From: Desulfocapsa sp.
Lineage (GTDB): Bacteria > Desulfobacterota > Desulfobulbia > Desulfobulbales > Desulfocapsaceae
Direction of reading: 5' to 3'
Assembly (NCBI GenBank): GCA_024763035.1
Contig: JANTGG010000006.1
Coordinates: 1-58,125, forward strand
Length of the DNA: 58,125 nt
Position numbers and translations under genes: made by a program. Shown piece by piece: positions 1-58,125 of the stretch (positions are counted from its first letter, which is position 1; the number at the start of each line of letters is the position of its first letter). The notes under the pieces are model-generated. The model was not told the DNA's origin and ran no database searches. It saw only the letters and a list, made by a program, of their open reading frames with translations.

Positions 1-2
1 CC

Positions 3-1049
3 ATGCCCGGTGCTAAAACGTTCAGTATCGGCTTTGATGATCCCTCCTATAACGAACTGCACTGGGCGCAAAAGGTGGCAGCACATCTTGGCGTTGAACA
101 CAGGGATGAAATTCTGCAGCCGGATATCCTGGAACTCTTTGATCGCCTGATGTATTTTATGGATGATCCCATCGGTGATTTTTCCATTTTTCCTACCTTT
201 CTGGTGTCCCGCCTGGCACGGGAGCATGTCACTGTGGTTCTCAGTGGTGATGGTGGTGACGAACTCTTTGGCGGCTATGAAACATATCTTGCAGATGCCA
301 AAGCAAGACAGTATGCCATGTGTCCTGCTCTGATCCGCAAGATGATGGTTGAACCGCTGATTCGCTCGATCAAACCGCAGGCTGCCAAAAAAGGACTGAT
401 TAACAAGGCGAAACGTTTTATAGAAGGTCTTGAACAGCCATCAGATTTTTCCCATACCCGCTGGCGTATATTTGCAGGCGAGATCGAACAGGCACAGCTG
501 TTTACTCCGGAGGCACAATCTCAGATCACAACTCCGCTTGGTGCCCATGTACGGCAGTTGTTTCAAAAGTCCGGAGATCGTCATCCACTGAATAAAAGTC
601 TCTATGTGGATACAAAAAGTTATCTCTGTGATAATATACTCACTAAAGTGGATCGAATGTCCATGGCAGTCTCCCTTGAAGCACGTGTGCCGTATCTGGA
701 TGTGGAGCTGGTCGAACTCGCCTTTTCCATGCCTGCAGAACTGAAAATTGCTCATGGTGAGACCAAAACTCTTTTGAAAAAAGTCGCTGCCAGACATTTA
801 CCCAGAGAGTGTGTTTATCGTCCCAAGGAAGGATTCAGTATTCCCATAAAACAATGGCTGTCAACCACCCTTCGTCCCCTGATGGAGGATCTGCTCAATT
901 CCAAAAACATTCGTGAACAGGGAATTTTTCAGGTGGAGCGGGTGGAACAGTTAAAAAAAGAACACTACAGCGGAAGGGCAAATCACAGTCATATTCTGTG
1001 GGCCCTGATAATGTTCCAGTCCTGGCAGCAGCGCTGGTTGAAAGGATAA
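3..1049 (+). CDS. Asparagine synthase-family amidotransferase, 5'-truncated
   Basis: This is the C-terminal synthetase domain of an AsnB-type enzyme, which activates a carboxylate with ATP and transfers ammonia to it. The reading frame is open to the window edge, so the glutaminase domain and the SGGxDS loop lie outside. Visible residues 80-91 carry the family motif LSGDGGDELFGG, and SLEARVPYLD and a YRPKEGFSIP motif follow further on. It lies 4 bases ahead of an epimerase gene in a polysaccharide locus, so amidation of a sugar acid (uronamide) fits better than asparagine supply; that is inference. A related gene, itself lacking the glutaminase cysteine, lies at 3769. Whether this copy keeps its own Cys2 cannot be seen. 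Confidence 0.9.
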   Translation: MPGAKTFSIGFDDPSYNELHWAQKVAAHLGVEHRDEILQPDILELFDRLMYFMDDPIGDFSIFPTFLVSRLAREHVTVVLSGDGGDELFGGYETYLADAKARQYAMCPALIRKMMVEPLIRSIKPQAAKKGLINKAKRFIEGLEQPSDFSHTRWRIFAGEIEQAQLFTPEAQSQITTPLGAHVRQLFQKSGDRHPLNKSLYVDTKSYLCDNILTKVDRMSMAVSLEARVPYLDVELVELAFSMPAELKIAHGETKTLLKKVAARHLPRECVYRPKEGFSIPIKQWLSTTLRPLMEDLLNSKNIREQGIFQVERVEQLKKEHYSGRANHSHILWALIMFQSWQQRWLKG

Positions 1050-1053
1050 CAGT

Positions 1054-2034
1054 ATGAGTAGAGTGTTAGTTACCGGTGCCACCGGCTTTACCGGCAAGGC
1101 CTTATGTGAACGTCTTGTAAAAGACGGAGAAGAGGTGGTCGCCTTTGTACGGGCAAGCAGTGACACCAGCCGGTTGCAGGAGATTGGTGTGCAAACTGTG
1201 CAGGCAGATATTACCAGTGCAGCGGATGTGGATAAAAATTTCACAGATTTTGATCTTGTCTATCATATCGCAGCAGCCTACCGCACCGAACATTCCACCG
1301 AGGATATGTTTACTCTCGTAAATGTGGAGGCGACGCGCAATCTGCTGGAGGCAGCGAAGAAAAATGGCATCAAACGATTTGTTCACTGTTCCACTGTGGG
1401 GGTGCAGGGGGAAATCGATGATCCTCCCGCTGACGAGGAGTATCGCTTTAAGCCGGGAGACCATTATCAGGAGTCGAAGAAGGAAGGGGAACTGCTGGCA
1501 CTGAAATACTTTGCAGAAGGGGTACCCGGCACTGTGTTTCGTCCGGTGGGCATTTACGGCCCCGGTGATACCCGATTTTTAAAACTGTTTAAACCGGTTT
1601 CAAAAGGGATGTTTATGATGATTGGTTCCGGTGAGGTGCTCTATCACATGACCTACATCGATGATCTGGTTGATGGTATTCTTCTCTGCGGATCACGTCC
1701 TGAAGCACTTGGAGAGGTTTTTACCCTGGGCGGTGAGCAGTATACCACCCTGCAGGTACTGGTTGATACGATAGCTGAGGTACTTGGCAAGGGCAGGACT
1801 GGTTTTCGGATTCCTTATATGCCCGTTTATCTTGCATCTGTTGTCTGTGATAAGCTTTGCAAACTGATTGGGGTCAGTCCTCCGATTTATCCACGCCGTG
1901 TTGAATTCTTTTCAAAAGATCGAGCTTTTTCCATTGAAAAAGCAAAACGTCTGCTCGGCTATCAGCCAAAGGTCGGTTTACGGGACGGACTTGCCCGAAC
2001 TGCAGACTGGTACAAGGAACAGGGACTCATCTAA
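1054..2034 (+). CDS. NAD-dependent sugar epimerase/dehydratase (extended SDR)
   Basis: This is an extended short-chain dehydrogenase/reductase of 326 residues, the usual size for nucleotide-sugar epimerases, dehydratases or reductases. The NAD loop GATGFTG sits at residues 8-14, and the catalytic YxxxK is Y138-x3-K142 (YQESK). The start follows an AAAGGA ribosome site and lies 4 bases after the upstream amidotransferase gene, so the two are co-transcribed. The substrate cannot be told from sequence. Its overall look resembles the hopanoid-associated or dihydroflavonol-reductase-like branch as much as classical UDP-sugar epimerases. Nothing is broken. Confidence 0.9.
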   Translation: MSRVLVTGATGFTGKALCERLVKDGEEVVAFVRASSDTSRLQEIGVQTVQADITSAADVDKNFTDFDLVYHIAAAYRTEHSTEDMFTLVNVEATRNLLEAAKKNGIKRFVHCSTVGVQGEIDDPPADEEYRFKPGDHYQESKKEGELLALKYFAEGVPGTVFRPVGIYGPGDTRFLKLFKPVSKGMFMMIGSGEVLYHMTYIDDLVDGILLCGSRPEALGEVFTLGGEQYTTLQVLVDTIAEVLGKGRTGFRIPYMPVYLASVVCDKLCKLIGVSPPIYPRRVEFFSKDRAFSIEKAKRLLGYQPKVGLRDGLARTADWYKEQGLI

Positions 2035-2059
2035 GTTGATGCAAAGGAAAAAGTGATTA

Positions 2060-2205
2060 TCCTCAAAGCCCGGTTCATCTGTATTTGATGTGGGAGCTTG
2101 CCCCTGTGTGTGATTCAAGGTGTTGCCAGACCTGGAAAATCGCTCGCAGGGGCGAGCTCCTACATTCCCATTTTGCATTTACCTGAGTTTCAATGGTAAT
2201 CATGA
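2060..2205. repeat. Family A palindromic REP/MITE-like element, copy A1
   Basis: The core at 2090-2163 is an imperfect palindrome running from GTGGGAGCTTGCCCCTG to CAGGGGCGAGCTCCTAC around a centre containing GTGTTGCCAGACCTGGAAAA. The right flank (CCCATTTTGCATTTACCTGA and beyond) recurs beside copy A2 and, inverted, beside A3 and A4. The element fills the gap between the epimerase and the flavoprotein gene. The architecture matches REP/BIME sequences moved by RAYT-type transposases; no such transposase is in the window. Confidence 0.8.
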
Positions 2206-2268
2206 AAAAAAATGATGACAGTATGTGTTACTGTAAACGATTTTATGAAGTAATGAAGTAGGAGTCCA

Positions 2269-3744
2269 ATGGAGATAACGCGAGATCCACAAGGTGCTGC
2301 AGGAAGTGCATATGATGCGATTATTATTGGTGGCGGCATCTACGGTATCACCCTTGCTCTTGAAGCCGGTCGCAGGGGGCTGAAGACCCTGATCCTCGAA
2401 AAAGGGGATTTTGGTGAACAGACCAGTTTCAACAGCCTGAAGATTATTCATGGCGGACTTCGCTACCTGCAAAGCCTTGACCTGCACCGATTCAGGGAAT
2501 CGGTTGGTGAGCGTACCTGGTTTCTGCGTCATTTTCCCAAACGCGTTCATCCCTTACCCTGTTTTATGCCGCTGTATGGAAACGGCATGCGAAAACCTTC
2601 CATATTCAGGGCAGCCCTGTTTGCCAATCACCTTCTCTCTTTCAATCGAAACGCAAAGGTTCGGCCAGATCGTCATCTGCCCATGGGGAAAGTTGTGGGG
2701 GTTGATAAGAGTCGTGAAATCTTCCCACTGCTTGATACTGCCGGGTTGAAGGGTGGTGCTGTCTGGTATGACGGTTTTATGCCCGACTCCCAGCTTCTTA
2801 TTATGGATCTGCTCCTTGCCGCCGCAAGCCTTGGGGCGGATGCCTTAAATTATGTGCAGGCAACAGCTATTGAAACCGACAGTCAGGGACATGTTTGCGG
2901 TGTGAGTGGTGTTGACAGGGAGAGCGGAACCGCTTACCAGTACAGGAGCGATTGTGTTATCAATGCTGCAGGACCGTGGTGCAGAAAGATTGTCGAAGGA
3001 TTTGACGCTGTACCGGAATCCCTGTTTCGACCCTCTCTTGCCTGGAATGTTCTCTTTGACAGAAAGGCCCTTTCGGATCATGCCCTTGCCGTGCAGGCGA
3101 GAGAACCTGGCAGCCGTCTCTTTTTTATCACTCCCTGGAAAGGGAAAATCTTTGCCGGTACCGGTCATGAGCCATGGCTCGGCTCTCCGGATCGTCCATG
3201 CCCCGACCGTGAGCAGCTGCTTGGCTTTATCGGTTCGTTGAATGCTGCAGTTCCCGGACTTGATCTTCGAATTCAGGAGGTGGGACGGATATTTGCAGGT
3301 TTGTTACCCACAACAGAGGCGGGCAGCAATATCCTGACAAAGCGTGAGGTCATTGTTGATCACGGTGCAGTAGGCGGTCCTGCCGGACTCTTTAGTGTGG
3401 GAGGCATTAAATTCACCACAGCAAGACTTGTGGCGGAGAAAATCCTTACACTCAGTAGAGCTGCTGACGTTTCCCGCTCTCTTCCCGGCGAGGAAAGCAG
3501 GACATACGCTCAGGTTGAGGACGGCACAAATCTTGAGCTGTATCGGGATCTTCTTGCCCGTGACCAGTCCATTCTGCATCTGGACGATCTGTTGTTTCGT
3601 CGTTCATTGCTCTGGGAGGATGGAGAAGAAGCGTTGCAATTTGCAGAGAAACTCTGCACACTGTTTGCGTGGAATGAAGAAAAGCAAAAACAGGAAATCG
3701 ACAGGTGCAGGCAGCGTCTTCTGGCACTGCCTGATGGAATATAA
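2269..3744 (+). CDS. GlpD-like FAD-dependent oxidoreductase
   Basis: This is a flavoprotein of the glycerol-3-phosphate dehydrogenase/oxidase family, 491 residues, close to the usual GlpD length. The FAD dinucleotide fold motif GGGIYG is at residues 21-26, and the GlpD signature region reads KIIHGGLRYLQ. A good AGGAG site stands just before the ATG. It sits between an epimerase and an AsnB-like gene rather than with glpK or glpF, so a role in making or oxidising a glycerol-phosphate or sugar-derived polymer substituent is possible. Ordinary G3P oxidation feeding the quinone pool is the alternative. Confidence 0.85.
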   Translation: MEITRDPQGAAGSAYDAIIIGGGIYGITLALEAGRRGLKTLILEKGDFGEQTSFNSLKIIHGGLRYLQSLDLHRFRESVGERTWFLRHFPKRVHPLPCFMPLYGNGMRKPSIFRAALFANHLLSFNRNAKVRPDRHLPMGKVVGVDKSREIFPLLDTAGLKGGAVWYDGFMPDSQLLIMDLLLAAASLGADALNYVQATAIETDSQGHVCGVSGVDRESGTAYQYRSDCVINAAGPWCRKIVEGFDAVPESLFRPSLAWNVLFDRKALSDHALAVQAREPGSRLFFITPWKGKIFAGTGHEPWLGSPDRPCPDREQLLGFIGSLNAAVPGLDLRIQEVGRIFAGLLPTTEAGSNILTKREVIVDHGAVGGPAGLFSVGGIKFTTARLVAEKILTLSRAADVSRSLPGEESRTYAQVEDGTNLELYRDLLARDQSILHLDDLLFRRSLLWEDGEEALQFAEKLCTLFAWNEEKQKQEIDRCRQRLLALPDGI

Positions 3745-3768
3745 TCTGGTTTTGAAATAGGAAGTACT

Positions 3769-5637
3769 ATGTTATCAGGAGTGTTTTTTCGGAAAAAGAA
3801 CAGTGCGGCCTGTCAGGCCTTACTGCCAGGTATCACCGCAAATGAAGCATTTCAGGCGAAGTTCTGCAGGGAACAGCTTCTTCTTGCCTGCGGACAGCAC
3901 GATGCTGCCATGGGGATGGCAGTGTCAGAACCTTTAAGCCTTGATAATGACAGGTTAAGCGGCTGCTGGGCAGGCAATATCTATAACCGTGAAGAACTGG
4001 CGGCAGAGGTGGATTTCTCCTCCACCCGCGGAGCAGAAGATGATGGGATGCTGTTTCTGCATCTCTATGATCGTTATGGTGAATCCTGTGTCGATAAGAT
4101 AAACGGGAAATTTTCCTTTGTTCTTTTCGATTCCGTCGCCGGCGTGTGTCTGATGGCTCGGGATCGCTTTGGTATCGAACCGCTGTATTATATCGTCCAT
4201 GCCGATTATGTGGCATTTTCCGCGACTATTCAAGGTCTTTTTCAGCTCACCGGACAGGAAAAACAGCTCAATCCGGCAGCTGTGGGCAAGTTCCTTCTCT
4301 TTAACTACAATCCGGGGCTGGACACCTTCTTTACCGGCAGCAAACGGCTGCCGGCGGCACATTTTCTGCGGATTCAAAACGGTGATGTGGATCTGAAACG
4401 TTACTGGCAGCTTGTCTTTAATCCCGTTGCCGCAAATGAAAAAGAGGTGGCTGATAATCTGCTGTCTCATCTTCGGCAGGCGGTATCTCTCAGGGTGGAT
4501 GCAGATCAGGCACCCGGAGTGTTTTTAAGCGGCGGGATGGATTCGAGTACCGTGGTCGCCCTTGGAGCTGAAAAAGCGGCACAGCAGGTGAGCACCTTTT
4601 CCTATCGCTGCCGTGCGATTTCCTTTGATGAGTCAGAATACGCAAGGGCGATGGCAAAATTTACCGATTCCAAACACCATGAATGTGAGTATGGCAGTGA
4701 AGATGTTTTACGGATGCCCGATATTGTCTCTTCCATGAACGAACCGTTCTGTGATGTGGGGATCAATATTGCCACATTTCTTCTGGGAACAAATGCTGCT
4801 GAAACTCCGACAAAATATATTCTCACGGGAGATGGCGGGGACGAGCTCTTTGCCGGGCATCCTGTCTACGAAGCTGACAAAATGGCACGATTTGTGGACA
4901 TGATCCCAAGACCTCTGCTGCTGCCGGTATTAAAGATTTTTTCTTCCTTACCGGACTCCGATCAGAAAAAGAATCTGTCGGTTAAGCTGAAGCGTTTTGC
5001 GGAGAGTCTTGCCTACCCAAAAGAGCTCCTTTCTCACCGCTGGCGAATTTATTATACGGACGGGGATTTTTCACAGCTTGCCCGGGGGGGGCTTTTTCAG
5101 CAGTTGAATTGGGCTGATCTCTTGAAAGACATCCTCCGGACCAACGAGGAGAGTAACGCACCCGATCTGCTTTCACGCTGTCTTTACAGTGATTATCAGA
5201 CGGCGGTTGATTTTTATCTGCGTCGAAATGATCTGACCCGGCGATTGGGAATAGAGAGCAGGTTTCCCCTTCTTGATCACAAACTCGTTGAGTTCTGTGC
5301 AGGTATGCCATCTGATCTGAAAATCAAGGGCTGGTTCGACACAAAATATATCTTTAAAAAGGCAATGGAAGGCGTGCTGCCGCACAACATTATCTATCGG
5401 AAGGACAAACTCGGGCACAGTATTCCCATGAAAAACTGGATACGTGACAATAAACCGGTGCGGGAGATGATCCTTGACCACGTGTCTCCTGAAGTCATTG
5501 CCAGGCGCGGTCTGTTTGACGGGAAAATTATTACCAGGATGAGCAATGACCATCTGGCGAAACGGTGCAATCATTCACATCGACTGTGGGCACTTGCTGT
5601 GCTCGAAATGTGGCTGCGTCATTTCATTGACAAATAA
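3769..5637 (+). CDS. AsnB-like amidotransferase lacking the glutaminase Cys
   Basis: This is a full-length AsnB-family protein of 622 residues with both domains. The synthetase half looks intact: the PP-loop SGGMDSS is at residues 254-260 and LTGDGGDELFAG begins at residue 352. The N-terminal Ntn-glutaminase half is degenerate. The protein starts MLSGVFF where active enzymes start MCG, so the nucleophile Cys2 is absent, and the glutamine-binding NGEIYN reads GNIYN. It may use free ammonia, borrow ammonia from a partner, or have changed chemistry. It lies 24 bases after the GlpD-like gene, with an AGGAAG site, and converges with the next gene across a 5-base gap. Confidence 0.92.
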   Translation: MLSGVFFRKKNSAACQALLPGITANEAFQAKFCREQLLLACGQHDAAMGMAVSEPLSLDNDRLSGCWAGNIYNREELAAEVDFSSTRGAEDDGMLFLHLYDRYGESCVDKINGKFSFVLFDSVAGVCLMARDRFGIEPLYYIVHADYVAFSATIQGLFQLTGQEKQLNPAAVGKFLLFNYNPGLDTFFTGSKRLPAAHFLRIQNGDVDLKRYWQLVFNPVAANEKEVADNLLSHLRQAVSLRVDADQAPGVFLSGGMDSSTVVALGAEKAAQQVSTFSYRCRAISFDESEYARAMAKFTDSKHHECEYGSEDVLRMPDIVSSMNEPFCDVGINIATFLLGTNAAETPTKYILTGDGGDELFAGHPVYEADKMARFVDMIPRPLLLPVLKIFSSLPDSDQKKNLSVKLKRFAESLAYPKELLSHRWRIYYTDGDFSQLARGGLFQQLNWADLLKDILRTNEESNAPDLLSRCLYSDYQTAVDFYLRRNDLTRRLGIESRFPLLDHKLVEFCAGMPSDLKIKGWFDTKYIFKKAMEGVLPHNIIYRKDKLGHSIPMKNWIRDNKPVREMILDHVSPEVIARRGLFDGKIITRMSNDHLAKRCNHSHRLWALAVLEMWLRHFIDK

Positions 5638-5642
5638 AGGTG

Positions 5643-6425
5643 TTACACTCCGGCTCTATCATCTCTTTGCTGTACCACTTTTGCCGGTGACCCCACAGCC
5701 ACTGCATAATCGGGAATGTCTTTTGTAACAAGAGCGTTTGCCCCGATTATGCAGCCCCTGCCAATGCTAACGCCGTCCAGAATGGTGGCAGATGCTCCAA
5801 TCCATGAACCTTCCCCGATGGTTACTGCTCCCCGGGAATACACTCCCTGATACATAATTGCTTTTTCAAGATCTTCGTTGTGATATCTGCCGCCGCCTAT
5901 GTAACAGTTACCGGCAATAAGAACTGAATCTGCCAGGTGAATTCCACCGATGCTTGAGAGAATTACATGGGCACCGATATCACAGTGTTTACCCATGGTA
6001 AGCGGTCGTGTCTTCGCCTGGATTACACAGCCTTTGCTGATAACAGAACCGTCCCCGATGCGTATTGCCGTTTCATTTTCAAGGGCACCGTCGAGCAGGG
6101 TTCCATCGTCTATGGCCACCCGGGAACCGATGCGTATCTGGGCGGGTTTTCGAATCATTAAGGATTTGCCGAGTATCAATCCTCTGCCGCATTCCTCAAA
6201 TAAGGAGGAAAACATCAGGCGTCGCAGCAGATAACCCAAACCGCCGCCCAGGTTCACACAGAAAAGACTGGCAAGTTCATACTGGATCAGTCGTGCTGTT
6301 CCAGCGGAGCCGCCTAAAACCTTGTTCCGGTATCGTGCAAGGGGAGAAGCCGAGGATGTGTGCAGCTCATCGCTGAGTATGGGCTTGTTGATATCCTGGT
6401 TGCCTGTTTCTGTTTTTTGTTTCAT
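5643..6425 (-). CDS. Left-handed beta-helix (hexapeptide) acyltransferase
   Basis: This 260-residue protein has many [LIV]-G-x4 hexapeptide repeats (IRIGSRVAIDDG, IGEGSWIGASATILDGVSIG, IGANALVTKDIP), ending in the typical AVGSPAKVV. Such enzymes, related to WcaF and CatB-type O-acetyltransferases, acylate sugars in the cytoplasm using acyl-CoA. The ATG at 6425 was chosen because a longer frame would overlap the upstream gene by about 300 bases; there is no strong ribosome site. It lies 40 bases after the 6466-7281 gene and both run against the main operon, so they form a small unit of their own. Confidence 0.85.
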   Translation of the reverse strand: MKQKTETGNQDINKPILSDELHTSSASPLARYRNKVLGGSAGTARLIQYELASLFCVNLGGGLGYLLRRLMFSSLFEECGRGLILGKSLMIRKPAQIRIGSRVAIDDGTLLDGALENETAIRIGDGSVISKGCVIQAKTRPLTMGKHCDIGAHVILSSIGGIHLADSVLIAGNCYIGGGRYHNEDLEKAIMYQGVYSRGAVTIGEGSWIGASATILDGVSIGRGCIIGANALVTKDIPDYAVAVGSPAKVVQQRDDRAGV

Positions 6426-6465
6426 GAATACTGTTTTTTTGAAAAAATTGAATGCTTGTTTGAGC

Positions 6466-7281
6466 TTAAGGCAGTCGTTTTTGCAGATTTGCCTGCAGCT
6501 GATCCCGGAAAAATCTGACAGGTCCGACACCGCGACCATAGGGGGTAAGGGCAGCACCTGATGATAGAAGTTGCAGAAGTTCAGACGCAGGCTGTTTTCC
6601 ATCGAGTTTCTCAGATTGAATTGCCGCCCCGTAAGAACCGGCACGCAATTCATGGTTGACGATTGGCAGAGGGTCGCTTCCGGGAAGTGACGGGATATTT
6701 TTTTCTTCTGCACGGGACAGGAGTTTTGGGTAGGGCCAGAAAGTCGGACGGTTGCCGTTGTCACCGACAAAGTAAGTCGGAACGGCAGGGTTTTTTATGA
6801 AATCATTTATAATCTTGCCGCGTTTACCAAGCCACTTGCCAACACCCCAGGCAAGAAGAGGAATTCCCCCGTCATCCGTGACCATTTGCGTTAGCTTTGC
6901 TAAAGGATACGTGGCATCCGGGAGGATTGTTTTACTGAAAAGAGAAAGCACTTCAAGTTTTTCACTGCTTATCAGCTGCCGTCCGGCAATGACAATGATG
7001 ATCCTGTCCCCTCGTACGGCAAGGACACTGTTTTCTTCCCCGGTTGCCTGAAAGCACCATGATTCTGCAGTGGAAAGAACTGTTTTTCCTGACTCTTCCT
7101 GCATTGTGGAAAACACATCATTTTTCTTTCCTTCGGCAAGCAGCAGGACAAATGAAGAGTTTTCTAAATCTGCGAACAGGTGATCCCCGGCCATGGAAAA
7201 ATTCTGCCAGGCGGCATCGAGGAGTCGATTACGATCAACTGTGGGGTGTATATGGATGTGACCATCAAGCAGAATTGACAC
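6466..7281 (-). CDS. Uncharacterised protein with N-terminal HxHxH motif
   Basis: I do not recognise this 271-residue protein with certainty. It begins MSILLDGHIHIHP, which resembles the first metal-binding motif of PHP or amidohydrolase phosphoesterases (D-x-H-x-H). The other metal ligands of those families are not obvious further on, so activity is doubtful. There is no signal peptide or membrane segment. A GTG start at 7281 is supported by an AGAGGA site 7 bases upstream. It is paired with the acyltransferase at 5643-6425 and sits inside the polysaccharide locus, hinting at a role there. Confidence 0.6.
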   Translation of the reverse strand: MSILLDGHIHIHPTVDRNRLLDAAWQNFSMAGDHLFADLENSSFVLLLAEGKKNDVFSTMQEESGKTVLSTAESWCFQATGEENSVLAVRGDRIIIVIAGRQLISSEKLEVLSLFSKTILPDATYPLAKLTQMVTDDGGIPLLAWGVGKWLGKRGKIINDFIKNPAVPTYFVGDNGNRPTFWPYPKLLSRAEEKNIPSLPGSDPLPIVNHELRAGSYGAAIQSEKLDGKQPASELLQLLSSGAALTPYGRGVGPVRFFRDQLQANLQKRLP

Positions 7282-7593
7282 GGCAGATCCTCTTTTTTCT
7301 TTGTTCTTTTTTCTTTATACGTGAATAAAGACACCATTTGAACACTGGTGAACAGGTAGTGAGACCAGTGTAGGTTCCTATATGACAGCTGTCCCAAAAG
7401 AAGCTAGCATATTCCTTGCGGCATTACCATAAGCAATAGTCATGAGTTTGCGTTTCATGCTATACTGCTGCAAACATAGAACAACAGGACGCTCAGAATG
7501 GAAAGTCAGTAAAAATAGAGGTTCTGTTTGACAATAAATGATAAATCCTTAGAATGCTGTTTTTCTCTAATACAAAACAGGAGCGGCTGACAG
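7282..7593. other. Intergenic region between divergent units
   Basis: This 312-base gap separates the minus-strand pair from galE. It begins with a pyrimidine-rich tract on the + strand, which is the purine-rich 5' leader of the minus-strand unit. It contains a likely galE promoter at 7528-7555 and an AGGAG ribosome site near 7580. No RNA gene or repeat was recognised in it. Confidence 0.6.
7528..7555 (+). promoter_or_regulatory. Likely sigma-70 promoter for galE
   Basis: A perfect -35 box TTGACA at 7528-7533 is followed 16 bases later by TAGAAT at 7550-7555. It lies about 40 bases before the galE start codon and is the best promoter match ahead of the O-acetylation block. Confidence 0.6.
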
Positions 7594-8586
7594 ATGTCGG
7601 AAATTTTGATAGTAGGCGGAGCCGGTTATATCGGTTCTCACATGTGCAAGTATCTGCACGAACAGGGATTTGGCCCTGTTGTGCTTGATAACCTGAGCCT
7701 TGGACACAGGGAATCCGTGCAGTGGGGACCTCTCTATAAAGGGGAGATGAATGATGAAAATATCCTTGCTGAAATCTTTTCCAGCCACTCCATCAGTGCG
7801 GTGATGCATTTTGCTGCCTATTGTTACGTTGGGGAGTCTGTCCATGAAGCACTGAAATATTATAAAAATAACGTGGGGGCAAGTCTTGGACTGCTGATGG
7901 CAATGGCAGATCATGGTGTGGATAAGATAATTTTTTCTTCATCATGTGCAACCTATGGAGAACCCGAAAGTCTGCCCATAACAGAAGATCAACCACAGAA
8001 TCCCATCAATCCTTACGGACGCAGTAAGCTTATGATGGAAAATATTTTTGATGATCTTGAAGAGGCCAATGGCTTAAAATCTGTCTGTCTTCGATATTTT
8101 AATGCCGCCGGTGCAGATCCTGCCGGTGTGCTTGGCGAAGATCATTCCCCTGAAACCCACCTTATACCTCTTGTCCTGCAGGCTGCAAAACATCCCGAAA
8201 AAAAGCTCACTGTTTTTGGCAGCGATTATCCCACAACAGACGGTACCTGTGTTAGGGATTACATCCATGTGAGTGATCTGGCACAGGCGCATTATCTTGC
8301 TCTGAAGCATTTGTTAGATGGCGGGGGAAGCAGAAAATACAATCTCGGCAATGGCAGCGGATACTCCATTCTTGATGTGATCACCGTTGCCGAAGAAATT
8401 ACCGGAAGGAAAATAGATTTTTCATATTCCCACAGAAGAAAAGGGGATCCGGCGGTGCTGGTCGGCTCTTCTGAAAAGATTTCCAGGGAGCTTGGCTGGC
8501 AGCCGGAGTTTAACACTTTGAAAAATATCGTTCAGACTGCCTGGGACTGGTACTGCAGTCATCCGCAGGGGTATGGGCAGGGTTGA
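7594..8586 (+). CDS. galE: UDP-glucose 4-epimerase
   Basis: GalE interconverts UDP-glucose and UDP-galactose (or the N-acetyl forms) in the cytoplasm. The 330-residue length is normal. The NAD loop GGAGYIG is at residues 8-14, and the catalytic Tyr/Lys pair is Y141 and K145 in YGRSK, preceded by SSSCATYG. An AGGAG site lies upstream of the ATG. It is the first gene of a unit running into acetylation genes; its stop lies 4 bases before the preferred start of the SGNH lipoprotein gene. Substrate range (glucose versus GlcNAc) cannot be read from sequence. Confidence 0.93.
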   Translation: MSEILIVGGAGYIGSHMCKYLHEQGFGPVVLDNLSLGHRESVQWGPLYKGEMNDENILAEIFSSHSISAVMHFAAYCYVGESVHEALKYYKNNVGASLGLLMAMADHGVDKIIFSSSCATYGEPESLPITEDQPQNPINPYGRSKLMMENIFDDLEEANGLKSVCLRYFNAAGADPAGVLGEDHSPETHLIPLVLQAAKHPEKKLTVFGSDYPTTDGTCVRDYIHVSDLAQAHYLALKHLLDGGGSRKYNLGNGSGYSILDVITVAEEITGRKIDFSYSHRRKGDPAVLVGSSEKISRELGWQPEFNTLKNIVQTAWDWYCSHPQGYGQG

Positions 8587-8590
8587 GAAA

Positions 8591-9274
8591 ATGACGAATT
8601 ACCGTTTCCCTCCTGTGTCCCCATGGGCAGTGCTTCTTTTTGGAATACTCTTTCTGCTCTCTTCCTGTACCGGCAGCGAACAGCGTCAGGAACTGAATAT
8701 CCTGTGTCTTGGTGATTCCATTACCCACGGATTCAAACTCCCTGATCCCGCCCAGGAGAGCTTTCCATCGCGTATGGAGGAGCATTCGCAAGGGCTGTGG
8801 CATGTGCAGAATCTTGGTGTAAACGGGGCAACGGTACTGAGTAAAGGAGATATCCCGATAATCAACCAGGACGCATACCGGATTGCCATGCATTCCAGTC
8901 CAGATGTGGTGGTTCTGATGCTGGGGACAAATGACACGAAAAACAATAATTGGAGATATATTTCTGACTTTCTGGAAGACTACAGACGCATTGTAGATTC
9001 TCTGCAGCACCTTGCGTCTCGACCAAGGGTGATAGTCTGTACCATACCACCGATATTTCTGTCTCCTAACAGTGTGTTGGATGTTGAGCATGTGACTCAG
9101 GTAAACAGAATGATTCGTAGTGTCGCCGCTGAGAGTGGTGCAGAGTTCCTCAATGTTCATCAGATGCTTGCCGGAAAATCGAATCTCTTTATTGACGGGA
9201 TTCACCCAAATGCTTTGGGGGCAGTGGAACTGGCCGGTATCATATATTCTAAAATACTCCAGGTAATAGAGTGA
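8591..9274 (+). CDS. SGNH/GDSL-hydrolase lipoprotein
   Basis: A lipoprotein signal with lipobox LLSSC is followed by the SGNH-hydrolase blocks: CLGDSITHG (nucleophile Ser), GTND (block III) and DGIHPN (block V with the catalytic Asp-x2-His). Such enzymes are esterases or acetyl-esterases/transferases acting in the periplasm. The ATG at 8591 avoids overlap with galE; an in-frame ATG at 8573 is an alternative. It opens the O-acetylation block, so acting on polysaccharide O-acetyl groups is likely but inferred. Confidence 0.85.
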   Translation: MTNYRFPPVSPWAVLLFGILFLLSSCTGSEQRQELNILCLGDSITHGFKLPDPAQESFPSRMEEHSQGLWHVQNLGVNGATVLSKGDIPIINQDAYRIAMHSSPDVVVLMLGTNDTKNNNWRYISDFLEDYRRIVDSLQHLASRPRVIVCTIPPIFLSPNSVLDVEHVTQVNRMIRSVAAESGAEFLNVHQMLAGKSNLFIDGIHPNALGAVELAGIIYSKILQVIE

Positions 9275-9281
9275 TAACGAT

Positions 9282-11366
9282 ATGAAAAATGCAGCAAAAA
9301 TTATTGAAAAGAGATTCTTTTTCCTCATTCTTTTATCACTGTTTCTTTTTTCCTGTACAAATTCCTCGGGAACTCCGGAACCCATTGAGAATTTGACCAA
9401 TGCTCACACCCGGGTGGTCTGGGTGCAGGAGCAGGGGAAGGGTGCCGATTCTTTTGCCTTTGGCGAAAATTTTAAACTGATGGGCTATGATTCCCGTGAT
9501 GGAAAAAAAGAGCGTCCTCTTTTGAAAGAGGTGCAAAATTTCTACAAACCCATACTTACCCCGGATGGGGAGCAGGTTGTGGTCAGCAGCCGTTCCCGCC
9601 ATGAGATCTATCTGGTAGATTTTCAAAAAGGAAAGAAGAAAACCCTTGGTAAAGGTGTGGCAGTTGAGGTCTGGGATGATCCTGAAACCGGAGTGACCTG
9701 GGTCTATGCCCTTGCAGGTGATGGTCCCGAAAACCAGTATTTTACCACACATCCACTTATTCGTTTTCCTCTGAACAATCCCAAAAAGCGTGAAGATGTG
9801 TGGAGCAAAAGCCATCTCTCCTGGAGTAACTTTGATCTTTCACGTGACGGAAAGTTTGCAGGAGGCTTGTTCCCATGGCCGGCGTCTGGCATCCTTATCT
9901 TTCAGGAAAACACCTGGAAAAAATACGGACAGGGCTGCTGGACAGCACTCAGTCCTGATAATAGTGCCATTCTCTGGACATTTGATGGTCTGCATCGCAA
10001 CCTGAATTTCGTCAATCCTTTTAGCTCTGAGGTCTGGACAACCAGTATTAATAAGGCAGAGGGAATAAACGGTTATGAGGTATATCATCCAAGGTGGAGT
10101 AATCATGTTCGATTTCTCACCATGACAGGTCCATACGTGGAAGGGGAAGGTGGTAATAAGATTACCGGTGGCGGGCAGAAGGTTGAAATCTATGTGGGAC
10201 GGTTCAGTCAGGATTTGAAACAGGTTGAACAGTGGTACCAGGTGACCCATAATGATCGTGCCGATTTTTTTCCCGATGTCTGGATTGCAGGGGGGCGGGA
10301 GTCAAATTTTGGCGATCAGGATTTAGTAAAGTCTGCCCGGATACAGGAAAAAGATCTTGAATGGCCTGTAAATAGGGACTCCCTGTTATTTCTCTGGCAA
10401 GATGTTCTGGCTGAAAACAAAAGTGGTGATGCCGGTCTTCTTGGTTTCAGACAGTTTACGGTCAGTCCGGTTCAGCGTGCCCATTATAATCGTTTTCTGG
10501 AGATGGATCTCAATCATGGCGGGTTCATAGCAGCACCTCTGGATGACAAAACTGCAGCTGCTGTCCGCAAAAGTGGAGGCGCAGGTATAGAATTTTTGTA
10601 TACTCCGCTATCGGTTGCAGACGATGCTGAGGGTGTTGTTCTGAAATTTGGCGATATTGCTGCCGGTGTTGTCCTTGAAGTGGCTCAGACAGGTGAAGAA
10701 ATTGCTGTTAGCGTAGTAAACGGTGAAAAAACAGTTGGCAAACTCCGTATGGAGTCCCTGCTGCATGCCGGACGTCCCGAACATTTTTATCTCTCTTTGC
10801 ATGACAAAAAACTGCAGCTCCATGTAAACGGCATTCTGGTAAAAGAAGTTACCCTGACACAAGATATAATCCCTCTGCTGAAGGATCCGCAGCTTACTTT
10901 TGGAAATATTTCTGCAAATGAAAATGGTCTTGATGCTGCCATCTCCCATGTGGCACTGTACGCAGAATCTGCCCCTCAGAAAAGTATAACTGAAAACGCT
11001 CAGCTGGTGACCGGTGAACTTGAGGCAAGAAAAGAGATAGAATCTCTCACAGTTACGGGAACACTCATCGAAACTTCAAATGTTCCGGCACCTGACAGTC
11101 TGGGGGCGTATACACGGGCTCTTGTTGTAAATCGTTACAAGATAGAAGACATCAAAAATGGAACTTACCCTGAAAATGAGATTCTTGTCGCCCAGTGGGC
11201 TGTGATGGACAGAAAGATAATGCCGGAAACGAAATCTTATGAGGAAGGAAAACGACTCGAGCTGCAGGTGGAAAAATTTGATCTGCACCCTGAACTTGAA
11301 GGGGAACGTCTGATGATGGATATGTTTGATCCGGATCTTGAGTTGTATTATCAGATTCGCCCCTGA
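9282..11366 (+). CDS. Large lipoprotein with predicted beta-propeller and lectin-like domain
   Basis: This 694-residue protein has a lipoprotein signal (LFLFSC) and then a region of about 340 residues with repeated TPDGEQVVVSS and SRDGKFAGG type blades, as in TolB-like beta-propellers. Residues of about 400-570 resemble a concanavalin-A/LamG-like jelly roll, with phrases such as LHVNGILVKEV. I do not recognise a named family. It is 7 bases after the SGNH gene and 24 bases before the MBOAT gene, so it is probably a periplasmic polymer-binding or scaffolding part of the acetylation machinery. Domain calls are by eye only. Confidence 0.7.
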   Translation: MKNAAKIIEKRFFFLILLSLFLFSCTNSSGTPEPIENLTNAHTRVVWVQEQGKGADSFAFGENFKLMGYDSRDGKKERPLLKEVQNFYKPILTPDGEQVVVSSRSRHEIYLVDFQKGKKKTLGKGVAVEVWDDPETGVTWVYALAGDGPENQYFTTHPLIRFPLNNPKKREDVWSKSHLSWSNFDLSRDGKFAGGLFPWPASGILIFQENTWKKYGQGCWTALSPDNSAILWTFDGLHRNLNFVNPFSSEVWTTSINKAEGINGYEVYHPRWSNHVRFLTMTGPYVEGEGGNKITGGGQKVEIYVGRFSQDLKQVEQWYQVTHNDRADFFPDVWIAGGRESNFGDQDLVKSARIQEKDLEWPVNRDSLLFLWQDVLAENKSGDAGLLGFRQFTVSPVQRAHYNRFLEMDLNHGGFIAAPLDDKTAAAVRKSGGAGIEFLYTPLSVADDAEGVVLKFGDIAAGVVLEVAQTGEEIAVSVVNGEKTVGKLRMESLLHAGRPEHFYLSLHDKKLQLHVNGILVKEVTLTQDIIPLLKDPQLTFGNISANENGLDAAISHVALYAESAPQKSITENAQLVTGELEARKEIESLTVTGTLIETSNVPAPDSLGAYTRALVVNRYKIEDIKNGTYPENEILVAQWAVMDRKIMPETKSYEEGKRLELQVEKFDLHPELEGERLMMDMFDPDLELYYQIRP

Positions 11367-11390
11367 TCTCTATACGGATACTTCTGAATA

Positions 11391-12809
11391 ATGGTTTTCT
11401 CTTCACATCTCTTTCTCTTCCTCTTCCTGCCGTTGAGTCTGGGTGGATACTATCTGATGCCTGTAAGGGGCAGGAATCTCGTTCTCACGCTGTTCAGTTA
11501 TCTCTTTTACGGATGGTCTAATCCGCTGTTCACGCTGCTGATGTTCTTTTCCACCCTTGTGGATTATATCTGCGGATGGGTTATCGGCACAGCAAGTCCC
11601 ATACAGAAGGCGGGGAAAAGAAAGGCTGCCCTGGCACTCTCCATTGTCACTAATCTTTCTTTGCTTGGCATCTTCAAATATTCCCACTTTGCCCTGGAAA
11701 ATTACAACATGCTGCTTTCTGCAGCCGGCGTGGAAAACATGGGGATAGAGCCTGGATTCCAGTTTATCCTGCCCCTGGGGATAAGTTTTTACACCTTTCA
11801 GTCTATGAGTTATTCCATCGATGTGTATCGTGGAGAGGCAGGTTTTAAAAAGAATTTTATTGATTTCGCCTGCTATGTGTCCATGTTTCCACAGCTTGTC
11901 GCAGGGCCTATTATTCGATTTCAGGAAGTTGCCAATCAACTGGCTCAGCGAACCCATACGGTTGAAAAGTTTTCCAGAGGAGTGGTCTTTTTCTCCCTTG
12001 GAATGGCCAAAAAAGTGCTCCTGGCAAACGGCTGCGGTAAAATAGCCGATGTTGCCTTTGCCGCAGGCAGCCTGCACTGCTTTGATGCGTGGTATGGGGC
12101 TCTTGCCTATTCATTCCAGATCTATTTTGATTTTTCAGGATATTCCGATATGGCTATTGGCTTGGGACTGATGTTTGGGTTTGTCTTTCCCAAAAACTTC
12201 AGCTCCCCCTATAAATCTGCATCCATTACAGAATTCTGGCGACGCTGGCATATCTCATTGTCTACCTGGCTTCGTGAATATCTGTACTTCCCCCTGGGCG
12301 GCAACAGAAAAGGGCGCAGCAGAACGGCACTCAATCTCCTGATTGTCATGTTTCTTGGAGGGCTCTGGCACGGAGCCTCCTGGAACTTTGTAATCTGGGG
12401 TCTTCTGCATGGCGGTATGCTGGGTTTTGAACGGAGTATGGGCAGACGATCCCTCTATTTTAAGTTCCGTCGTTCCATCCGCATCACAATGACATTTGTG
12501 CTGGTATTGATTGCCTGGGTTTTTTTCAGAGCAGAAACCCTGAAGTCAGCCCTTCATTATCTGGCATCAATGTTTGCGGTTGGAAGTGTTCCTGAAACAT
12601 CCTTGCTGGTTCAGGGGATACTCTATCAGCCTTTCTATCTTCTGGTTATGAGTACGGCAGCGATTGTTGTCTGGGCAGCACCGCAGAGCTGGGACTGGAG
12701 CAGGGAACTCACTGTGAAAAAAGGCCTTCTCACTGCACTGGTCATGGTTCTATCTGTTATGATGCTCACGTTGCAATCATATAATCCTTTTATTTACTTC
12801 AACTTTTAA
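11391..12809 (+). CDS. MBOAT-family O-acyltransferase (AlgI-like)
   Basis: This is a polytopic inner-membrane protein of 472 residues. It starts MVFSSHLFLFLFLPLSL, as AlgI-type proteins do, and carries the MBOAT signature FWRRWHISLSTWLREYLYFP. The predicted catalytic His is H327 in GGLWHGASWNF. AlgI passes acetyl groups across the inner membrane to periplasmic AlgJ/AlgX-type transferases, and two such genes follow directly. The 19-base gap to the next gene supports one operon. The acceptor polymer is unknown. Confidence 0.93.
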   Translation: MVFSSHLFLFLFLPLSLGGYYLMPVRGRNLVLTLFSYLFYGWSNPLFTLLMFFSTLVDYICGWVIGTASPIQKAGKRKAALALSIVTNLSLLGIFKYSHFALENYNMLLSAAGVENMGIEPGFQFILPLGISFYTFQSMSYSIDVYRGEAGFKKNFIDFACYVSMFPQLVAGPIIRFQEVANQLAQRTHTVEKFSRGVVFFSLGMAKKVLLANGCGKIADVAFAAGSLHCFDAWYGALAYSFQIYFDFSGYSDMAIGLGLMFGFVFPKNFSSPYKSASITEFWRRWHISLSTWLREYLYFPLGGNRKGRSRTALNLLIVMFLGGLWHGASWNFVIWGLLHGGMLGFERSMGRRSLYFKFRRSIRITMTFVLVLIAWVFFRAETLKSALHYLASMFAVGSVPETSLLVQGILYQPFYLLVMSTAAIVVWAAPQSWDWSRELTVKKGLLTALVMVLSVMMLTLQSYNPFIYFNF

Positions 12810-12828
12810 TGGTGTCAGAAAAACTGTT

Positions 12829-14481
12829 ATGGAACAAAAACTGACCCGCGAAGAACTGGCAGCACTGGAAGTTGGACAAACGGCGGTGTCTCGCCCCCTT
12901 GCCGTATCCCTGGTATGCTTCTTCCTGCTCCTTATCCTGGCTGTTCCTGCTTTTCAGCTTGTAACAGATTCCAGGCATCCGGCAGGTGTCCCGTTATACG
13001 ATTCGTTTACAAGTCTGTTGAACAGCAAATACTCAGAAACGGATACTCTCTGGCAGCGAAATACACAACTCCTTGCCGGGATGGACAGCTTTGAAAAAGA
13101 AGTAGAGGAAAACAGTTTCCTGCGTGACTGGATGCTGGTTCCCGGGCAACGTCTGCTGCTGGGCCTTGGGGCAGGGAATGAAAAAGTGTATCCCGGCAAA
13201 GATGGCTGGCTCTTTTATCGACCTGATATGGATTATCTCATGGGACCCGGATTTCTTGATCCTGACATACTCATAAAGAGAAGGGGAGAAGGAGCCCTAT
13301 GGGACAATGGCATACAGCCCGATCCTCTACAGGCTATCACCTCCTTTCACAGACAACTGCAGAAGAGAGGCATAAGCCTTGTGCTAATGCCGACTCCCAT
13401 TAAAGCATCATTGCATCCTGACTATTTTGTCGCGGGAATATATACTGGTATCCTGCAGAACAGATCATGGACTGAGTTTCTGATGCAGCTGAAAAAAGCT
13501 GGTATTCCTGTTTTTGATCCTGCTCCCATACTGTCCAGGTATGCCAATGAAGCTGATACCCCAGCCTTTCTCAAGACAGACACCCATTGGCGGGCAGCAG
13601 CCATGGAAGCCGTTGCCGGAGAACTGGCATTCTACCTGCGGCAGAAATTTTCTTTTGAGCCTTCCGGTATAGGGCTGCAGCGCCTGGAAAAACAGGTGCT
13701 GAACACTGGTGATATCGATGATATGCTGCTTCTTCCCGCTGTTCTTTCACCTTTTGCACCACAGTCCGAGACGATCCATCCGGTGGTAAGCAGTGCTAAT
13801 GAGCTGTGGCAGCCCTCTGCGGATGCTGATATTCTTCTCCTTGGAGATTCTTTTGCAAATATATTTTCCCTTGCAGGAATGGGCTGGGGGGAGAGTGCCG
13901 GGCTGGCTGAACAGCTCAGCTATTTCCTTGATCGCAATCTTGATGTGCTGCTGCAAAATGATGCAGGCTCTTATGCCACCCGGGAAATGCTTGCTGCCGA
14001 ACTCTTACGAGGTCGTGACCGGCTGGAGAATAAAAAAATTGTTGTCTGGCAGTTTGCTGCCCGCGAGCTTGCCTCCGGAAACTGGAAGATCATTCCCATG
14101 AAACTGCAGGCAGCGGTCAGGAGTGATTTTTTTGTGCCGTCGGCAAATGAAAAAAGAAAAGTAAGTGCTATTGTATCTGCTGTTTCCAGGTCTCCAATGC
14201 CTGGCACTGTTCCCTACAAGGATAATATTGTAACATTGCATCTGGTTGATATGAAAGATCTGGAAACCGGAGAGGAACTGGGACAGTCCCTGGTTTACGG
14301 TTGGGGGATGGAAGACAATGTGTTGACAGATCTTGCCCGCCTGAGGGTTGGAGAACATATAGAAATGAGCTGTGTTGACTGGGATGCAGTACAGATGAAA
14401 TATTCCAGTTATCGACGCAGTTCTCTGGATGATGAGATGTTGGAACTTGAACTGCCTGTTTGGGGAGAATTACTACGATGA
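12829..14481 (+). CDS. AlgJ/AlgX-like O-acetyltransferase, first copy
   Basis: This 550-residue protein has one N-terminal membrane anchor (about residues 24-44) and an SGNH-like periplasmic domain of the alginate O-acetylase type. Landmarks are YPGKDGWLF, the catalytic pair D251 and H253 in KTDTHW, and S341 in LLLGDSF. The region after about residue 430 is longer than in the second copy and reads like a small beta domain. It would take acetyl groups delivered by the MBOAT protein and place them on the polymer. Its stop codon overlaps the next start (ATGA), so translation is coupled. Confidence 0.85.
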   Translation: MEQKLTREELAALEVGQTAVSRPLAVSLVCFFLLLILAVPAFQLVTDSRHPAGVPLYDSFTSLLNSKYSETDTLWQRNTQLLAGMDSFEKEVEENSFLRDWMLVPGQRLLLGLGAGNEKVYPGKDGWLFYRPDMDYLMGPGFLDPDILIKRRGEGALWDNGIQPDPLQAITSFHRQLQKRGISLVLMPTPIKASLHPDYFVAGIYTGILQNRSWTEFLMQLKKAGIPVFDPAPILSRYANEADTPAFLKTDTHWRAAAMEAVAGELAFYLRQKFSFEPSGIGLQRLEKQVLNTGDIDDMLLLPAVLSPFAPQSETIHPVVSSANELWQPSADADILLLGDSFANIFSLAGMGWGESAGLAEQLSYFLDRNLDVLLQNDAGSYATREMLAAELLRGRDRLENKKIVVWQFAARELASGNWKIIPMKLQAAVRSDFFVPSANEKRKVSAIVSAVSRSPMPGTVPYKDNIVTLHLVDMKDLETGEELGQSLVYGWGMEDNVLTDLARLRVGEHIEMSCVDWDAVQMKYSSYRRSSLDDEMLELELPVWGELLR

Positions 14482-15500
14482 TACGTTATATGCTGATCTC
14501 AGCCATATGTACCTTTTTTTTCGCTGCTGTCCCTGTCGCCGCCGCAACTGTTCAGCAGCAGCTTGATGCCATTATTTCCACTGCCGATGCCAACGGGGTT
14601 ATCAGTGGCAAAGATGGATGGTTGTTTTTAAAAGAAGAGCTCGAACATATGGAGAGCCCTGTATTTTACGGGGAAGGGGTGAAAAAAACTTCAAAAGTTG
14701 CAAAGAAGCAATTTGCAGATCCCCTGCCGGCTATAGTTGATTTCAATAATCAGCTTCAGGAACATGGAATCGAACTTGTTTTTGTTCCCATTCCTCCAAA
14801 GGCTCTCCTTTATCCGGAGAAACTTCCCCTTGCACTGAATGATGAAAATGTTAGCCGGATACGAAAGAATTATCTGGATCTGTATACGGAACTCACACAG
14901 GCAGGAGTGAATGTACTCGATCTCTTCCCGGCGTATCAGGATGCGAGGAATGTGTCACAGCCCTATTGTCGGACAGATACCCATTTCTCCGGTGCTGGGA
15001 TCGATATTGCTGCCGATATGCTGGCATCGGTGATACGACAAAACTCTTGGTATGATGACGTTGCAAAACATACGTATGACATTTCGACACGCGAAATATC
15101 AATCACCGGCGATCTCACTGCCATGAAAAATTCTCCTGATTCCGAGACGCTGTCTCTGCAGTTTGTTACTGAGCACGGAACTGGAAAACCGGTGGCAGTC
15201 GATGGAAACAGCCCTGTACTGCTCCTTGGTGACAGTCATACACTGGTTTTTTCTGTGGGGGGAGACCTTCACAGCAGGGGAGCAGGGCTATTTGATATGC
15301 TGAGTGCCAGATTCTCTTTTCCTTTAGATCTTATAGGTGTCCGCGGGTCTGGAGCCACTCCCAGTCGAATTAAATTGTACCAGCGATCGAGAAAAGATCC
15401 CTCTTTTCTCAGTGGAAAAAAAACCGTCATCTGGTGTCTCAGTGCCAGGGAGTTGACAGGAAGTGGCGGATGGCGAAAAATACCAGTTGAAAAAAAGTGA
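14478..15500 (+). CDS. AlgJ/AlgX-like O-acetyltransferase, second copy
   Basis: A paralogue of the gene before it, 340 residues from the ATG at 14478, which overlaps the upstream stop as ATGA. A cleavable signal peptide (FFAAVPVAAA) makes it periplasmic rather than anchored. It has GKDGWLF near residue 41, D167 and H169 in RTDTHF, and LLLGDSHTLVF with the nucleophile Ser. It lacks the C-terminal extension of the first copy. Two unequal SGNH acetylases behind one MBOAT gene recall alginate AlgJ plus AlgX. Confidence 0.85.
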   Translation: MIRYMLISAICTFFFAAVPVAAATVQQQLDAIISTADANGVISGKDGWLFLKEELEHMESPVFYGEGVKKTSKVAKKQFADPLPAIVDFNNQLQEHGIELVFVPIPPKALLYPEKLPLALNDENVSRIRKNYLDLYTELTQAGVNVLDLFPAYQDARNVSQPYCRTDTHFSGAGIDIAADMLASVIRQNSWYDDVAKHTYDISTREISITGDLTAMKNSPDSETLSLQFVTEHGTGKPVAVDGNSPVLLLGDSHTLVFSVGGDLHSRGAGLFDMLSARFSFPLDLIGVRGSGATPSRIKLYQRSRKDPSFLSGKKTVIWCLSARELTGSGGWRKIPVEKK

Positions 15501-15550
15501 CAGCGTACTATTGTCAATTCCGTAATGGTATTGATACTTATTTTTTTATA

Positions 15551-15645
15551 ATTTCTATCAAAGCACAAGTAATCTGGATTGGATGTAGGAGCTCGCCCCC
15601 TGCAATTCCATTTTGCATTTATATGAGCTTCAGTGGTAATTATGA
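15551..15645. repeat. Family A element, copy A2 (internally deleted)
   Basis: This has GTAGGAGCTCGCCCC followed almost directly by the right flank ATTCCATTTTGCATTT, so most of the palindrome's centre and right arm is missing. The left flank (AATCTGGATTGGAT) matches the inverted right flank of A3. It occupies most of the 193-base gap before the Gly-rich protein gene. Confidence 0.7.
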
Positions 15646-15693
15646 ATTTTTTTTAAAAAACAGGAAACTTTTATACGGTAAAAGAGGTTTAAC

Positions 15694-16320
15694 ATGCGGC
15701 ACGGCAGATTGAACAGTTTGTTTTCATTGATCCTTATTTCAGCAATTGTACTGATTCCTCTTCATGTCTCTGTCTGTTTTGCAGAAACAACAACACTGGG
15801 CACTCAGTCTAAAAAGAAGGTCGTAAAGAGTGTTCCGGCAAAAGACAAAGGGAGCCACCCTGTTACACAAAGAACTGTAACAACCACCGAAGAAAATGCT
15901 GAATCTCCTGCCATGTCCACCGGTATGATGATTGGAATTGGTGCCGGTGCTGCCGTTGTACTGGGTGTGGCAATCGCTGCAGGTGGTGGGGGAGGAGGAA
16001 GTGATTCCAGTGGTTTTTCCACTGCCCCGCCCACCGCAGCCATGCTCACCGGTCGCTGGAATGCCAGTGGCGATCAACCCGGCAGCGGTCTTACCTACAC
16101 CGGTTTCTATACTTTCTATGCGGGAGGTTCACTTGGCTATGACTTGAATGTGAGTGACGGAGAGCACATGGTTGGAGGCGGCAGTTGGAATAGTAACGGC
16201 TATGAGCTGGTATTACAAACGGATCACGGTTCAACCTATGACGGTTCCTTTGTGCCCGGATTATATTCCACCATCACCCTTGGTTCCAATGTCGGCTGGG
16301 CGCTTGTCCTTACCCGCTGA
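15694..16320 (+). CDS. Secreted Gly-rich small protein of unknown function
   Basis: I do not recognise this 208-residue protein. It has a signal peptide (about residues 1-31, ending VCFA), a basic and Thr-rich stretch, and a hydrophobic segment MIGIGAGAAVVLGVAIAAGG with glycine-zipper spacing, then six glycines. The C-terminal 95 residues (TGRWNASG to the end) look like a small all-beta domain. An AGAGG site precedes the ATG. It is the last gene before a strong terminator and could be an envelope-inserted accessory of the acetylation or export machinery; that is a guess from position. Confidence 0.65.
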   Translation: MRHGRLNSLFSLILISAIVLIPLHVSVCFAETTTLGTQSKKKVVKSVPAKDKGSHPVTQRTVTTTEENAESPAMSTGMMIGIGAGAAVVLGVAIAAGGGGGGSDSSGFSTAPPTAAMLTGRWNASGDQPGSGLTYTGFYTFYAGGSLGYDLNVSDGEHMVGGGSWNSNGYELVLQTDHGSTYDGSFVPGLYSTITLGSNVGWALVLTR

Positions 16321-16352
16321 AGGCTTGCATGATCATTCAGGTGCAGAGTATG

Positions 16353-16390
16353 AAAAGTGGGGTGACAGACAGTGTCACCCCACTTTTTTT
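16353..16390. terminator. Strong intrinsic terminator
   Basis: A perfect 15-bp stem (AAAAGTGGGGTGACA with TGTCACCCCACTTTT) closes a 5-base loop GACAG and runs into T residues. The A-tract on the other arm could let it work on both strands. It ends the transcription unit that includes the acetylation genes. Confidence 0.9.
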
Positions 16391-16520
16391 GATTCCCGAA
16401 AATTATGGTGCATGATCGCAAAAAAACTCCCCCCTTTTGCCAAACTGCAGAGGAAACGATTCGGCAAACGACTGAAATTACCTGGTCAGTCTCTTATACG
16501 CTCGCCAAGATGTCTTTGAT

Positions 16521-16665
16521 AAGCACTAAAGCTCAGGTACATATAAAATGGAACTGTCGAAGCTCGCCCCTGAGAGCAATTTTCCAGGTCTGGCACCACC
16601 TTGAATCGCACGCAGGGGCAAGCTCCTGAATCTAATCCAGATTTACTGTGCTTTGATGCTAAACA
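16521..16665. repeat. Family A element, copy A3 (inverted orientation)
   Basis: Arms GAAGCTCGCCCCTG and CAGGGGCAAGCTCC flank a centre TTTTCCAGGTCTGGCACCAC. Both outer flanks match those of A1 and A2 in reverse complement, so the element is larger than the palindrome (about 145 bases). It lies in the 431-base gap between the terminator and the flippase-like gene, which otherwise shows no gene. Confidence 0.8.
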
Positions 16666-16751
16666 ATTTGAATAAAGAGTTCAGTCACGTCCATCCGGTT
16701 TTTTCTGCAGTTTTTATTTACGCAGAGTTCCCTCTCCTGTATCATTGATCC

Positions 16752-17747
16752 ATGAAACGAATCACCACAATACTGCGTTTGTTTATCACCGGACTTCTGC
16801 TCCTGTATGTTCTGCAGAAGGCTGGGGTTTTTGATGCAGGCAGACGGTCAGCACTCTTTGAAATGATCATTTCTGTGAGTCTGCCCTTACTGCTTACTTC
16901 CTTTGGCGTATCCCTGCTGTTGAATCTGTCCAGTGCCTACAAGTGGTATCTGCTCCTTCGCTCCAAAAATCTGGATGTGAGCTTCTTTACCAGTTGGAGC
17001 CTCTATATGGTGGGCATTTTTTTCAGCCTGCTGCTGCCGACCAGTATGGGGGGTGATCTTATTCGTCTGCATGAGCTTGGAAAAATAACCGGAAAGCGAG
17101 CAGAAGCGGCTGCTTCGGTTTTTGTGGAACGGTTTTCAGGCATGATTGTTCTTTTCTTTCTGACATTTATTGCCGTTCTCATGCAAAGGCAGCTGCTCTC
17201 TGTATCCTGGATGGTGTTGAGTCTGCTCTTTGCCATTGCTGCAAGTGTCGGGATTGTGTGGGTTATTATAGATGATCGTCCCTATCGTTTTGTCACCTCT
17301 TTTTTGCAGAACCGTTTTTCCTTTCTCACGAGGATCGTATCTAAAATTGACAGTCTGCATGGTGCCATTGCTGCCTATAAAGATAATCGCAGTGCCCTGG
17401 TCATTGCTCTGCTCAATACATTCCTCTTCTATCTGCTTGCCGTGGTAAATGTATATGTCACAGCCTCTGCCTTTAACACGAATGTTGAGTTCCTTCCATT
17501 GCTGACGGCAGTTCCATTGGTTATGTTTATTATGAATCTGCCAATCTCCATCGGTGGAATCGGACTTATGGAATTTGCCTTTGTCTTTATCTTTGAGATG
17601 TCCGGATACAGCAGCGAACTTGCACTTTCCACCGCACTTTTGATGCGGTTTAAATCATTTGTTGATGCTGGAATGGGTGGTATATTGTACTCAATGATTT
17701 CCGGGAAAACCGGAAAGACTGGCACTGAGAACAGAGTTGAGGATTAG
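16752..17747 (+). CDS. Flippase-like/LPG-synthase TM-domain membrane protein
   Basis: This 331-residue polytopic protein is of the lysylphosphatidylglycerol synthase transmembrane (UPF0104/AglD-like) family. It has the motif LLPTSMGGDLIR, followed by a conserved VFVERFSG stretch and ISIGGIGLMEFAF near the end. Members lacking the soluble aminoacyl-transfer domain, like this one, are thought to move lipids or lipid-linked sugars or to assist glycosyltransfer. It heads the unit containing the tripartite exporter, whose first gene follows after 3 bases. Confidence 0.85.
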   Translation: MKRITTILRLFITGLLLLYVLQKAGVFDAGRRSALFEMIISVSLPLLLTSFGVSLLLNLSSAYKWYLLLRSKNLDVSFFTSWSLYMVGIFFSLLLPTSMGGDLIRLHELGKITGKRAEAAASVFVERFSGMIVLFFLTFIAVLMQRQLLSVSWMVLSLLFAIAASVGIVWVIIDDRPYRFVTSFLQNRFSFLTRIVSKIDSLHGAIAAYKDNRSALVIALLNTFLFYLLAVVNVYVTASAFNTNVEFLPLLTAVPLVMFIMNLPISIGGIGLMEFAFVFIFEMSGYSSELALSTALLMRFKSFVDAGMGGILYSMISGKTGKTGTENRVED

Positions 17748-17750
17748 AGT

Positions 17751-19229
17751 TTGCGAACCCGACAAGTCGGACAACTGAGGACTGCACTGGATAAGGTGAA
17801 AGCTGCAGGTGAAAATTATCCGGGGATGGTCCTTCTGTTTGTTCTGCTTTTTGTACAAGGCATTGGGGGCAGTTGTAATGCTGCAGCGGTTTCTGATATA
17901 CCTGTTATTCCAGATAATGAAATTACTCTTCCACTTAAGGAGATCATCTCCCGTGTTCAGCAGAATAATCGGTACTTGCTCCAGACCCAGCTATCCGTGC
18001 AGTCCAGTCAACTGAACCTGCAGGGAGTTCAGTCTCTGTTTGACTGGAAGGTACGCCCGGTTGCAAATCTTGGTCTGTCAAAAAGCGGTGATTCTACACA
18101 GCAAGCCAGCGGCATTTCAGGGAAAATATCAAAGAAAACACAATATGGAATAGAGACCACCTTTACCCCTTCCGTTGCCTACGTTAACGACGAAAATACC
18201 TCGGCAGGTGTTGGTGTTTCTCTGTCTGTGCCGCTTCTTAGAGGGTTTGGAAGGGCGTATAATAAGGATCCGGTCGATGCTGCTGATTTTGCTCTGCAGT
18301 CCAGTATTCGCACTATGTATCTGGCAGAGGTGGAGACGGTTTTAAAGGTTGTCAGGTTAACCTACGAAGTGATTCGGCAACGTAGCTTTGTTGATATGTA
18401 CTCCCGACAAAAGCAGGCACTGCAGGGCCATGCCGCCACCACCCGTCTGCTTGAGTCCACCGGTCTTGGCACTCCCACAGATACCTATCGTGCCGAGATT
18501 CGGTTAAAAGACGTCGAAGACCAGCTGCAGGTGGCAAGGCGCAGGTACCTGGAGTCCCTTGACAGAGTAAAGATCATGATTGCCATGCCGGTTGCCGACA
18601 CCTTGCGGGTTGAAGCACCGCTAAGCTACACGATTACGAAAATAGAACCGGATACTGCGGAACAGATAGCTGTTGCCAACAGGATCGAACTTGAACAGGC
18701 GGAAGCGGAAGCGAACGAAGCGAAACGAAAAGCCCATATTGCCGAAAAAAGGCTGCTGCCGGATCTGAATTTTGTAGCCACCTATAGAAAAAATACCTTC
18801 CTTGATGGATTGGCATCCTCCGAGTTATATTATGGTGATTACTGGAGTGTCGGATTTACCAGTGATACTGATCTTGCCCGCAGTGAGGAGCAGTCACGCT
18901 ACCAGCAGAGTTTGTTACATGTCAGACGTGCAAAGCTGCAGGAGCAGGAACAAAGAGAGAACATTCTGGCTGAAGTGAGAAAACAGCTCGATGAACTGAA
19001 AAAAGAGGAACAGCGCATCAGGCTGCGGCAGGAACAGATCATTCAGGCAAAGGGAAAAATGCGGCTGGCTGAGATAAAGTTCAGTCACGGCATGGGGAAC
19101 AATTTTGATTATATCGAATCGGAAACAGAACTGCAGAGGGCGAAAGTGAATCTCCTTGAAGGGAAAATTGCCTATATTACAGGTCAGTATAAGCTTCGTG
19201 CTGTTATGGGAACATTAATTACCAGATGA
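17751..19229 (+). CDS. TolC-family outer-membrane efflux protein
   Basis: An outer-membrane channel protein of 492 residues with the TolC/OEP pattern: two long coiled-coil-rich repeats, for example the EQAEAEANEAKRKAHIAEK helix and the KKEEQRIRLRQEQIIQA helix. A TTG start at 17751 is chosen because GAGGA lies 7 bases upstream and couples to the previous stop. An ATG at 17826 would give a more compact signal peptide (MVLLFVLLFVQGIGGSC, possibly a lipoprotein). It forms a tripartite exporter with the next three genes. Confidence 0.88.
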   Translation: MRTRQVGQLRTALDKVKAAGENYPGMVLLFVLLFVQGIGGSCNAAAVSDIPVIPDNEITLPLKEIISRVQQNNRYLLQTQLSVQSSQLNLQGVQSLFDWKVRPVANLGLSKSGDSTQQASGISGKISKKTQYGIETTFTPSVAYVNDENTSAGVGVSLSVPLLRGFGRAYNKDPVDAADFALQSSIRTMYLAEVETVLKVVRLTYEVIRQRSFVDMYSRQKQALQGHAATTRLLESTGLGTPTDTYRAEIRLKDVEDQLQVARRRYLESLDRVKIMIAMPVADTLRVEAPLSYTITKIEPDTAEQIAVANRIELEQAEAEANEAKRKAHIAEKRLLPDLNFVATYRKNTFLDGLASSELYYGDYWSVGFTSDTDLARSEEQSRYQQSLLHVRRAKLQEQEQRENILAEVRKQLDELKKEEQRIRLRQEQIIQAKGKMRLAEIKFSHGMGNNFDYIESETELQRAKVNLLEGKIAYITGQYKLRAVMGTLITR

Positions 19230-20677
19230 TGAAAAGAAAAGTCCACTATATCCTCATCACTCTTCCCGTTCTGCTGGTTCTTTTTCTCCTGGTGACCAAC
19301 AGATCCGGACAGTCTCAGGGGGATGGAGAACTCCTGGTGGCACAGGTTCAGAGCGGAGACCTTAACGTTTCCATCCACACAGTGGGAAAGCTTGACGCTG
19401 CTAAATCCCATATGCTCTCATCAAAAATTCGGGGTAATGACGGGAAGATTATTTTCCTCGTGCGTGACGGGAGCTGGGTTGAAAAGGGAGATATCCTGGT
19501 AAAACTGGATCCTTCACCCTTTGAGGAGGCAGTGCGCAGCCTCCAAGGGACTGTCGACAGTCTCACAGCGGCGGTGGATGCATCTGAACAGATGCTTGCC
19601 TGGGAGAAGAATCAGGTGGCGCAGAATATTGCTGCAAGAGAATATGATCTCAAAGTTGCAGAACTTGATCTGAAACGTCTGGTAAAAGGGGATGGGCCCT
19701 TACAGCTTGCACAGTATCAGGAGGAGATGAGCAAGGCAAAGGCGGAGCATGAACGGTATCTCTCTTTTTATGAAGAGCTGCTGAAACTTAAAAAGCAGGG
19801 CTTTGAGAATCCGTCGGAACTGACAAGGGCGAAGGAAAATGCTGATACCTACGCGGAAAAGTTCACAGCTGCCCATCAGCGGTTTGTCAGTTACAGGGAT
19901 TATGTTTTGCCATCAAAGGTTGAGTCGGCCAAGGCAAAAGTGGAAAACAGCCGGGTGATTATGGGACAGACAAAAACTGCCGCTGTTTATAAAACTGCTA
20001 ATGCTGCGGCTGATTATAAACAGGTTCTTGCTAAAAAAGCCACCGCAGAAAGTTCCCTTGTCCTTGCCCGTCAGGATCTTGAAAACACTGTATTGAAAGC
20101 ACCTTTTAGCGGGATTGCCATTCTTTATGAAGCGTTCAGGGGAGGGATGAAGAGAAAACCGCGGGAAGGGGACAATGTCCTTATGCACCAGCCTATTCTT
20201 TATCTTCCTGATATCTCACATCTTATTGTGAGGACCCAGGTTCGTGAGGTGGATCTGTATAAGGTCAGGATAGGACAGCAGGCATCGGTGCGGATTGATG
20301 CCTATCCCTCACTGAACTTCCAGGCGGAGGTTCAGTTTATCGGGGCACTGGCGACAGAGAACAATCCGGGGCAGAGTGGGAAATATTTTCAGGTGGTTCT
20401 TGCTCTTACCGGAAAAGACAGGCGTTTGCGTCCCGGAATGACTGCCCGTGTTCATATCAGAACTGATAATGCCGAAGATGTACTGATGCTTCCGGTGCAG
20501 GCAGTATTCTACGATGATGATGGTGGGGCGTTCTGCTATGTCGTTACAGCAGGAAGTGTTGAGAAAAGGTCTGTTGTCACGGGTAGGGAAAACGGCTTGC
20601 AGGTTGAGATCCTTTCAGGACTTGAAAAGGGAACACGGGTGAGCACCACTGCCCCGCTGTCTCTGCGGAATCTGTAA
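19226..20677 (+). CDS. HlyD/MacA-type periplasmic adaptor
   Basis: This 483-residue membrane-fusion protein has one N-terminal membrane segment (LITLPVLLVLFLLVTN), a biotinyl-lipoyl half motif (VRDGSWVEKGDILVKLD), a long coiled coil (about residues 95-260), the second half (VLKAPFSGIAILYEAF) and a beta-barrel. It links the inner-membrane ABC pump to the TolC-like channel. The ATG overlaps the upstream stop by 4 bases (ATGA). The coiled coil is long compared with MacA, which may matter for the partner channel. Confidence 0.88.
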   Translation: MMKRKVHYILITLPVLLVLFLLVTNRSGQSQGDGELLVAQVQSGDLNVSIHTVGKLDAAKSHMLSSKIRGNDGKIIFLVRDGSWVEKGDILVKLDPSPFEEAVRSLQGTVDSLTAAVDASEQMLAWEKNQVAQNIAAREYDLKVAELDLKRLVKGDGPLQLAQYQEEMSKAKAEHERYLSFYEELLKLKKQGFENPSELTRAKENADTYAEKFTAAHQRFVSYRDYVLPSKVESAKAKVENSRVIMGQTKTAAVYKTANAAADYKQVLAKKATAESSLVLARQDLENTVLKAPFSGIAILYEAFRGGMKRKPREGDNVLMHQPILYLPDISHLIVRTQVREVDLYKVRIGQQASVRIDAYPSLNFQAEVQFIGALATENNPGQSGKYFQVVLALTGKDRRLRPGMTARVHIRTDNAEDVLMLPVQAVFYDDDGGAFCYVVTAGSVEKRSVVTGRENGLQVEILSGLEKGTRVSTTAPLSLRNL

Positions 20678-20689
20678 AAAAATGGGACA

Positions 20690-21379
20690 ATGGAAACGTT
20701 CATGACTTCTGTGCCCATTGTCGAACTCACAGCTGTTAAAAAAAAGTATTCATTCGGGCAAAACCGGGTTTCTGTTCTGAATGGAATCGATTTTACCATT
20801 AAAAAGCATGATTTTGTCGCAATTACCGGCGCATCAGGATCGGGTAAATCCACCCTCCTTCATATTCTCGGTTGTCTTGATCATGTGGATTCGGGGACCT
20901 ATCTGCTCGGTGGTGAAGATGTGAGCAAGCTCTCAGATTCCAGATTGTCAGTTTACAGGAGAAATTTTATCGGTTTTGTTTTCCAGGATTTCAATCTTCT
21001 GCCCCATGCCACAGTTTATGAAAATGTCGCCCTCCCGTTCCTGTACTCTCCAGACAGTGCCGCAGATGAAAAGATTCGTCATGCCATAGAGAATGTGGGT
21101 CTCAGTCATCGTCTTACGCATCATCCTTCTGCCCTTTCCGGGGGAGAACGACAGCGGGTAGCCATTGCCCGTGCGGTTGCAGTGAATCCCAAACTGATCC
21201 TTGCCGATGAGCCCACAGGGAACCTCGACCACAACACAAGTCTTGAAATAATGGATCTATTTACCAGTCTCCATGGAAATGGAGCGACAATTTTACTTGT
21301 CAGCCATGACCGTGAAGTCTCAAATGCTGCTGATACCCTGTACGAGATGAAAAACGGGCTGCTCAGGGATGTGGCATGA
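20690..21379 (+). CDS. MacB/LolD-type ABC transporter ATPase
   Basis: This is an ABC ATPase of 229 residues: Walker [11 protein letters not shown]-loop FQDFNLLPH, signature [14 protein letters not shown], Walker [13 protein letters not shown] and H-loop VSHD. Ending the signature stretch with ADEPTGNLD is typical of the MacB/LolD/FtsE class. A second in-frame ATG at 20702 has GGA 7 bases upstream and is an equally good start. It energises the permease encoded next, whose start overlaps its stop (ATGA). Confidence 0.92.
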
Positions 21380-22641
21380 GACACTTTTTCCAGGGCAGAT
21401 ATCTTCTGGAAGTTTTCAGAATTGCATTTTCCTCCCTGCTGCGTCATCGCATGCGTTCCCTGCTTTCAGTTTTGGGTGTTGTGGGCGGGGTTGCTGCTGT
21501 TTTTGCAACACTTTCCATTGGTGAAGGGGCAAGACGTGAGGTCCTCGCCGGGATTCGAAGCCTTGGACTGGAGAATATCATCCTTCGCAGGGTGTCACTC
21601 TCCGGCAGTGAAGGAGGGGAGACGGGGATGGCTTTGGCACCCGGTTTGCAGGTCGCAGACGTTCCCATTCTCCTGGCATCCTCCAGGGTCGTGACTCACA
21701 TTGCCTATCTGCGTGAAGTTATAACCGATCTTCCGGATTTCAGTAGCGGAACACGCCCGAATCTTGCCGCCGTATCTGCATCTTACCGGCGGGTGATGGG
21801 GCTTAATCTGAAAAGCGGACGGTTTATCAGCAAAAATGATGAAACATTACAAAAGATGGTCTGTGTGCTGGGGGAAACCCTCGCCGCTGAACTTGGTGCC
21901 CGTGGCAGACCCGGTGAACATATTCGGATAGGGACGCAGATTTTTCTGATTGTCGGGCTGGTAAAAAACAGTTCCGCCGAAACCCGGCAGCGGGGGAGCG
22001 GAGTGGCGCTTGCACGAAATGTGGACACCATGATTTTTATCCCGTTTGCCACCCATGTCTATTTGAGGGACAGGGCATTGATGTCGGATAACAGCGGACT
22101 TGATGAGATTATTGTGAGGGTTGGCAGTGAGCAGAATGTGGAGACTCTTCTTCCCCTTATTCGTCGAACCATGGATATCCAGCACCGGGGAAAACAGAAT
22201 TATGAGCTGATCGTGCCCAGACAGCTCATGCAGCAGGCGAAAAAGACCCAGCGTATTTTTAACTTTATTCTTGCCTCCATAGGCGGTATTTCTCTTATCG
22301 TCGGTGGAATCGGCATTATGAATGTTCTGCTTGCAAGTATTTCCGAACGTACAAGGGAAATAGGAATCCGGCGGGCTGTTGGGGCGGGCCGGGAGGATAT
22401 TATCGCCCAGTTTCTTGCGGAAGCTATCCTTCTGACTGCTTCCGGCGGAGTGATTGGGATCCTCGCAGGTCTGTGCTGTTCCTGGCTTATAGCACACTTT
22501 GCCCGGTGGCATGTTGCCGTCAGCCCGGTGACTATACTGCTGCCGCTGCTCACTTCTGTTGTGGTCGGCGTTTGTGCCGGACTCTATCCTGCAATAAAAG
22601 CCGGCAGGATGGATCCCATCCAGGCACTTCGTTCTGCCTGA
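21376..22641 (+). CDS. MacB-type ABC permease (FtsX domain)
   Basis: This 421-residue permease has the MacB layout: one N-terminal membrane helix ([16 protein letters not shown]), a large periplasmic domain (about residues 50-285), then three helices in an FtsX domain containing [15 protein letters not shown]. Here the ATPase is a separate protein rather than fused as in MacB. With the three genes before it, it makes a complete trans-envelope mechanotransmission exporter. Its place within a polysaccharide locus suggests export of an envelope component or a self-made toxic product; the cargo is unknown. Confidence 0.9.
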
Positions 22642-22761
22642 TTTTAAATTCCTTTTACGTTTAAATGTTATTGAGGATCACGCAAAAGAGAGTATGGTGT
22701 AGGCATATTTTTTTAAAATGTAAGTTCATCTGTTTTTGTGAAAGAAGAAAGGAGATAGCTG

Positions 22762-23724
22762 TTGGATATTTCGCTGATTATACCCATATTTAATGAAGAG
22801 GAAAATATACCGCTTCTTTATCAAGAGATTAGAGAGGTGATGGATGCCACCGAGTACAGTTATGAGATAATTTTTGTCGATGACGGTTCCAGTGACACTT
22901 CCGTACACGTTCTTGAAGCCATCAGTCAGGAAGAAGGTTCGAATGTGGTGGTTGTTGCATTGAGACGAAATTTCGGGCAGACCGCAGCCATGTCCGCAGG
23001 ATTTGATCATGCACAGGGAGATATAACCATTACCATGGATGGGGATCTGCAGAATGATCCCCATGATATCCCGGCCATGGTTGCCAAACTCAATGACGGA
23101 TACGACGTGGTTACCGGTTGGCGGTTTGATCGAAAAGATCCGTTTCTCTCCCGAAAACTGCCTTCCATGATGGCAAATAAACTGATTTCATGGGTGACCG
23201 GTGTTGGACTTCACGATTATGGCTGCACCTTAAAGGCCTTTCGCAGGGAAGTTACGGAAAATATCCATCTCTACGGGGAAATGCATCGTTTTATTCCTGC
23301 CATTGCCAGTGGTATGGGGATCTCATTTACCGAGGTAAAGGTGAATCATCGGGCACGCCGCTTTGGTACTTCAAAGTATGGAATATCAAGAACCATACGT
23401 GTGGTTCTTGATCTGCTGACCGTTAAATTCCTGCTCAGTTACGCCACCCGTCCCCTGCATGTTTTTGGAACTGTCGGTGTTTTGTCCACAGCACTTGGCG
23501 GGCTGATAGCCATGATTATGCTTATTCAGAGACAGTTCTTTGATATTGCCCTGGGGAACCGCCCCTTACTGCTGCTTGCCGTTCTGCTCATGTTCATGGG
23601 AGTGCAGTTTATCACCATGGGACTGCTGGCCGAGCTCGTTGTACGAACCTATCACGAGTCCCAGAAAAAGCCGATTTATTATATCCGTCGTGTATTTGGG
23701 CAGAATGGAGATATCTCCTGTTAG
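22762..23724 (+). CDS. Polyprenyl-phosphate glycosyltransferase (GT2, DPM1/GtrB-like)
   Basis: A family-2 glycosyltransferase of 320 residues with IPIFNEEENI at the start, FVDDGSSD, and MDGDLQNDP as the metal-binding DxD region. Two C-terminal membrane helices (near residues 235-255 and 268-290) give the GtrB/ArnC/dolichyl-phosphate-mannose-synthase layout, which loads a sugar onto undecaprenyl phosphate. The TTG start at 22762 has an AAAGGAG site upstream. Being 120 bases after the exporter, it may start a new unit of sugar-transfer genes. Confidence 0.88.
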   Translation: MDISLIIPIFNEEENIPLLYQEIREVMDATEYSYEIIFVDDGSSDTSVHVLEAISQEEGSNVVVVALRRNFGQTAAMSAGFDHAQGDITITMDGDLQNDPHDIPAMVAKLNDGYDVVTGWRFDRKDPFLSRKLPSMMANKLISWVTGVGLHDYGCTLKAFRREVTENIHLYGEMHRFIPAIASGMGISFTEVKVNHRARRFGTSKYGISRTIRVVLDLLTVKFLLSYATRPLHVFGTVGVLSTALGGLIAMIMLIQRQFFDIALGNRPLLLLAVLLMFMGVQFITMGLLAELVVRTYHESQKKPIYYIRRVFGQNGDISC

Positions 23725-23829
23725 TGCCTTATTCTTGAAAAGCTGTAATAAAAAAACACGAAGTTCCATACTCGCTTTAATGACAGAATGTTACAAATAT
23801 CACCAGATAGCGAGGCACGAGATCTTCGA

Positions 23830-23893
23830 GGCACTTATACCCCTCAAGGGGGTACTGAAAAGAGTGCCGGCTTACCGTTCATCACCGGTGTTA
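23830..23893 (-). repeat. Family C structured repeat, copy C1 (minus orientation)
   Basis: Read on the minus strand, it has the palindrome CACCGGTG, then GGTAAGCC, then a two-level hairpin: outer stem GGCACT with AGTGCC, inner stem TACCCC/GGGGTA around CTTGA. Over about 60 bases it is nearly identical to C4 at 56944. The 3' half seen in C2-C4 is missing or unrelated here. It lies between two glycosyltransferase genes and covers the gap before the GTG start at 23907. Confidence 0.75.
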
Positions 23894-23906
23894 GGAAGTA
23901 CCGTTT

Positions 23907-24944
23907 GTGTGTATGCATATAGACATTGTAATCCCTAACTATAACGGCAGAAAATTTCTGGGAGCCTGTCTTGATTCCCTGCAGGGGCAGAGTTTTTCTG
24001 ATTTTACAGTCTTTGTTGTTGATAACGGCTCGACAGATGAGTCTGTATCTTTTCTGGCGGATAAGTACCCCCATGTAAAACGGATTGCTTTTTCTGAAAA
24101 CAGGGGGTTCAGTGCTGCCGTTAATGCAGGGATAGATGCCGGTTCCGCACCCCTTGTTTTCCTTCTCAATAACGATACAGAACTCGATACCAAATGTCTC
24201 GAAGAGTTGTCATCGGCGGCTGAGAAAATGGAAGAGTATGACTTTTTTGCCATGAAGATGATCAACTACCATGATCGCACCCGTCTGGACGGAGCGGGCG
24301 ACGGTTTTCTGCGTGGCGGTGTGGGCTATAAACTCGGCACTATGGAAAAAGACGGTGAAGCCTACAGTGTTGCCAGGGAAGTCTTTGGTACGTGTGCTGG
24401 TGCCGCACTCTACAGGCGGACTTTTTTTAAGGGGATTGGATTGTTCGACGAGGATTTCTTTGCATATCTCGAAGATGTGGATCTGAACCTTCGGGCAAAG
24501 AGTCGCGGCAGGAGGTGCTGGTATATTCCTGAAGCCAGGGTGTATCATATCGGTAGCGCGACAACGGGTTCCAGGATTAATGCGTTTACCGTCAGCCTGT
24601 CCACCCGCAATAATCTGAATGTTCTTTTAAAAAATTACCCGCTGCCTCTGCTCTTTCGTTTTTTTCCTGCACTCTGTGTCTATCAGTTTTTCTGGTTTCT
24701 GTTTGTCCTGAAAAAGTTACAGCTGCCTGCATATTTACAGGGACTGTGGAAATTCCTGCGAAACATTCCAATAATGCTTGAAAAACGCAGGAGGAATCTT
24801 GCTGCTGCAAGTATTTCTCAAAAAGAACTGGCGGCACTCATGAGCCACGCAGAAAAGGATGCAGTTCGTTCCATTATGCGCAGGCGTGAGGAGCAGGGGA
24901 AAGGCAACGGATTATTCACCCTGTATCTTCGTCTGTTCCTATGA
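23907..24944 (+). CDS. Family-2 glycosyltransferase (rhamnosyltransferase-like)
   Basis: A GT2 enzyme of 345 residues with IPNYNGRKFLGACLDSL, VVDNGSTDES and the metal-binding region FLLNNDTELD, as in WbbL-like rhamnosyl- or galactosyltransferases. It also has the C-terminal EDVDLNLRAKSRG motif of that group. A GTG at 23907 is chosen because AGGAAG lies 8 bases upstream; an ATG 6 bases later is possible. It would add a sugar to a lipid-linked repeat on the cytoplasmic face. Its stop overlaps the next start. Confidence 0.88.
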   Translation: MCMHIDIVIPNYNGRKFLGACLDSLQGQSFSDFTVFVVDNGSTDESVSFLADKYPHVKRIAFSENRGFSAAVNAGIDAGSAPLVFLLNNDTELDTKCLEELSSAAEKMEEYDFFAMKMINYHDRTRLDGAGDGFLRGGVGYKLGTMEKDGEAYSVAREVFGTCAGAALYRRTFFKGIGLFDEDFFAYLEDVDLNLRAKSRGRRCWYIPEARVYHIGSATTGSRINAFTVSLSTRNNLNVLLKNYPLPLLFRFFPALCVYQFFWFLFVLKKLQLPAYLQGLWKFLRNIPIMLEKRRRNLAAASISQKELAALMSHAEKDAVRSIMRRREEQGKGNGLFTLYLRLFL

Positions 24945-25780
24945 CTAGCCGATCAGATTCCAGGCACATATCTGTTTCTGCTGTGCTTGTCTCCCATAAT
25001 TCACAGGCGACACTTGCAAGATGTCTGGGAGCACTTTTTGAACAGAAGTATCCCCTTGACTCTGTTGTACTTGTGGATAGCGGTTCCTCTGAAACTGACT
25101 TTCTGCAGGAGTTCGACCAGTACGACAGACTGCAGATTATCTATGGAGAAAATAAAGGTTTTTCCCGGGCTAATAATCTTGGCTACAGGAAGCTCTCTCC
25201 TGAAACAGATTATGTGCTTTTTGTGAATCCTGATCTTTTTGTCCTTTCCGATACAGTGGGCAAGGCTGTCTCCATCTGTGAGGAAAACCCTGGAGTCGGC
25301 ATGCTCTCAGGGCGACTTCTGGGGTATGATATGGCACAGGATAAGGCAAACGGACGTATCGATTCAACGGGTATTGTCAGGCAATGGTACGGCAGGTGGA
25401 TTGATCGGGGGCAGGGGGAGCCTGATTCCGGAGTATACCTGGAGCCCATGGAGATGCCTGCCCTTTGCGGTGCGTTTTTGTTCTGTCGATCTGCTGCCTT
25501 GAAATCCCTGGGCACACCTGTTTTTGATCCGGACTTTTTTCTCTATAAAGAAGATATTGAGCTGAGCCTTCGCCTGCGAAAAAATGGATGGAGTCTGCTC
25601 TACCACCCTGATCTTAAAGTCTATCATTGTCGCGGCTGGCAAAGTGAAAGGGCAGAGATGAGTTCTGCTCTCAGGCTGCTTGCAGCAAAAAGTGAAATAC
25701 TGCTCTACAGGAAACATCCATCCCCCTATATGGTCTGGGCAGTTTTAAAATATATTCTGGTGCGATTCCTTCGTTTGTAA
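24941..25780 (+). CDS. Family-2 glycosyltransferase
   Basis: A GT2 enzyme of 279 residues with VLVSHNSQATLARCL, VDSGSSE and LFVNPDLFV in place of the usual DxD region, plus KEDIELSLRLRKNGW towards the C-terminus. It belongs to the WbbL-like group, like the gene before it, and the two may have arisen by duplication. The start overlaps the upstream stop by 4 bases. Donor and acceptor cannot be read from the sequence. Confidence 0.87.
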   Translation: MTSRSDSRHISVSAVLVSHNSQATLARCLGALFEQKYPLDSVVLVDSGSSETDFLQEFDQYDRLQIIYGENKGFSRANNLGYRKLSPETDYVLFVNPDLFVLSDTVGKAVSICEENPGVGMLSGRLLGYDMAQDKANGRIDSTGIVRQWYGRWIDRGQGEPDSGVYLEPMEMPALCGAFLFCRSAALKSLGTPVFDPDFFLYKEDIELSLRLRKNGWSLLYHPDLKVYHCRGWQSERAEMSSALRLLAAKSEILLYRKHPSPYMVWAVLKYILVRFLRL

Positions 25781-25783
25781 CTG

Positions 25784-26728
25784 ATGGCTGAAGCTTTGAA
25801 AATATCGGTGATTATTCCCACCAGAAACGGGGCACTGACGCTGCCGGCACTCCTGGAGAAACTTGCGTCGCAGACCATCAGCGTTGACGAACTGCTCATT
25901 GTTGATTCGCAGTCCACTGATGAAACAGTTCAGATAGCACAAAAAATTAATGCCCAGCTTGTACAAATTCAGCAGGCAGAATTTGATCACGGCGCCACCC
26001 GTACAATGATGGCAAAACGGGCAAAAGGGGACCTCCTTATCTTTTTTACCCAGGACGCCATCCCCCTAGCCTCTGATTGTATCGAAAAACTCATTGCTCC
26101 ATTTCGCGGAAATGAGAATCTTTGTATCAGCTACGGTCGACAGCTGCCCAATCCGAATGCATCCCTTTTTGCTGCAGCTCTTCGGGATTTCAATTACCCC
26201 GGACATTCTGTTGTCAGGACTTTTTCAGATCGTTCAAAGCTTGGACTGAAAACAGTATTTGTCTCAAACTCCTGTTCCTGTTACAAAAAGTCTATTCTTG
26301 CCGAGATAGGCTATTTCCCGGATTCACTGATTTTCGGCGAAGACACCTGTGCCGCCGGAAGGCTTTTGAAAAAAGGCTATTCCATGGCATATGTTGCTGA
26401 AGCTGCCGTCTATCACTCTCACAATTATTCACTGATCCAGGAGTTTCAGCGTTCTTTTGATATTGGTGTGCTTCATCGATCGGAGCGCTGGCTGCCAGAG
26501 ACGTACGGCAGGGCGGAAGGTGAGGGAATGCGCTATGTGAAGTTTGAACTGGCTCGAATTCTAAAAGCGAAACGATTTTTTCTGCTGCCTCTTTTTTTCT
26601 TGCGCAATTGTGCAAAACTTATTGGCTATAAACTGGGGAGCAGGTATCATGTGCTACCCCGAAGGGTGCTGCCAAAGTTGAGTATGCATTCCGGCTGGTG
26701 GTCACGCAGTGATACTGCCGCAAAGTAA
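25784..26728 (+). CDS. Family-2 glycosyltransferase (RfbF/rhamnosyltransferase-like)
   Basis: A GT2 enzyme of 314 residues beginning ISVIIPTRNGALTLPALL, with VDSQSTDET, FDHGATRT and FFTQDAIPL. The GATRTxM...FTQDA pattern is common in rhamnosyltransferases of O-antigen clusters. It lies 3 bases after the previous gene without a clear ribosome site, so it depends on coupled translation. The C-terminus is basic and may sit on the membrane. Confidence 0.87.
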   Translation: MAEALKISVIIPTRNGALTLPALLEKLASQTISVDELLIVDSQSTDETVQIAQKINAQLVQIQQAEFDHGATRTMMAKRAKGDLLIFFTQDAIPLASDCIEKLIAPFRGNENLCISYGRQLPNPNASLFAAALRDFNYPGHSVVRTFSDRSKLGLKTVFVSNSCSCYKKSILAEIGYFPDSLIFGEDTCAAGRLLKKGYSMAYVAEAAVYHSHNYSLIQEFQRSFDIGVLHRSERWLPETYGRAEGEGMRYVKFELARILKAKRFFLLPLFFLRNCAKLIGYKLGSRYHVLPRRVLPKLSMHSGWWSRSDTAAK

Positions 26729-26764
26729 CGAATCCCCTGTTTTTGTATTGTTCAGGAACTCTCT

Positions 26765-28180
26765 ATGAATATGCTTTCAACAAATCTGCGTGAGCAGAGT
26801 TCCATCATGGCGCGGCTGCTCCATCTTGTGGACTGTGTTATTGTTGTGGCATTTCTCTATGCACTGCTCCTCTGGTATCGTGTACCCTGGACACCGTACT
26901 ATACCCGTTTTGCCGTTATCACTTTTGTCCTTTGTCTTATCACTTTCCAATCGTATCAGCTCTACCGTTCCTGGCGTGGCTGGAAATTTTTTCAGGAATT
27001 CCTTGTGATTCTCCGGGCATGGGGAACGGTTATCGGGGTGCTTCTTTTTTATTTCTTTATTTTCAAGATTTCCAATGCCTACTCCCGAGTGGTTTTTTTA
27101 ATCTGGTCCCTTGCCACACCCCTTGTTCTTTTTTGCCTCCATGTTATTGCCAGAAAAATACTCCGTCGTTTTCGTTCCCAAGGCAAGAATGTCCGTCATG
27201 CTGTGATAGCAGGTGCCGGGGATCTTGGTGTCTCACTTGCCCGGGAACTTGAAACCATCCATTGGGCAGGAATTGAAGTGGTTGGTTTCTTTGATGATAA
27301 GGTGGAGGAAAGCGAAGAGCTGCAGGAGATGGGGAATCAGATTATCGGTGATATTACCCAACTTCCCGGGTATCTCGAAAGCAACGATGTGGATTATGTG
27401 TATATTGCCCTTCCCATGCGTGCCGAGAAAAAAATATTTAAGATTCTGCGGGAATGCCGATCCCTTGGAGCCCGTATTTATCTCGTTCCTGATCTCTATG
27501 TTTTTGGACTGCACCATGCAGAGATGCAGTCCCTTGGGAACCTCATTGTTCTGAATTTTAATCCCAATACTGAATGGAAACGCAGCTTTGACATGATTTT
27601 CTCTTCTCTTGTTTTGCTGCTGATTTCACCGCTTCTCCTGCTTATTGCTGTCCTGGTGAAGCTTCAGGACGGCGGGCCTGTTTTTTACCGGCACCGGCGC
27701 ATTACCTCTGCCGGAAAGGAATTCGGCTGCCTGAAGTTCCGATCCATGGTGGTGGGTGCCGAAAAGCAGCTTGAAGAGCTTTTGCAGGACAATCCCGAAC
27801 TGCGGGAAGAGTGGCAGCAGACCTTTAAACTGCGAAATGATCCGCGCATAACCCGTCTTGGAAGATTCCTTCGCAGGACAAGCCTTGACGAGCTGCCCCA
27901 GTTTTTTAATGTCTTAAAAGGGGAGATGAGCGTGGTGGGTGCACGCCCTATTGTCGGGCAGGAACTTACAGATTTTTATAAGGAAAGTGCAGGGCGCTAC
28001 TGCTCCATGAAACCGGGAATCACCGGTCCATGGCAGGTTCAGCACCGTTCTGACAGCAGCAGCTATGATGAACGGGTGGGGCTCGATGACTGGTATATAC
28101 TCAACTATTCATTGTGGACTGATATTAAGATTATTGCCAAAACAATTAAACGGGTGTTTGACGGCAGGGGTGCGGTTTAA
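26765..28180 (+). CDS. WbaP/WcaJ-type undecaprenyl-phosphate sugar-1-P transferase
   Basis: This is the likely priming enzyme of the pathway: it moves a hexose-1-phosphate from a nucleotide sugar to undecaprenyl phosphate. The 471 residues comprise four to five N-terminal helices, a Rossmann-like CoA-binding domain with VIAGAGDLGVSLAREL, a re-entrant helix (LVLLLISPLLLLIAVLVKL) and the catalytic bacterial sugar-transferase domain with FGCLKFRSM and RRTSLDELPQ. It ends the + strand cluster and converges with cooC after 44 bases. Confidence 0.92.
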   Translation: MNMLSTNLREQSSIMARLLHLVDCVIVVAFLYALLLWYRVPWTPYYTRFAVITFVLCLITFQSYQLYRSWRGWKFFQEFLVILRAWGTVIGVLLFYFFIFKISNAYSRVVFLIWSLATPLVLFCLHVIARKILRRFRSQGKNVRHAVIAGAGDLGVSLARELETIHWAGIEVVGFFDDKVEESEELQEMGNQIIGDITQLPGYLESNDVDYVYIALPMRAEKKIFKILRECRSLGARIYLVPDLYVFGLHHAEMQSLGNLIVLNFNPNTEWKRSFDMIFSSLVLLLISPLLLLIAVLVKLQDGGPVFYRHRRITSAGKEFGCLKFRSMVVGAEKQLEELLQDNPELREEWQQTFKLRNDPRITRLGRFLRRTSLDELPQFFNVLKGEMSVVGARPIVGQELTDFYKESAGRYCSMKPGITGPWQVQHRSDSSSYDERVGLDDWYILNYSLWTDIKIIAKTIKRVFDGRGAV

Positions 28181-28224
28181 GAAGCATCCGCAGGTGTATC
28201 CTTCCTGATTCCAGGCAGGTCCTG

Positions 28225-28983
28225 TTATTTCCCGTTTTGTATTGCAAGCAGAAGATCTGCGGCAGCATTTTCTGCTATGTTTTCAAGGCTTGTCACCGGG
28301 ATCTCATTTCGTTCCGCTCTTCTGATTGCTGCCGAGTCGGCAAAAAAGGCAATGGGTTTAGCACCAAGACCAGCTTCCAGAAACTGTTTGTCCTCATCGT
28401 CAAGGACAAGATTTCCCACAAAATGGATCTTTGGAATTTTCACATCTTCTGCCAGTTTTTTTACTTTTAGTGCCGTACGAATCGATGATTTTGAAGGGAT
28501 CACCACAATCAGCAGCTGATCAATCCCGGCAATGGTCCCCCTGCCCAGATGCTCGACCCCCGCTTCCATATCAAGAAGAACCACCTGATCCTTTGTGAGC
28601 AGCAGTTTGGTCAGCATTCGTCGCAGGACATTGTTTTCCGGACAGGCACAACCCTTGTCGCCGGTCTGAATCGCACCAAGTACCATAAGTTTCATGCCGT
28701 CGTGACTGACCATGAAATCCTTGAGGATGTCGTTCACCTCCGGATTCATATTATACATGGGGGATCCTTCAGTTTTTCCGGATCGTTCCACCAGGAGCTG
28801 GGTCATATCGGCGATGGGCTTTATTGTCTCGGGGTTTTTGACCCCCAGCGTTTCAGCCATATGTGGACTGGGATCCGCATCTATCAGCAGCACATCCTTC
28901 CCATTCTTTTTGAATTCGCCGGCAAGAAGTGCCATGATGGTGGTTTTGCCCACACCGCCTTTTCCGCTGATCGCAATTTTCAT
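28225..28983 (-). CDS. cooC: CooC-type carbon monoxide dehydrogenase maturation ATPase
   Basis: This is a MinD/SIMIBI-class ATPase of 252 residues with the deviant Walker A GKGGVGKTT, LIDADPSPHMAETLG, and the cysteine pair in KGCACPENN that binds metal in CooC proteins. CooC inserts nickel into the C-cluster of CO dehydrogenase. The ATG at 28983 follows AAAGGA; a longer frame exists without support. No CODH/ACS gene is nearby, so it is an orphan in this window. A general nickel or MinD-like role is the alternative. Confidence 0.85.
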   Translation of the reverse strand: MKIAISGKGGVGKTTIMALLAGEFKKNGKDVLLIDADPSPHMAETLGVKNPETIKPIADMTQLLVERSGKTEGSPMYNMNPEVNDILKDFMVSHDGMKLMVLGAIQTGDKGCACPENNVLRRMLTKLLLTKDQVVLLDMEAGVEHLGRGTIAGIDQLLIVVIPSKSSIRTALKVKKLAEDVKIPKIHFVGNLVLDDEDKQFLEAGLGAKPIAFFADSAAIRRAERNEIPVTSLENIAENAAADLLLAIQNGK

Positions 28984-29100
28984 AATTATCGTATCCTTTG
29001 GGTCTGCTTTTTCTTGCAAGCTGCTCTATAATGCTTATATCTTGAAAGGATATTTAGTGAATGATCATGATTGCGTAAACAAAAAAATAGGAGTTATAGC

Positions 29101-29808
29101 ATGCAGCATGTAAGTAATTCGATGACACTCAGCCAGGCAAGGCAGGAGGCTTCCACCATATTCCTGGCAAAAGTCTTTAACTGGATGGCAATAGGTCTTG
29201 GCATAACCGGAGTGATAGCCTGGTTTACAGCAAGCAGCGGCTTAGCCGTTCAACTTGTACAGGGACCACTTTTTATGGTCTTCCTGTTTGCAGAACTTGG
29301 ACTGGTTTTTTATCTGTCTGCCCGCATTAATAAAATCCAGGCCGGAACTGCCACGGGTCTTTTTATTGGGTATGCTGCCCTGAACGGGCTGACTCTGTCC
29401 ATGATTTTTCTGGCCTATACGGCAGAGTCCATTGCCGGAACATTTTTTATAACCGCCGGAATGTTTGGTGCCATGGCAGTGTACGGACTTGTAACCAAAC
29501 GGGATCTGTCCGGTTGGGGATCATTTCTGATCATGGGTGTGATTGGTATCATTATTGCCTCCATTGTGAATATCTTTTTAAAGAGTTCTTCACTGTACTG
29601 GGCGATTTCTCTAATTGGTGTCTTTGTCTTTGTCGGTCTTACTGCCTATGATGTGCAGAAGATCAAACAAATGGGTGAAGACGGTATCATGGAGCAGGGC
29701 GAGGAGATGGTCAAAAAAGGTGCTATTATGGGGGCTCTTGCTCTCTACCTTGACTTTATCAATCTTTTTCTGATGCTTCTCCGTTTTTTCGGTGGCAGCA
29801 GAGATTAA
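29101..29808 (+). CDS. Bax inhibitor-1/YccA-family membrane protein
   Basis: A seven-helix inner-membrane protein of 235 residues. Typical features are FLAKVFNWMAIGLGITG near the start, GLTLSMIFLAYT in the middle, and the C-terminal TAYDVQKIKQMG followed by ALALYLDFINLFLMLLRFFG. Family members leak Ca2+ or H+ or interact with FtsH; the exact role in bacteria is unsettled. GGAG 7-10 bases before the ATG at 29101 fixes the start. It is divergent from cooC and followed by a terminator, so it is monocistronic. Confidence 0.93.
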   Translation: MQHVSNSMTLSQARQEASTIFLAKVFNWMAIGLGITGVIAWFTASSGLAVQLVQGPLFMVFLFAELGLVFYLSARINKIQAGTATGLFIGYAALNGLTLSMIFLAYTAESIAGTFFITAGMFGAMAVYGLVTKRDLSGWGSFLIMGVIGIIIASIVNIFLKSSSLYWAISLIGVFVFVGLTAYDVQKIKQMGEDGIMEQGEEMVKKGAIMGALALYLDFINLFLMLLRFFGGSRD

Positions 29809-29854
29809 TGGCGGCTTACCGTTCTTAGTAGAATCTTTTCAGAATCCGGTTTAT

Positions 29855-29894
29855 AAAAAAAGTATGTCCTGCCTGTGCGGGGCATACTTTTTTT
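29855..29894. terminator. Bidirectional intrinsic terminator
   Basis: An 18-bp stem (AAAAAAAGTATGTCCTGC with GCGGGGCATACTTTTTTT, three G-T pairs) closes the loop CTGT. The T-run on each strand lets it end the Bax-inhibitor gene and block read-through from the other side. Confidence 0.88.
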
Positions 29895-29910
29895 ATTATG
29901 GCCATACCCA

Positions 29911-29990
29911 GGCCCAGGTAGAATGCAAAATGCACCTGTAGGAGCTCGCCCCTGCGAGCGATTTCCAAGATTCAGCAATATCTTGAATTG
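29911..29990. repeat. Family A element, copy A4 (partial)
   Basis: This shows the flank GAATGCAAAATGCACC and the arm GTAGGAGCTCGCCCCTGCGAGCGATTT, continuing into a diverged centre (TTCAGCAATATCTTGAATTG). The second arm is eroded. It sits in the 273-base gap before coaBC. Confidence 0.7.
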
Positions 29991-30081
29991 TATACAAGAG
30001 TGAACCCTATATGAGATATGGTCTAACTGTGCGTTGCCGGGGATCACGTTTTTATTTTCATGAACTATAAAAGGTCGTCTG

Positions 30082-31305
30082 ATGCATAGCCCGTTTACAG
30101 GAAAAAAAATCGTTATGGGTATTACCGGATCCATTGCCGCTTTTAAGGTGGCTGGCTGGGTCAGTACCCTTGCAAAAGACGGGGCAGATGTTGCGGTTGT
30201 CATGACAGATTCTGCCTGTAAATTTATCGCTCCGCTGACCTTTGCTGCATTATCCGGAAATCCTGTGCCGGGTAATATGTTTTCTGCCGAGCAGGCTCAC
30301 TCCATCTCTCATATTCAGCTTGGACAGGAGGCAGCTCTTGTCTGTATAGCCCCAGCTACAGCAAATACCATAGCTAAATTGAGTTGCGGACTGGCTGATG
30401 ATCTGCTGACCACCACCGTGCTCGCCGCAACCTGTCCGGTAATGATCGTTCCTGCCATGAACTCACAGATGTTTGCCAACCCGCTCACCCGTCAGAACCT
30501 GCAGCGACTGGCAGACACAGGGATAATCATAGTTGATCCGGCAACCGGCACAATGGCGTGCAAATCTGAGGGGCCCGGACGGCTTCCCGAATGGGAGAGT
30601 GTCTCTGAACAGATGCTTGCAGTGCTGTCAGAAAGAGATCTGCAAGGTGAAAAGTTTCTTATAACAGCAGGACCGACACGTGAACATCTTGACCCGGCCC
30701 GCTTTCTCAGCAACCGTTCCTCGGGGAAGATGGGCTATGCCCTTGCCAGATCTGCTGTACGCAGGGGTGCTGATGTTGTTCTTGTCAGTGGTCCTGTTAA
30801 TCTTCCGACACCTTTTGGCGTGCAGCAAATAGATGTACAGACTGCAGAAGAAATGCATACTGCGGTCATGGAGCAGAGTAAAGAGGCAACGGTTATTGTT
30901 AAAGCTGCTGCTGTGAGTGATTTCCGACCATTGGAACAGGCAGCTGAGAAGGTGAAGAAGGAACATGCCTCCTTTGAGCTGAAACTCGAACAGACCGTTG
31001 ATATCCTGCAGCAGCTTGGTATGAAAAAGAACGATCACGGCTACCTGCTGGTCGGGTTTGCCGCCGAATCTGAAAATCTTCGTGAAGCCGGCAGCAGGAA
31101 ACTGAAAAACAAACATCTTGATCTTATCGCAATTAATGATATCAGCAGGAAGAACACCGGTTTTGAGTCGGATACCAATCAGGTGACCCTGCTGGATCAC
31201 TCCGGGTTCACAGAACTTCCCCTTGTCAGCAAGGATGAAACAGCAGATCTCATCCTTGATCGCATCGTCGAACTGCTGCACAATCGGACGACTGCAAACG
31301 CATGA
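30082..31305 (+). CDS. coaBC: Bifunctional phosphopantothenoylcysteine decarboxylase/synthetase
   Basis: CoaBC makes 4'-phosphopantetheine from phosphopantothenate and cysteine in CoA synthesis. The N-terminal flavin-binding CoaC half has GSIAAFK, APATANT and PAMN, plus the substrate-flap Cys in MACKSEGPGRL. The CoaB half begins near residue 190 with LITAGPTREHLDPARFLSNRSSGKMG. At 407 residues it is full length. It shares a 4-base overlap with the MFS gene. A second CoA gene, coaE, is in the same window but distant. Confidence 0.95.
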   Translation: MHSPFTGKKIVMGITGSIAAFKVAGWVSTLAKDGADVAVVMTDSACKFIAPLTFAALSGNPVPGNMFSAEQAHSISHIQLGQEAALVCIAPATANTIAKLSCGLADDLLTTTVLAATCPVMIVPAMNSQMFANPLTRQNLQRLADTGIIIVDPATGTMACKSEGPGRLPEWESVSEQMLAVLSERDLQGEKFLITAGPTREHLDPARFLSNRSSGKMGYALARSAVRRGADVVLVSGPVNLPTPFGVQQIDVQTAEEMHTAVMEQSKEATVIVKAAAVSDFRPLEQAAEKVKKEHASFELKLEQTVDILQQLGMKKNDHGYLLVGFAAESENLREAGSRKLKNKHLDLIAINDISRKNTGFESDTNQVTLLDHSGFTELPLVSKDETADLILDRIVELLHNRTTANA

Positions 31306-32528
31306 CTCCAAAGGAACGATCCATCCTGACAGTGGCATGTTACGGTCACTTTCTCAGTCATTTTAATATGCTGGTTTTCCCGGCTATCCTCCTGCCCCTG
31401 TCAGCAAAACTGGGTATGGATATGGGACAGACCCTTGGTCTTTCGTTCTGGATGTATCTCCTTTTCGGGGTCACGGCATTACCATGGGGAATCCTTGCCG
31501 ATCGTTTCGGACCACGTCCGCTGCTGATTCTTTTTTATCTGGGTGCCGGTTGTTGCGGCTTTCTTGCAGCAGTGAATATGGGGAATCCCTTTCTCTTGAG
31601 TATTTGTCTGGCAGGAATTGGTATCTTCTCAGGGATATATCATCCGGCAGGGCTTGGCTGGATTGCAAAAGAGATTAAACAGACCAGTCGTGCCATGTCC
31701 TACAACGGCATGTCTGGAAACCTGGGGCTTGCAACGGCCCCCATTCTTGCCGGCTCGGTAAATTATCTGTGGGGGGCGACTGCCGTGTATATGGTGGTCG
31801 GGGCACTGAATCTTTGCGGTTTGATCTTTATTTATTTTGCAGGAAATGGCCGGGAAAGGGACCTGTCTGGAAAACAGGCAACAGTAAAGAAAACACGTTC
31901 TCTTACACCATTTTTGATTCTGCTCGTTGCCATGATGCTGGGCGGGGTGGTGTATCGGGCAGTGTCGATTACCCTGCCGGCGTATTTTGAACTGCAGAAT
32001 CAGGATCTGTATCAGAGTTTTCTCAACATTGCCGGATCCTTTGGTTCTGCCAATGTATTTGCCACCCTTGTGACATCACTTATTTATCTTGTGGGGATGA
32101 TGGGGCAATACTGCGGCGGCAGAGCAGGGGAGACAATGGATCTTGGTAAAGGGTATCTTCTTTTTCACCTGATAACCATACCGGCAGCCATTGCCATGGC
32201 TTTGACGACAAATATTCCACTTATTTTCTTTGCCATGGTCCATTCATTTTTTCTTCTGGGAATGCAGCCCATAGAAAATACTCTGGTCGCAAGGCTCAGT
32301 CCCCCGCAGCTGCACAGTTCCGCCTACGGACTAAAGTTTATCCTGACCTTTGGGGTGGGGGCAGTCAGTGTGCAGATGGTCGGCAGCATAAAAGAGACAT
32401 TTGGTTTCAACAGTGTCTATTTTGCCCTGGCAATGGTTTCCAGTCTCCTGGTCTCAGTAATCCTCCTCCTCAACCAACAAAGAGCCAGAATCCGTCCCAA
32501 AACCCAAAACCCAAAACCTAAAACCTAA
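31302..32528 (+). CDS. MFS transporter (Fsr-like)
   Basis: A 12-helix major facilitator of 408 residues. ACYGHFLSHFNMLVFPAILLPL at the start and GIYHPAGLGWIA in the first half recall the fosmidomycin-resistance (Fsr) branch, and the A-motif between helices 2 and 3 reads GILADRFGPRP. The substrate is unknown. The last six residues (NPKPKT) and the stop codon are encoded by a 7-base tandem repeat, so the C-terminus is probably recent and non-essential. Confidence 0.88.
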   Translation: MTPKERSILTVACYGHFLSHFNMLVFPAILLPLSAKLGMDMGQTLGLSFWMYLLFGVTALPWGILADRFGPRPLLILFYLGAGCCGFLAAVNMGNPFLLSICLAGIGIFSGIYHPAGLGWIAKEIKQTSRAMSYNGMSGNLGLATAPILAGSVNYLWGATAVYMVVGALNLCGLIFIYFAGNGRERDLSGKQATVKKTRSLTPFLILLVAMMLGGVVYRAVSITLPAYFELQNQDLYQSFLNIAGSFGSANVFATLVTSLIYLVGMMGQYCGGRAGETMDLGKGYLLFHLITIPAAIAMALTTNIPLIFFAMVHSFFLLGMQPIENTLVARLSPPQLHSSAYGLKFILTFGVGAVSVQMVGSIKETFGFNSVYFALAMVSSLLVSVILLLNQQRARIRPKTQNPKPKT

Positions 32529-32540
32529 AACCCAAAACCT
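32496..32540. repeat. 7-base tandem repeat (CCCAAAA/CCTAAAA)
   Basis: Six full copies plus 3 bases of a CCYAAAA heptamer (CCCAAAA x3, CCTAAAA x2, CCCAAAA x1, then CCT). The repeat contains the TAA stop of the MFS gene (32526-32528) and reaches into the glnS stop (32539-32541). The other strand reads TTTTGGG/TTTTAGG and could form a G-quadruplex. Confidence 0.95.
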
Positions 32541-34227
32541 ACTTTTTCTTCTTCCAGGAATCCCGCAGCCCCACAGTTCTGTTAAAAATAAGGCTCTCAT
32601 CCGTGGAGTCTTTATCCACACAAAAATAGCCCTGACGTTCAAACTGAACCCTGGTTCCCGGGGCAGAGCCGGCAAGCGACGGCTCAACAACGGAGTGTGT
32701 GAGGGTGGTCAGCGAGTCCGGATTGAGATGCTCCTTAAAGTTGACGTCTTTGTCCGCGTCGGGATTTTCAATGTTAAAAAGTCTGTCGTAAAGATGTATC
32801 CGGGCAGGCACCCCATGTACAGCAGAAACCCAGTGAATGGTTCCCTTAACTTTTCTGCCGTCAGGGGCATTGCCGCCATAGGTTTCCGGATCGTAAGTGC
32901 AGTGAATCTCGGTGATCTCACCCGTTGTTTCGTCTTTTACAAAATCGGTGCAGGTGATAAAATAGGCATATCTGAGGCGTACCTCTCTTCCAGGTCCCAG
33001 GCGGAAAAACTTTTTCGGCGGCTCTTCCATAAAATCACTACGTTCCACATATATTTCCCGGGTAAAGGGTAGCTTACGTGTCCCCATTTCCGGTTTTTGC
33101 GGATGATTCTTGCCTTCAATCTCTTCTGTCTGCTCTTCCGGGTAATTGGTGATAATAACTTTTAAGGGATCAAGCACACCCATAACCCTTGGTGCGATCT
33201 CGTTCAGATCATTTCTGATACTGTTTTCAAGCACCCCCATATCGATCCAGCTTTCCCGCTTACCGATACCGATTTCATCGCAGAAATTACGGATGGAGGC
33301 AGGAGTATAGCCGCGTCTGCGTAATCCGGATATGGTGAGCATACGTGGATCATCCCATCCTGACACCAGATTTTCAGAGACCAGCTGCATCAATTTACGT
33401 TTGGACATCACCGTATAGCTGAGGTTCAGGCGGGCAAATTCAATTTGCCGTGGATGGGCCGGAGTTTTCAGTACATCGAGAAACCAGTCATACAAGGGTC
33501 TGTGGTCTTCAAATTCAAGGGTGCAGAGGGAATGGGTAATGTTTTCCAGGGCGTCTGAGATACAGTGGGTGTAATCGTACATGGGATAAATACACCATTT
33601 GCTTCCTGTCCGGTGATGGTCCACCTTCATAATTCTGTATATAACGGGATCACGCATATTGAGATTTGGTGATGCCATATCGATCTTTGCCCGCAGGACA
33701 TGACTCCCTTCAGCCAGTTCACCGTTCTTCATCCTGTTAAACAGGTCTATATTTTCCTCAACGCTGCGATTTCGATAGGGACTCTCTTTGCCGGCTTCGG
33801 TGAGGGTTCCGCGATATTCACGCATCTCTTCGGCATCAAGACAGCAGACGTATGCTTTACCCATCCGGATGAGTTCAACGGCGTAGTCATACAGATTGTC
33901 GAAATAATCGGATGAGAAAAAAAGATTGTCTCCCCAGTCGTAGCCAAGCCATTTCACGTCGTTTTTGATGGATTCAACGTACTCGGTTTCCTCTTTACTG
34001 GGATTGGTATCATCAAAACGGAGGTTGCAGCTTGCGTTATTTTCCAGGGCAATCCCGAAATTCAGACAGATTGACTTGGCATGGCCAATATGGAGAAAGC
34101 CATTGGGTTCCGGGGGGAAGCGGGTAACGGGAGTCTTATGTTTCCCGCTTGCCAGATCATCGCGGATTATCTGACGGATAAAATCCAAAGGTTTTTCTGC
34201 TTTTATTTCGGTTTCGCTGGTAGCCAT
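32539..34227 (-). CDS. glnS: Glutaminyl-tRNA synthetase
   Basis: A class I synthetase of 562 residues that charges tRNA-Gln directly with glutamine. The HIGH motif appears in [16 protein letters not shown], and the KMSKS loop reads VMSKRKL. C-terminal anticodon-binding beta-barrels are present ([17 protein letters not shown]). The ATG at 34227 gives the expected length. Its cognate tRNA-Gln is encoded at 42700. It lies 65 bases downstream of gltX on the same strand, so the two probably share a transcript. Confidence 0.97.
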
Positions 34228-34292
34228 TATTTTTTCCTGTAGTACCGTTTGTGAGGTGCGGAGTTCCTGTAAATATATGCTGCTGTAAAATG

Positions 34293-35774
34293 TCAGTCCG
34301 GATAGAGGCTGCTGATATTTCTCAGACGGCTGACTACTTTTTCCCTGCCTATGGTTGTGAGAATATCAAACATGGAAGGACCTGCCAGCTGACCGGTTAC
34401 AACCGTTCGCATTCCATTAATGATTACTCCAGGTTTTACATCAAGCTCGGTTGCAAGATCCCTTGCTGTCTGTTCGGCATTTTCTGTATTAAAATCATCC
34501 AGTGCCTCATACCGGTCAGCGAGCATGGGCAGCCATTCTTTTAATCCCTCATGTTTTAAGACATTCTTTTTGAGCGGCTTTTTTTCTACTGGGAAATCAT
34601 CGGCAAAGTATGCCCTGCCAAGATCAGCGAAGTCTGTAAGCACATGAAAACGATCCCGGATAAGGTCCAGGGTGCTCAAAAACCATTCTTTCCGATCCCC
34701 TTCATAAGAATCGTCCCAGATAGCCTGTTCTTCAAGAAAGGGCTTTACCAGTACTGCCAGTTCTTCGATGGGCATGGTTCGCAGATAATGCTCATTGAAG
34801 GCAATGGCCTTGGGGTCTGTGAAAAATTTGGCGTTCCCCGGCTGATAGTTAAAGGTGGAGTTGGATTTGTTGATTCTTTCAAGGGTGAATGCTTCTATCA
34901 GCTCTTCCCGGGTATAGAATTCCTTGTCGTCACCGGAGGACCAGCCAAGGAGTACGAGAAAGTTTGACAGTGCCCAGGGAATAAAACCGTGCTCCTGGTA
35001 GAAGTGAACGGCAACAATTTCACCATGTTTGCGTTTGGAAATCTTTGCCTTTTTGAGATCAAGGGTGAGCGGCATATGGGCAAAAACCGGAACAGGTGCC
35101 CCAAACGCCTGATAGAGAAGGACCTGACGGATGGTGTTGGTCATATGATCCTGTCCACGAATGATATGGCTTATCCGATCACGAATATCGTCCACCACGT
35201 TGCAGAGCAGATACAGGGGCTTACCTGATGAACGGACGATGACAAAATCCTCTATTTCACTGTACTGTGCCTTGATTTGACCAAGAACCCTGTCTTCATA
35301 GCCTATTTCGCCTTCCTCTTCAGGAACTTTGAAGCGAACCACAAAGGGAAGTCCGGCAGCCTCTTTGTCGGCAACTTCCTGCGGGCTGAGATGACGGCAT
35401 TTTCCATCATAGCCGTAGGTGCTCTTATTTTTCTGGGCAGCTTCACGTTTTGCGTCGAGTTCCTCTTTTGTGCAGAAACATTTGTACGCTTTTCCTTCAT
35501 CGAGCAGTTTTTGTGCCCGCTCCTCATGCTCACTTTCGAATTCTGTCTGAAAATACGGCCCTTCATCCCAGTCAATGCCAAGCCAATTGAGTCCGTCAAG
35601 GATTCCCTGGATAGATTCCTGGGTGGAGCGTTCTGCATCTGTATCTTCAATACGAAGAATCAGTTTTCCACCGGTTTTTCGGGCGTAAAGCCAGTTATAA
35701 AGAGCAGTCCTGGCACCGCCGATATGAAGATATCCTGTGGGGCTTGGTGGAAAACGTAGTCGTGTTTCAGTCAT
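34293..35774 (-). CDS. gltX: Glutamyl-tRNA synthetase
   Basis: A class I synthetase of 493 residues. The HIGH-type motif is [17 protein letters not shown] and the KMSKS-type motif is KISKRKHGE. The ATG at 35774 is preferred because AAGG lies 8 bases upstream and the protein then begins [12 protein letters not shown], as its homologues do; the longer in-frame start has no support. A sigma-70 promoter is visible at 35828-35856. Since glnS is present, this enzyme need only charge tRNA-Glu. Confidence 0.97.
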
Positions 35775-35827
35775 GGGAAACCTTATTTTTTTTAGAGTAG
35801 AATAAAAGAATGTATCCAAGAGGCATT

Positions 35828-35856
35828 ATAATAGGCATGTTCTATATCGTTTTCAA
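35828..35856 (-). promoter_or_regulatory. Likely sigma-70 promoter for gltX-glnS
   Basis: On the minus strand TTGAAA (35856-35851) is followed after 17 bases by TATTAT (35833-35828), about 50 bases before the gltX start codon. The extension TATTATAAT gives a second overlapping -10 choice. Confidence 0.6.
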
Positions 35857-35989
35857 GCTGATTGTTCAATAGGAATTCAGTGTGAAGGTCAAGGTTGAAA
35901 ATTTCCTCGTGCATGGGCCCATTAGATTGGGAGTGTATATTTCTTGTTAAAATGGACAGATTCGGTATTCTTGGTCTATGAAAATATAT

Positions 35990-36134
35990 TTTGATGTTTG
36001 CTGCGTGGCGGCAGGAGGAACCCGGGCCGCTTTGCCAATCCCCTGCACGTAGATGCGGCAATAACATGCATCCTCCAGGGGTGGTAATGACCGTGGATCG
36101 CGTATCGCAGTGCTTTTGCCTGATACTATCAGCA
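35990..36134 (+). other. Possible structured leader of tupA
   Basis: The sequence before tupA has several complementary segments: GGAGGA near 36015 with TCCTCC near 36070, CCCCTG near 36041 with CAGGGG near 36077, and GCCGC with GCGGC. They suggest a folded leader, perhaps a metal or cofactor sensor. I could not match it to the Moco/Tuco riboswitch consensus or to any other known riboswitch. Apart from this and the gltX promoter, I see nothing in the 372-base gap 35775-36146. Confidence 0.3.
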
Positions 36135-36146
36135 ATGAGGAATAAA

Positions 36147-37034
36147 ATGAGAGTGAAGACAGGGAGTATTCTCTTTGTTGTGTTATTTTTGTGTTCGGTA
36201 AATGGCTGGAGCAGTGAGAGAATACTGACAATGTCCACCACTACCAGTACCCGTTCTTCCGGTTTGCTGGACATTCTTTTACCGGTTTTTGAAAGTGAAA
36301 CCGGCATAAAGGTGAAAGTGATCACCAAGGGAACTGGAGCTGCGATTCGCGACGGAGAGGATGGAAACGTCGATCTGATTTTTGTCCATGCCAAAGAGCG
36401 GGAGCTTGATTTTGTGAAGGAGGGATATGGCACGAAACGCTATCCGGTGATGCACAATGATTTTGTTATTCTCGGTCCTGCATCTGATCCTGCAAAGATC
36501 ATGGGTGAAAAAACTGCCTCAAAGGCTTTTGCCGGGATTGCAGAAGCCGGCTCACTCTTTGTCTCCAGGGGTGACGACTCCGGAACCCACACAAAAGAGC
36601 AGCAATTGTGGCTGGCAAGCGGTGTTCAACTGGATACCGTAACGCGTACCATCGTCAAAAAGGGTAAAACCAAGGCAGTCAGCTCAAAACAGCCGGCGGA
36701 TTCCTCCAAATGGTATCTTTCTGTTGGTCAGGGAATGGGAAAGGTTATAACCTATGCCGATGAAAAACAGGGATACACCCTTGCTGACCGCGGAACCTAT
36801 ATTAAATACAAATACGGGAAGAGCCCTGCCATTGATCTTCTGATAGTCAGTGAAGGGGATGTGGCACTTGTAAACCCCTACGGTATTATCCCGGTGAATC
36901 CGGAGATGCATCCGCATGTTCAGTATAAACTGGCAATGGTTTTTATCCATTGGCTGACAGGGAGGCATGCTCAGGAGATGATTAATGGCTACCGTTTGCA
37001 GGGAAAGCAGCTTTTTTATCCCGATGCCGGCTGA
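36147..37034 (+). CDS. tupA: Tungstate ABC transporter substrate-binding protein
   Basis: The periplasmic tungstate-binding protein TupA, 295 residues with signal peptide (ILFVVLFLCSVNGWS). Characteristic TupA motifs are MSTTTSTRSSGLLD, VMHNDFVILGP and SRGDDSGTHTKE. Tungstate feeds W-containing formate dehydrogenases and aldehyde oxidoreductases in anaerobes. GAGG 6 bases before the ATG at 36147 sets the start. The permease and ATPase genes follow only after two unrelated genes, so the operon has been split. Confidence 0.92.
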   Translation: MRVKTGSILFVVLFLCSVNGWSSERILTMSTTTSTRSSGLLDILLPVFESETGIKVKVITKGTGAAIRDGEDGNVDLIFVHAKERELDFVKEGYGTKRYPVMHNDFVILGPASDPAKIMGEKTASKAFAGIAEAGSLFVSRGDDSGTHTKEQQLWLASGVQLDTVTRTIVKKGKTKAVSSKQPADSSKWYLSVGQGMGKVITYADEKQGYTLADRGTYIKYKYGKSPAIDLLIVSEGDVALVNPYGIIPVNPEMHPHVQYKLAMVFIHWLTGRHAQEMINGYRLQGKQLFYPDAG

Positions 37035-37146
37035 AAAATCCAACTTTGAGTTGTTGACGAAGGATCAATTGTTTTTGTACACTACTGAGCTGGAATGGTT
37101 AGCGGAAGGTCTTTGTGAAATCTTTATATAAAGTTATATGTGATAA

Positions 37147-37623
37147 ATGATGAAATCCAACAGTAAGCATAAAATTGAAAGTGAATTGACTGCTTATTGT
37201 GGGCTGTTCTGCGGTGATTGTATCAGATACAAATGCAAAGGAGCAAAGTTAGCTGGTGAGTTGATAGCCGAATTTAACTTAAAAAATTACTCTGAATATT
37301 CAAAAATAAAAAAAGAAAATGCTGCCGAATTCAACCACTTTGAAAGCAGCCTGCAACTACTCACCTCTATTTCTAATTTTGGGTGCAATATTCCATGTCG
37401 TGCAGGTGGAGACGGATGCGGTGGTAATTGCAAAATCATTCAATGCGTAAAAGAAAAATTAATTGCAGGGTGCTGGGAATGTCCAGCCTATGTAAACTGC
37501 CCAAAATTTACTTTCCTGAAACCATTCCATGGCAATGGGCCATTGAAAAACCTAAAACTTATAAAAAAACATGGCCTGGAAAATTGGGAGACTCATAGGG
37601 AGAAATGTTACACATGGGAATAA
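37147..37623 (+). CDS. Cys-rich DUF3795-like protein, first copy
   Basis: A small 158-residue protein with about 13 cysteines in clusters: YCGLFCGDCIRYKC near the start, CNIPCRAGGDGCGGNC in the middle, then CWECPAYVNCP. This is the DUF3795 pattern, a presumed zinc-binding protein of unknown function. The gene is clearly AT-richer than its surroundings (long A runs, AAA and AAT codons), suggesting transfer. It overlaps the next gene and lies between tupA and tupB. Confidence 0.8.
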   Translation: MMKSNSKHKIESELTAYCGLFCGDCIRYKCKGAKLAGELIAEFNLKNYSEYSKIKKENAAEFNHFESSLQLLTSISNFGCNIPCRAGGDGCGGNCKIIQCVKEKLIAGCWECPAYVNCPKFTFLKPFHGNGPLKNLKLIKKHGLENWETHREKCYTWE

Positions 37624-38084
37624 ATACTGAAATTATTTCTCCTTGTGGCCTTTATTGTGGAGTATGCGCAATCTATACCGCCCATCAAAAAAATGATTTA
37701 AAATCAAAAAAATTGGCATTAGCAGTTTACAAAAAAAGGGCTAATCTTGAGGCCTCGGCTAATCTCAGCGTTGATGACATAAAATGTAACGGATGTAGAT
37801 CAAACAACATATTTCAATATTGCCAAGCATGTAAAATAAGAGATTGCGCAAACAAAAAAGGTTACGAGGGCTGTTATAGTTGCAAAGAATTTCCATGTAG
37901 GCACATAGAAGCCTTTCCAATCCCTGCGGCAAAAGAGCTAATCAAAAATACAATTCCTCTCTGGGGAGAAATTGGAACCGAAAAATGGGTTCAAACTCAA
38001 GAGGAAAAATATACTTGTAATGGTTGCGGTATAAAAATGTTCAGAGGTGCAACCAGGTGCAGTTCATGTCGTAACAAATTGTAA
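37605..38084 (+). CDS. Cys-rich DUF3795-like protein, second copy
   Basis: A 159-residue relative of the previous gene with SPCGLYCGVCAIY at the start, CNGCRSNN, YEGCYSCKEFPC and a C-terminal CNGCGIKMFRGATRCSSC that looks like an added zinc ribbon. It overlaps the first copy by 19 bases; an ATG at 37614 is an alternative start. AT-rich like its neighbour. Two diverged copies side by side suggest they work as a pair or as a mobile cassette. Function unknown. Confidence 0.8.
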   Translation: MLHMGINTEIISPCGLYCGVCAIYTAHQKNDLKSKKLALAVYKKRANLEASANLSVDDIKCNGCRSNNIFQYCQACKIRDCANKKGYEGCYSCKEFPCRHIEAFPIPAAKELIKNTIPLWGEIGTEKWVQTQEEKYTCNGCGIKMFRGATRCSSCRNKL

Positions 38085-38281
38085 AACAATAGCGCAATAT
38101 CAGTCAGTTGCAGTCAGCAAGCATATAATAAATCAATTAACGCCGACCCGCGAGCACGCTCATTTTCTTGATGTAGGTTCAAGTCAGTGCCACGCTCTAA
38201 GCTGGTAGCCAGCTCAATAGCGGGCGGGTTATCTCAGCCGTTCTGTGTTATACAGAAGCTCTGCTATCTTATACGTAATCA
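38085..38281. other. Structured non-coding gap before tupB
   Basis: This gap has a perfect hairpin AGCTGG-TAG-CCAGCT near 38200, and an outer inverted pair AACGCCGACCCGC (about 38138-38150) with GCGGGCGGGTT (about 38219-38229). The layout resembles an integron attC site in size (about 90 bases) but the terminal core GTTATCT does not fit GTTRRRY. It may be the scar of the DUF3795 insertion or a terminator/processing hairpin. Confidence 0.35.
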
Positions 38282-38986
38282 ATGGATTTTCTTTTTGACA
38301 GTCTGCAGTCCGCTGCTCTGCTTCTCCTTGCAGGTGATCCCGAGCTCCTGGTAATTGTTGGTGTTTCCCTGAAAGTAAGTTCTATTTCCACTTTTATTGC
38401 CTCCTGTCTTGGCATCCCCTGTGGTTTTTTTATCGCTTATTCCAGCTTTTACGGAAAACGTCTGCTGCTCACATGTCTAAACACTCTGCTTGCCCTTCCC
38501 ACGGTGGTGATCGGGCTTCTGGTCTATTCCTTTATTTCCAGGCGTGGTCTTTTGGGCTCTTTTGATCTGCTGTATACCCAGAAGGCGATAATAATCGGTC
38601 AGGTTATCCTTATTGTCCCACTTGTTACAACACTTACCATAGCCGCAATCAGCCGGATCGATCAGCGTTACAGAAAGACTGCCCTCACCCTTGGGGCAAC
38701 CCAACTGCAGATGGCATGGGTTATCATTCAGGAGGCACGCTACGGGATAGGGGCTGCGGTGATTGCTTCATTTGGCAGGGTCATCGCCGAGGTAGGAATC
38801 AGCATGATGCTTGGGGGGAATGCCAGGGGATTTACCAGGACAATGACCACGGCAATGGCTTTGGAATACGATAAGGGGGAGTTTGTGCTGGCTGTGGCTT
38901 TGGGACTTTGTCTGATGAGTATCGCCTTTGCGGTGAATCTTTTGTTTCATTTTTTTCAGGGAAGGACTGGCGTCGATGCTCTATAG
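38282..38986 (+). CDS. tupB: Tungstate ABC transporter permease
   Basis: A five- to six-helix inner-membrane permease of 234 residues with the EAA-type loop RKTALTLGATQLQMAWVIIQEAR, followed by ASFGRVIAEVGISMMLGGN, both typical of TupB/WtpB-like proteins. It pairs with TupA and the ATPase encoded next, whose start overlaps it by 11 bases. The preceding 197-base gap and foreign genes separate it from tupA, so it may need read-through or its own promoter. Confidence 0.9.
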   Translation: MDFLFDSLQSAALLLLAGDPELLVIVGVSLKVSSISTFIASCLGIPCGFFIAYSSFYGKRLLLTCLNTLLALPTVVIGLLVYSFISRRGLLGSFDLLYTQKAIIIGQVILIVPLVTTLTIAAISRIDQRYRKTALTLGATQLQMAWVIIQEARYGIGAAVIASFGRVIAEVGISMMLGGNARGFTRTMTTAMALEYDKGEFVLAVALGLCLMSIAFAVNLLFHFFQGRTGVDAL

Positions 38987-39674
38987 TGCGGATCGTCTGA
39001 AAAAGATTTTTAAAAAGAAAGTCATTTTGAACCTTACAGATTTGCATCTGGAAAGAGAACAGATCTATGCCCTTATTGGTGCAAACGGGGCAGGGAAGAC
39101 CACCCTTTTAAATATCCTGGCATTCCTTGAACCGGCAACAGAGGGTACTTTGCTGTTTTGTGACAGAGAGGTGAAGTACCGGGAACAGGAACTGCTTAGA
39201 CTGCGGCGTCGTGTGGTTTTGGTGGAGCAGTATCCCATCCTCTTTACCCGATCCGTCTGGAAAAATGTTGCCTTTGGTTTAAAGGTTCGCGGTCTCTCCA
39301 AATCGACATGCAGGGAGCGGGTTGAAGAGGCCCTAGAAAACGTGGGGATGGAAGACTTTCGTTATGCGGACGCCCACCGACTGTCAGGTGGTGAAAGTAA
39401 GCGGGTGGCACTGGCAAGAGCCCTTGCTGTGAATCCCGAAGTCCTGCTTCTCGATGAACCCACTGCCAATGTTGATTCCGAAAATCAAGAAATCATTCTT
39501 CGGGTTCTAAAGAAAATAAATACGGAAAAAGGTACCTCGATCGTTATGGCAACCCATTATCTTGCCCAGAGCAGACAGCTTGCCCATCAGGCGATTCTCC
39601 TTGAAAACGGTATGTTAAGCACGGTTAATACCGCAAAACAAAATGATTTGACAGCTCCAGAAAAGTTTTTTTGA
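38976..39674 (+). CDS. tupC: Tungstate ABC transporter ATPase
   Basis: An ABC ATPase of 232 residues: Walker A GANGAGKTT, Q-loop VEQYPILFTRS, signature LSGGESKRVALARA, Walker B VLLLDEPTANVD and H-loop ATH. It powers tungstate uptake with TupA and TupB. The start codon lies inside the end of tupB, so the two are translationally coupled. It lacks the C-terminal MOP domain found in ModC, as expected for TupC. Confidence 0.9.
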   Translation: MLYSADRLKKIFKKKVILNLTDLHLEREQIYALIGANGAGKTTLLNILAFLEPATEGTLLFCDREVKYREQELLRLRRRVVLVEQYPILFTRSVWKNVAFGLKVRGLSKSTCRERVEEALENVGMEDFRYADAHRLSGGESKRVALARALAVNPEVLLLDEPTANVDSENQEIILRVLKKINTEKGTSIVMATHYLAQSRQLAHQAILLENGMLSTVNTAKQNDLTAPEKFF

Positions 39675-39747
39675 TGCCTTTTCGCCATTCTTTTTCTTTC
39701 GTTTGTCACCACCATTCCCAGATGCAGATAGCGTCAGGTTATTTTGG

Positions 39748-39776
39748 TTGTCGTCTTATAGAAAACTCGTTATATT
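39748..39776 (+). promoter_or_regulatory. Likely sigma-70 promoter for serA
   Basis: TTGTCG at 39748-39753 and TATATT at 39771-39776 are 17 bases apart and lie about 57 bases before the serA start codon, which itself follows AGAGAAGGGAG. Confidence 0.6.
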
Positions 39777-39832
39777 AGTCCGGTTTATAACCAAACCATG
39801 ACTTTTTTTAAGAGAGAAGGGAGTAAGCAGCA

Positions 39833-41422
39833 ATGAAAGTACTAATCAGTGACAATATGTCCCCGTCGGCAGAGAAAATTCTTGTGGATGCAGGGCTTGA
39901 AGTAGATGTGAATACAGGACTGCCGCCTGAAGAACTGCAGAAAATAATTGGTGCCTACGATGCCCTTGTTGTGCGCAGTGCAACCAAGGCAACCTCTGCC
40001 ATTATCGATGCCGCAGAAAATCTGAAAGTTATCGGTCGTGCAGGTATCGGGCTTGATAATGTTGATATCCCTGCTGCCAGTCAGAAGGGTATTGTTGTTA
40101 TGAATGCCCCCGATGGCAATGCAACCACTGCTGCTGAACATGCCATCGGTATGATGATGTCACTGTCCCGGAATATTCCGCAGGCGACCGCTTCCATGAA
40201 AGAGGGGAAGTGGGAAAAGAAAAGCTTCATGGGGCGGGAGATAACCGGCAAGACTCTTGGTATCTTTGGAATAGGCAGGATTGGGGCAATTGCCGCCAGC
40301 CGTGCCCAGGGACTGAAGATGAAGACCATTGCCTATGACCCCCATATGCCTAAAGAGCTGGTGGAAAAGTTGGGTGTAGAGCTGGTGAGCCTTGAAGAGC
40401 TTGCAAAACGTTCAGACTATATCACCGTTCACGTGCCTCTCACAAAAGAGACCAACAAGGTTCTTTCCACCGATTTTTTCAAAAATATGAAGAACGATGC
40501 CATGTTTATCGACTGTGCACGGGGTGGCGTCTGTGACGAGGAAGCCCTTTATAAAGCATTGGTTGACGGTGAGATTGCAGGAGCAGCACTTGATGTGTTT
40601 GCCGATGAGCCCACAAACCTTGACAACTGCCCGCTCCTTGGCCTGAAAAATTTTATCTGCACCCCCCATCTTGGTGCATCCACCTCAGAAGCCCAGGAGA
40701 ATGTCGCTCTGACCATAGCGGAACAGGTTGCCGATTATTTAAACAAGGGCGTTGTCACAAACGCTGTAAATGTTCCCTCTGTCAGTGATGATGTTCTTGC
40801 CCAGGTTGGTCCGTATGTTAACCTTGGTGAAATGCTTGGCTCCCTGCATATGCAGATAGCAAAAGGCGGAGTAAAAGAAGTGGAGCTTGAATACAGCGGC
40901 GAATTGGCAGAGATGAATACCAGCCCCATCACCGTTGCCTTCTTAAAAGGACTTTTCACACCCATTCTGCAGGATGCCGTGAATTATGTGAACGCCCCTG
41001 TTATTGCTAAAGACAGAGGAATTCGTGTTGTTGAGTCCAAAAGTGAAAGTTCAGATGATTTTGTAAATGTTTTACGGATCAGGGTTGTGACCAGTGAGGG
41101 TGAAAATGTCCTCGTTGGTACAGTTTTTGGCAAAAATGAGCCACGGCTGGTACGTCTCAACACCTTCCGCCTTGAAGCCCTGCTGCAGGGTCCCATGCTC
41201 CTGGTGTATAATAATGATGTTCCCGGAGTTATAGGAGCACTCGGTGTAACCCTTGGAGGAGACAGTGTGAATATCTCCCGTATGACTGTTGGTCGTGAAG
41301 AGGCAAGTAATCAGAATATTATTCTGCTCAACACCGATAGTGTGGTCACCAAGGAACTGCTTGCCAAGGTGAAGGGACTTGAGAATATCGATGATGCCCT
41401 TGGACTTGATCTCGGCGTATAA
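39833..41422 (+). CDS. serA: D-3-phosphoglycerate dehydrogenase
   Basis: The first enzyme of serine synthesis, oxidising 3-phosphoglycerate with NAD+. At 529 residues it is the long form: a catalytic core with the NAD motif GIFGIGRIG (near residue 142) and the RAGIGLDNVD and CTPHLGAST signatures, then an allosteric substrate-binding domain and a C-terminal ACT domain (VYNNDVPGVIGALGVTLG onward). It therefore probably responds to serine. Its own promoter is visible upstream; the next gene follows after 38 bases. Confidence 0.97.
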   Translation: MKVLISDNMSPSAEKILVDAGLEVDVNTGLPPEELQKIIGAYDALVVRSATKATSAIIDAAENLKVIGRAGIGLDNVDIPAASQKGIVVMNAPDGNATTAAEHAIGMMMSLSRNIPQATASMKEGKWEKKSFMGREITGKTLGIFGIGRIGAIAASRAQGLKMKTIAYDPHMPKELVEKLGVELVSLEELAKRSDYITVHVPLTKETNKVLSTDFFKNMKNDAMFIDCARGGVCDEEALYKALVDGEIAGAALDVFADEPTNLDNCPLLGLKNFICTPHLGASTSEAQENVALTIAEQVADYLNKGVVTNAVNVPSVSDDVLAQVGPYVNLGEMLGSLHMQIAKGGVKEVELEYSGELAEMNTSPITVAFLKGLFTPILQDAVNYVNAPVIAKDRGIRVVESKSESSDDFVNVLRIRVVTSEGENVLVGTVFGKNEPRLVRLNTFRLEALLQGPMLLVYNNDVPGVIGALGVTLGGDSVNISRMTVGREEASNQNIILLNTDSVVTKELLAKVKGLENIDDALGLDLGV

Positions 41423-41460
41423 TCCGGCAGATTTATTTTTTAGCGGGAAAAGGGAATAAC

Positions 41461-41796
41461 ATGGCTACAGAATTTGAACAGGGATGCCCCTGCGAGGACG
41501 GTAAAGTTCCTGATCAGCATGGGCATTGCGTGATGCCTGAGGTTACCTTTTCGGCATTTATCATGTCGTTGCACACGTCGGCTCTTTTTCACATGGGGGA
41601 ACTCGCTGACCCTGTCAGCGGTGAGAAGGTTGTCGATTTCGCCCTTGCCCGGCATGCCATTGACACCTTGGTTATGCTTGAGGAAAAGACAGGGGGAAAC
41701 CTTGATACCGACGAAGCAGAAATGCTGAAAAATATTCTCTATGAATTGAAAATGCATTTCGTGAAGATCGTTAAAGAAAAAAACGCAGGTAAGTAA
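41461..41796 (+). CDS. DUF1844-family small protein
   Basis: A 111-residue protein whose core VTFSAFIMSLHTSALFHMGE, followed by ARHAIDTLVMLEEKTGGNL, is the DUF1844 pattern common in Desulfobacterota and related phyla. Function unknown. It has no signal peptide, and a Cys-rich start (GCPCEDG). It lies 10 bases ahead of ispE and is probably co-transcribed with it. Confidence 0.88.
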   Translation: MATEFEQGCPCEDGKVPDQHGHCVMPEVTFSAFIMSLHTSALFHMGELADPVSGEKVVDFALARHAIDTLVMLEEKTGGNLDTDEAEMLKNILYELKMHFVKIVKEKNAGK

Positions 41797-41806
41797 TCCC
41801 TTTGCA

Positions 41807-42688
41807 ATGAATAAGGAATACGGTCGGGAAGTGCTTGTCCATGCCCCTGCCAAAGTCAATGTTTATCTGCGTATCACAGGGAAACGATCTGACGGTTACC
41901 ATGATCTGGAAACCGTCATGCAGAAGGTTGATCTGTGCGACACCCTGCAGGTCAGTCTGACTGAACAACCGGGAATCCGACTTTCCTGTCCCGGTTCAGA
42001 CCTGCCTGAAGATGAGTCCAATATTGTATGGAAGGCTGCTGAATCCTTTCTCGATACTGTCGGGCAAAGCGATTCTTTCGGTGTCTCAATTATTTTGCAA
42101 AAAACCATTCCCGTGGCAGCCGGTTTGGGTGGCGGTTCCAGTGATGCCGCTTCCCTGCTGACTGCTCTGAACCGATTGACCCGGCAGGCACTTCAGGAGA
42201 GGCAGCTGCTTGATATGGCAGTGAAGCTTGGTGCCGATGTTCCTTTCTTTGTTGTGCCGCATAGTGCAGTGTTTGCAACAGGGATAGGGGACAGAATGAA
42301 GCCGGTTGCGCCATTGACAGGCTGTGCCGTACTGCTGGTTAATCCGGGATTTTCTGTGTCCACAGCATGGGTTTATAAAAATTTTAGATTGACAAGGACA
42401 GATAAAAATTCTAATCTGTCAAATTCTCCCCAAAACGACACCTTGACAGGTTCCGCCTGTCCGTTGTTTAATGATCTGGAAAGTGTGACTGTTAACCGGT
42501 ATCCGGAGATAGCTGCGTTGAAAGAGTACCTGATTGATAATGGTGCGTCCCAGGCGTTAATGTCTGGTAGCGGTCCAACGGTTTTTGCACTGTTTGAAAA
42601 CGGCGACGAAGCTATCGCCCGCTGTGCAGATCAATTAAAAGATAAATACGGACGCGGGGTCTTTATTACAAGACCGGCCGGGTCCTGA
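41807..42688 (+). CDS. ispE: 4-diphosphocytidyl-2-C-methyl-D-erythritol kinase
   Basis: A GHMP kinase of the MEP isoprenoid pathway, 293 residues. It phosphorylates CDP-methylerythritol. The GHMP ATP loop is PVAAGLGGGSSDAA (about residues 103-116), the start KVNVYLRITGKRSDGYH is typical, and the C-terminal SGSGPTVFALF motif is present. The tRNA-Gln and prs genes follow, as in many related genomes. Confidence 0.95.
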   Translation: MNKEYGREVLVHAPAKVNVYLRITGKRSDGYHDLETVMQKVDLCDTLQVSLTEQPGIRLSCPGSDLPEDESNIVWKAAESFLDTVGQSDSFGVSIILQKTIPVAAGLGGGSSDAASLLTALNRLTRQALQERQLLDMAVKLGADVPFFVVPHSAVFATGIGDRMKPVAPLTGCAVLLVNPGFSVSTAWVYKNFRLTRTDKNSNLSNSPQNDTLTGSACPLFNDLESVTVNRYPEIAALKEYLIDNGASQALMSGSGPTVFALFENGDEAIARCADQLKDKYGRGVFITRPAGS

Positions 42689-42699
42689 TTGTGTTTTAG

Positions 42700-42775
42700 T
42701 GGGGCGTAGCCAAGCGGTTAAGGCACTGGGTTTTGATCCCAGCATTCGGAGGTTCGAATCCTCCCGCCCCAGCCA
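42700..42775 (+). tRNA. tRNA-Gln (anticodon TTG)
   Basis: A 76-base cloverleaf: acceptor TGGGGCG pairs with CGCCCCA, the anticodon arm CTGGG-TTTTGAT-CCCAG gives anticodon TTG, and the T arm holds GGTTCGAATC. The 3' CCA is encoded. It sits 11 bases after ispE and is the cognate tRNA of the glnS product encoded at 32539-34227. Confidence 0.98.
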
Positions 42776-42863
42776 GAACAGAACGTAACGCAGCAGGATG
42801 AATACGGGATTCTTCTGATGATTACAGCATGTCTTGAGAATTTAGTGAGATGAAAAGAAATAG

Positions 42864-42998
42864 CACCGACATCGGTGAAGATCGGTAAACCGATACTCTG
42901 TTTAGTAGCCCTTTAGGGGTGTAAGTATCCTGCAAATCATTTTCTTCCCCCCAAAAAAAACTGGTAAGAGAAGAGACTGGAAATATATCTGCAAGGTA
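42864..42998 (+). repeat. Family C structured repeat, copy C2 (prs leader)
   Basis: This has the palindrome CACCGA-CA-TCGGTG, a hairpin ATCGGTAAACCGAT, the outer stem GATACT (42892-42897) with AGTATC (42924-42929), and an inner hairpin around TTTA. The outer stem differs from C1 (GGCACT/AGTGCC) at two positions, yet both stay paired. The 3' part has GGTAAGAGAAGAGACTGG and ends at AAGGTAC. It fills half of the 274-base gap, ending 51 bases before prs. Confidence 0.7.
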
Positions 42999-43049
42999 CA
43001 AAAGAGATCTCTTCGGGGAACAACAAAAAAACCTTACTGAGAATAGATT

Positions 43050-43988
43050 ATGCCAAATATAATCAAGGTCTTTTCTGGAAATGCTAATCCTGAAATGGCT
43101 CAGGAAATCGCAGATTTTCTTAAAATCCCGCTTTCTGATGCCGATGTTAAACAGTTCAGTGATGGTGAGATTTTTGTTGAGATAAAGGAGAATGTGCGTG
43201 GGACTGATGTTTTTATCGTTCAGCCAACCTGTACTCCGGTGAATGATAATCTCATGGAACTGGTAATTATGGTTGATGCCTTAAGACGTGCATCAGCACG
43301 ACGTATAACAGCAGTCGTTCCCTATTACGGTTATGCCCGTCAGGACAGAAAGGTTGCCCCAAGGGTTCCTATTTCCGCAAAGGTCGTTGCCGAGATGTTT
43401 ATGGCTGTGGGGGTACGGCGTGTTCTGAGCATGGATCTGCATGCAGGACAGATTCAGGGGTTTTTTAATATACCAGTGGATCACCTGTATGCTGCCCCTG
43501 TAATCCTTGACTATATAAAAGATAAGTTCAGCAATGTGGTGATGGTCTCCCCGGATGCCGGCGGTGTTGAGCGGACGCGGGCGTTTGCTAAACGGCTCAA
43601 TGCCGGGCTCGCAATTATTGATAAACGACGTGATCGTCCCAATGAGTGTGAGGCGATGCATGTCATCGGTGACGTGGAAGGGAAAACAGCCATCCTGCTC
43701 GATGATATGGTTGATACTGCCGGAACTCTTTGTAACGGAGCGGCCACTCTGATGAAACACGGAGCGAATGAAGTCCACGCCTGCTGTTCCCATCCGGTAC
43801 TTTCCGGACCGGCCATAGAGCGTTTAAATGATTCCATGATAAAATCACTGGTTGTGACGAATTCCATTCCTCTGCGTGGAGATGCACTGCAGTGTGATAA
43901 GATTAAGGTTTTGTCTGTTTCGAAATTACTGGCTGATGCCATTGATTGTATACATACGGAAGGCTCCATCAGTTCATTGTTTGTCTAG
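43050..43988 (+). CDS. prs: Ribose-phosphate pyrophosphokinase
   Basis: This makes PRPP from ribose-5-phosphate and ATP, for nucleotides, His and Trp. The 312-residue length is standard. [10 protein letters not shown], the signature [12 protein letters not shown] and the PRPP loop [13 protein letters not shown] are all present. Its leader contains a family C element, and its stop codon lies inside a family B repeat. No strong ribosome site is seen before the ATG. Confidence 0.97.
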
Positions 43989-44025
43989 GAGCTTGTCCGA
44001 AAGGGCATTCTCTGACAAGCCTCCT
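43987..44025. repeat. Family B inverted repeat, copy B1 (short form)
   Basis: AGGAGCTTGTC and GACAAGCCTCCT form the arms around CGAAAGGGCATTCTCT. The whole unit equals the outer arm of the larger B2 element at 49785 (there GGAGGCTGTCCGAGAATGCCCTTTCG, read in reverse). It overlaps the prs stop codon and could serve as a transcript end. Confidence 0.75.
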
Positions 44026-44130
44026 GGGCTGGTGCAATGAAAGAAAAAGAACCCTCTGAGGGTTTATAAAATACTGAGAGAAAACTTGTGCCGTCGTTTA
44101 CAGCGATGGTGCAGGAGTAAGGAGGATCGA

Positions 44131-44820
44131 ATGATTCAAATTGATATGTCTGCTTCAACACGAGAAAGTTTTGGTAAAGGTGCGATGCGTCGTTTGCGTA
44201 CTGCCGGTAATACACCTGCTGTTCTGTATGGTAATGCAAAAGAGGTGACTCCGCTGCAACTTGAAACGGCTCCTTTTCTAAAGAGCCTTTTTCATATCAG
44301 CCGTAAGAATGCGGTTGTTAATCTTTCCATAAACGATGCCGATACCCGCCACGTTGTTGTTAAAGAGGTACAGACCGATCCTGTTACTGACAGTCTGGTG
44401 CATGCCGATTTCCATGAGATTGATCTGCAGAAAGCCTCAAACTTCATTGTCCCCCTGGATTTCACAGGCAAGGCGAAAGGGGAAGAGTTTGGTGGTGAGG
44501 TTGTTGTTCATAATGCAGCCATTACCTTGGAAGGTTTGCCGTTGTCCATTCCGGATGTGGTCTCAGTTGATATTAGCGATCTTGGCGTCGGTGATTCCAT
44601 TGTGGCCTCTGATATTTCCCTGCCTTCTGACATTAATATGGCATCTTCTGAAACAGAGCTGTGTATTGAAGTGATTTCTGCAACTGCCGCTGCTGCTGCC
44701 GCTGCTGCCGCTGCAGCTGCTGTTGATGCTGCAGAAAAAAGTGATGCCGAGGAAGTAACTGAGGTGGAGACATCTGCTGCTGAAGGTGAAGCTGGGGCTG
44801 AGGCTACTGAATCTGAATAG
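44131..44820 (+). CDS. rplY: 50S ribosomal protein L25 (Ctc form)
   Basis: The long two-domain L25/Ctc type, 229 residues, binding 5S rRNA through the N-terminal domain (MIQIDMSASTRESFGK through VLYG). The ATG at 44131 follows AAGGAGG. After about residue 185 comes an unusual tail: a run of 12 alanines written mostly as GCTGCC triplets, then an acidic stretch rich in Glu and Ala. The Ala run is a likely slippage site that keeps frame. A strong terminator follows. Confidence 0.95.
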   Translation: MIQIDMSASTRESFGKGAMRRLRTAGNTPAVLYGNAKEVTPLQLETAPFLKSLFHISRKNAVVNLSINDADTRHVVVKEVQTDPVTDSLVHADFHEIDLQKASNFIVPLDFTGKAKGEEFGGEVVVHNAAITLEGLPLSIPDVVSVDISDLGVGDSIVASDISLPSDINMASSETELCIEVISATAAAAAAAAAAAAVDAAEKSDAEEVTEVETSAAEGEAGAEATESE

Positions 44821-44885
44821 TTTGGAACGGGGTGTTTCTCTGACGATTCCTGATATTCCAGAAGAAAAGCCTTAGGTTTTACAGT

Positions 44886-44923
44886 CCGGGAAAGATGAAA
44901 GCATCTTTCCCGGTTTTTTTTTT
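44886..44923 (+). terminator. Intrinsic terminator after rplY
   Basis: A perfect 12-bp stem (CCGGGAAAGATG with CATCTTTCCCGG) around the loop AAAG, followed by ten T residues. It ends just 15 bases before pth, so pth probably depends on read-through or a promoter inside this region. Confidence 0.93.
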
Positions 44924-44937
44924 GAAGGATCCAGGCT

Positions 44938-45531
44938 ATGGCTCAGGACACATTTTTGATAGCAGGTCTTGGAAACCCCGGGCTGCAGTACAGGGATACA
45001 AGACATAATATCGGTTTTATGGTGATTGATGCCCTCTGCAGACACCATGGAGTGATAGCAGACAGAAGTAAATGGGATGCACTTTATACCCGGACAAGCC
45101 GGCACGGGCTACGGTTATTGTTTGTAAAGCCGCAGACATTTATGAACCGTTCCGGGCGTTCCGTTTCCGCATTTGCAGATTTCTACAAAATCCCCCGTGA
45201 GCATATACTTATCTGTCACGATGACCTTGATATGCATCCCGGACGCTTAAAACTTGTAAGTGGCGTGGGGGCAGGCGGACATAATGGTATTCGTTCTTTG
45301 ATCCAGTGTCTTGGAGGAAAAAATTTCTTCAGGTTAAAATATGGTATAGGGAAGCCGGGAGAGAATCAGACCCATCAGAATATGCCAGTTGATAAATATG
45401 TGCTGGCAGCTCTGACGGAGGGAGAGGAGAGTCTGCTGGACAGACGAATGGAGCAGATTGTTGAGGGGATCGATCTGTTCCTTGAATCCGGACCGGATCA
45501 GGCTATGAATTTACTTAATAGTATTAAGTAA
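44938..45531 (+). CDS. pth: Peptidyl-tRNA hydrolase
   Basis: Pth frees tRNA from dropped-off peptidyl-tRNA. The 197 residues show GLGNPGLQYRDTRHNIGF with the catalytic His in TRHNIG, FVKPQTFMNRSG, and the catalytic Asp in HDDLDMHPG followed by GGHNGIRSL. It pairs with rplY as in many bacteria. The ATG is directly after the rplY terminator. Confidence 0.96.
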   Translation: MAQDTFLIAGLGNPGLQYRDTRHNIGFMVIDALCRHHGVIADRSKWDALYTRTSRHGLRLLFVKPQTFMNRSGRSVSAFADFYKIPREHILICHDDLDMHPGRLKLVSGVGAGGHNGIRSLIQCLGGKNFFRLKYGIGKPGENQTHQNMPVDKYVLAALTEGEESLLDRRMEQIVEGIDLFLESGPDQAMNLLNSIK

Positions 45532-45909
45532 GCTCCTGAAATATCGGAGACAGCTCTCTTTTTCAAGGCATTTTGAGGGAAAGTGTGGTATAGTACAGTC
45601 CTTCGTATTTGGAAAGACTGATTCGTTCAGTTGTGTCCGACATTTCGTTTGTTGTTTCAGGCGGAATGTGCTCACCCGATACCTTTATGAAATAGTATCG
45701 AACATTTTTTTATTTTCAGTTTCTTTCTGCATTGCAGATATAACGGCGGTTCAATTCTGATTCAGCCGGACTGGTTAGTTGGAATGTTTCATTAAATCAT
45801 CATGTTCTCAGTTGCATCTTCTTTCCCTGTCTTCAATTGTAATAAATGGCTTTGAAGAAACGCAACTGATGATCTAATCGTCCCAAATGTTCAGGGACAG
45901 GAGAATAAT
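45532..45909 (+). other. Long leader region of carD
   Basis: This 378-base gap holds no recognisable gene. Near the 3' end TCAGTTGC (45808-45815) pairs with GCAACTGA (45862-45869), extendable by TTCTT/GAAGAA, and ends about 30 bases before the carD ribosome site. This could occlude or present that site. A possible -10 (TATAGT) lies at 45589-45594 without a convincing -35. Confidence 0.4.
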
Positions 45910-46389
45910 GTGTTTGCACAGGGTGATATGGCCGTATATCCGGCCCATGGAGTAGGTGTGATTGAGGCCATTGAGTCTCAGACAGTGGCTGGGATCAATC
46001 AGGATTTTTACGTTATGAAAATCCTTGATAATAACATGAAGATTATGATCCCTACCATGACCAGTGATAATGTTGGATTACGTGCGATCATTGGGAAAAA
46101 AGAAGTTGATAAGGTTCTTGATATACTGCGTGATCGGGAAACCGAAATCGGTACTCAGACCTGGAATCGCCGGTACAGGGAGTATATGGAAAAGATCAAG
46201 ACCGGGTCTATTCATGAAGTGGCGTCAGTACTGCGTGATCTTTTCCTGCTCAGTGCCGATAAGGATCTCTCCTATGGTGAACGCAAGATGATGGATACTG
46301 CCAAAAGTCTGCTTGTTACAGAAATTTCTCTTGCCCGTAAGGTGGACGAAAGTAAGATTTCTGATCTTATTGAAGAAATGTTTAACTGA
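45910..46389 (+). CDS. carD: CarD/CdnL-family RNA polymerase-binding regulator
   Basis: This 159-residue protein binds the RNA polymerase beta subunit and steadies open complexes at rRNA promoters. It has the CarD_CdnL_TRCF Tudor-like N-terminal half (FAQGDMAVYPAHGVGVIEAIES) and an all-helical C-terminal half (LRDLFLLSADKDLSYGERKMMDTAKSLL). The GTG at 45910 is set by AGGAG 7 bases upstream; a nearby ATG at 45908 is out of frame. It may be a single-gene transcript with a long leader. Confidence 0.95.
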   Translation: MFAQGDMAVYPAHGVGVIEAIESQTVAGINQDFYVMKILDNNMKIMIPTMTSDNVGLRAIIGKKEVDKVLDILRDRETEIGTQTWNRRYREYMEKIKTGSIHEVASVLRDLFLLSADKDLSYGERKMMDTAKSLLVTEISLARKVDESKISDLIEEMFN

Positions 46390-46452
46390 TACCGGTAAAC
46401 ACGGGGGGTGGTGCTCTTTTCACTCCCCCCTTGAGGGTTTGGCAGGTACCCT
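46388..46452 (+). terminator. Hairpin after carD, possible degenerate family C copy
   Basis: GGGGGGTG pairs with CACTCCCCCC around a CTCTTTT-containing loop. Around it, ATACCGGTAA, GTGCTCTTTTCA and CCCCTTGAGGG match family C in order and spacing, so this may be a family C element now serving as the carD terminator. The T-run after the stem is weak. Confidence 0.45.
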
Positions 46453-46543
46453 CTCAGCTGATGGTTTTTTTAAGGTCCCGCAGACAATTTTATGATATCA
46501 GCACTTGATATCTCCCCTATCCTTTTTTACCACTCTTTATAGT

Positions 46544-47479
46544 ATGATAACCCTGCAGGTCTCTCCCGATCATGCCGGAAACAGGTTGGATCATTTCCTT
46601 GTACTTACCGTACCGGAAACCAGCCGATCCCTTCTCATTCAGTCCATTCGCCTCGGGCTTATTCTGGTTGACGGAGTTAAAAAGAAAAGTTCCTATCGCC
46701 TGAAAGAGGGAGAGCTTGTCAGCGGCACACTTTTTGTCCCCCCCGTTCCCCGGCTTATTCCGCAAAATATTCCTCTTAACATTCTCTTTGAAGATGAGCA
46801 TATCCTGCTTGTTTCAAAACCTCCCGGTCTTATAGTCCATCCCGGGAGCGGTAATCCTGACGGAACGCTTGTTAACGCTCTAATCTATTATTGCAAAAGT
46901 ATTGCTGAAGTCGGAGATGAATTACGACCCGGTATTGTCCATCGTCTGGATAAGGACACATCCGGCATTATGGTTGTCGCAAAAACTGCCGAAAGCCATC
47001 GGATTCTGGTTCAGGCCTTTAAGGAACGGACGGTGAAAAAAGAGTACATTGCCCTGTTGAGGGGACATCTTGACCGCAAAACAGGCAGAATTGTAGCTCC
47101 GATTGCCAGGCATCCGATAAACCGGCAGAAAATGGCAGTCTGTGAAAGAAAAGGGCGCTATGCTGCGAGTAACTGGCAGGTCACTGCTGAATATAAAGAG
47201 GGGTTTTCCCTTGTAAAGATTGGTATTGAAACCGGTCGTACTCATCAGATACGGGTGCACATGGCTTCACTCGGTTATCCGGTTGCAGGAGATGCACTGT
47301 ATGGACGGGGAGGGGATAAGCATCTATTCAAAAGACAGATGCTGCATGCCGGAAGTCTCAGTTTTTTTCATCCGGTAAATGGCAGGGCGATGACCTTTTA
47401 TGCACCCCTTCCTGAAGATTTCAATACTGCCCTGTCTGCCCTCAGCAGATGTCCTTCAGAAGATGGAAAGTCCCCATGA
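46544..47479 (+). CDS. rluD: RluD-like 23S rRNA pseudouridine synthase
   Basis: A 311-residue RluA-family pseudouridine synthase with an N-terminal S4 RNA-binding domain (NRLDHFLVLTVPETSRSLLI) and the catalytic motif VHRLDKDTSGIMVVAK containing the active Asp. ETGRTHQIRVH is also present. RluD modifies 23S helix 69; RluC or RluA activity cannot be ruled out. The ATG at 46544 gives a start typical of the family. Its stop overlaps the coaE start. Confidence 0.9.
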   Translation: MITLQVSPDHAGNRLDHFLVLTVPETSRSLLIQSIRLGLILVDGVKKKSSYRLKEGELVSGTLFVPPVPRLIPQNIPLNILFEDEHILLVSKPPGLIVHPGSGNPDGTLVNALIYYCKSIAEVGDELRPGIVHRLDKDTSGIMVVAKTAESHRILVQAFKERTVKKEYIALLRGHLDRKTGRIVAPIARHPINRQKMAVCERKGRYAASNWQVTAEYKEGFSLVKIGIETGRTHQIRVHMASLGYPVAGDALYGRGGDKHLFKRQMLHAGSLSFFHPVNGRAMTFYAPLPEDFNTALSALSRCPSEDGKSP

Positions 47480-48084
47480 TTATAGCTGTTTCAGGTGGTA
47501 TAGGCTCCGGGAAAACCAGGGTTTGCAGGGAATTTGCACAATACCTGCACGCGAAAAGTGTCAGTGCCGATGGCATCTGCAAAGACCTTCTTGCTCCAGG
47601 TGCCGCTGGCTATAGGGAGTTGCAGCTCCTTTACGGCAACAGATTTTTCCTCGATAACGATCGGCTTGACAGGGGATTGTTGCGTCGTGAGCTGTTTTCT
47701 GACAGTGTGCTTCGTAAACAGCTCGACGGAATACTTCACCCCATGGTTCGGGAGGAAATAGCCGGTGTTTCAGAAGCAGCAGTAAGGGAAAACAAAATCC
47801 TGATTGTTGAAGTTCCGCTTCTGTTTGAAAAAGGATGGCAGGGTGATTATGATCTGACACTCCTCGTGTACACAGATCCTGACACCTGCGTGCAGAGGAT
47901 TCAAACCCGGGATCTGGTGACAGAAAAAGAGGCCAGACAGGCAGTGGCAGTGCAGATGGATATAAACCAAAAAAAGAAACTCGCCGATATCATAATTGAC
48001 AACAGCGGAAGCTTCCAGGATACCTGTCGTCAGCTCCGGAAGGTGAAAGACGAACTGTTAAAAAATAAACAGAAAAACCCTTGA
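47476..48084 (+). CDS. coaE: Dephospho-CoA kinase
   Basis: CoaE phosphorylates dephospho-CoA, the last step of CoA synthesis. It has 202 residues from the ATG at 47476, which overlaps the rluD stop as ATGA; an in-frame ATG at 47449 is less likely. The P-loop is GGIGSGKT, and VEVPLLFEKGW and RIQTRDLVTEKEA (lid region) are typical. The rho promoter -35 box overlaps its stop codon. Confidence 0.94.
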   Translation: MIIAVSGGIGSGKTRVCREFAQYLHAKSVSADGICKDLLAPGAAGYRELQLLYGNRFFLDNDRLDRGLLRRELFSDSVLRKQLDGILHPMVREEIAGVSEAAVRENKILIVEVPLLFEKGWQGDYDLTLLVYTDPDTCVQRIQTRDLVTEKEARQAVAVQMDINQKKKLADIIIDNSGSFQDTCRQLRKVKDELLKNKQKNP

Positions 48085-48109
48085 CAGCTATTCAATGAAA
48101 TCGTAGTAT
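48081..48109 (+). promoter_or_regulatory. Likely sigma-70 promoter for rho
   Basis: A perfect TTGACA (48081-48086), a 17-base spacer and TAGTAT (48104-48109). It overlaps the end of coaE and gives a leader of about 400 bases before rho, in keeping with rho autoregulation through a long leader. Confidence 0.75.
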
Positions 48110-48302
48110 AGCCCCAATTCGAGACTGTATAAGCCTATAGAAAAATTACCTGTTATCCGGCTTTTTTTTCCTTCCCCAATACAGTCGATTACATACAGAT
48201 TAAAACTGATATCCAAACGTATTCTCACCATTAGCGGAATTGTTTCTACGCCATAACTCTATTATATTCCTGACTTTTTTTACGAATACATATAAAAAAA
48301 CT

Positions 48303-48405
48303 GACACCGGTGATAAATGGTACGCCGGTATAAGTACCTTGTTGGAAAATCTCTTGCAAAAACAACAGCTAAGCGAAGGCTTCGAGGAACTTATCTGTAA
48401 GGTAT
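48303..48405 (+). repeat. Family C structured repeat, copy C3 (rho leader)
   Basis: This begins ACACCGGTGATAAATGG like C1, but the inner hairpin is deleted, leaving GGTAC-GCCGGTATAA-GTACC as a direct hairpin. The 3' part folds well: ACAGCTAAG (from 48365) with CTTATCTGT (to 48398) enclosing CGAAG-G-CTTCG. It lies 116 bases before the rho start codon. The rest of the 437-base gap 48085-48521 holds the rho promoter and no other gene. Confidence 0.7.
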
Positions 48406-48521
48406 CATCCTGAGTTTCCAAAGAAAACAGAACGGCTGTAGTTGTCGTTATGAGCTGCAGCGCGTCTTTTACCGATGTGTTTTACTGTCCTGCCAACAGT
48501 CCTTAAAGGAGAACTGAATTA

Positions 48522-49772
48522 ATGAATCTGGCTGAATTAAAACTCAAAAAAATTGTCGATCTTGTAAAACTTGGTCGCAAGCTGAAGGTTGAGGGTGTTA
48601 ATACTCTTCGCAAGCAGGAGCTGATTTTCGCCATCCTGAAGGCCCAGGCTGAAGATGATGGAAAGATGCGCGGCAGTGGAGTGCTTGAAATTCTACCGGA
48701 CGGCTTTGGTTTCCTGCGGGCACCCGATTACAACTATCTGCCCGGACCCGATGATATCTATGTCTCTCCATCCCAGATCCGACGACTGGGACTGCGTACC
48801 GGTGACACAGTTGAAGGACTTGTTCGTGCCCCAAAAGACGGAGAGCGCTACTTTGCCCTTTTAAAAGTTGATATGATCAACTTTGATAGTCCCGAAGCTG
48901 CAAAGAAGAAAACCGTATTCTCCAACCTTACGCCCCTGCATCCCGAAGAGAAATTAAACCTTGAGTGGCAGCCTGACAACTTCTCCATGCGTCTTGTTGA
49001 AATGATGTGCCCCGTTGGCAAGGGTCAGCGCGGATTGATTGTTGCCCCACCGCGAACCGGTAAAACTGTACTGATTCAAAAGATTGCAAACTCCATAGTC
49101 AGGAATCATAAGGAGGTGTATTTGATTATCCTCCTTATCGATGAGCGTCCTGAAGAAGTAACAGAAATGAAACGCAATGTAGGGGCTGCAGAGGTCGTCA
49201 GCTCTACCTTTGATGAACCGCCGCAACGTCATATACAGGTCGCTGAGATGGTTATCGAAAAAGCAAAACGCCTGGTGGAGCACAAAAAAGATGTTGTGAT
49301 TCTCCTTGATTCCATTACCCGTCTCGCTCGGGCGTATAATACGGTGACACCTGCCAGCGGCAAGATTCTTTCCGGTGGTGTTGAAGCCAATGCCCTTTTT
49401 CGTCCCAAACGGTTTTTTGGAGCTGCCAGAAATGTAGAGGAAGGTGGAAGCCTTACCATCCTTGCTTCAGCACTCGTTGAAACCGGCAGTCGCATGGACG
49501 AGGTTATTTTTGAAGAGTTTAAAGGTACCGGCAATATGGAAATTGTTCTTGACCGGAAGATGTCCGAGCGACGTATCTACCCTGCCATCGATGTGAAAAA
49601 ATCAGGAACACGCAAAGAGGATCTTCTCCTTTCTCCCGAGGTGTTAAATCGGGTCTGGATATTGCGCAAACTTTTATCCTCCATGAATCCAGCCAACGGC
49701 ATGGAATTTCTGCTCGACAAGATGAAACATCACAAGACCAATGAAGAATTTTTTGACTCGATGAATTCCTGA
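48522..49772 (+). CDS. rho: Transcription termination factor Rho
   Basis: The hexameric RNA helicase that ends transcription, 416 residues. An N-terminal Rho_N helical domain is followed by a cold-shock-like RNA-binding fold ([13 protein letters not shown]) and a RecA-like ATPase. The Walker A is PPRTGKT with K181, the same number as in E. coli Rho, and [13 protein letters not shown] and [19 protein letters not shown] are present. An AAAGGAG site precedes the ATG. A palindromic family B element follows. Confidence 0.98.
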
Positions 49773-49784
49773 TGGAGCAATCTC

Positions 49785-49930
49785 CAGGAGGCTGTCCGAG
49801 AATGCCCTTTCGCCCAAACTCTTCGTTGTTTTCAAAATTTTATCCTCAGAATATCAGCCATATGCCTGCGGTAAAATTTTGAAAATGCCTCGATTTTGAA
49901 CGAAATGCCTATTCTCGGACAAGCTCCCAG
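49785..49930. repeat. Family B long palindromic element, copy B2
   Basis: A hairpin element of about 145 bases. The outer arms GGAGGCTGTCCGAGAATGCC (from 49787) and GGCATTTCG-type CGAAATGCCTATTCTCGGACAAGCTCC (to 49927) are inverted copies. Inside, TTTTCAAAATTTTA pairs with TAAAATTTTGAAAA. It occupies half of the 306-base gap between rho and rpmE; the rest shows only the rpmE ribosome site. It may end the rho transcript. Confidence 0.85.
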
Positions 49931-50078
49931 GGCGGAAAATCCGGAAAGGATACGGGGACGGTTGTTTTTTATTGAAAAAAATCGACAGGTCAGTATAATA
50001 GTATTCTTTTCGTGTTGAGCAAAAGTACACTGTGGACCGAATGAGTCACGAGTCACTAATATAAAAGGAACAAACGTT

Positions 50079-50294
50079 ATGAGAAGCGGTATACATCCGG
50101 AATATCACAAAATTAAAGCAGTATGTGGTTGTGGAAATGAAATTGAGATTGGTTCAGTTAATGAAGAAATGACAATTGATATTTGTTCCGCCTGCCATCC
50201 TTTTTTTACAGGAAAACAAAAGCTTGTGGATACTGCTGGACGTATTGAAAAATTTAAGAAACGGTACGCCAAGCACTACGAAAACAAGAAATAA
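50079..50294 (+). CDS. rpmE: 50S ribosomal protein L31 (zinc form)
   Basis: A 71-residue L31 with the four zinc-binding cysteines C16, C18, C36 and C39 (CGC and CSAC) and the conserved [20 protein letters not shown]. The C+ form is normally the one used when zinc is ample. AAAGGA precedes the ATG. A stem-loop separates it from prfA. Confidence 0.97.
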
Positions 50295-50339
50295 CGAGAA
50301 GTTCAGCTGCCGCTGTTGCGACAGTGATCTCCGCATTTT

Positions 50340-50376
50340 AATAATCCACAATCGGGTTCACCGGTTGTGGATTATT
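50340..50376. terminator. Stem-loop between rpmE and prfA
   Basis: A 16-bp stem (AATAATCCACAATCGG with CCGGTTGTGGATTATT, one G-T pair) around the loop GTTCA. It is followed by TTCATTTAT rather than a pure T-run, so it may be a weak terminator or an mRNA-protecting hairpin; it lies 28 bases before the prfA start. Confidence 0.65.
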
Positions 50377-50404
50377 TCATTTATACCCCCTGCCCATTGC
50401 TGTT

Positions 50405-51472
50405 ATGGATAAACTTGCCGATCTTGATGAAAAATTGTCCCACCTCGAAGGCAGACTCTCAGATCCTTCCCTGATTGCCGATCAGAAAGCGTACCAGAAA
50501 GTTGCCCAGGAACATGCCCATCTGACCAAACTGCAGACTCTCTACGATACACTTGAAGGAGTACAGGCAGATATTGTCGAGAATCGTGAACTGCTGCAGG
50601 AAGGCGATGACGATCAGGAACTCCTCGATCTTGCCCGTGAGGAGATTGAGGAACTGGTTGAAGAGGAGAAGAAGCTTGAACAGGACATTATGCTTCTGCT
50701 TCTGCCCAAAGATCCTAATGATGAACGAAATACTTTTCTGGAAATTCGTGCCGGAACCGGAGGCGACGAAGCCGCTCTTTTTGTAGCCGATCTTTTTCGC
50801 ATGTATTCACGGTATGCTGAATCAAAAGGATGGAAAGTTGAGGTGATGAGTTCCAGTCCTCTTGGAATTGGCGGCTTTAAGGAAATCATTGCTCTTATCA
50901 CTGGTGACTCTGTCTTTTCCCGCCTGAAATATGAAAGCGGGGTACACAGGGTACAGCGTGTACCCGAAACGGAAACCCAGGGACGTATTCACACATCTGC
51001 CGTAACCGTTGCAATTTTACCGGAAGCGGATGAAGTGGAGCTGAATATTGCCAACCATGAACTGAAATTTGACGTTTACCGGGCTTCCGGACCAGGGGGA
51101 CAGTCTGTGAATACAACAGACTCGGCTGTGCGGATAACCCATCTGCCCACCGGACTTGTGGTAACGTGTCAGGATGAGAAGTCACAGCACAAAAACAAGG
51201 CCAAGGCAATGACCGTTCTCCGTGCCAGACTGCTGGATAAAATGGAACAGGAACATCACGATAAGATCGCAGATGACAGACGGAGTCAGGTGGGTTCCGG
51301 AGATCGCAGTGAACGTATTCGAACCTATAATTTCCCTCAGGGCAGGATCACAGATCACCGGATTAACCTTACCCTCTATAAACTTGAATCCATAATTGCC
51401 GGTAAGCTCGAAGAAGTGATTACGCCGCTTGTTACCCACGATCAGGAAGAAAAACTCAAACAGATACAGTGA
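50405..51472 (+). CDS. prfA: Peptide chain release factor 1
   Basis: RF1 reads UAG and UAA stop codons and releases the peptide. It has 355 residues with the GGQ motif in [23 protein letters not shown]-class tripeptide region corresponds to [12 protein letters not shown]. The following gene encodes the methyltransferase that modifies the GGQ glutamine, 80 bases further on. The N-terminal coiled coil [11 protein letters not shown] is typical. Confidence 0.97.
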
Positions 51473-51552
51473 GTCCTGGCGGGTTTCTTTATCTTTGCTT
51501 TTTGTATCATGTTTTCAGGTGCTTCCTTTCAGGATGATCAGGAGCTGTATCA

Positions 51553-52425
51553 GTGACAATCAGAGAGATTCTCCAGTTTGCAGCGGCTGAACTTTCCGCC
51601 GCCGGTATTGAAAATTCTCATGTCGATGCCGGGCTACTGCTGGGAGAGGTGCTCAATTCAACACGTACCCAGTTGTATCTTGATGCTGACACCACTGTTT
51701 CTGAGATACATTATCTGAGATTTCTTGAATTTCTGCAGCGGCGTCAACAGAGGGAACCTCTTGCCTATATCCTCGGACAACAGGAGTTCTGGTCTCTTGA
51801 TTTTATCGTTTCACCTGCTGTGTTAATTCCCAGACCGGAAACAGAGCTGCTTGTGGAAGAGGGGCTCTCTTTATTTCAGAAACACGCAAGCGGTAGCGGA
51901 CTGATACTTGATCTCTGTTGCGGTTCCGGTGCTATTGCGGTGATTCTGGCAAAAGAGCTTGCTGTACCGATTATAGCTGCAGATATCTCCGAAGATGCTC
52001 TGGAAATAGCACGGCAAAATGCAAAACGTCACAGTGTCGAGCATCTGGTCAGCTTTGTTCGGGCAGATCTCCTGAGCTCATTTTGTAAACAACCACTCTT
52101 TTCCATGATCCTCTCCAATCCACCTTATGTCAGTGCTGATGAAATGAAAAAAGGACTGCAGCCTGAGGTGGATCTTTATGAGCCGCATCTTGCGCTTAAC
52201 GGCGGAACAGGCGGGTATGATATTTTGAGACAAATTCGCCGGCAGGCGGCTTCCCGATTACTGCCAGGCGGATCTTTATGTATGGAAATCGGGGCAGAGC
52301 AGGGAGCCGGAGTACTGGAGCTCTTTAGCGGGAATCCTGCAGATACATCATGTTTTGTAGAGGCTCGCATTCTATCGGATTACAGTGGACACGACAGAAT
52401 CCTCTGTGTTCAGAAAAAACAGTAG
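51553..52425 (+). CDS. prmC: Release factor glutamine methyltransferase
   Basis: PrmC methylates the Gln of the GGQ motif of RF1 and RF2 using SAM. The 290 residues have an N-terminal helical domain, the SAM motif ILDLCCGSGAIAVILA and the catalytic NPPY in ILSNPPYVS. A GTG start is used at 51553. It lies between prfA and murA, a common order. Confidence 0.95.
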   Translation: MTIREILQFAAAELSAAGIENSHVDAGLLLGEVLNSTRTQLYLDADTTVSEIHYLRFLEFLQRRQQREPLAYILGQQEFWSLDFIVSPAVLIPRPETELLVEEGLSLFQKHASGSGLILDLCCGSGAIAVILAKELAVPIIAADISEDALEIARQNAKRHSVEHLVSFVRADLLSSFCKQPLFSMILSNPPYVSADEMKKGLQPEVDLYEPHLALNGGTGGYDILRQIRRQAASRLLPGGSLCMEIGAEQGAGVLELFSGNPADTSCFVEARILSDYSGHDRILCVQKKQ

Positions 52426-52440
52426 ACAGGGACAGGGAAG

Positions 52441-53715
52441 ATGGAAAAACTTGTAATAGAAGGTGGCAGAAAGCTCACAGGCGAGGTGAAAATCAGCGGG
52501 GCAAAGAATGCTGCATTGCCGCTTATAGCTGCCACATTGCTCGCAGAAGGTGTGCATGTTTTAAATAATGTCCCTGATCTTCGTGATACCAGAACCATTC
52601 TTCGGCTCCTTGAATCCCTGGGATTGACCTGGAAGAGAGAGGGAGATGCCCTTTATATCGACGGTACAGGATTACGGTATTCCGAAGCCTCCTATGATCT
52701 GGTGAAAACCATGCGGGCATCGGTCCTTGTGCTTGGACCTCTTCTGGCAAGGCTAGGCAAGGCAAAAGTCTCCATGCCAGGAGGATGTGCCATCGGTGCC
52801 CGTCCCATCAATTTTCATCTGACAGGTTTTGAACAACTCGGTGTGACATGCGATCTGGAGCATGGCTATGTTGATGCCAGGATTGAGGGGAGACTGCAGG
52901 GCGGCACCGTGTATTTTGATATTCCTTCAGTCACTGGAACGGAAAATCTCCTTATGGCTGCATCGCTTGCCGAAGGAACAACAGTTATAAAAAATGCGGC
53001 AAGGGAACCGGAAATCGGTAATTTGATAGATATGCTGACGGCAATGGGTGCTCGAATTGAAGGACGTGATACAGCCCAGCTTGTGATCAGAGGGGTGAAA
53101 ACTCTTCATGCTGCCACGAGTCGTATTATCCCCGATCGGATTGAGGCTGGAACCTATGCCATTGCCATTGCGGCAACAGGTGGGGAGGCTGTGGTGAAAG
53201 GCTGTGACCCTGCACACCTGCCCGCACTTCTGGGGAAAATGCACAGTGCCGGTGTCGCTGTGGATGCCGGAACAGATTCACTTTCCATACAGTCGCCCGT
53301 ATGTCGTGGTGAGAGAATCGCAGCTGTTGATGTTACCACCATGCCCTATCCCGGCTATCCAACAGATCTACAGGCACAGTTTATGGCACTTATGACCCTT
53401 GCCACAGGTGTGAGTGTGATCCATGAGACCATATTTGAAAACAGATTCATGCATGTGGCTGAGTTGCAGCGCATGGGAGCCGACATAAAAATTGATGGCA
53501 GGATAGCCATGGTTAAAGGTCTTGCTGAAACAGATCTTTTTGGAGCACAGGTGATGGCAACGGATCTGCGGGCGAGTTCATCCCTTGTGATAGCAGGGCT
53601 TGCCGCTGTTGGTCGAACAGATATTTCCAGAATATATCATCTGGAACGGGGGTATGAAGATATGGTGGGTAAACTGACAGGACTTGGGGCCAACGTCTGG
53701 AAAGAAGACGAGTAG
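52441..53715 (+). CDS. murA: UDP-N-acetylglucosamine 1-carboxyvinyltransferase
   Basis: MurA starts peptidoglycan precursor synthesis by moving enolpyruvate from PEP to UDP-GlcNAc. The 424-residue length is standard. The active-site Cys is in [15 protein letters not shown], so fosfomycin sensitivity is expected from this residue. [18 protein letters not shown], near the start, is typical. It is 15 bases after prmC and converges with the sensor kinase gene. Confidence 0.97.
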
Positions 53716-53730
53716 GAGGTATATTTGTTA

Positions 53731-55452
53731 TTAGGGCAGGGGCATGGTAAAGGTAAAGCGTGCTCCGCCTAGTTCAGATCTATCCACCTCTATTCTTCCC
53801 TGGTGGGCTTCAATGATCTGTTTCACAATGGCAAGTCCTAGACCCGTCCCGTCAACCCGTCTGGTGTAAAACGGCTCAAAAATTTTATGTTCCTTACCCT
53901 GAGCAATTCCGGGACCGTTATCTTCAACCGTTAATTTTACCATCTCTTTTTTATCATCAGTCTTTACGTCCTTTGCTATTATCCTTATGAGTTCCTGTTC
54001 CTTTTGGCAGAATGCCAGAGCATTCTGAATCAGGTGATTGAGAATGGTGAAGAACTGATACTGGTCAGCCCAGATATCAATTTTATCATTCACGTCAATA
54101 TCAAGCTGACAACTTAGAGGCCATGCAGGATCCGCCTTTGCAACTTCTATTACTTCACGCAGACAGCGGCTGCAGGAAAACCATTCTTTTTCGGCATGTT
54201 CGGGTTTTGCAAATTTCAGAAAATCGGAAATGGTGTTGCTGAGGCGATTGGATTCCCGGAGGATAATGTGGACGAGTTCAGAATTTTCCTCCTGCTGTGG
54301 AGAATCGCTGAGTTGGATTTCATTGGAAAGCACCTGGGCCGAACCGGAGATCGCTGTCAGCGGATTTCTGAAGTCATGGGCTATACCGGCACTCATTCGT
54401 CCAATTGCTGCAAGTTTTTCTGCCTGCTGCATCTTCTCCTGCAGTCGTTCCACTTCACTGATATCCTGAATGGTTAGAACCTTGCCGCTCCTGCATTTCG
54501 CGGATTCCCGTTCTTTACATGGCCTGCCACTGGCATCAATGCCGCTCTGCAGACTGGCAAAGGAATAGCCGATACGAATCTGGTCCCCGTCTTTTTGTTG
54601 TATGGTAGCGGAATGGCGGTTCCCCTTGTCGGTGAGGTCGATGGTTGGAAAAAGATCGTTAAACTTTTTTCCAAGGAGACTGTCGGATTTGTACCCGGTG
54701 ATAACAGACGCTGCGTTGTTGGCAGATGTGATATGGTTTTTATCGTTTGTGGTGATTATGCCTGTGGCAATATCATCAAAGATCTGTTTGTAGAGCAGGC
54801 TTAACTGGTCGAAACTGCGAAGGCTGTCCGAGAGTGCGTCTTCTGTTTGTCGCAGTCTTCCGGCAAAGAGACTGCTGAGAATAGATGCCAGAAAAAAAGT
54901 GAGCCCATATACGGCAAAGAGATTTAAAATCTTAAGGGAGTCTTTGTCGTAGATAAAGTTGTAGGAGACGTTGAGGAAATCCGGAAAGATTTGGAAATAT
55001 TCCAGGGTGAGGATCAGCCCGAACTGGATGGTGGCAGCACCTGCAGAGAGCAGTCCGCCAAGACGCGGCAGGATCAGCCCTCCGGCAATAATGGGGAAAA
55101 AGTAAATGGGTGAAAAAATAGAATGGGATGCTCCGGTATAATAGATAAGGATTGAGACAAAAGATGTGTCGAGAAAGTTTTGCAGCAGCCCGAAAACGAC
55201 GGGATCCTTCTTGGAGCCAAGAATAAAAAAACCGGAAATAATCGATGTGAGATAGATCAGCAAAATGAAAATAGTGATCAGGGGTGTTGGCGGTAGAACA
55301 AGCCCGAAATCACGACTTTGCAGATAAAAACTTACCCCAAGTATCAGTGTGTAGAGGATGACACGAAGGAGCAGCATCCATAACAACTGATTGACCAGTA
55401 GCTGCTGGGTGGGCTGGGGGAGTGCTGAATGGCTGAAGTTCTGTTCCGGCAT
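53731..55452 (-). CDS. pilS: PilS-like membrane sensor histidine kinase
   Basis: A 573-residue kinase with about six N-terminal membrane helices (to residue about 205), a PAS domain (YKQIFDDIATGIITTNDKNHITSANNAA), the H-box with H359 in AGIAHDFRNPLTAISGS, the N-box LIQNALAF and the G-box DNGPGIA. The layout is that of PilS, which controls pilin transcription with PilR. It follows its response regulator after 6 bases, the reverse of the usual pilS-pilR order. Another NtrB-like role is possible because no pil genes are in the window. Confidence 0.8.
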   Translation of the reverse strand: MPEQNFSHSALPQPTQQLLVNQLLWMLLLRVILYTLILGVSFYLQSRDFGLVLPPTPLITIFILLIYLTSIISGFFILGSKKDPVVFGLLQNFLDTSFVSILIYYTGASHSIFSPIYFFPIIAGGLILPRLGGLLSAGAATIQFGLILTLEYFQIFPDFLNVSYNFIYDKDSLKILNLFAVYGLTFFLASILSSLFAGRLRQTEDALSDSLRSFDQLSLLYKQIFDDIATGIITTNDKNHITSANNAASVITGYKSDSLLGKKFNDLFPTIDLTDKGNRHSATIQQKDGDQIRIGYSFASLQSGIDASGRPCKERESAKCRSGKVLTIQDISEVERLQEKMQQAEKLAAIGRMSAGIAHDFRNPLTAISGSAQVLSNEIQLSDSPQQEENSELVHIILRESNRLSNTISDFLKFAKPEHAEKEWFSCSRCLREVIEVAKADPAWPLSCQLDIDVNDKIDIWADQYQFFTILNHLIQNALAFCQKEQELIRIIAKDVKTDDKKEMVKLTVEDNGPGIAQGKEHKIFEPFYTRRVDGTGLGLAIVKQIIEAHQGRIEVDRSELGGARFTFTMPLP

Positions 55453-55458
55453 GTTCTC

Positions 55459-56835
55459 CTAGGCGATGTTGTATTTTTTCACTTTATAACGGAAGGAACG
55501 AAAGCTGATTTTAAGGAGTTCAGCGGCACGCATCTTGGAATAATCGCTTTTTTCCAGGGCTGTAAGGAGAAGATTTTTTTCAAGTTCGGTCATCACTTCT
55601 TCGAGTCCACGGTCAAAGAGTTCTTCTTCGTTCGCCACTGCCTGAAACTGTGGCTTGACTTCTTCCTGAATATCCTTTTTCCCCATGCGAAAAGAGGATA
55701 GAGTAAGGCTTTCGGGGAGGATGATATTTGAGGCTTCCAGAGCAACGCCGCGTTCAATAATATTTTCCAGTTCCCGGACGTTCCCAGGGAAGTCATATTT
55801 CATCAGCACTTCCATGGCATAGGATGATATTTCCTGTACTTCTTTGCCGAGGATTTTTGAGTATTTTTTAAGGAAGAAGTCAACAAGAAGGGGCACGTCG
55901 CCTTTTCGTTCACGAAGGGGGGGGACACGAAGGGGAACGACGGCCAAACGATAATAAAGATCTTCGCGAAACCTGCCTTCCATTATCTCTTCTTCAAGAA
56001 TCTTATTGGTGGCGGCAATAATACGTACATTAACCTGCTGGATTTTTGTACCGCCCACAGGCTTTACTTCGCGTTCCTGCAGTACCCTGAGCAGTTTTGT
56101 CTGGATAATGGGGGTCAGTTCACCAATTTCATCGAGAAAAGCCGTTCCGTTATCAGCGAGTTGGAAGAGACCCGCCTTGTCACCTATCGCGCCGGTAAAA
56201 GAGCCTTTTACATGGCCGAAGAGTTCACTCTCCATAAGCTCTTCCGGGATGGCACTGCAGGTTATGGGGACGAACTGGCTGCTTGCTACGTTGGAATGAT
56301 TGTGGATGGCCTGGGCGACAAGTTCTTTACCTGTTCCGGACTCTCCATAGATAAGAACATTTGCAGGGGTGGGGGCGATGCGGGAAATAATCTCGAAGAT
56401 CTTGATCATCTCCCGGCTTTCACCGATGATCTCCGGAAAATCTTCCGTAATGGATTTTTGTTCATCAATCTGGTTGTCCCTGGAGGTGGCAGATTGGATA
56501 ACCGTCTTGATTTCGTCGACATTGAAGGGTTTGCTGATATAGTCGAACGCCCCGTTCTTCATGGCAAACACAGCATCGCCGGGGGAGGCAAATGCGGTAA
56601 TCATTACAACAGGCAGGGAAGGGGTCTGTTCTTTGATGTGATTCAGCAGTTGCAGTCCGTCCATACCGTCCATGCGGATATCGGTGATGACAAGATTAAA
56701 GGCCTTTTCCCCAATACGTTCCAGGGCGGAGTTTCCATCAGAGGCAGTTTCCACAGAGTAACCTTCTTTTTTAAGAAGAATCTTAAGGAAGTCACGCATA
56801 CTGCGTTCGTCATCAACAACGAGAATTGAGGTCAT
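55459..56835 (-). CDS. pilR: PilR-like sigma-54-dependent response regulator
   Basis: An NtrC-class activator of 458 residues: a receiver domain with phosphorylated D52 (TDIRM), an AAA+ domain with Walker A GESGTGKE, the sigma-54 contact loop GSFTGA (usually GAFTGA), Walker B-like DEIGELTP, and a C-terminal Fis-type helix-turn-helix (LEKSDYSKMRAAELLKISFRSFRYKVKKY), whose ending matches PilR. It is first in the unit and transcribed away from the RHS-type gene. The GSFTGA change is a known tolerated variant. Confidence 0.82.
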   Translation of the reverse strand: MTSILVVDDERSMRDFLKILLKKEGYSVETASDGNSALERIGEKAFNLVITDIRMDGMDGLQLLNHIKEQTPSLPVVMITAFASPGDAVFAMKNGAFDYISKPFNVDEIKTVIQSATSRDNQIDEQKSITEDFPEIIGESREMIKIFEIISRIAPTPANVLIYGESGTGKELVAQAIHNHSNVASSQFVPITCSAIPEELMESELFGHVKGSFTGAIGDKAGLFQLADNGTAFLDEIGELTPIIQTKLLRVLQEREVKPVGGTKIQQVNVRIIAATNKILEEEIMEGRFREDLYYRLAVVPLRVPPLRERKGDVPLLVDFFLKKYSKILGKEVQEISSYAMEVLMKYDFPGNVRELENIIERGVALEASNIILPESLTLSSFRMGKKDIQEEVKPQFQAVANEEELFDRGLEEVMTELEKNLLLTALEKSDYSKMRAAELLKISFRSFRYKVKKYNIA

Positions 56836-56943
56836 GGGCGTCTGTCAAAAATTGAAAAGGTTCGTGAATGAAGATGCTCTTATTTAACTTACTGCATTCT
56901 CTATGGGATTTCCAATTATGATTGGACAGAGGTCTAAAAAGTT

Positions 56944-57074
56944 AACACCGGTAATGAATGATAAGTCGGCACTCTTTTCAGTACCCCCTTGAGGGGTATA
57001 AGTAAACCGTATTAGAAATTTTCCTGAAAAAAACAGGTAAGCAAAGACTCCGAGAAAATTATTTGTAAGGTACT
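56944..57074 (+). repeat. Family C structured repeat, copy C4 (RHS-gene leader)
   Basis: AACACCGGTAATGAATGATAAG, then CGGCACTCTTTTCAGTACCC, CCTTGAGGGGTATAAGT: almost the same as C1 over 60 bases. The 3' half has ACAGGTAAGCAAAGACTCCGAG and TTATTTGTAAGGTAC as in C3 and C2. The outer stem is weaker (CACT/AGTA). It sits 171 bases before the RHS start, in the 410-base gap after pilR; the rest of the gap shows no gene. Confidence 0.75.
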
Positions 57075-57245
57075 CTTACCTCACGACCGCTGTTTATTCT
57101 TGTGAGACAGATAAATTCAGTGTACCGTGCAATACATAAACCTCTTACAAATCCAAGCTGTAGTAGGAGTATGCGAAGCAGATTTTGTTTCGCCAAGTGT
57201 TTACACAACATTAGCAAGTTACCTCATTACCCTGACGACCGTGCA

Positions 57246-58125
57246 ATGATTAACTCAACGATTGATCAGGAATCACACATTCCTACATTAGAGATTTTCC
57301 CCAAGAATCCACTTCGTTTTTTGTTCCGAATAATCTTGATCAGCTTGTTATTTACTCCCTTTCCATTTTTGTCCCACGCAGAAGAAGAAAATCTCGTAGA
57401 CCCCGGTCAAATCACCTTCCGCTCCCAAATCTCCACAATGGATTTTGAAGAAATTGATCCATATAGCGGAACCTTATCACTAACCCACAAAGATGTATCC
57501 CTTCCTGGAAATGGTGGTCTGGATCTTACAATTTACAGAACCTACCGCACAGACCGCAGTACTGATTACACAGTTCTAGGTTCACGCTGGGATACTCATT
57601 TTGGTCGTATTAAGAAAAGTGGTGACAATCATATCATTATCGAGCTTCAGGATGGAACAGTCAATAGTGCTGTCAAGGAGAATTATGACAGCGCATTTCA
57701 AAGCTATTACACATATTACACAAAGGATTTCTGGAAAGTAAACATGCAGGGCACCCCAACTCTGCAGTTAACCGATGGGACGGAAATCGTTTTTGGTCGT
57801 GGCATGGGTGATGGCTGGTACTATGCAACCCAGATCAAAAGAAACAATAATACTATCACCATCAGTTATGTCGGAACAACCCGCCGTATTAATTATATTA
57901 CAGATTCAACGGGAAGAAGAATAAATTTTAGTTACCAACTTGTCGGTGGAGGTGTTTACCGCCTGAAAAACATTCGGGATTCCAACAATAACACCCTGGT
58001 CAGCTATAGCTATTCGGGTACTGGAGGTACAAGTGTCTTTGAGAGTGCCACATATCCAGATGGTGACAACTGGAATTATCACTATGCTGATTTTAGCATG
58101 GAAAGCGGCACCATATCCAAAAGAT
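57246..58125 (+). CDS. Secreted RHS/YD-repeat-type protein, 3'-truncated
   Basis: An open frame runs to the window end (293 visible codons). A signal peptide follows a long basic N-region (RFLFRIILISLLFTPF, ending SHA), then DPYSGTLSLTHKDVSLPG and GGLDLTIYRTYRTD, typical of the N-terminal region before the YD repeats of RHS proteins. YITDSTGRRINFSYQL, LKNIRDSNNNTLVSYSYSG and ATYPDGDNWNYHY are early YD-like repeats. No good ribosome site precedes this ATG; in-frame ATG 57171 and GTG 57120 are alternatives. The C-terminal toxin or tip domain, if any, is outside. Confidence 0.8.
   Translation, partial: MINSTIDQESHIPTLEIFPKNPLRFLFRIILISLLFTPFPFLSHAEEENLVDPGQITFRSQISTMDFEEIDPYSGTLSLTHKDVSLPGNGGLDLTIYRTYRTDRSTDYTVLGSRWDTHFGRIKKSGDNHIIIELQDGTVNSAVKENYDSAFQSYYTYYTKDFWKVNMQGTPTLQLTDGTEIVFGRGMGDGWYYATQIKRNNNTITISYVGTTRRINYITDSTGRRINFSYQLVGGGVYRLKNIRDSNNNTLVSYSYSGTGGTSVFESATYPDGDNWNYHYADFSMESGTISKR

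Follow-up and report, generated by a model that had tools for sequence, protein, structure and literature searches.

RESULTS

Family C copies in the window

The DNA analyzed here (the window) is a stretch of 58,125 nucleotides from Desulfocapsa sp. (contig JANTGG010000006.1). It contains dispersed copies of a repeat, family C, one of which (C2, 42864 to 42998, plus strand) is a decayed full-length element in the gap between tRNA-Gln and prs, while another (C3, 48302 to 48406, plus strand) lies upstream of rho. A tRNA gene is located just upstream of C2 (42700 to 42772), and the junction between this gene and prs is kept across the genus.

The best preserved copy in the window is C1, which an earlier sequence-only reading had described as a short copy at 23830 to 23893. 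It is in fact an intact full-length outer element of 173 bp (23721 to 23893, minus strand) that includes a perfect copy of a 27-nt core (23838 to 23864, minus strand). Its 3' module differs in type and ends in AAGGCACTAA (also given as ...TTATTACAGCTTTTCAAGAATAAGGCACTAA), and the element adjoins the stop codon (TTAG) of the preceding plus-strand open reading frame. C4 (56944 to 57076, plus strand) is nearly full length, with a perfect 27-nt core at 56972 to 56998 (plus strand) and a decayed 3' end (AAGGTACTCT). The core of C2 (42896 to 42921, plus strand), when read against the core consensus, is 26 nt long and has lost one base. The copy previously called a probable fifth (C5, 46388 to 46452, plus strand) does contain a core, at 46414 to 46440 (plus strand) with 3 mismatches, but it is degraded and its 3' module is not recognized. 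C3 is a core-less, or empty, form; set against filled copies, its empty core site lies between 48330 and 48331 (GGTA^TAAG). What had been described as a shorter stem in C3 reflects the absence of the 27-nt core.

A search of the window with a core 26-mer at ≤3 mismatches gave 3 matches (C1, C4, and C5) versus 0 expected, and the 5' hairpin was matched in C1 and C3, also versus 0 expected. When C2 and C4 were compared with their own genome, other copies were matched with E values down to 1.6e-15 and 1e-46, respectively. These matches confirm that the family exists as the earlier reading claimed. C2, C3, and C4 are decayed copies of it.

The outer element and its ends

A search of the genome and its relatives yielded more than 40 copies of family C in the window's own genome and others in most congeners and across the order. 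An intact outer element is 85 to 175 bp long, is preceded by CTAA, and terminates in ACTAA, with a hairpin on its 5' side and a long terminal stem. In the own genome we delimited 29 distinct outer elements with both ends, mostly of 85 to 173 bp, which start with (C)TAACACCGG and end with AAGGYACTAA (n = 29); the 5' hairpin sequence in this genome is CACCGGTGATGAACGGTAAGCCGG. Differences in length among them are accounted for by entire modules, namely the 27-nt core, a loop module of 17 nt (GGTAAGCGAAGACTCCG), and a 3' arm of two types. In other genomes the 5' hairpin differs and the plan of the element is unchanged, with CTAA on the left of 23 of the 28 delimited copies and ACTAA on the right.

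The terminal stem ends in ...ACT(AA), and therefore the right end of the outer element re-creates CTAA; head-to-tail outer elements have a single CTAA in common (L004, L017, L023, and L035). Most of the own-genome copies (25/29) are intergenic, and the orientation of the surrounding genes is mixed. Several coincide exactly with a stop codon, either TAA or TAG, as expected if CTAA is the target.

The 17-nt module is optional at AAAACA^AGAAAA, a site in the 3' loop: among own-genome elements it is found, for example, in L002 and L016, is inverted in L003, and is absent from L006, L015, and L022. A 20-bp match to it also occurs outside any family C element (G012, L174:2153-2172). This module may be a third mobile mini-unit.

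The genomic consensus fold consists of the 5' hairpin, a central hairpin, and the long terminal stem (-40.5 kcal/mol). The compensatory outer stem proposed earlier (GGCACT/AGTGCC in C1 versus GATACT/AGTATC in C2) does not hold up in the larger set of copies. It is fully paired in 20 of 112 copies, and over 60 copies its three host pairs form 96 of 180 times versus 97 in shuffles, so that there is no covariation above shuffles. The AGTNCC segment assigned to that stem pairs instead with the 3' end of the element, where the outermost pairs of the terminal stem are AGT-NCCTT...AAGGN-ACT(AA). This stem occurs as GCCTT/AAGGC in 21 copies, ACCTT/AAGGT in 15, and CCCTT/AAGGG in 4. In the terminal stem, 264 of 300 cells are paired, compared with 225.6 ± 4.5 in shuffles (maximum, 245), and the excess persists after duplicate arm pairs are collapsed (122/150 versus 100.5 ± 4.1). 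The terminal stem therefore covaries, and this evidence is strong, but it is short of final because the shuffles leave the relatedness of the copies in place.

The 27-nt core as a separate unit

The core (CTCTTTTCAGTACCCCCTTGAGGGGTR) is an independent 27-nt unit that is nested in outer elements. A core-less counterpart, defined as the joined 13- plus 13-nt flanks matching within 3 mismatches, exists for 81 of the 159 distinct units, and the difference is always 27 nt; for several pairs of core and empty site, the flanks are identical at 26 of 26 positions. The core inserts precisely at GGYA^TAAR, a target consensus drawn from 35 flank clusters (A at -1 in 28/35), at several host positions and in either orientation. 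One such position (GGCA^TAAGT) follows the 5' hairpin and precedes the terminal stem, a second (CCTGCCR^GAAAAACGCAGG) is in the loop of the 3' hairpin, and a third (GGAGTA^AGGCACTAA) is near the 3' end. At CTGTCA^TAAAAAACAAG the core has the opposite orientation, and some cores adjoin another core. Cores are also found within unrelated REP-like hairpins (L232 and L233). A second host repeat family (TTATACCNCAAGGGCATAAGTTTCGTNNGAGCAGACNAGCTGCTCAACTCAGCTTTAT) either has a core at GGGCA^TAAG or has none (L079, L091, L092, L120, L124, and L129).

The right end of the core is GGTR whatever the left flank (GGCA, GGGA, GTCA, or AGTA). It is therefore borne by the element, and there is no target duplication. 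Because this end re-creates the target, cores stack in tandem: an exact tandem of four 27-nt units occurs in L225, and there are others. A contig of Desulfopila sp. IMCC35006 (contig 1, L123) carries outer elements in a tandem array, some with cores and some lacking them, and in its three-unit core stacks one stem pair is changed (CTCGCTTGACGGG versus CCCCCTTGAGGGG). Unpaired bases are slightly more frequent at core insertion sites than elsewhere in the host, which is a trend only (P = 0.09), and the strand of the core relative to GC skew has no bias in a small sample (17/40).

Distribution

The core 26-mer at ≤2 mismatches was detected in 54 of the 116 genomes of the window's order, and a reversed-pattern control was detected in none. 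An exact 33-mer occurs in 69 stretches of GTDB genomes, mainly metagenome-assembled genomes (MAGs) of Desulfobulbales and Desulfobacterales. It is also found in one named strain, Desulfopila sp. IMCC35006, which has 29 cores, and as a single copy in one MAG labeled Thermodesulfovibrionales, where contamination is possible. At the level of the phylum, a stricter 29-mer was present in only 2 of 297 sampled genomes. The 4.5-Mb MAG of Desulforhopalus sp. GLR1684 (WTAT01; G410) has 255 cores at ≤2 mismatches; many of its cores are nested, inverted, or in tandem, and there is a divergent subfamily, CTCAGTTCAGTGCCCCCTTGAGGGGTG. The family was not matched in the viral contigs, phages, and plasmids that we scanned, and a literature search found no paper on repeats of Desulfocapsa or Desulfobulbales.

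The prs, rho, and other loci in relatives

The element is absent from the rho leader in 10 of 10 same-genus relatives, and in its C2 form it is absent from the prs leader in 9 of 9. The gap between tRNA-Gln and prs in G008 (L207) contains a solitary inverted 5' hairpin module, which is an independent event and suggests that this gap tolerates insertions. Another copy, on contig 93, has a dinG-like gene on one side and a polyprenyl synthase gene on the other, and several congeners have uninterrupted counterparts of this locus, which are clean empty sites.

DISCUSSION

Leader RNA or mobile DNA

The sequence-only reading offered two possibilities for family C, a functional RNA element in the leaders of prs, rho, and an RHS-like gene, or a mobile palindrome family. 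A cis-acting structured leader RNA, which would fold in the mRNA and regulate these genes, is suggested by the arrangement in the window, where three copies are indeed co-directional with the gene 51 to 171 bases downstream, but this arrangement is not conserved in congeners, whose rho leaders lack the element and whose prs leaders lack it in this form. Nor is the orientation of genes around the 29 delimited copies uniform, and several of these copies abut stop codons. C2, C3, and C4 fold no better than dinucleotide shuffles (z = -0.8, -1.3, and -0.6, respectively). The stem proposed in the earlier reading does not covary, and Rfam searches of the window, the C2 region, and intact copies were empty, in agreement with the earlier statement that no Rfam family fits. 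The terminal stem does covary, but this is also expected of a DNA palindrome family. Taken together, these results largely refute a regulatory leader RNA, which we regard as scarcely tenable. Family C is real, but as a dispersed, non-autonomous palindromic element and not as a leader RNA. The alternative of a mobile palindrome family is backed by the copy number, the precise empty sites, the CTAA-bounded ends, and the nesting.

If family C is mobile DNA, the question is by what means it moves. An ordinary MITE moved by a DDE transposase, with terminal inverted repeats and a target-site duplication, would be short, AT-rich, intergenic, and dispersed, as family C is, and family C is also bounded by a direct CTAA. 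However, the right tetranucleotide of the core stays GGTR for every left flank and hence belongs to the element, long terminal inverted repeats are absent (the 3' stem has no relation to the 5' hairpin), and the target is fixed, with no variable target-site duplication. A MITE of this kind is very improbable. It is also possible to do without a dedicated enzyme, if replication switched templates at hairpin-stalled forks through 4-nt microhomology at both ends, GGYA/GGTR for the core or CTAA for the outer element. This would account for the target's tetranucleotide at each end and for tandem stacks of exact period, and it is consistent with the lack of strand bias and of any associated transposase that we could find. 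A 4-base microhomology should not, however, yield identical 27-nt boundaries in hundreds of insertions throughout a whole order, and a load of 255 copies in a single genome points to a dedicated and efficient activity, so we consider template switching unlikely. The remaining candidate, that family C derives, as non-autonomous elements, from a specific IS200/IS605 or RAYT system in these genomes, seems to us rather unlikely as well. The combination of hairpins, a target tetranucleotide on the left, and a matching tetranucleotide at the right end is the IS200/IS605 rule (PMC6006769), and Y1_Tnp genes are present in most genomes examined. On the other hand, the ends of Y1 genes are without family C cores or modules, the one exception being a 20-bp stretch that matches the 17-nt loop module, and the family does not co-occur with Y1 genes: Desulfopila sp. 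IMCC35006 has its 29 cores and 0 Y1 matches, while the core-free genomes G030, G068, and G133 have 4 to 11 Y1 genes. The GTAG foot is absent, and the small sample shows no orientation bias (17/40), where a lagging-strand mechanism on single-stranded DNA would predict one. The parallel drawn in the earlier reading to IS200/IS605 or REP ends is thus unsupported.

Two other identities were rejected. An IS110 derivative was discarded, since PF01548 is unmatched in three core-rich genomes (G000, G016, and G354) and IS110 is absent from the window genome. The attC consensus of integrons includes GTTRRRY, which the 3' end of family C lacks.

A probable two-level family of mobile palindromes

In our judgment family C probably consists of very small, non-autonomous palindromic DNA elements that are mobile at two levels, the outer element and the core, and the copies near prs and rho are, with the same degree of confidence, old insertions and not regulators. 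This explanation draws on the observed dispersal, the precise presence or absence at both levels, the end rules, nesting, and stacking, the covariation of the terminal stem, and the non-conserved location. Against it, transposition was not observed. The repeats that hold empty and filled core sites are homologous, so some of the empty sites could reflect precise loss of a core and not gain. The only slight excess of unpaired bases at core insertion sites, the lack of strand bias in the small sample, and the distribution of Y1_Tnp, missing from one core-rich genome and present in core-free ones, also weigh against it.

We propose that both levels would be mobilized in trans by an activity that acts on folded single-stranded DNA. 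The element would be joined 3' of the target tetranucleotide and would bring its own matching tetranucleotide at the right end, a logic like that of IS200/IS605; an excised core circle would have the junction ...GGGGTR-CTCTTTTC. A search for the mobilizing gene through Y1, IS110, and cargo-bearing copies identified none. Among cargo-bearing outer elements there was no convincing case, and 5 long-range arm matches were few enough to be judged compatible with chance.

We put forward more tentatively the possibility that the 27-nt unit is itself a mobile element, in an order of sulfate reducers and also outside it, that it parasitizes other small palindromes and stacks by re-creating its target, and that its mover is an activity not described so far, neither Y1 (IS200/RAYT) nor IS110 nor a transposase that makes target-site duplications. 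If this is correct, the core ranks with the smallest mobile DNA units described; its ends, target, and empty sites are sharply defined, and some genomes contain hundreds of copies. The spread of very small repeats such as SDRs, GC clusters, and REPs would then become testable, since the target rule and the two ends have been defined and a host for such tests exists in Desulfopila sp. IMCC35006, a named strain with many copies in which Y1 transposase is undetected. A caution also follows against taking similar repeats in the leaders of important genes for regulatory RNAs.

Comparison with known repeats

BOX elements are modular composite repeats with optional modules between fixed ends. Family C resembles them in having optional modules between fixed ends and differs in that its central module also moves alone. 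Cyanobacterial SDRs are dispersed palindromic units of ~21 to 27 nt that are nested in other repeats and show exact presence or absence. They are reportedly the subject of Elhai et al. 2008 (Genome Res 18:1484). The SDR paper is cited as reference 43 of PMC3116915 and in the reference list of PMC3733652. Family C works like SDRs or REPs: as in SDRs, the core is a unit of 20 to 30 nt that is exactly present or absent at homologous sites and is nested in repeats. It differs from SDRs in phylum and probably in sequence, and also in its GGYA^TAAR target, its tandem stacks of exact period, and the dedicated outer element, which follows a separate end rule.

Like REP, BIME, and REPIN sequences (PMC3116915, PMC3733652, and PMC6006769), family C forms short intergenic hairpin palindromes in many copies, sometimes within other palindromes. 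In contrast to REPs and REPINs, the core and outer consensus have no GT[AG]G or CGTC foot, and there is no REPtron arrangement. Nor did we find, as for a RAYT-mobilized REP, a cognate Y1 transposase flanked by the repeat; in Desulfopila sp. IMCC35006 cores occur without Y1_Tnp. With IS200/IS605 miniatures, family C has in common the subterminal hairpins, the left target tetranucleotide with an element-borne match on the right (CTAA/CTAA and GGYA/GGTR), and the lack of a target-site duplication, whereas its ends are common to no Y1 gene in these genomes and it shows no strand bias in the small sample. One defining feature of IS200/IS605 membership is therefore present and another is lacking. 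By the tests made, family C belongs to no REP/RAYT, TSD-MITE, or Rfam family. Mitochondrial double-hairpin elements and yeast GC clusters (PMC2800124) are similar as tiny repetitive hairpins that are tandem and nested and whose stems are kept by complementary changes, but those are in mitochondrial DNA and their sequences are unrelated.

The window genome also has a standard REPIN-type family, seen on contig 43 (L034:1228-1502), where a GTAG-tagged REP dimer (GTAGGAGCTTGCCCCTGCGAGCG...GAGCTCCTAC) is inserted within an outer element.
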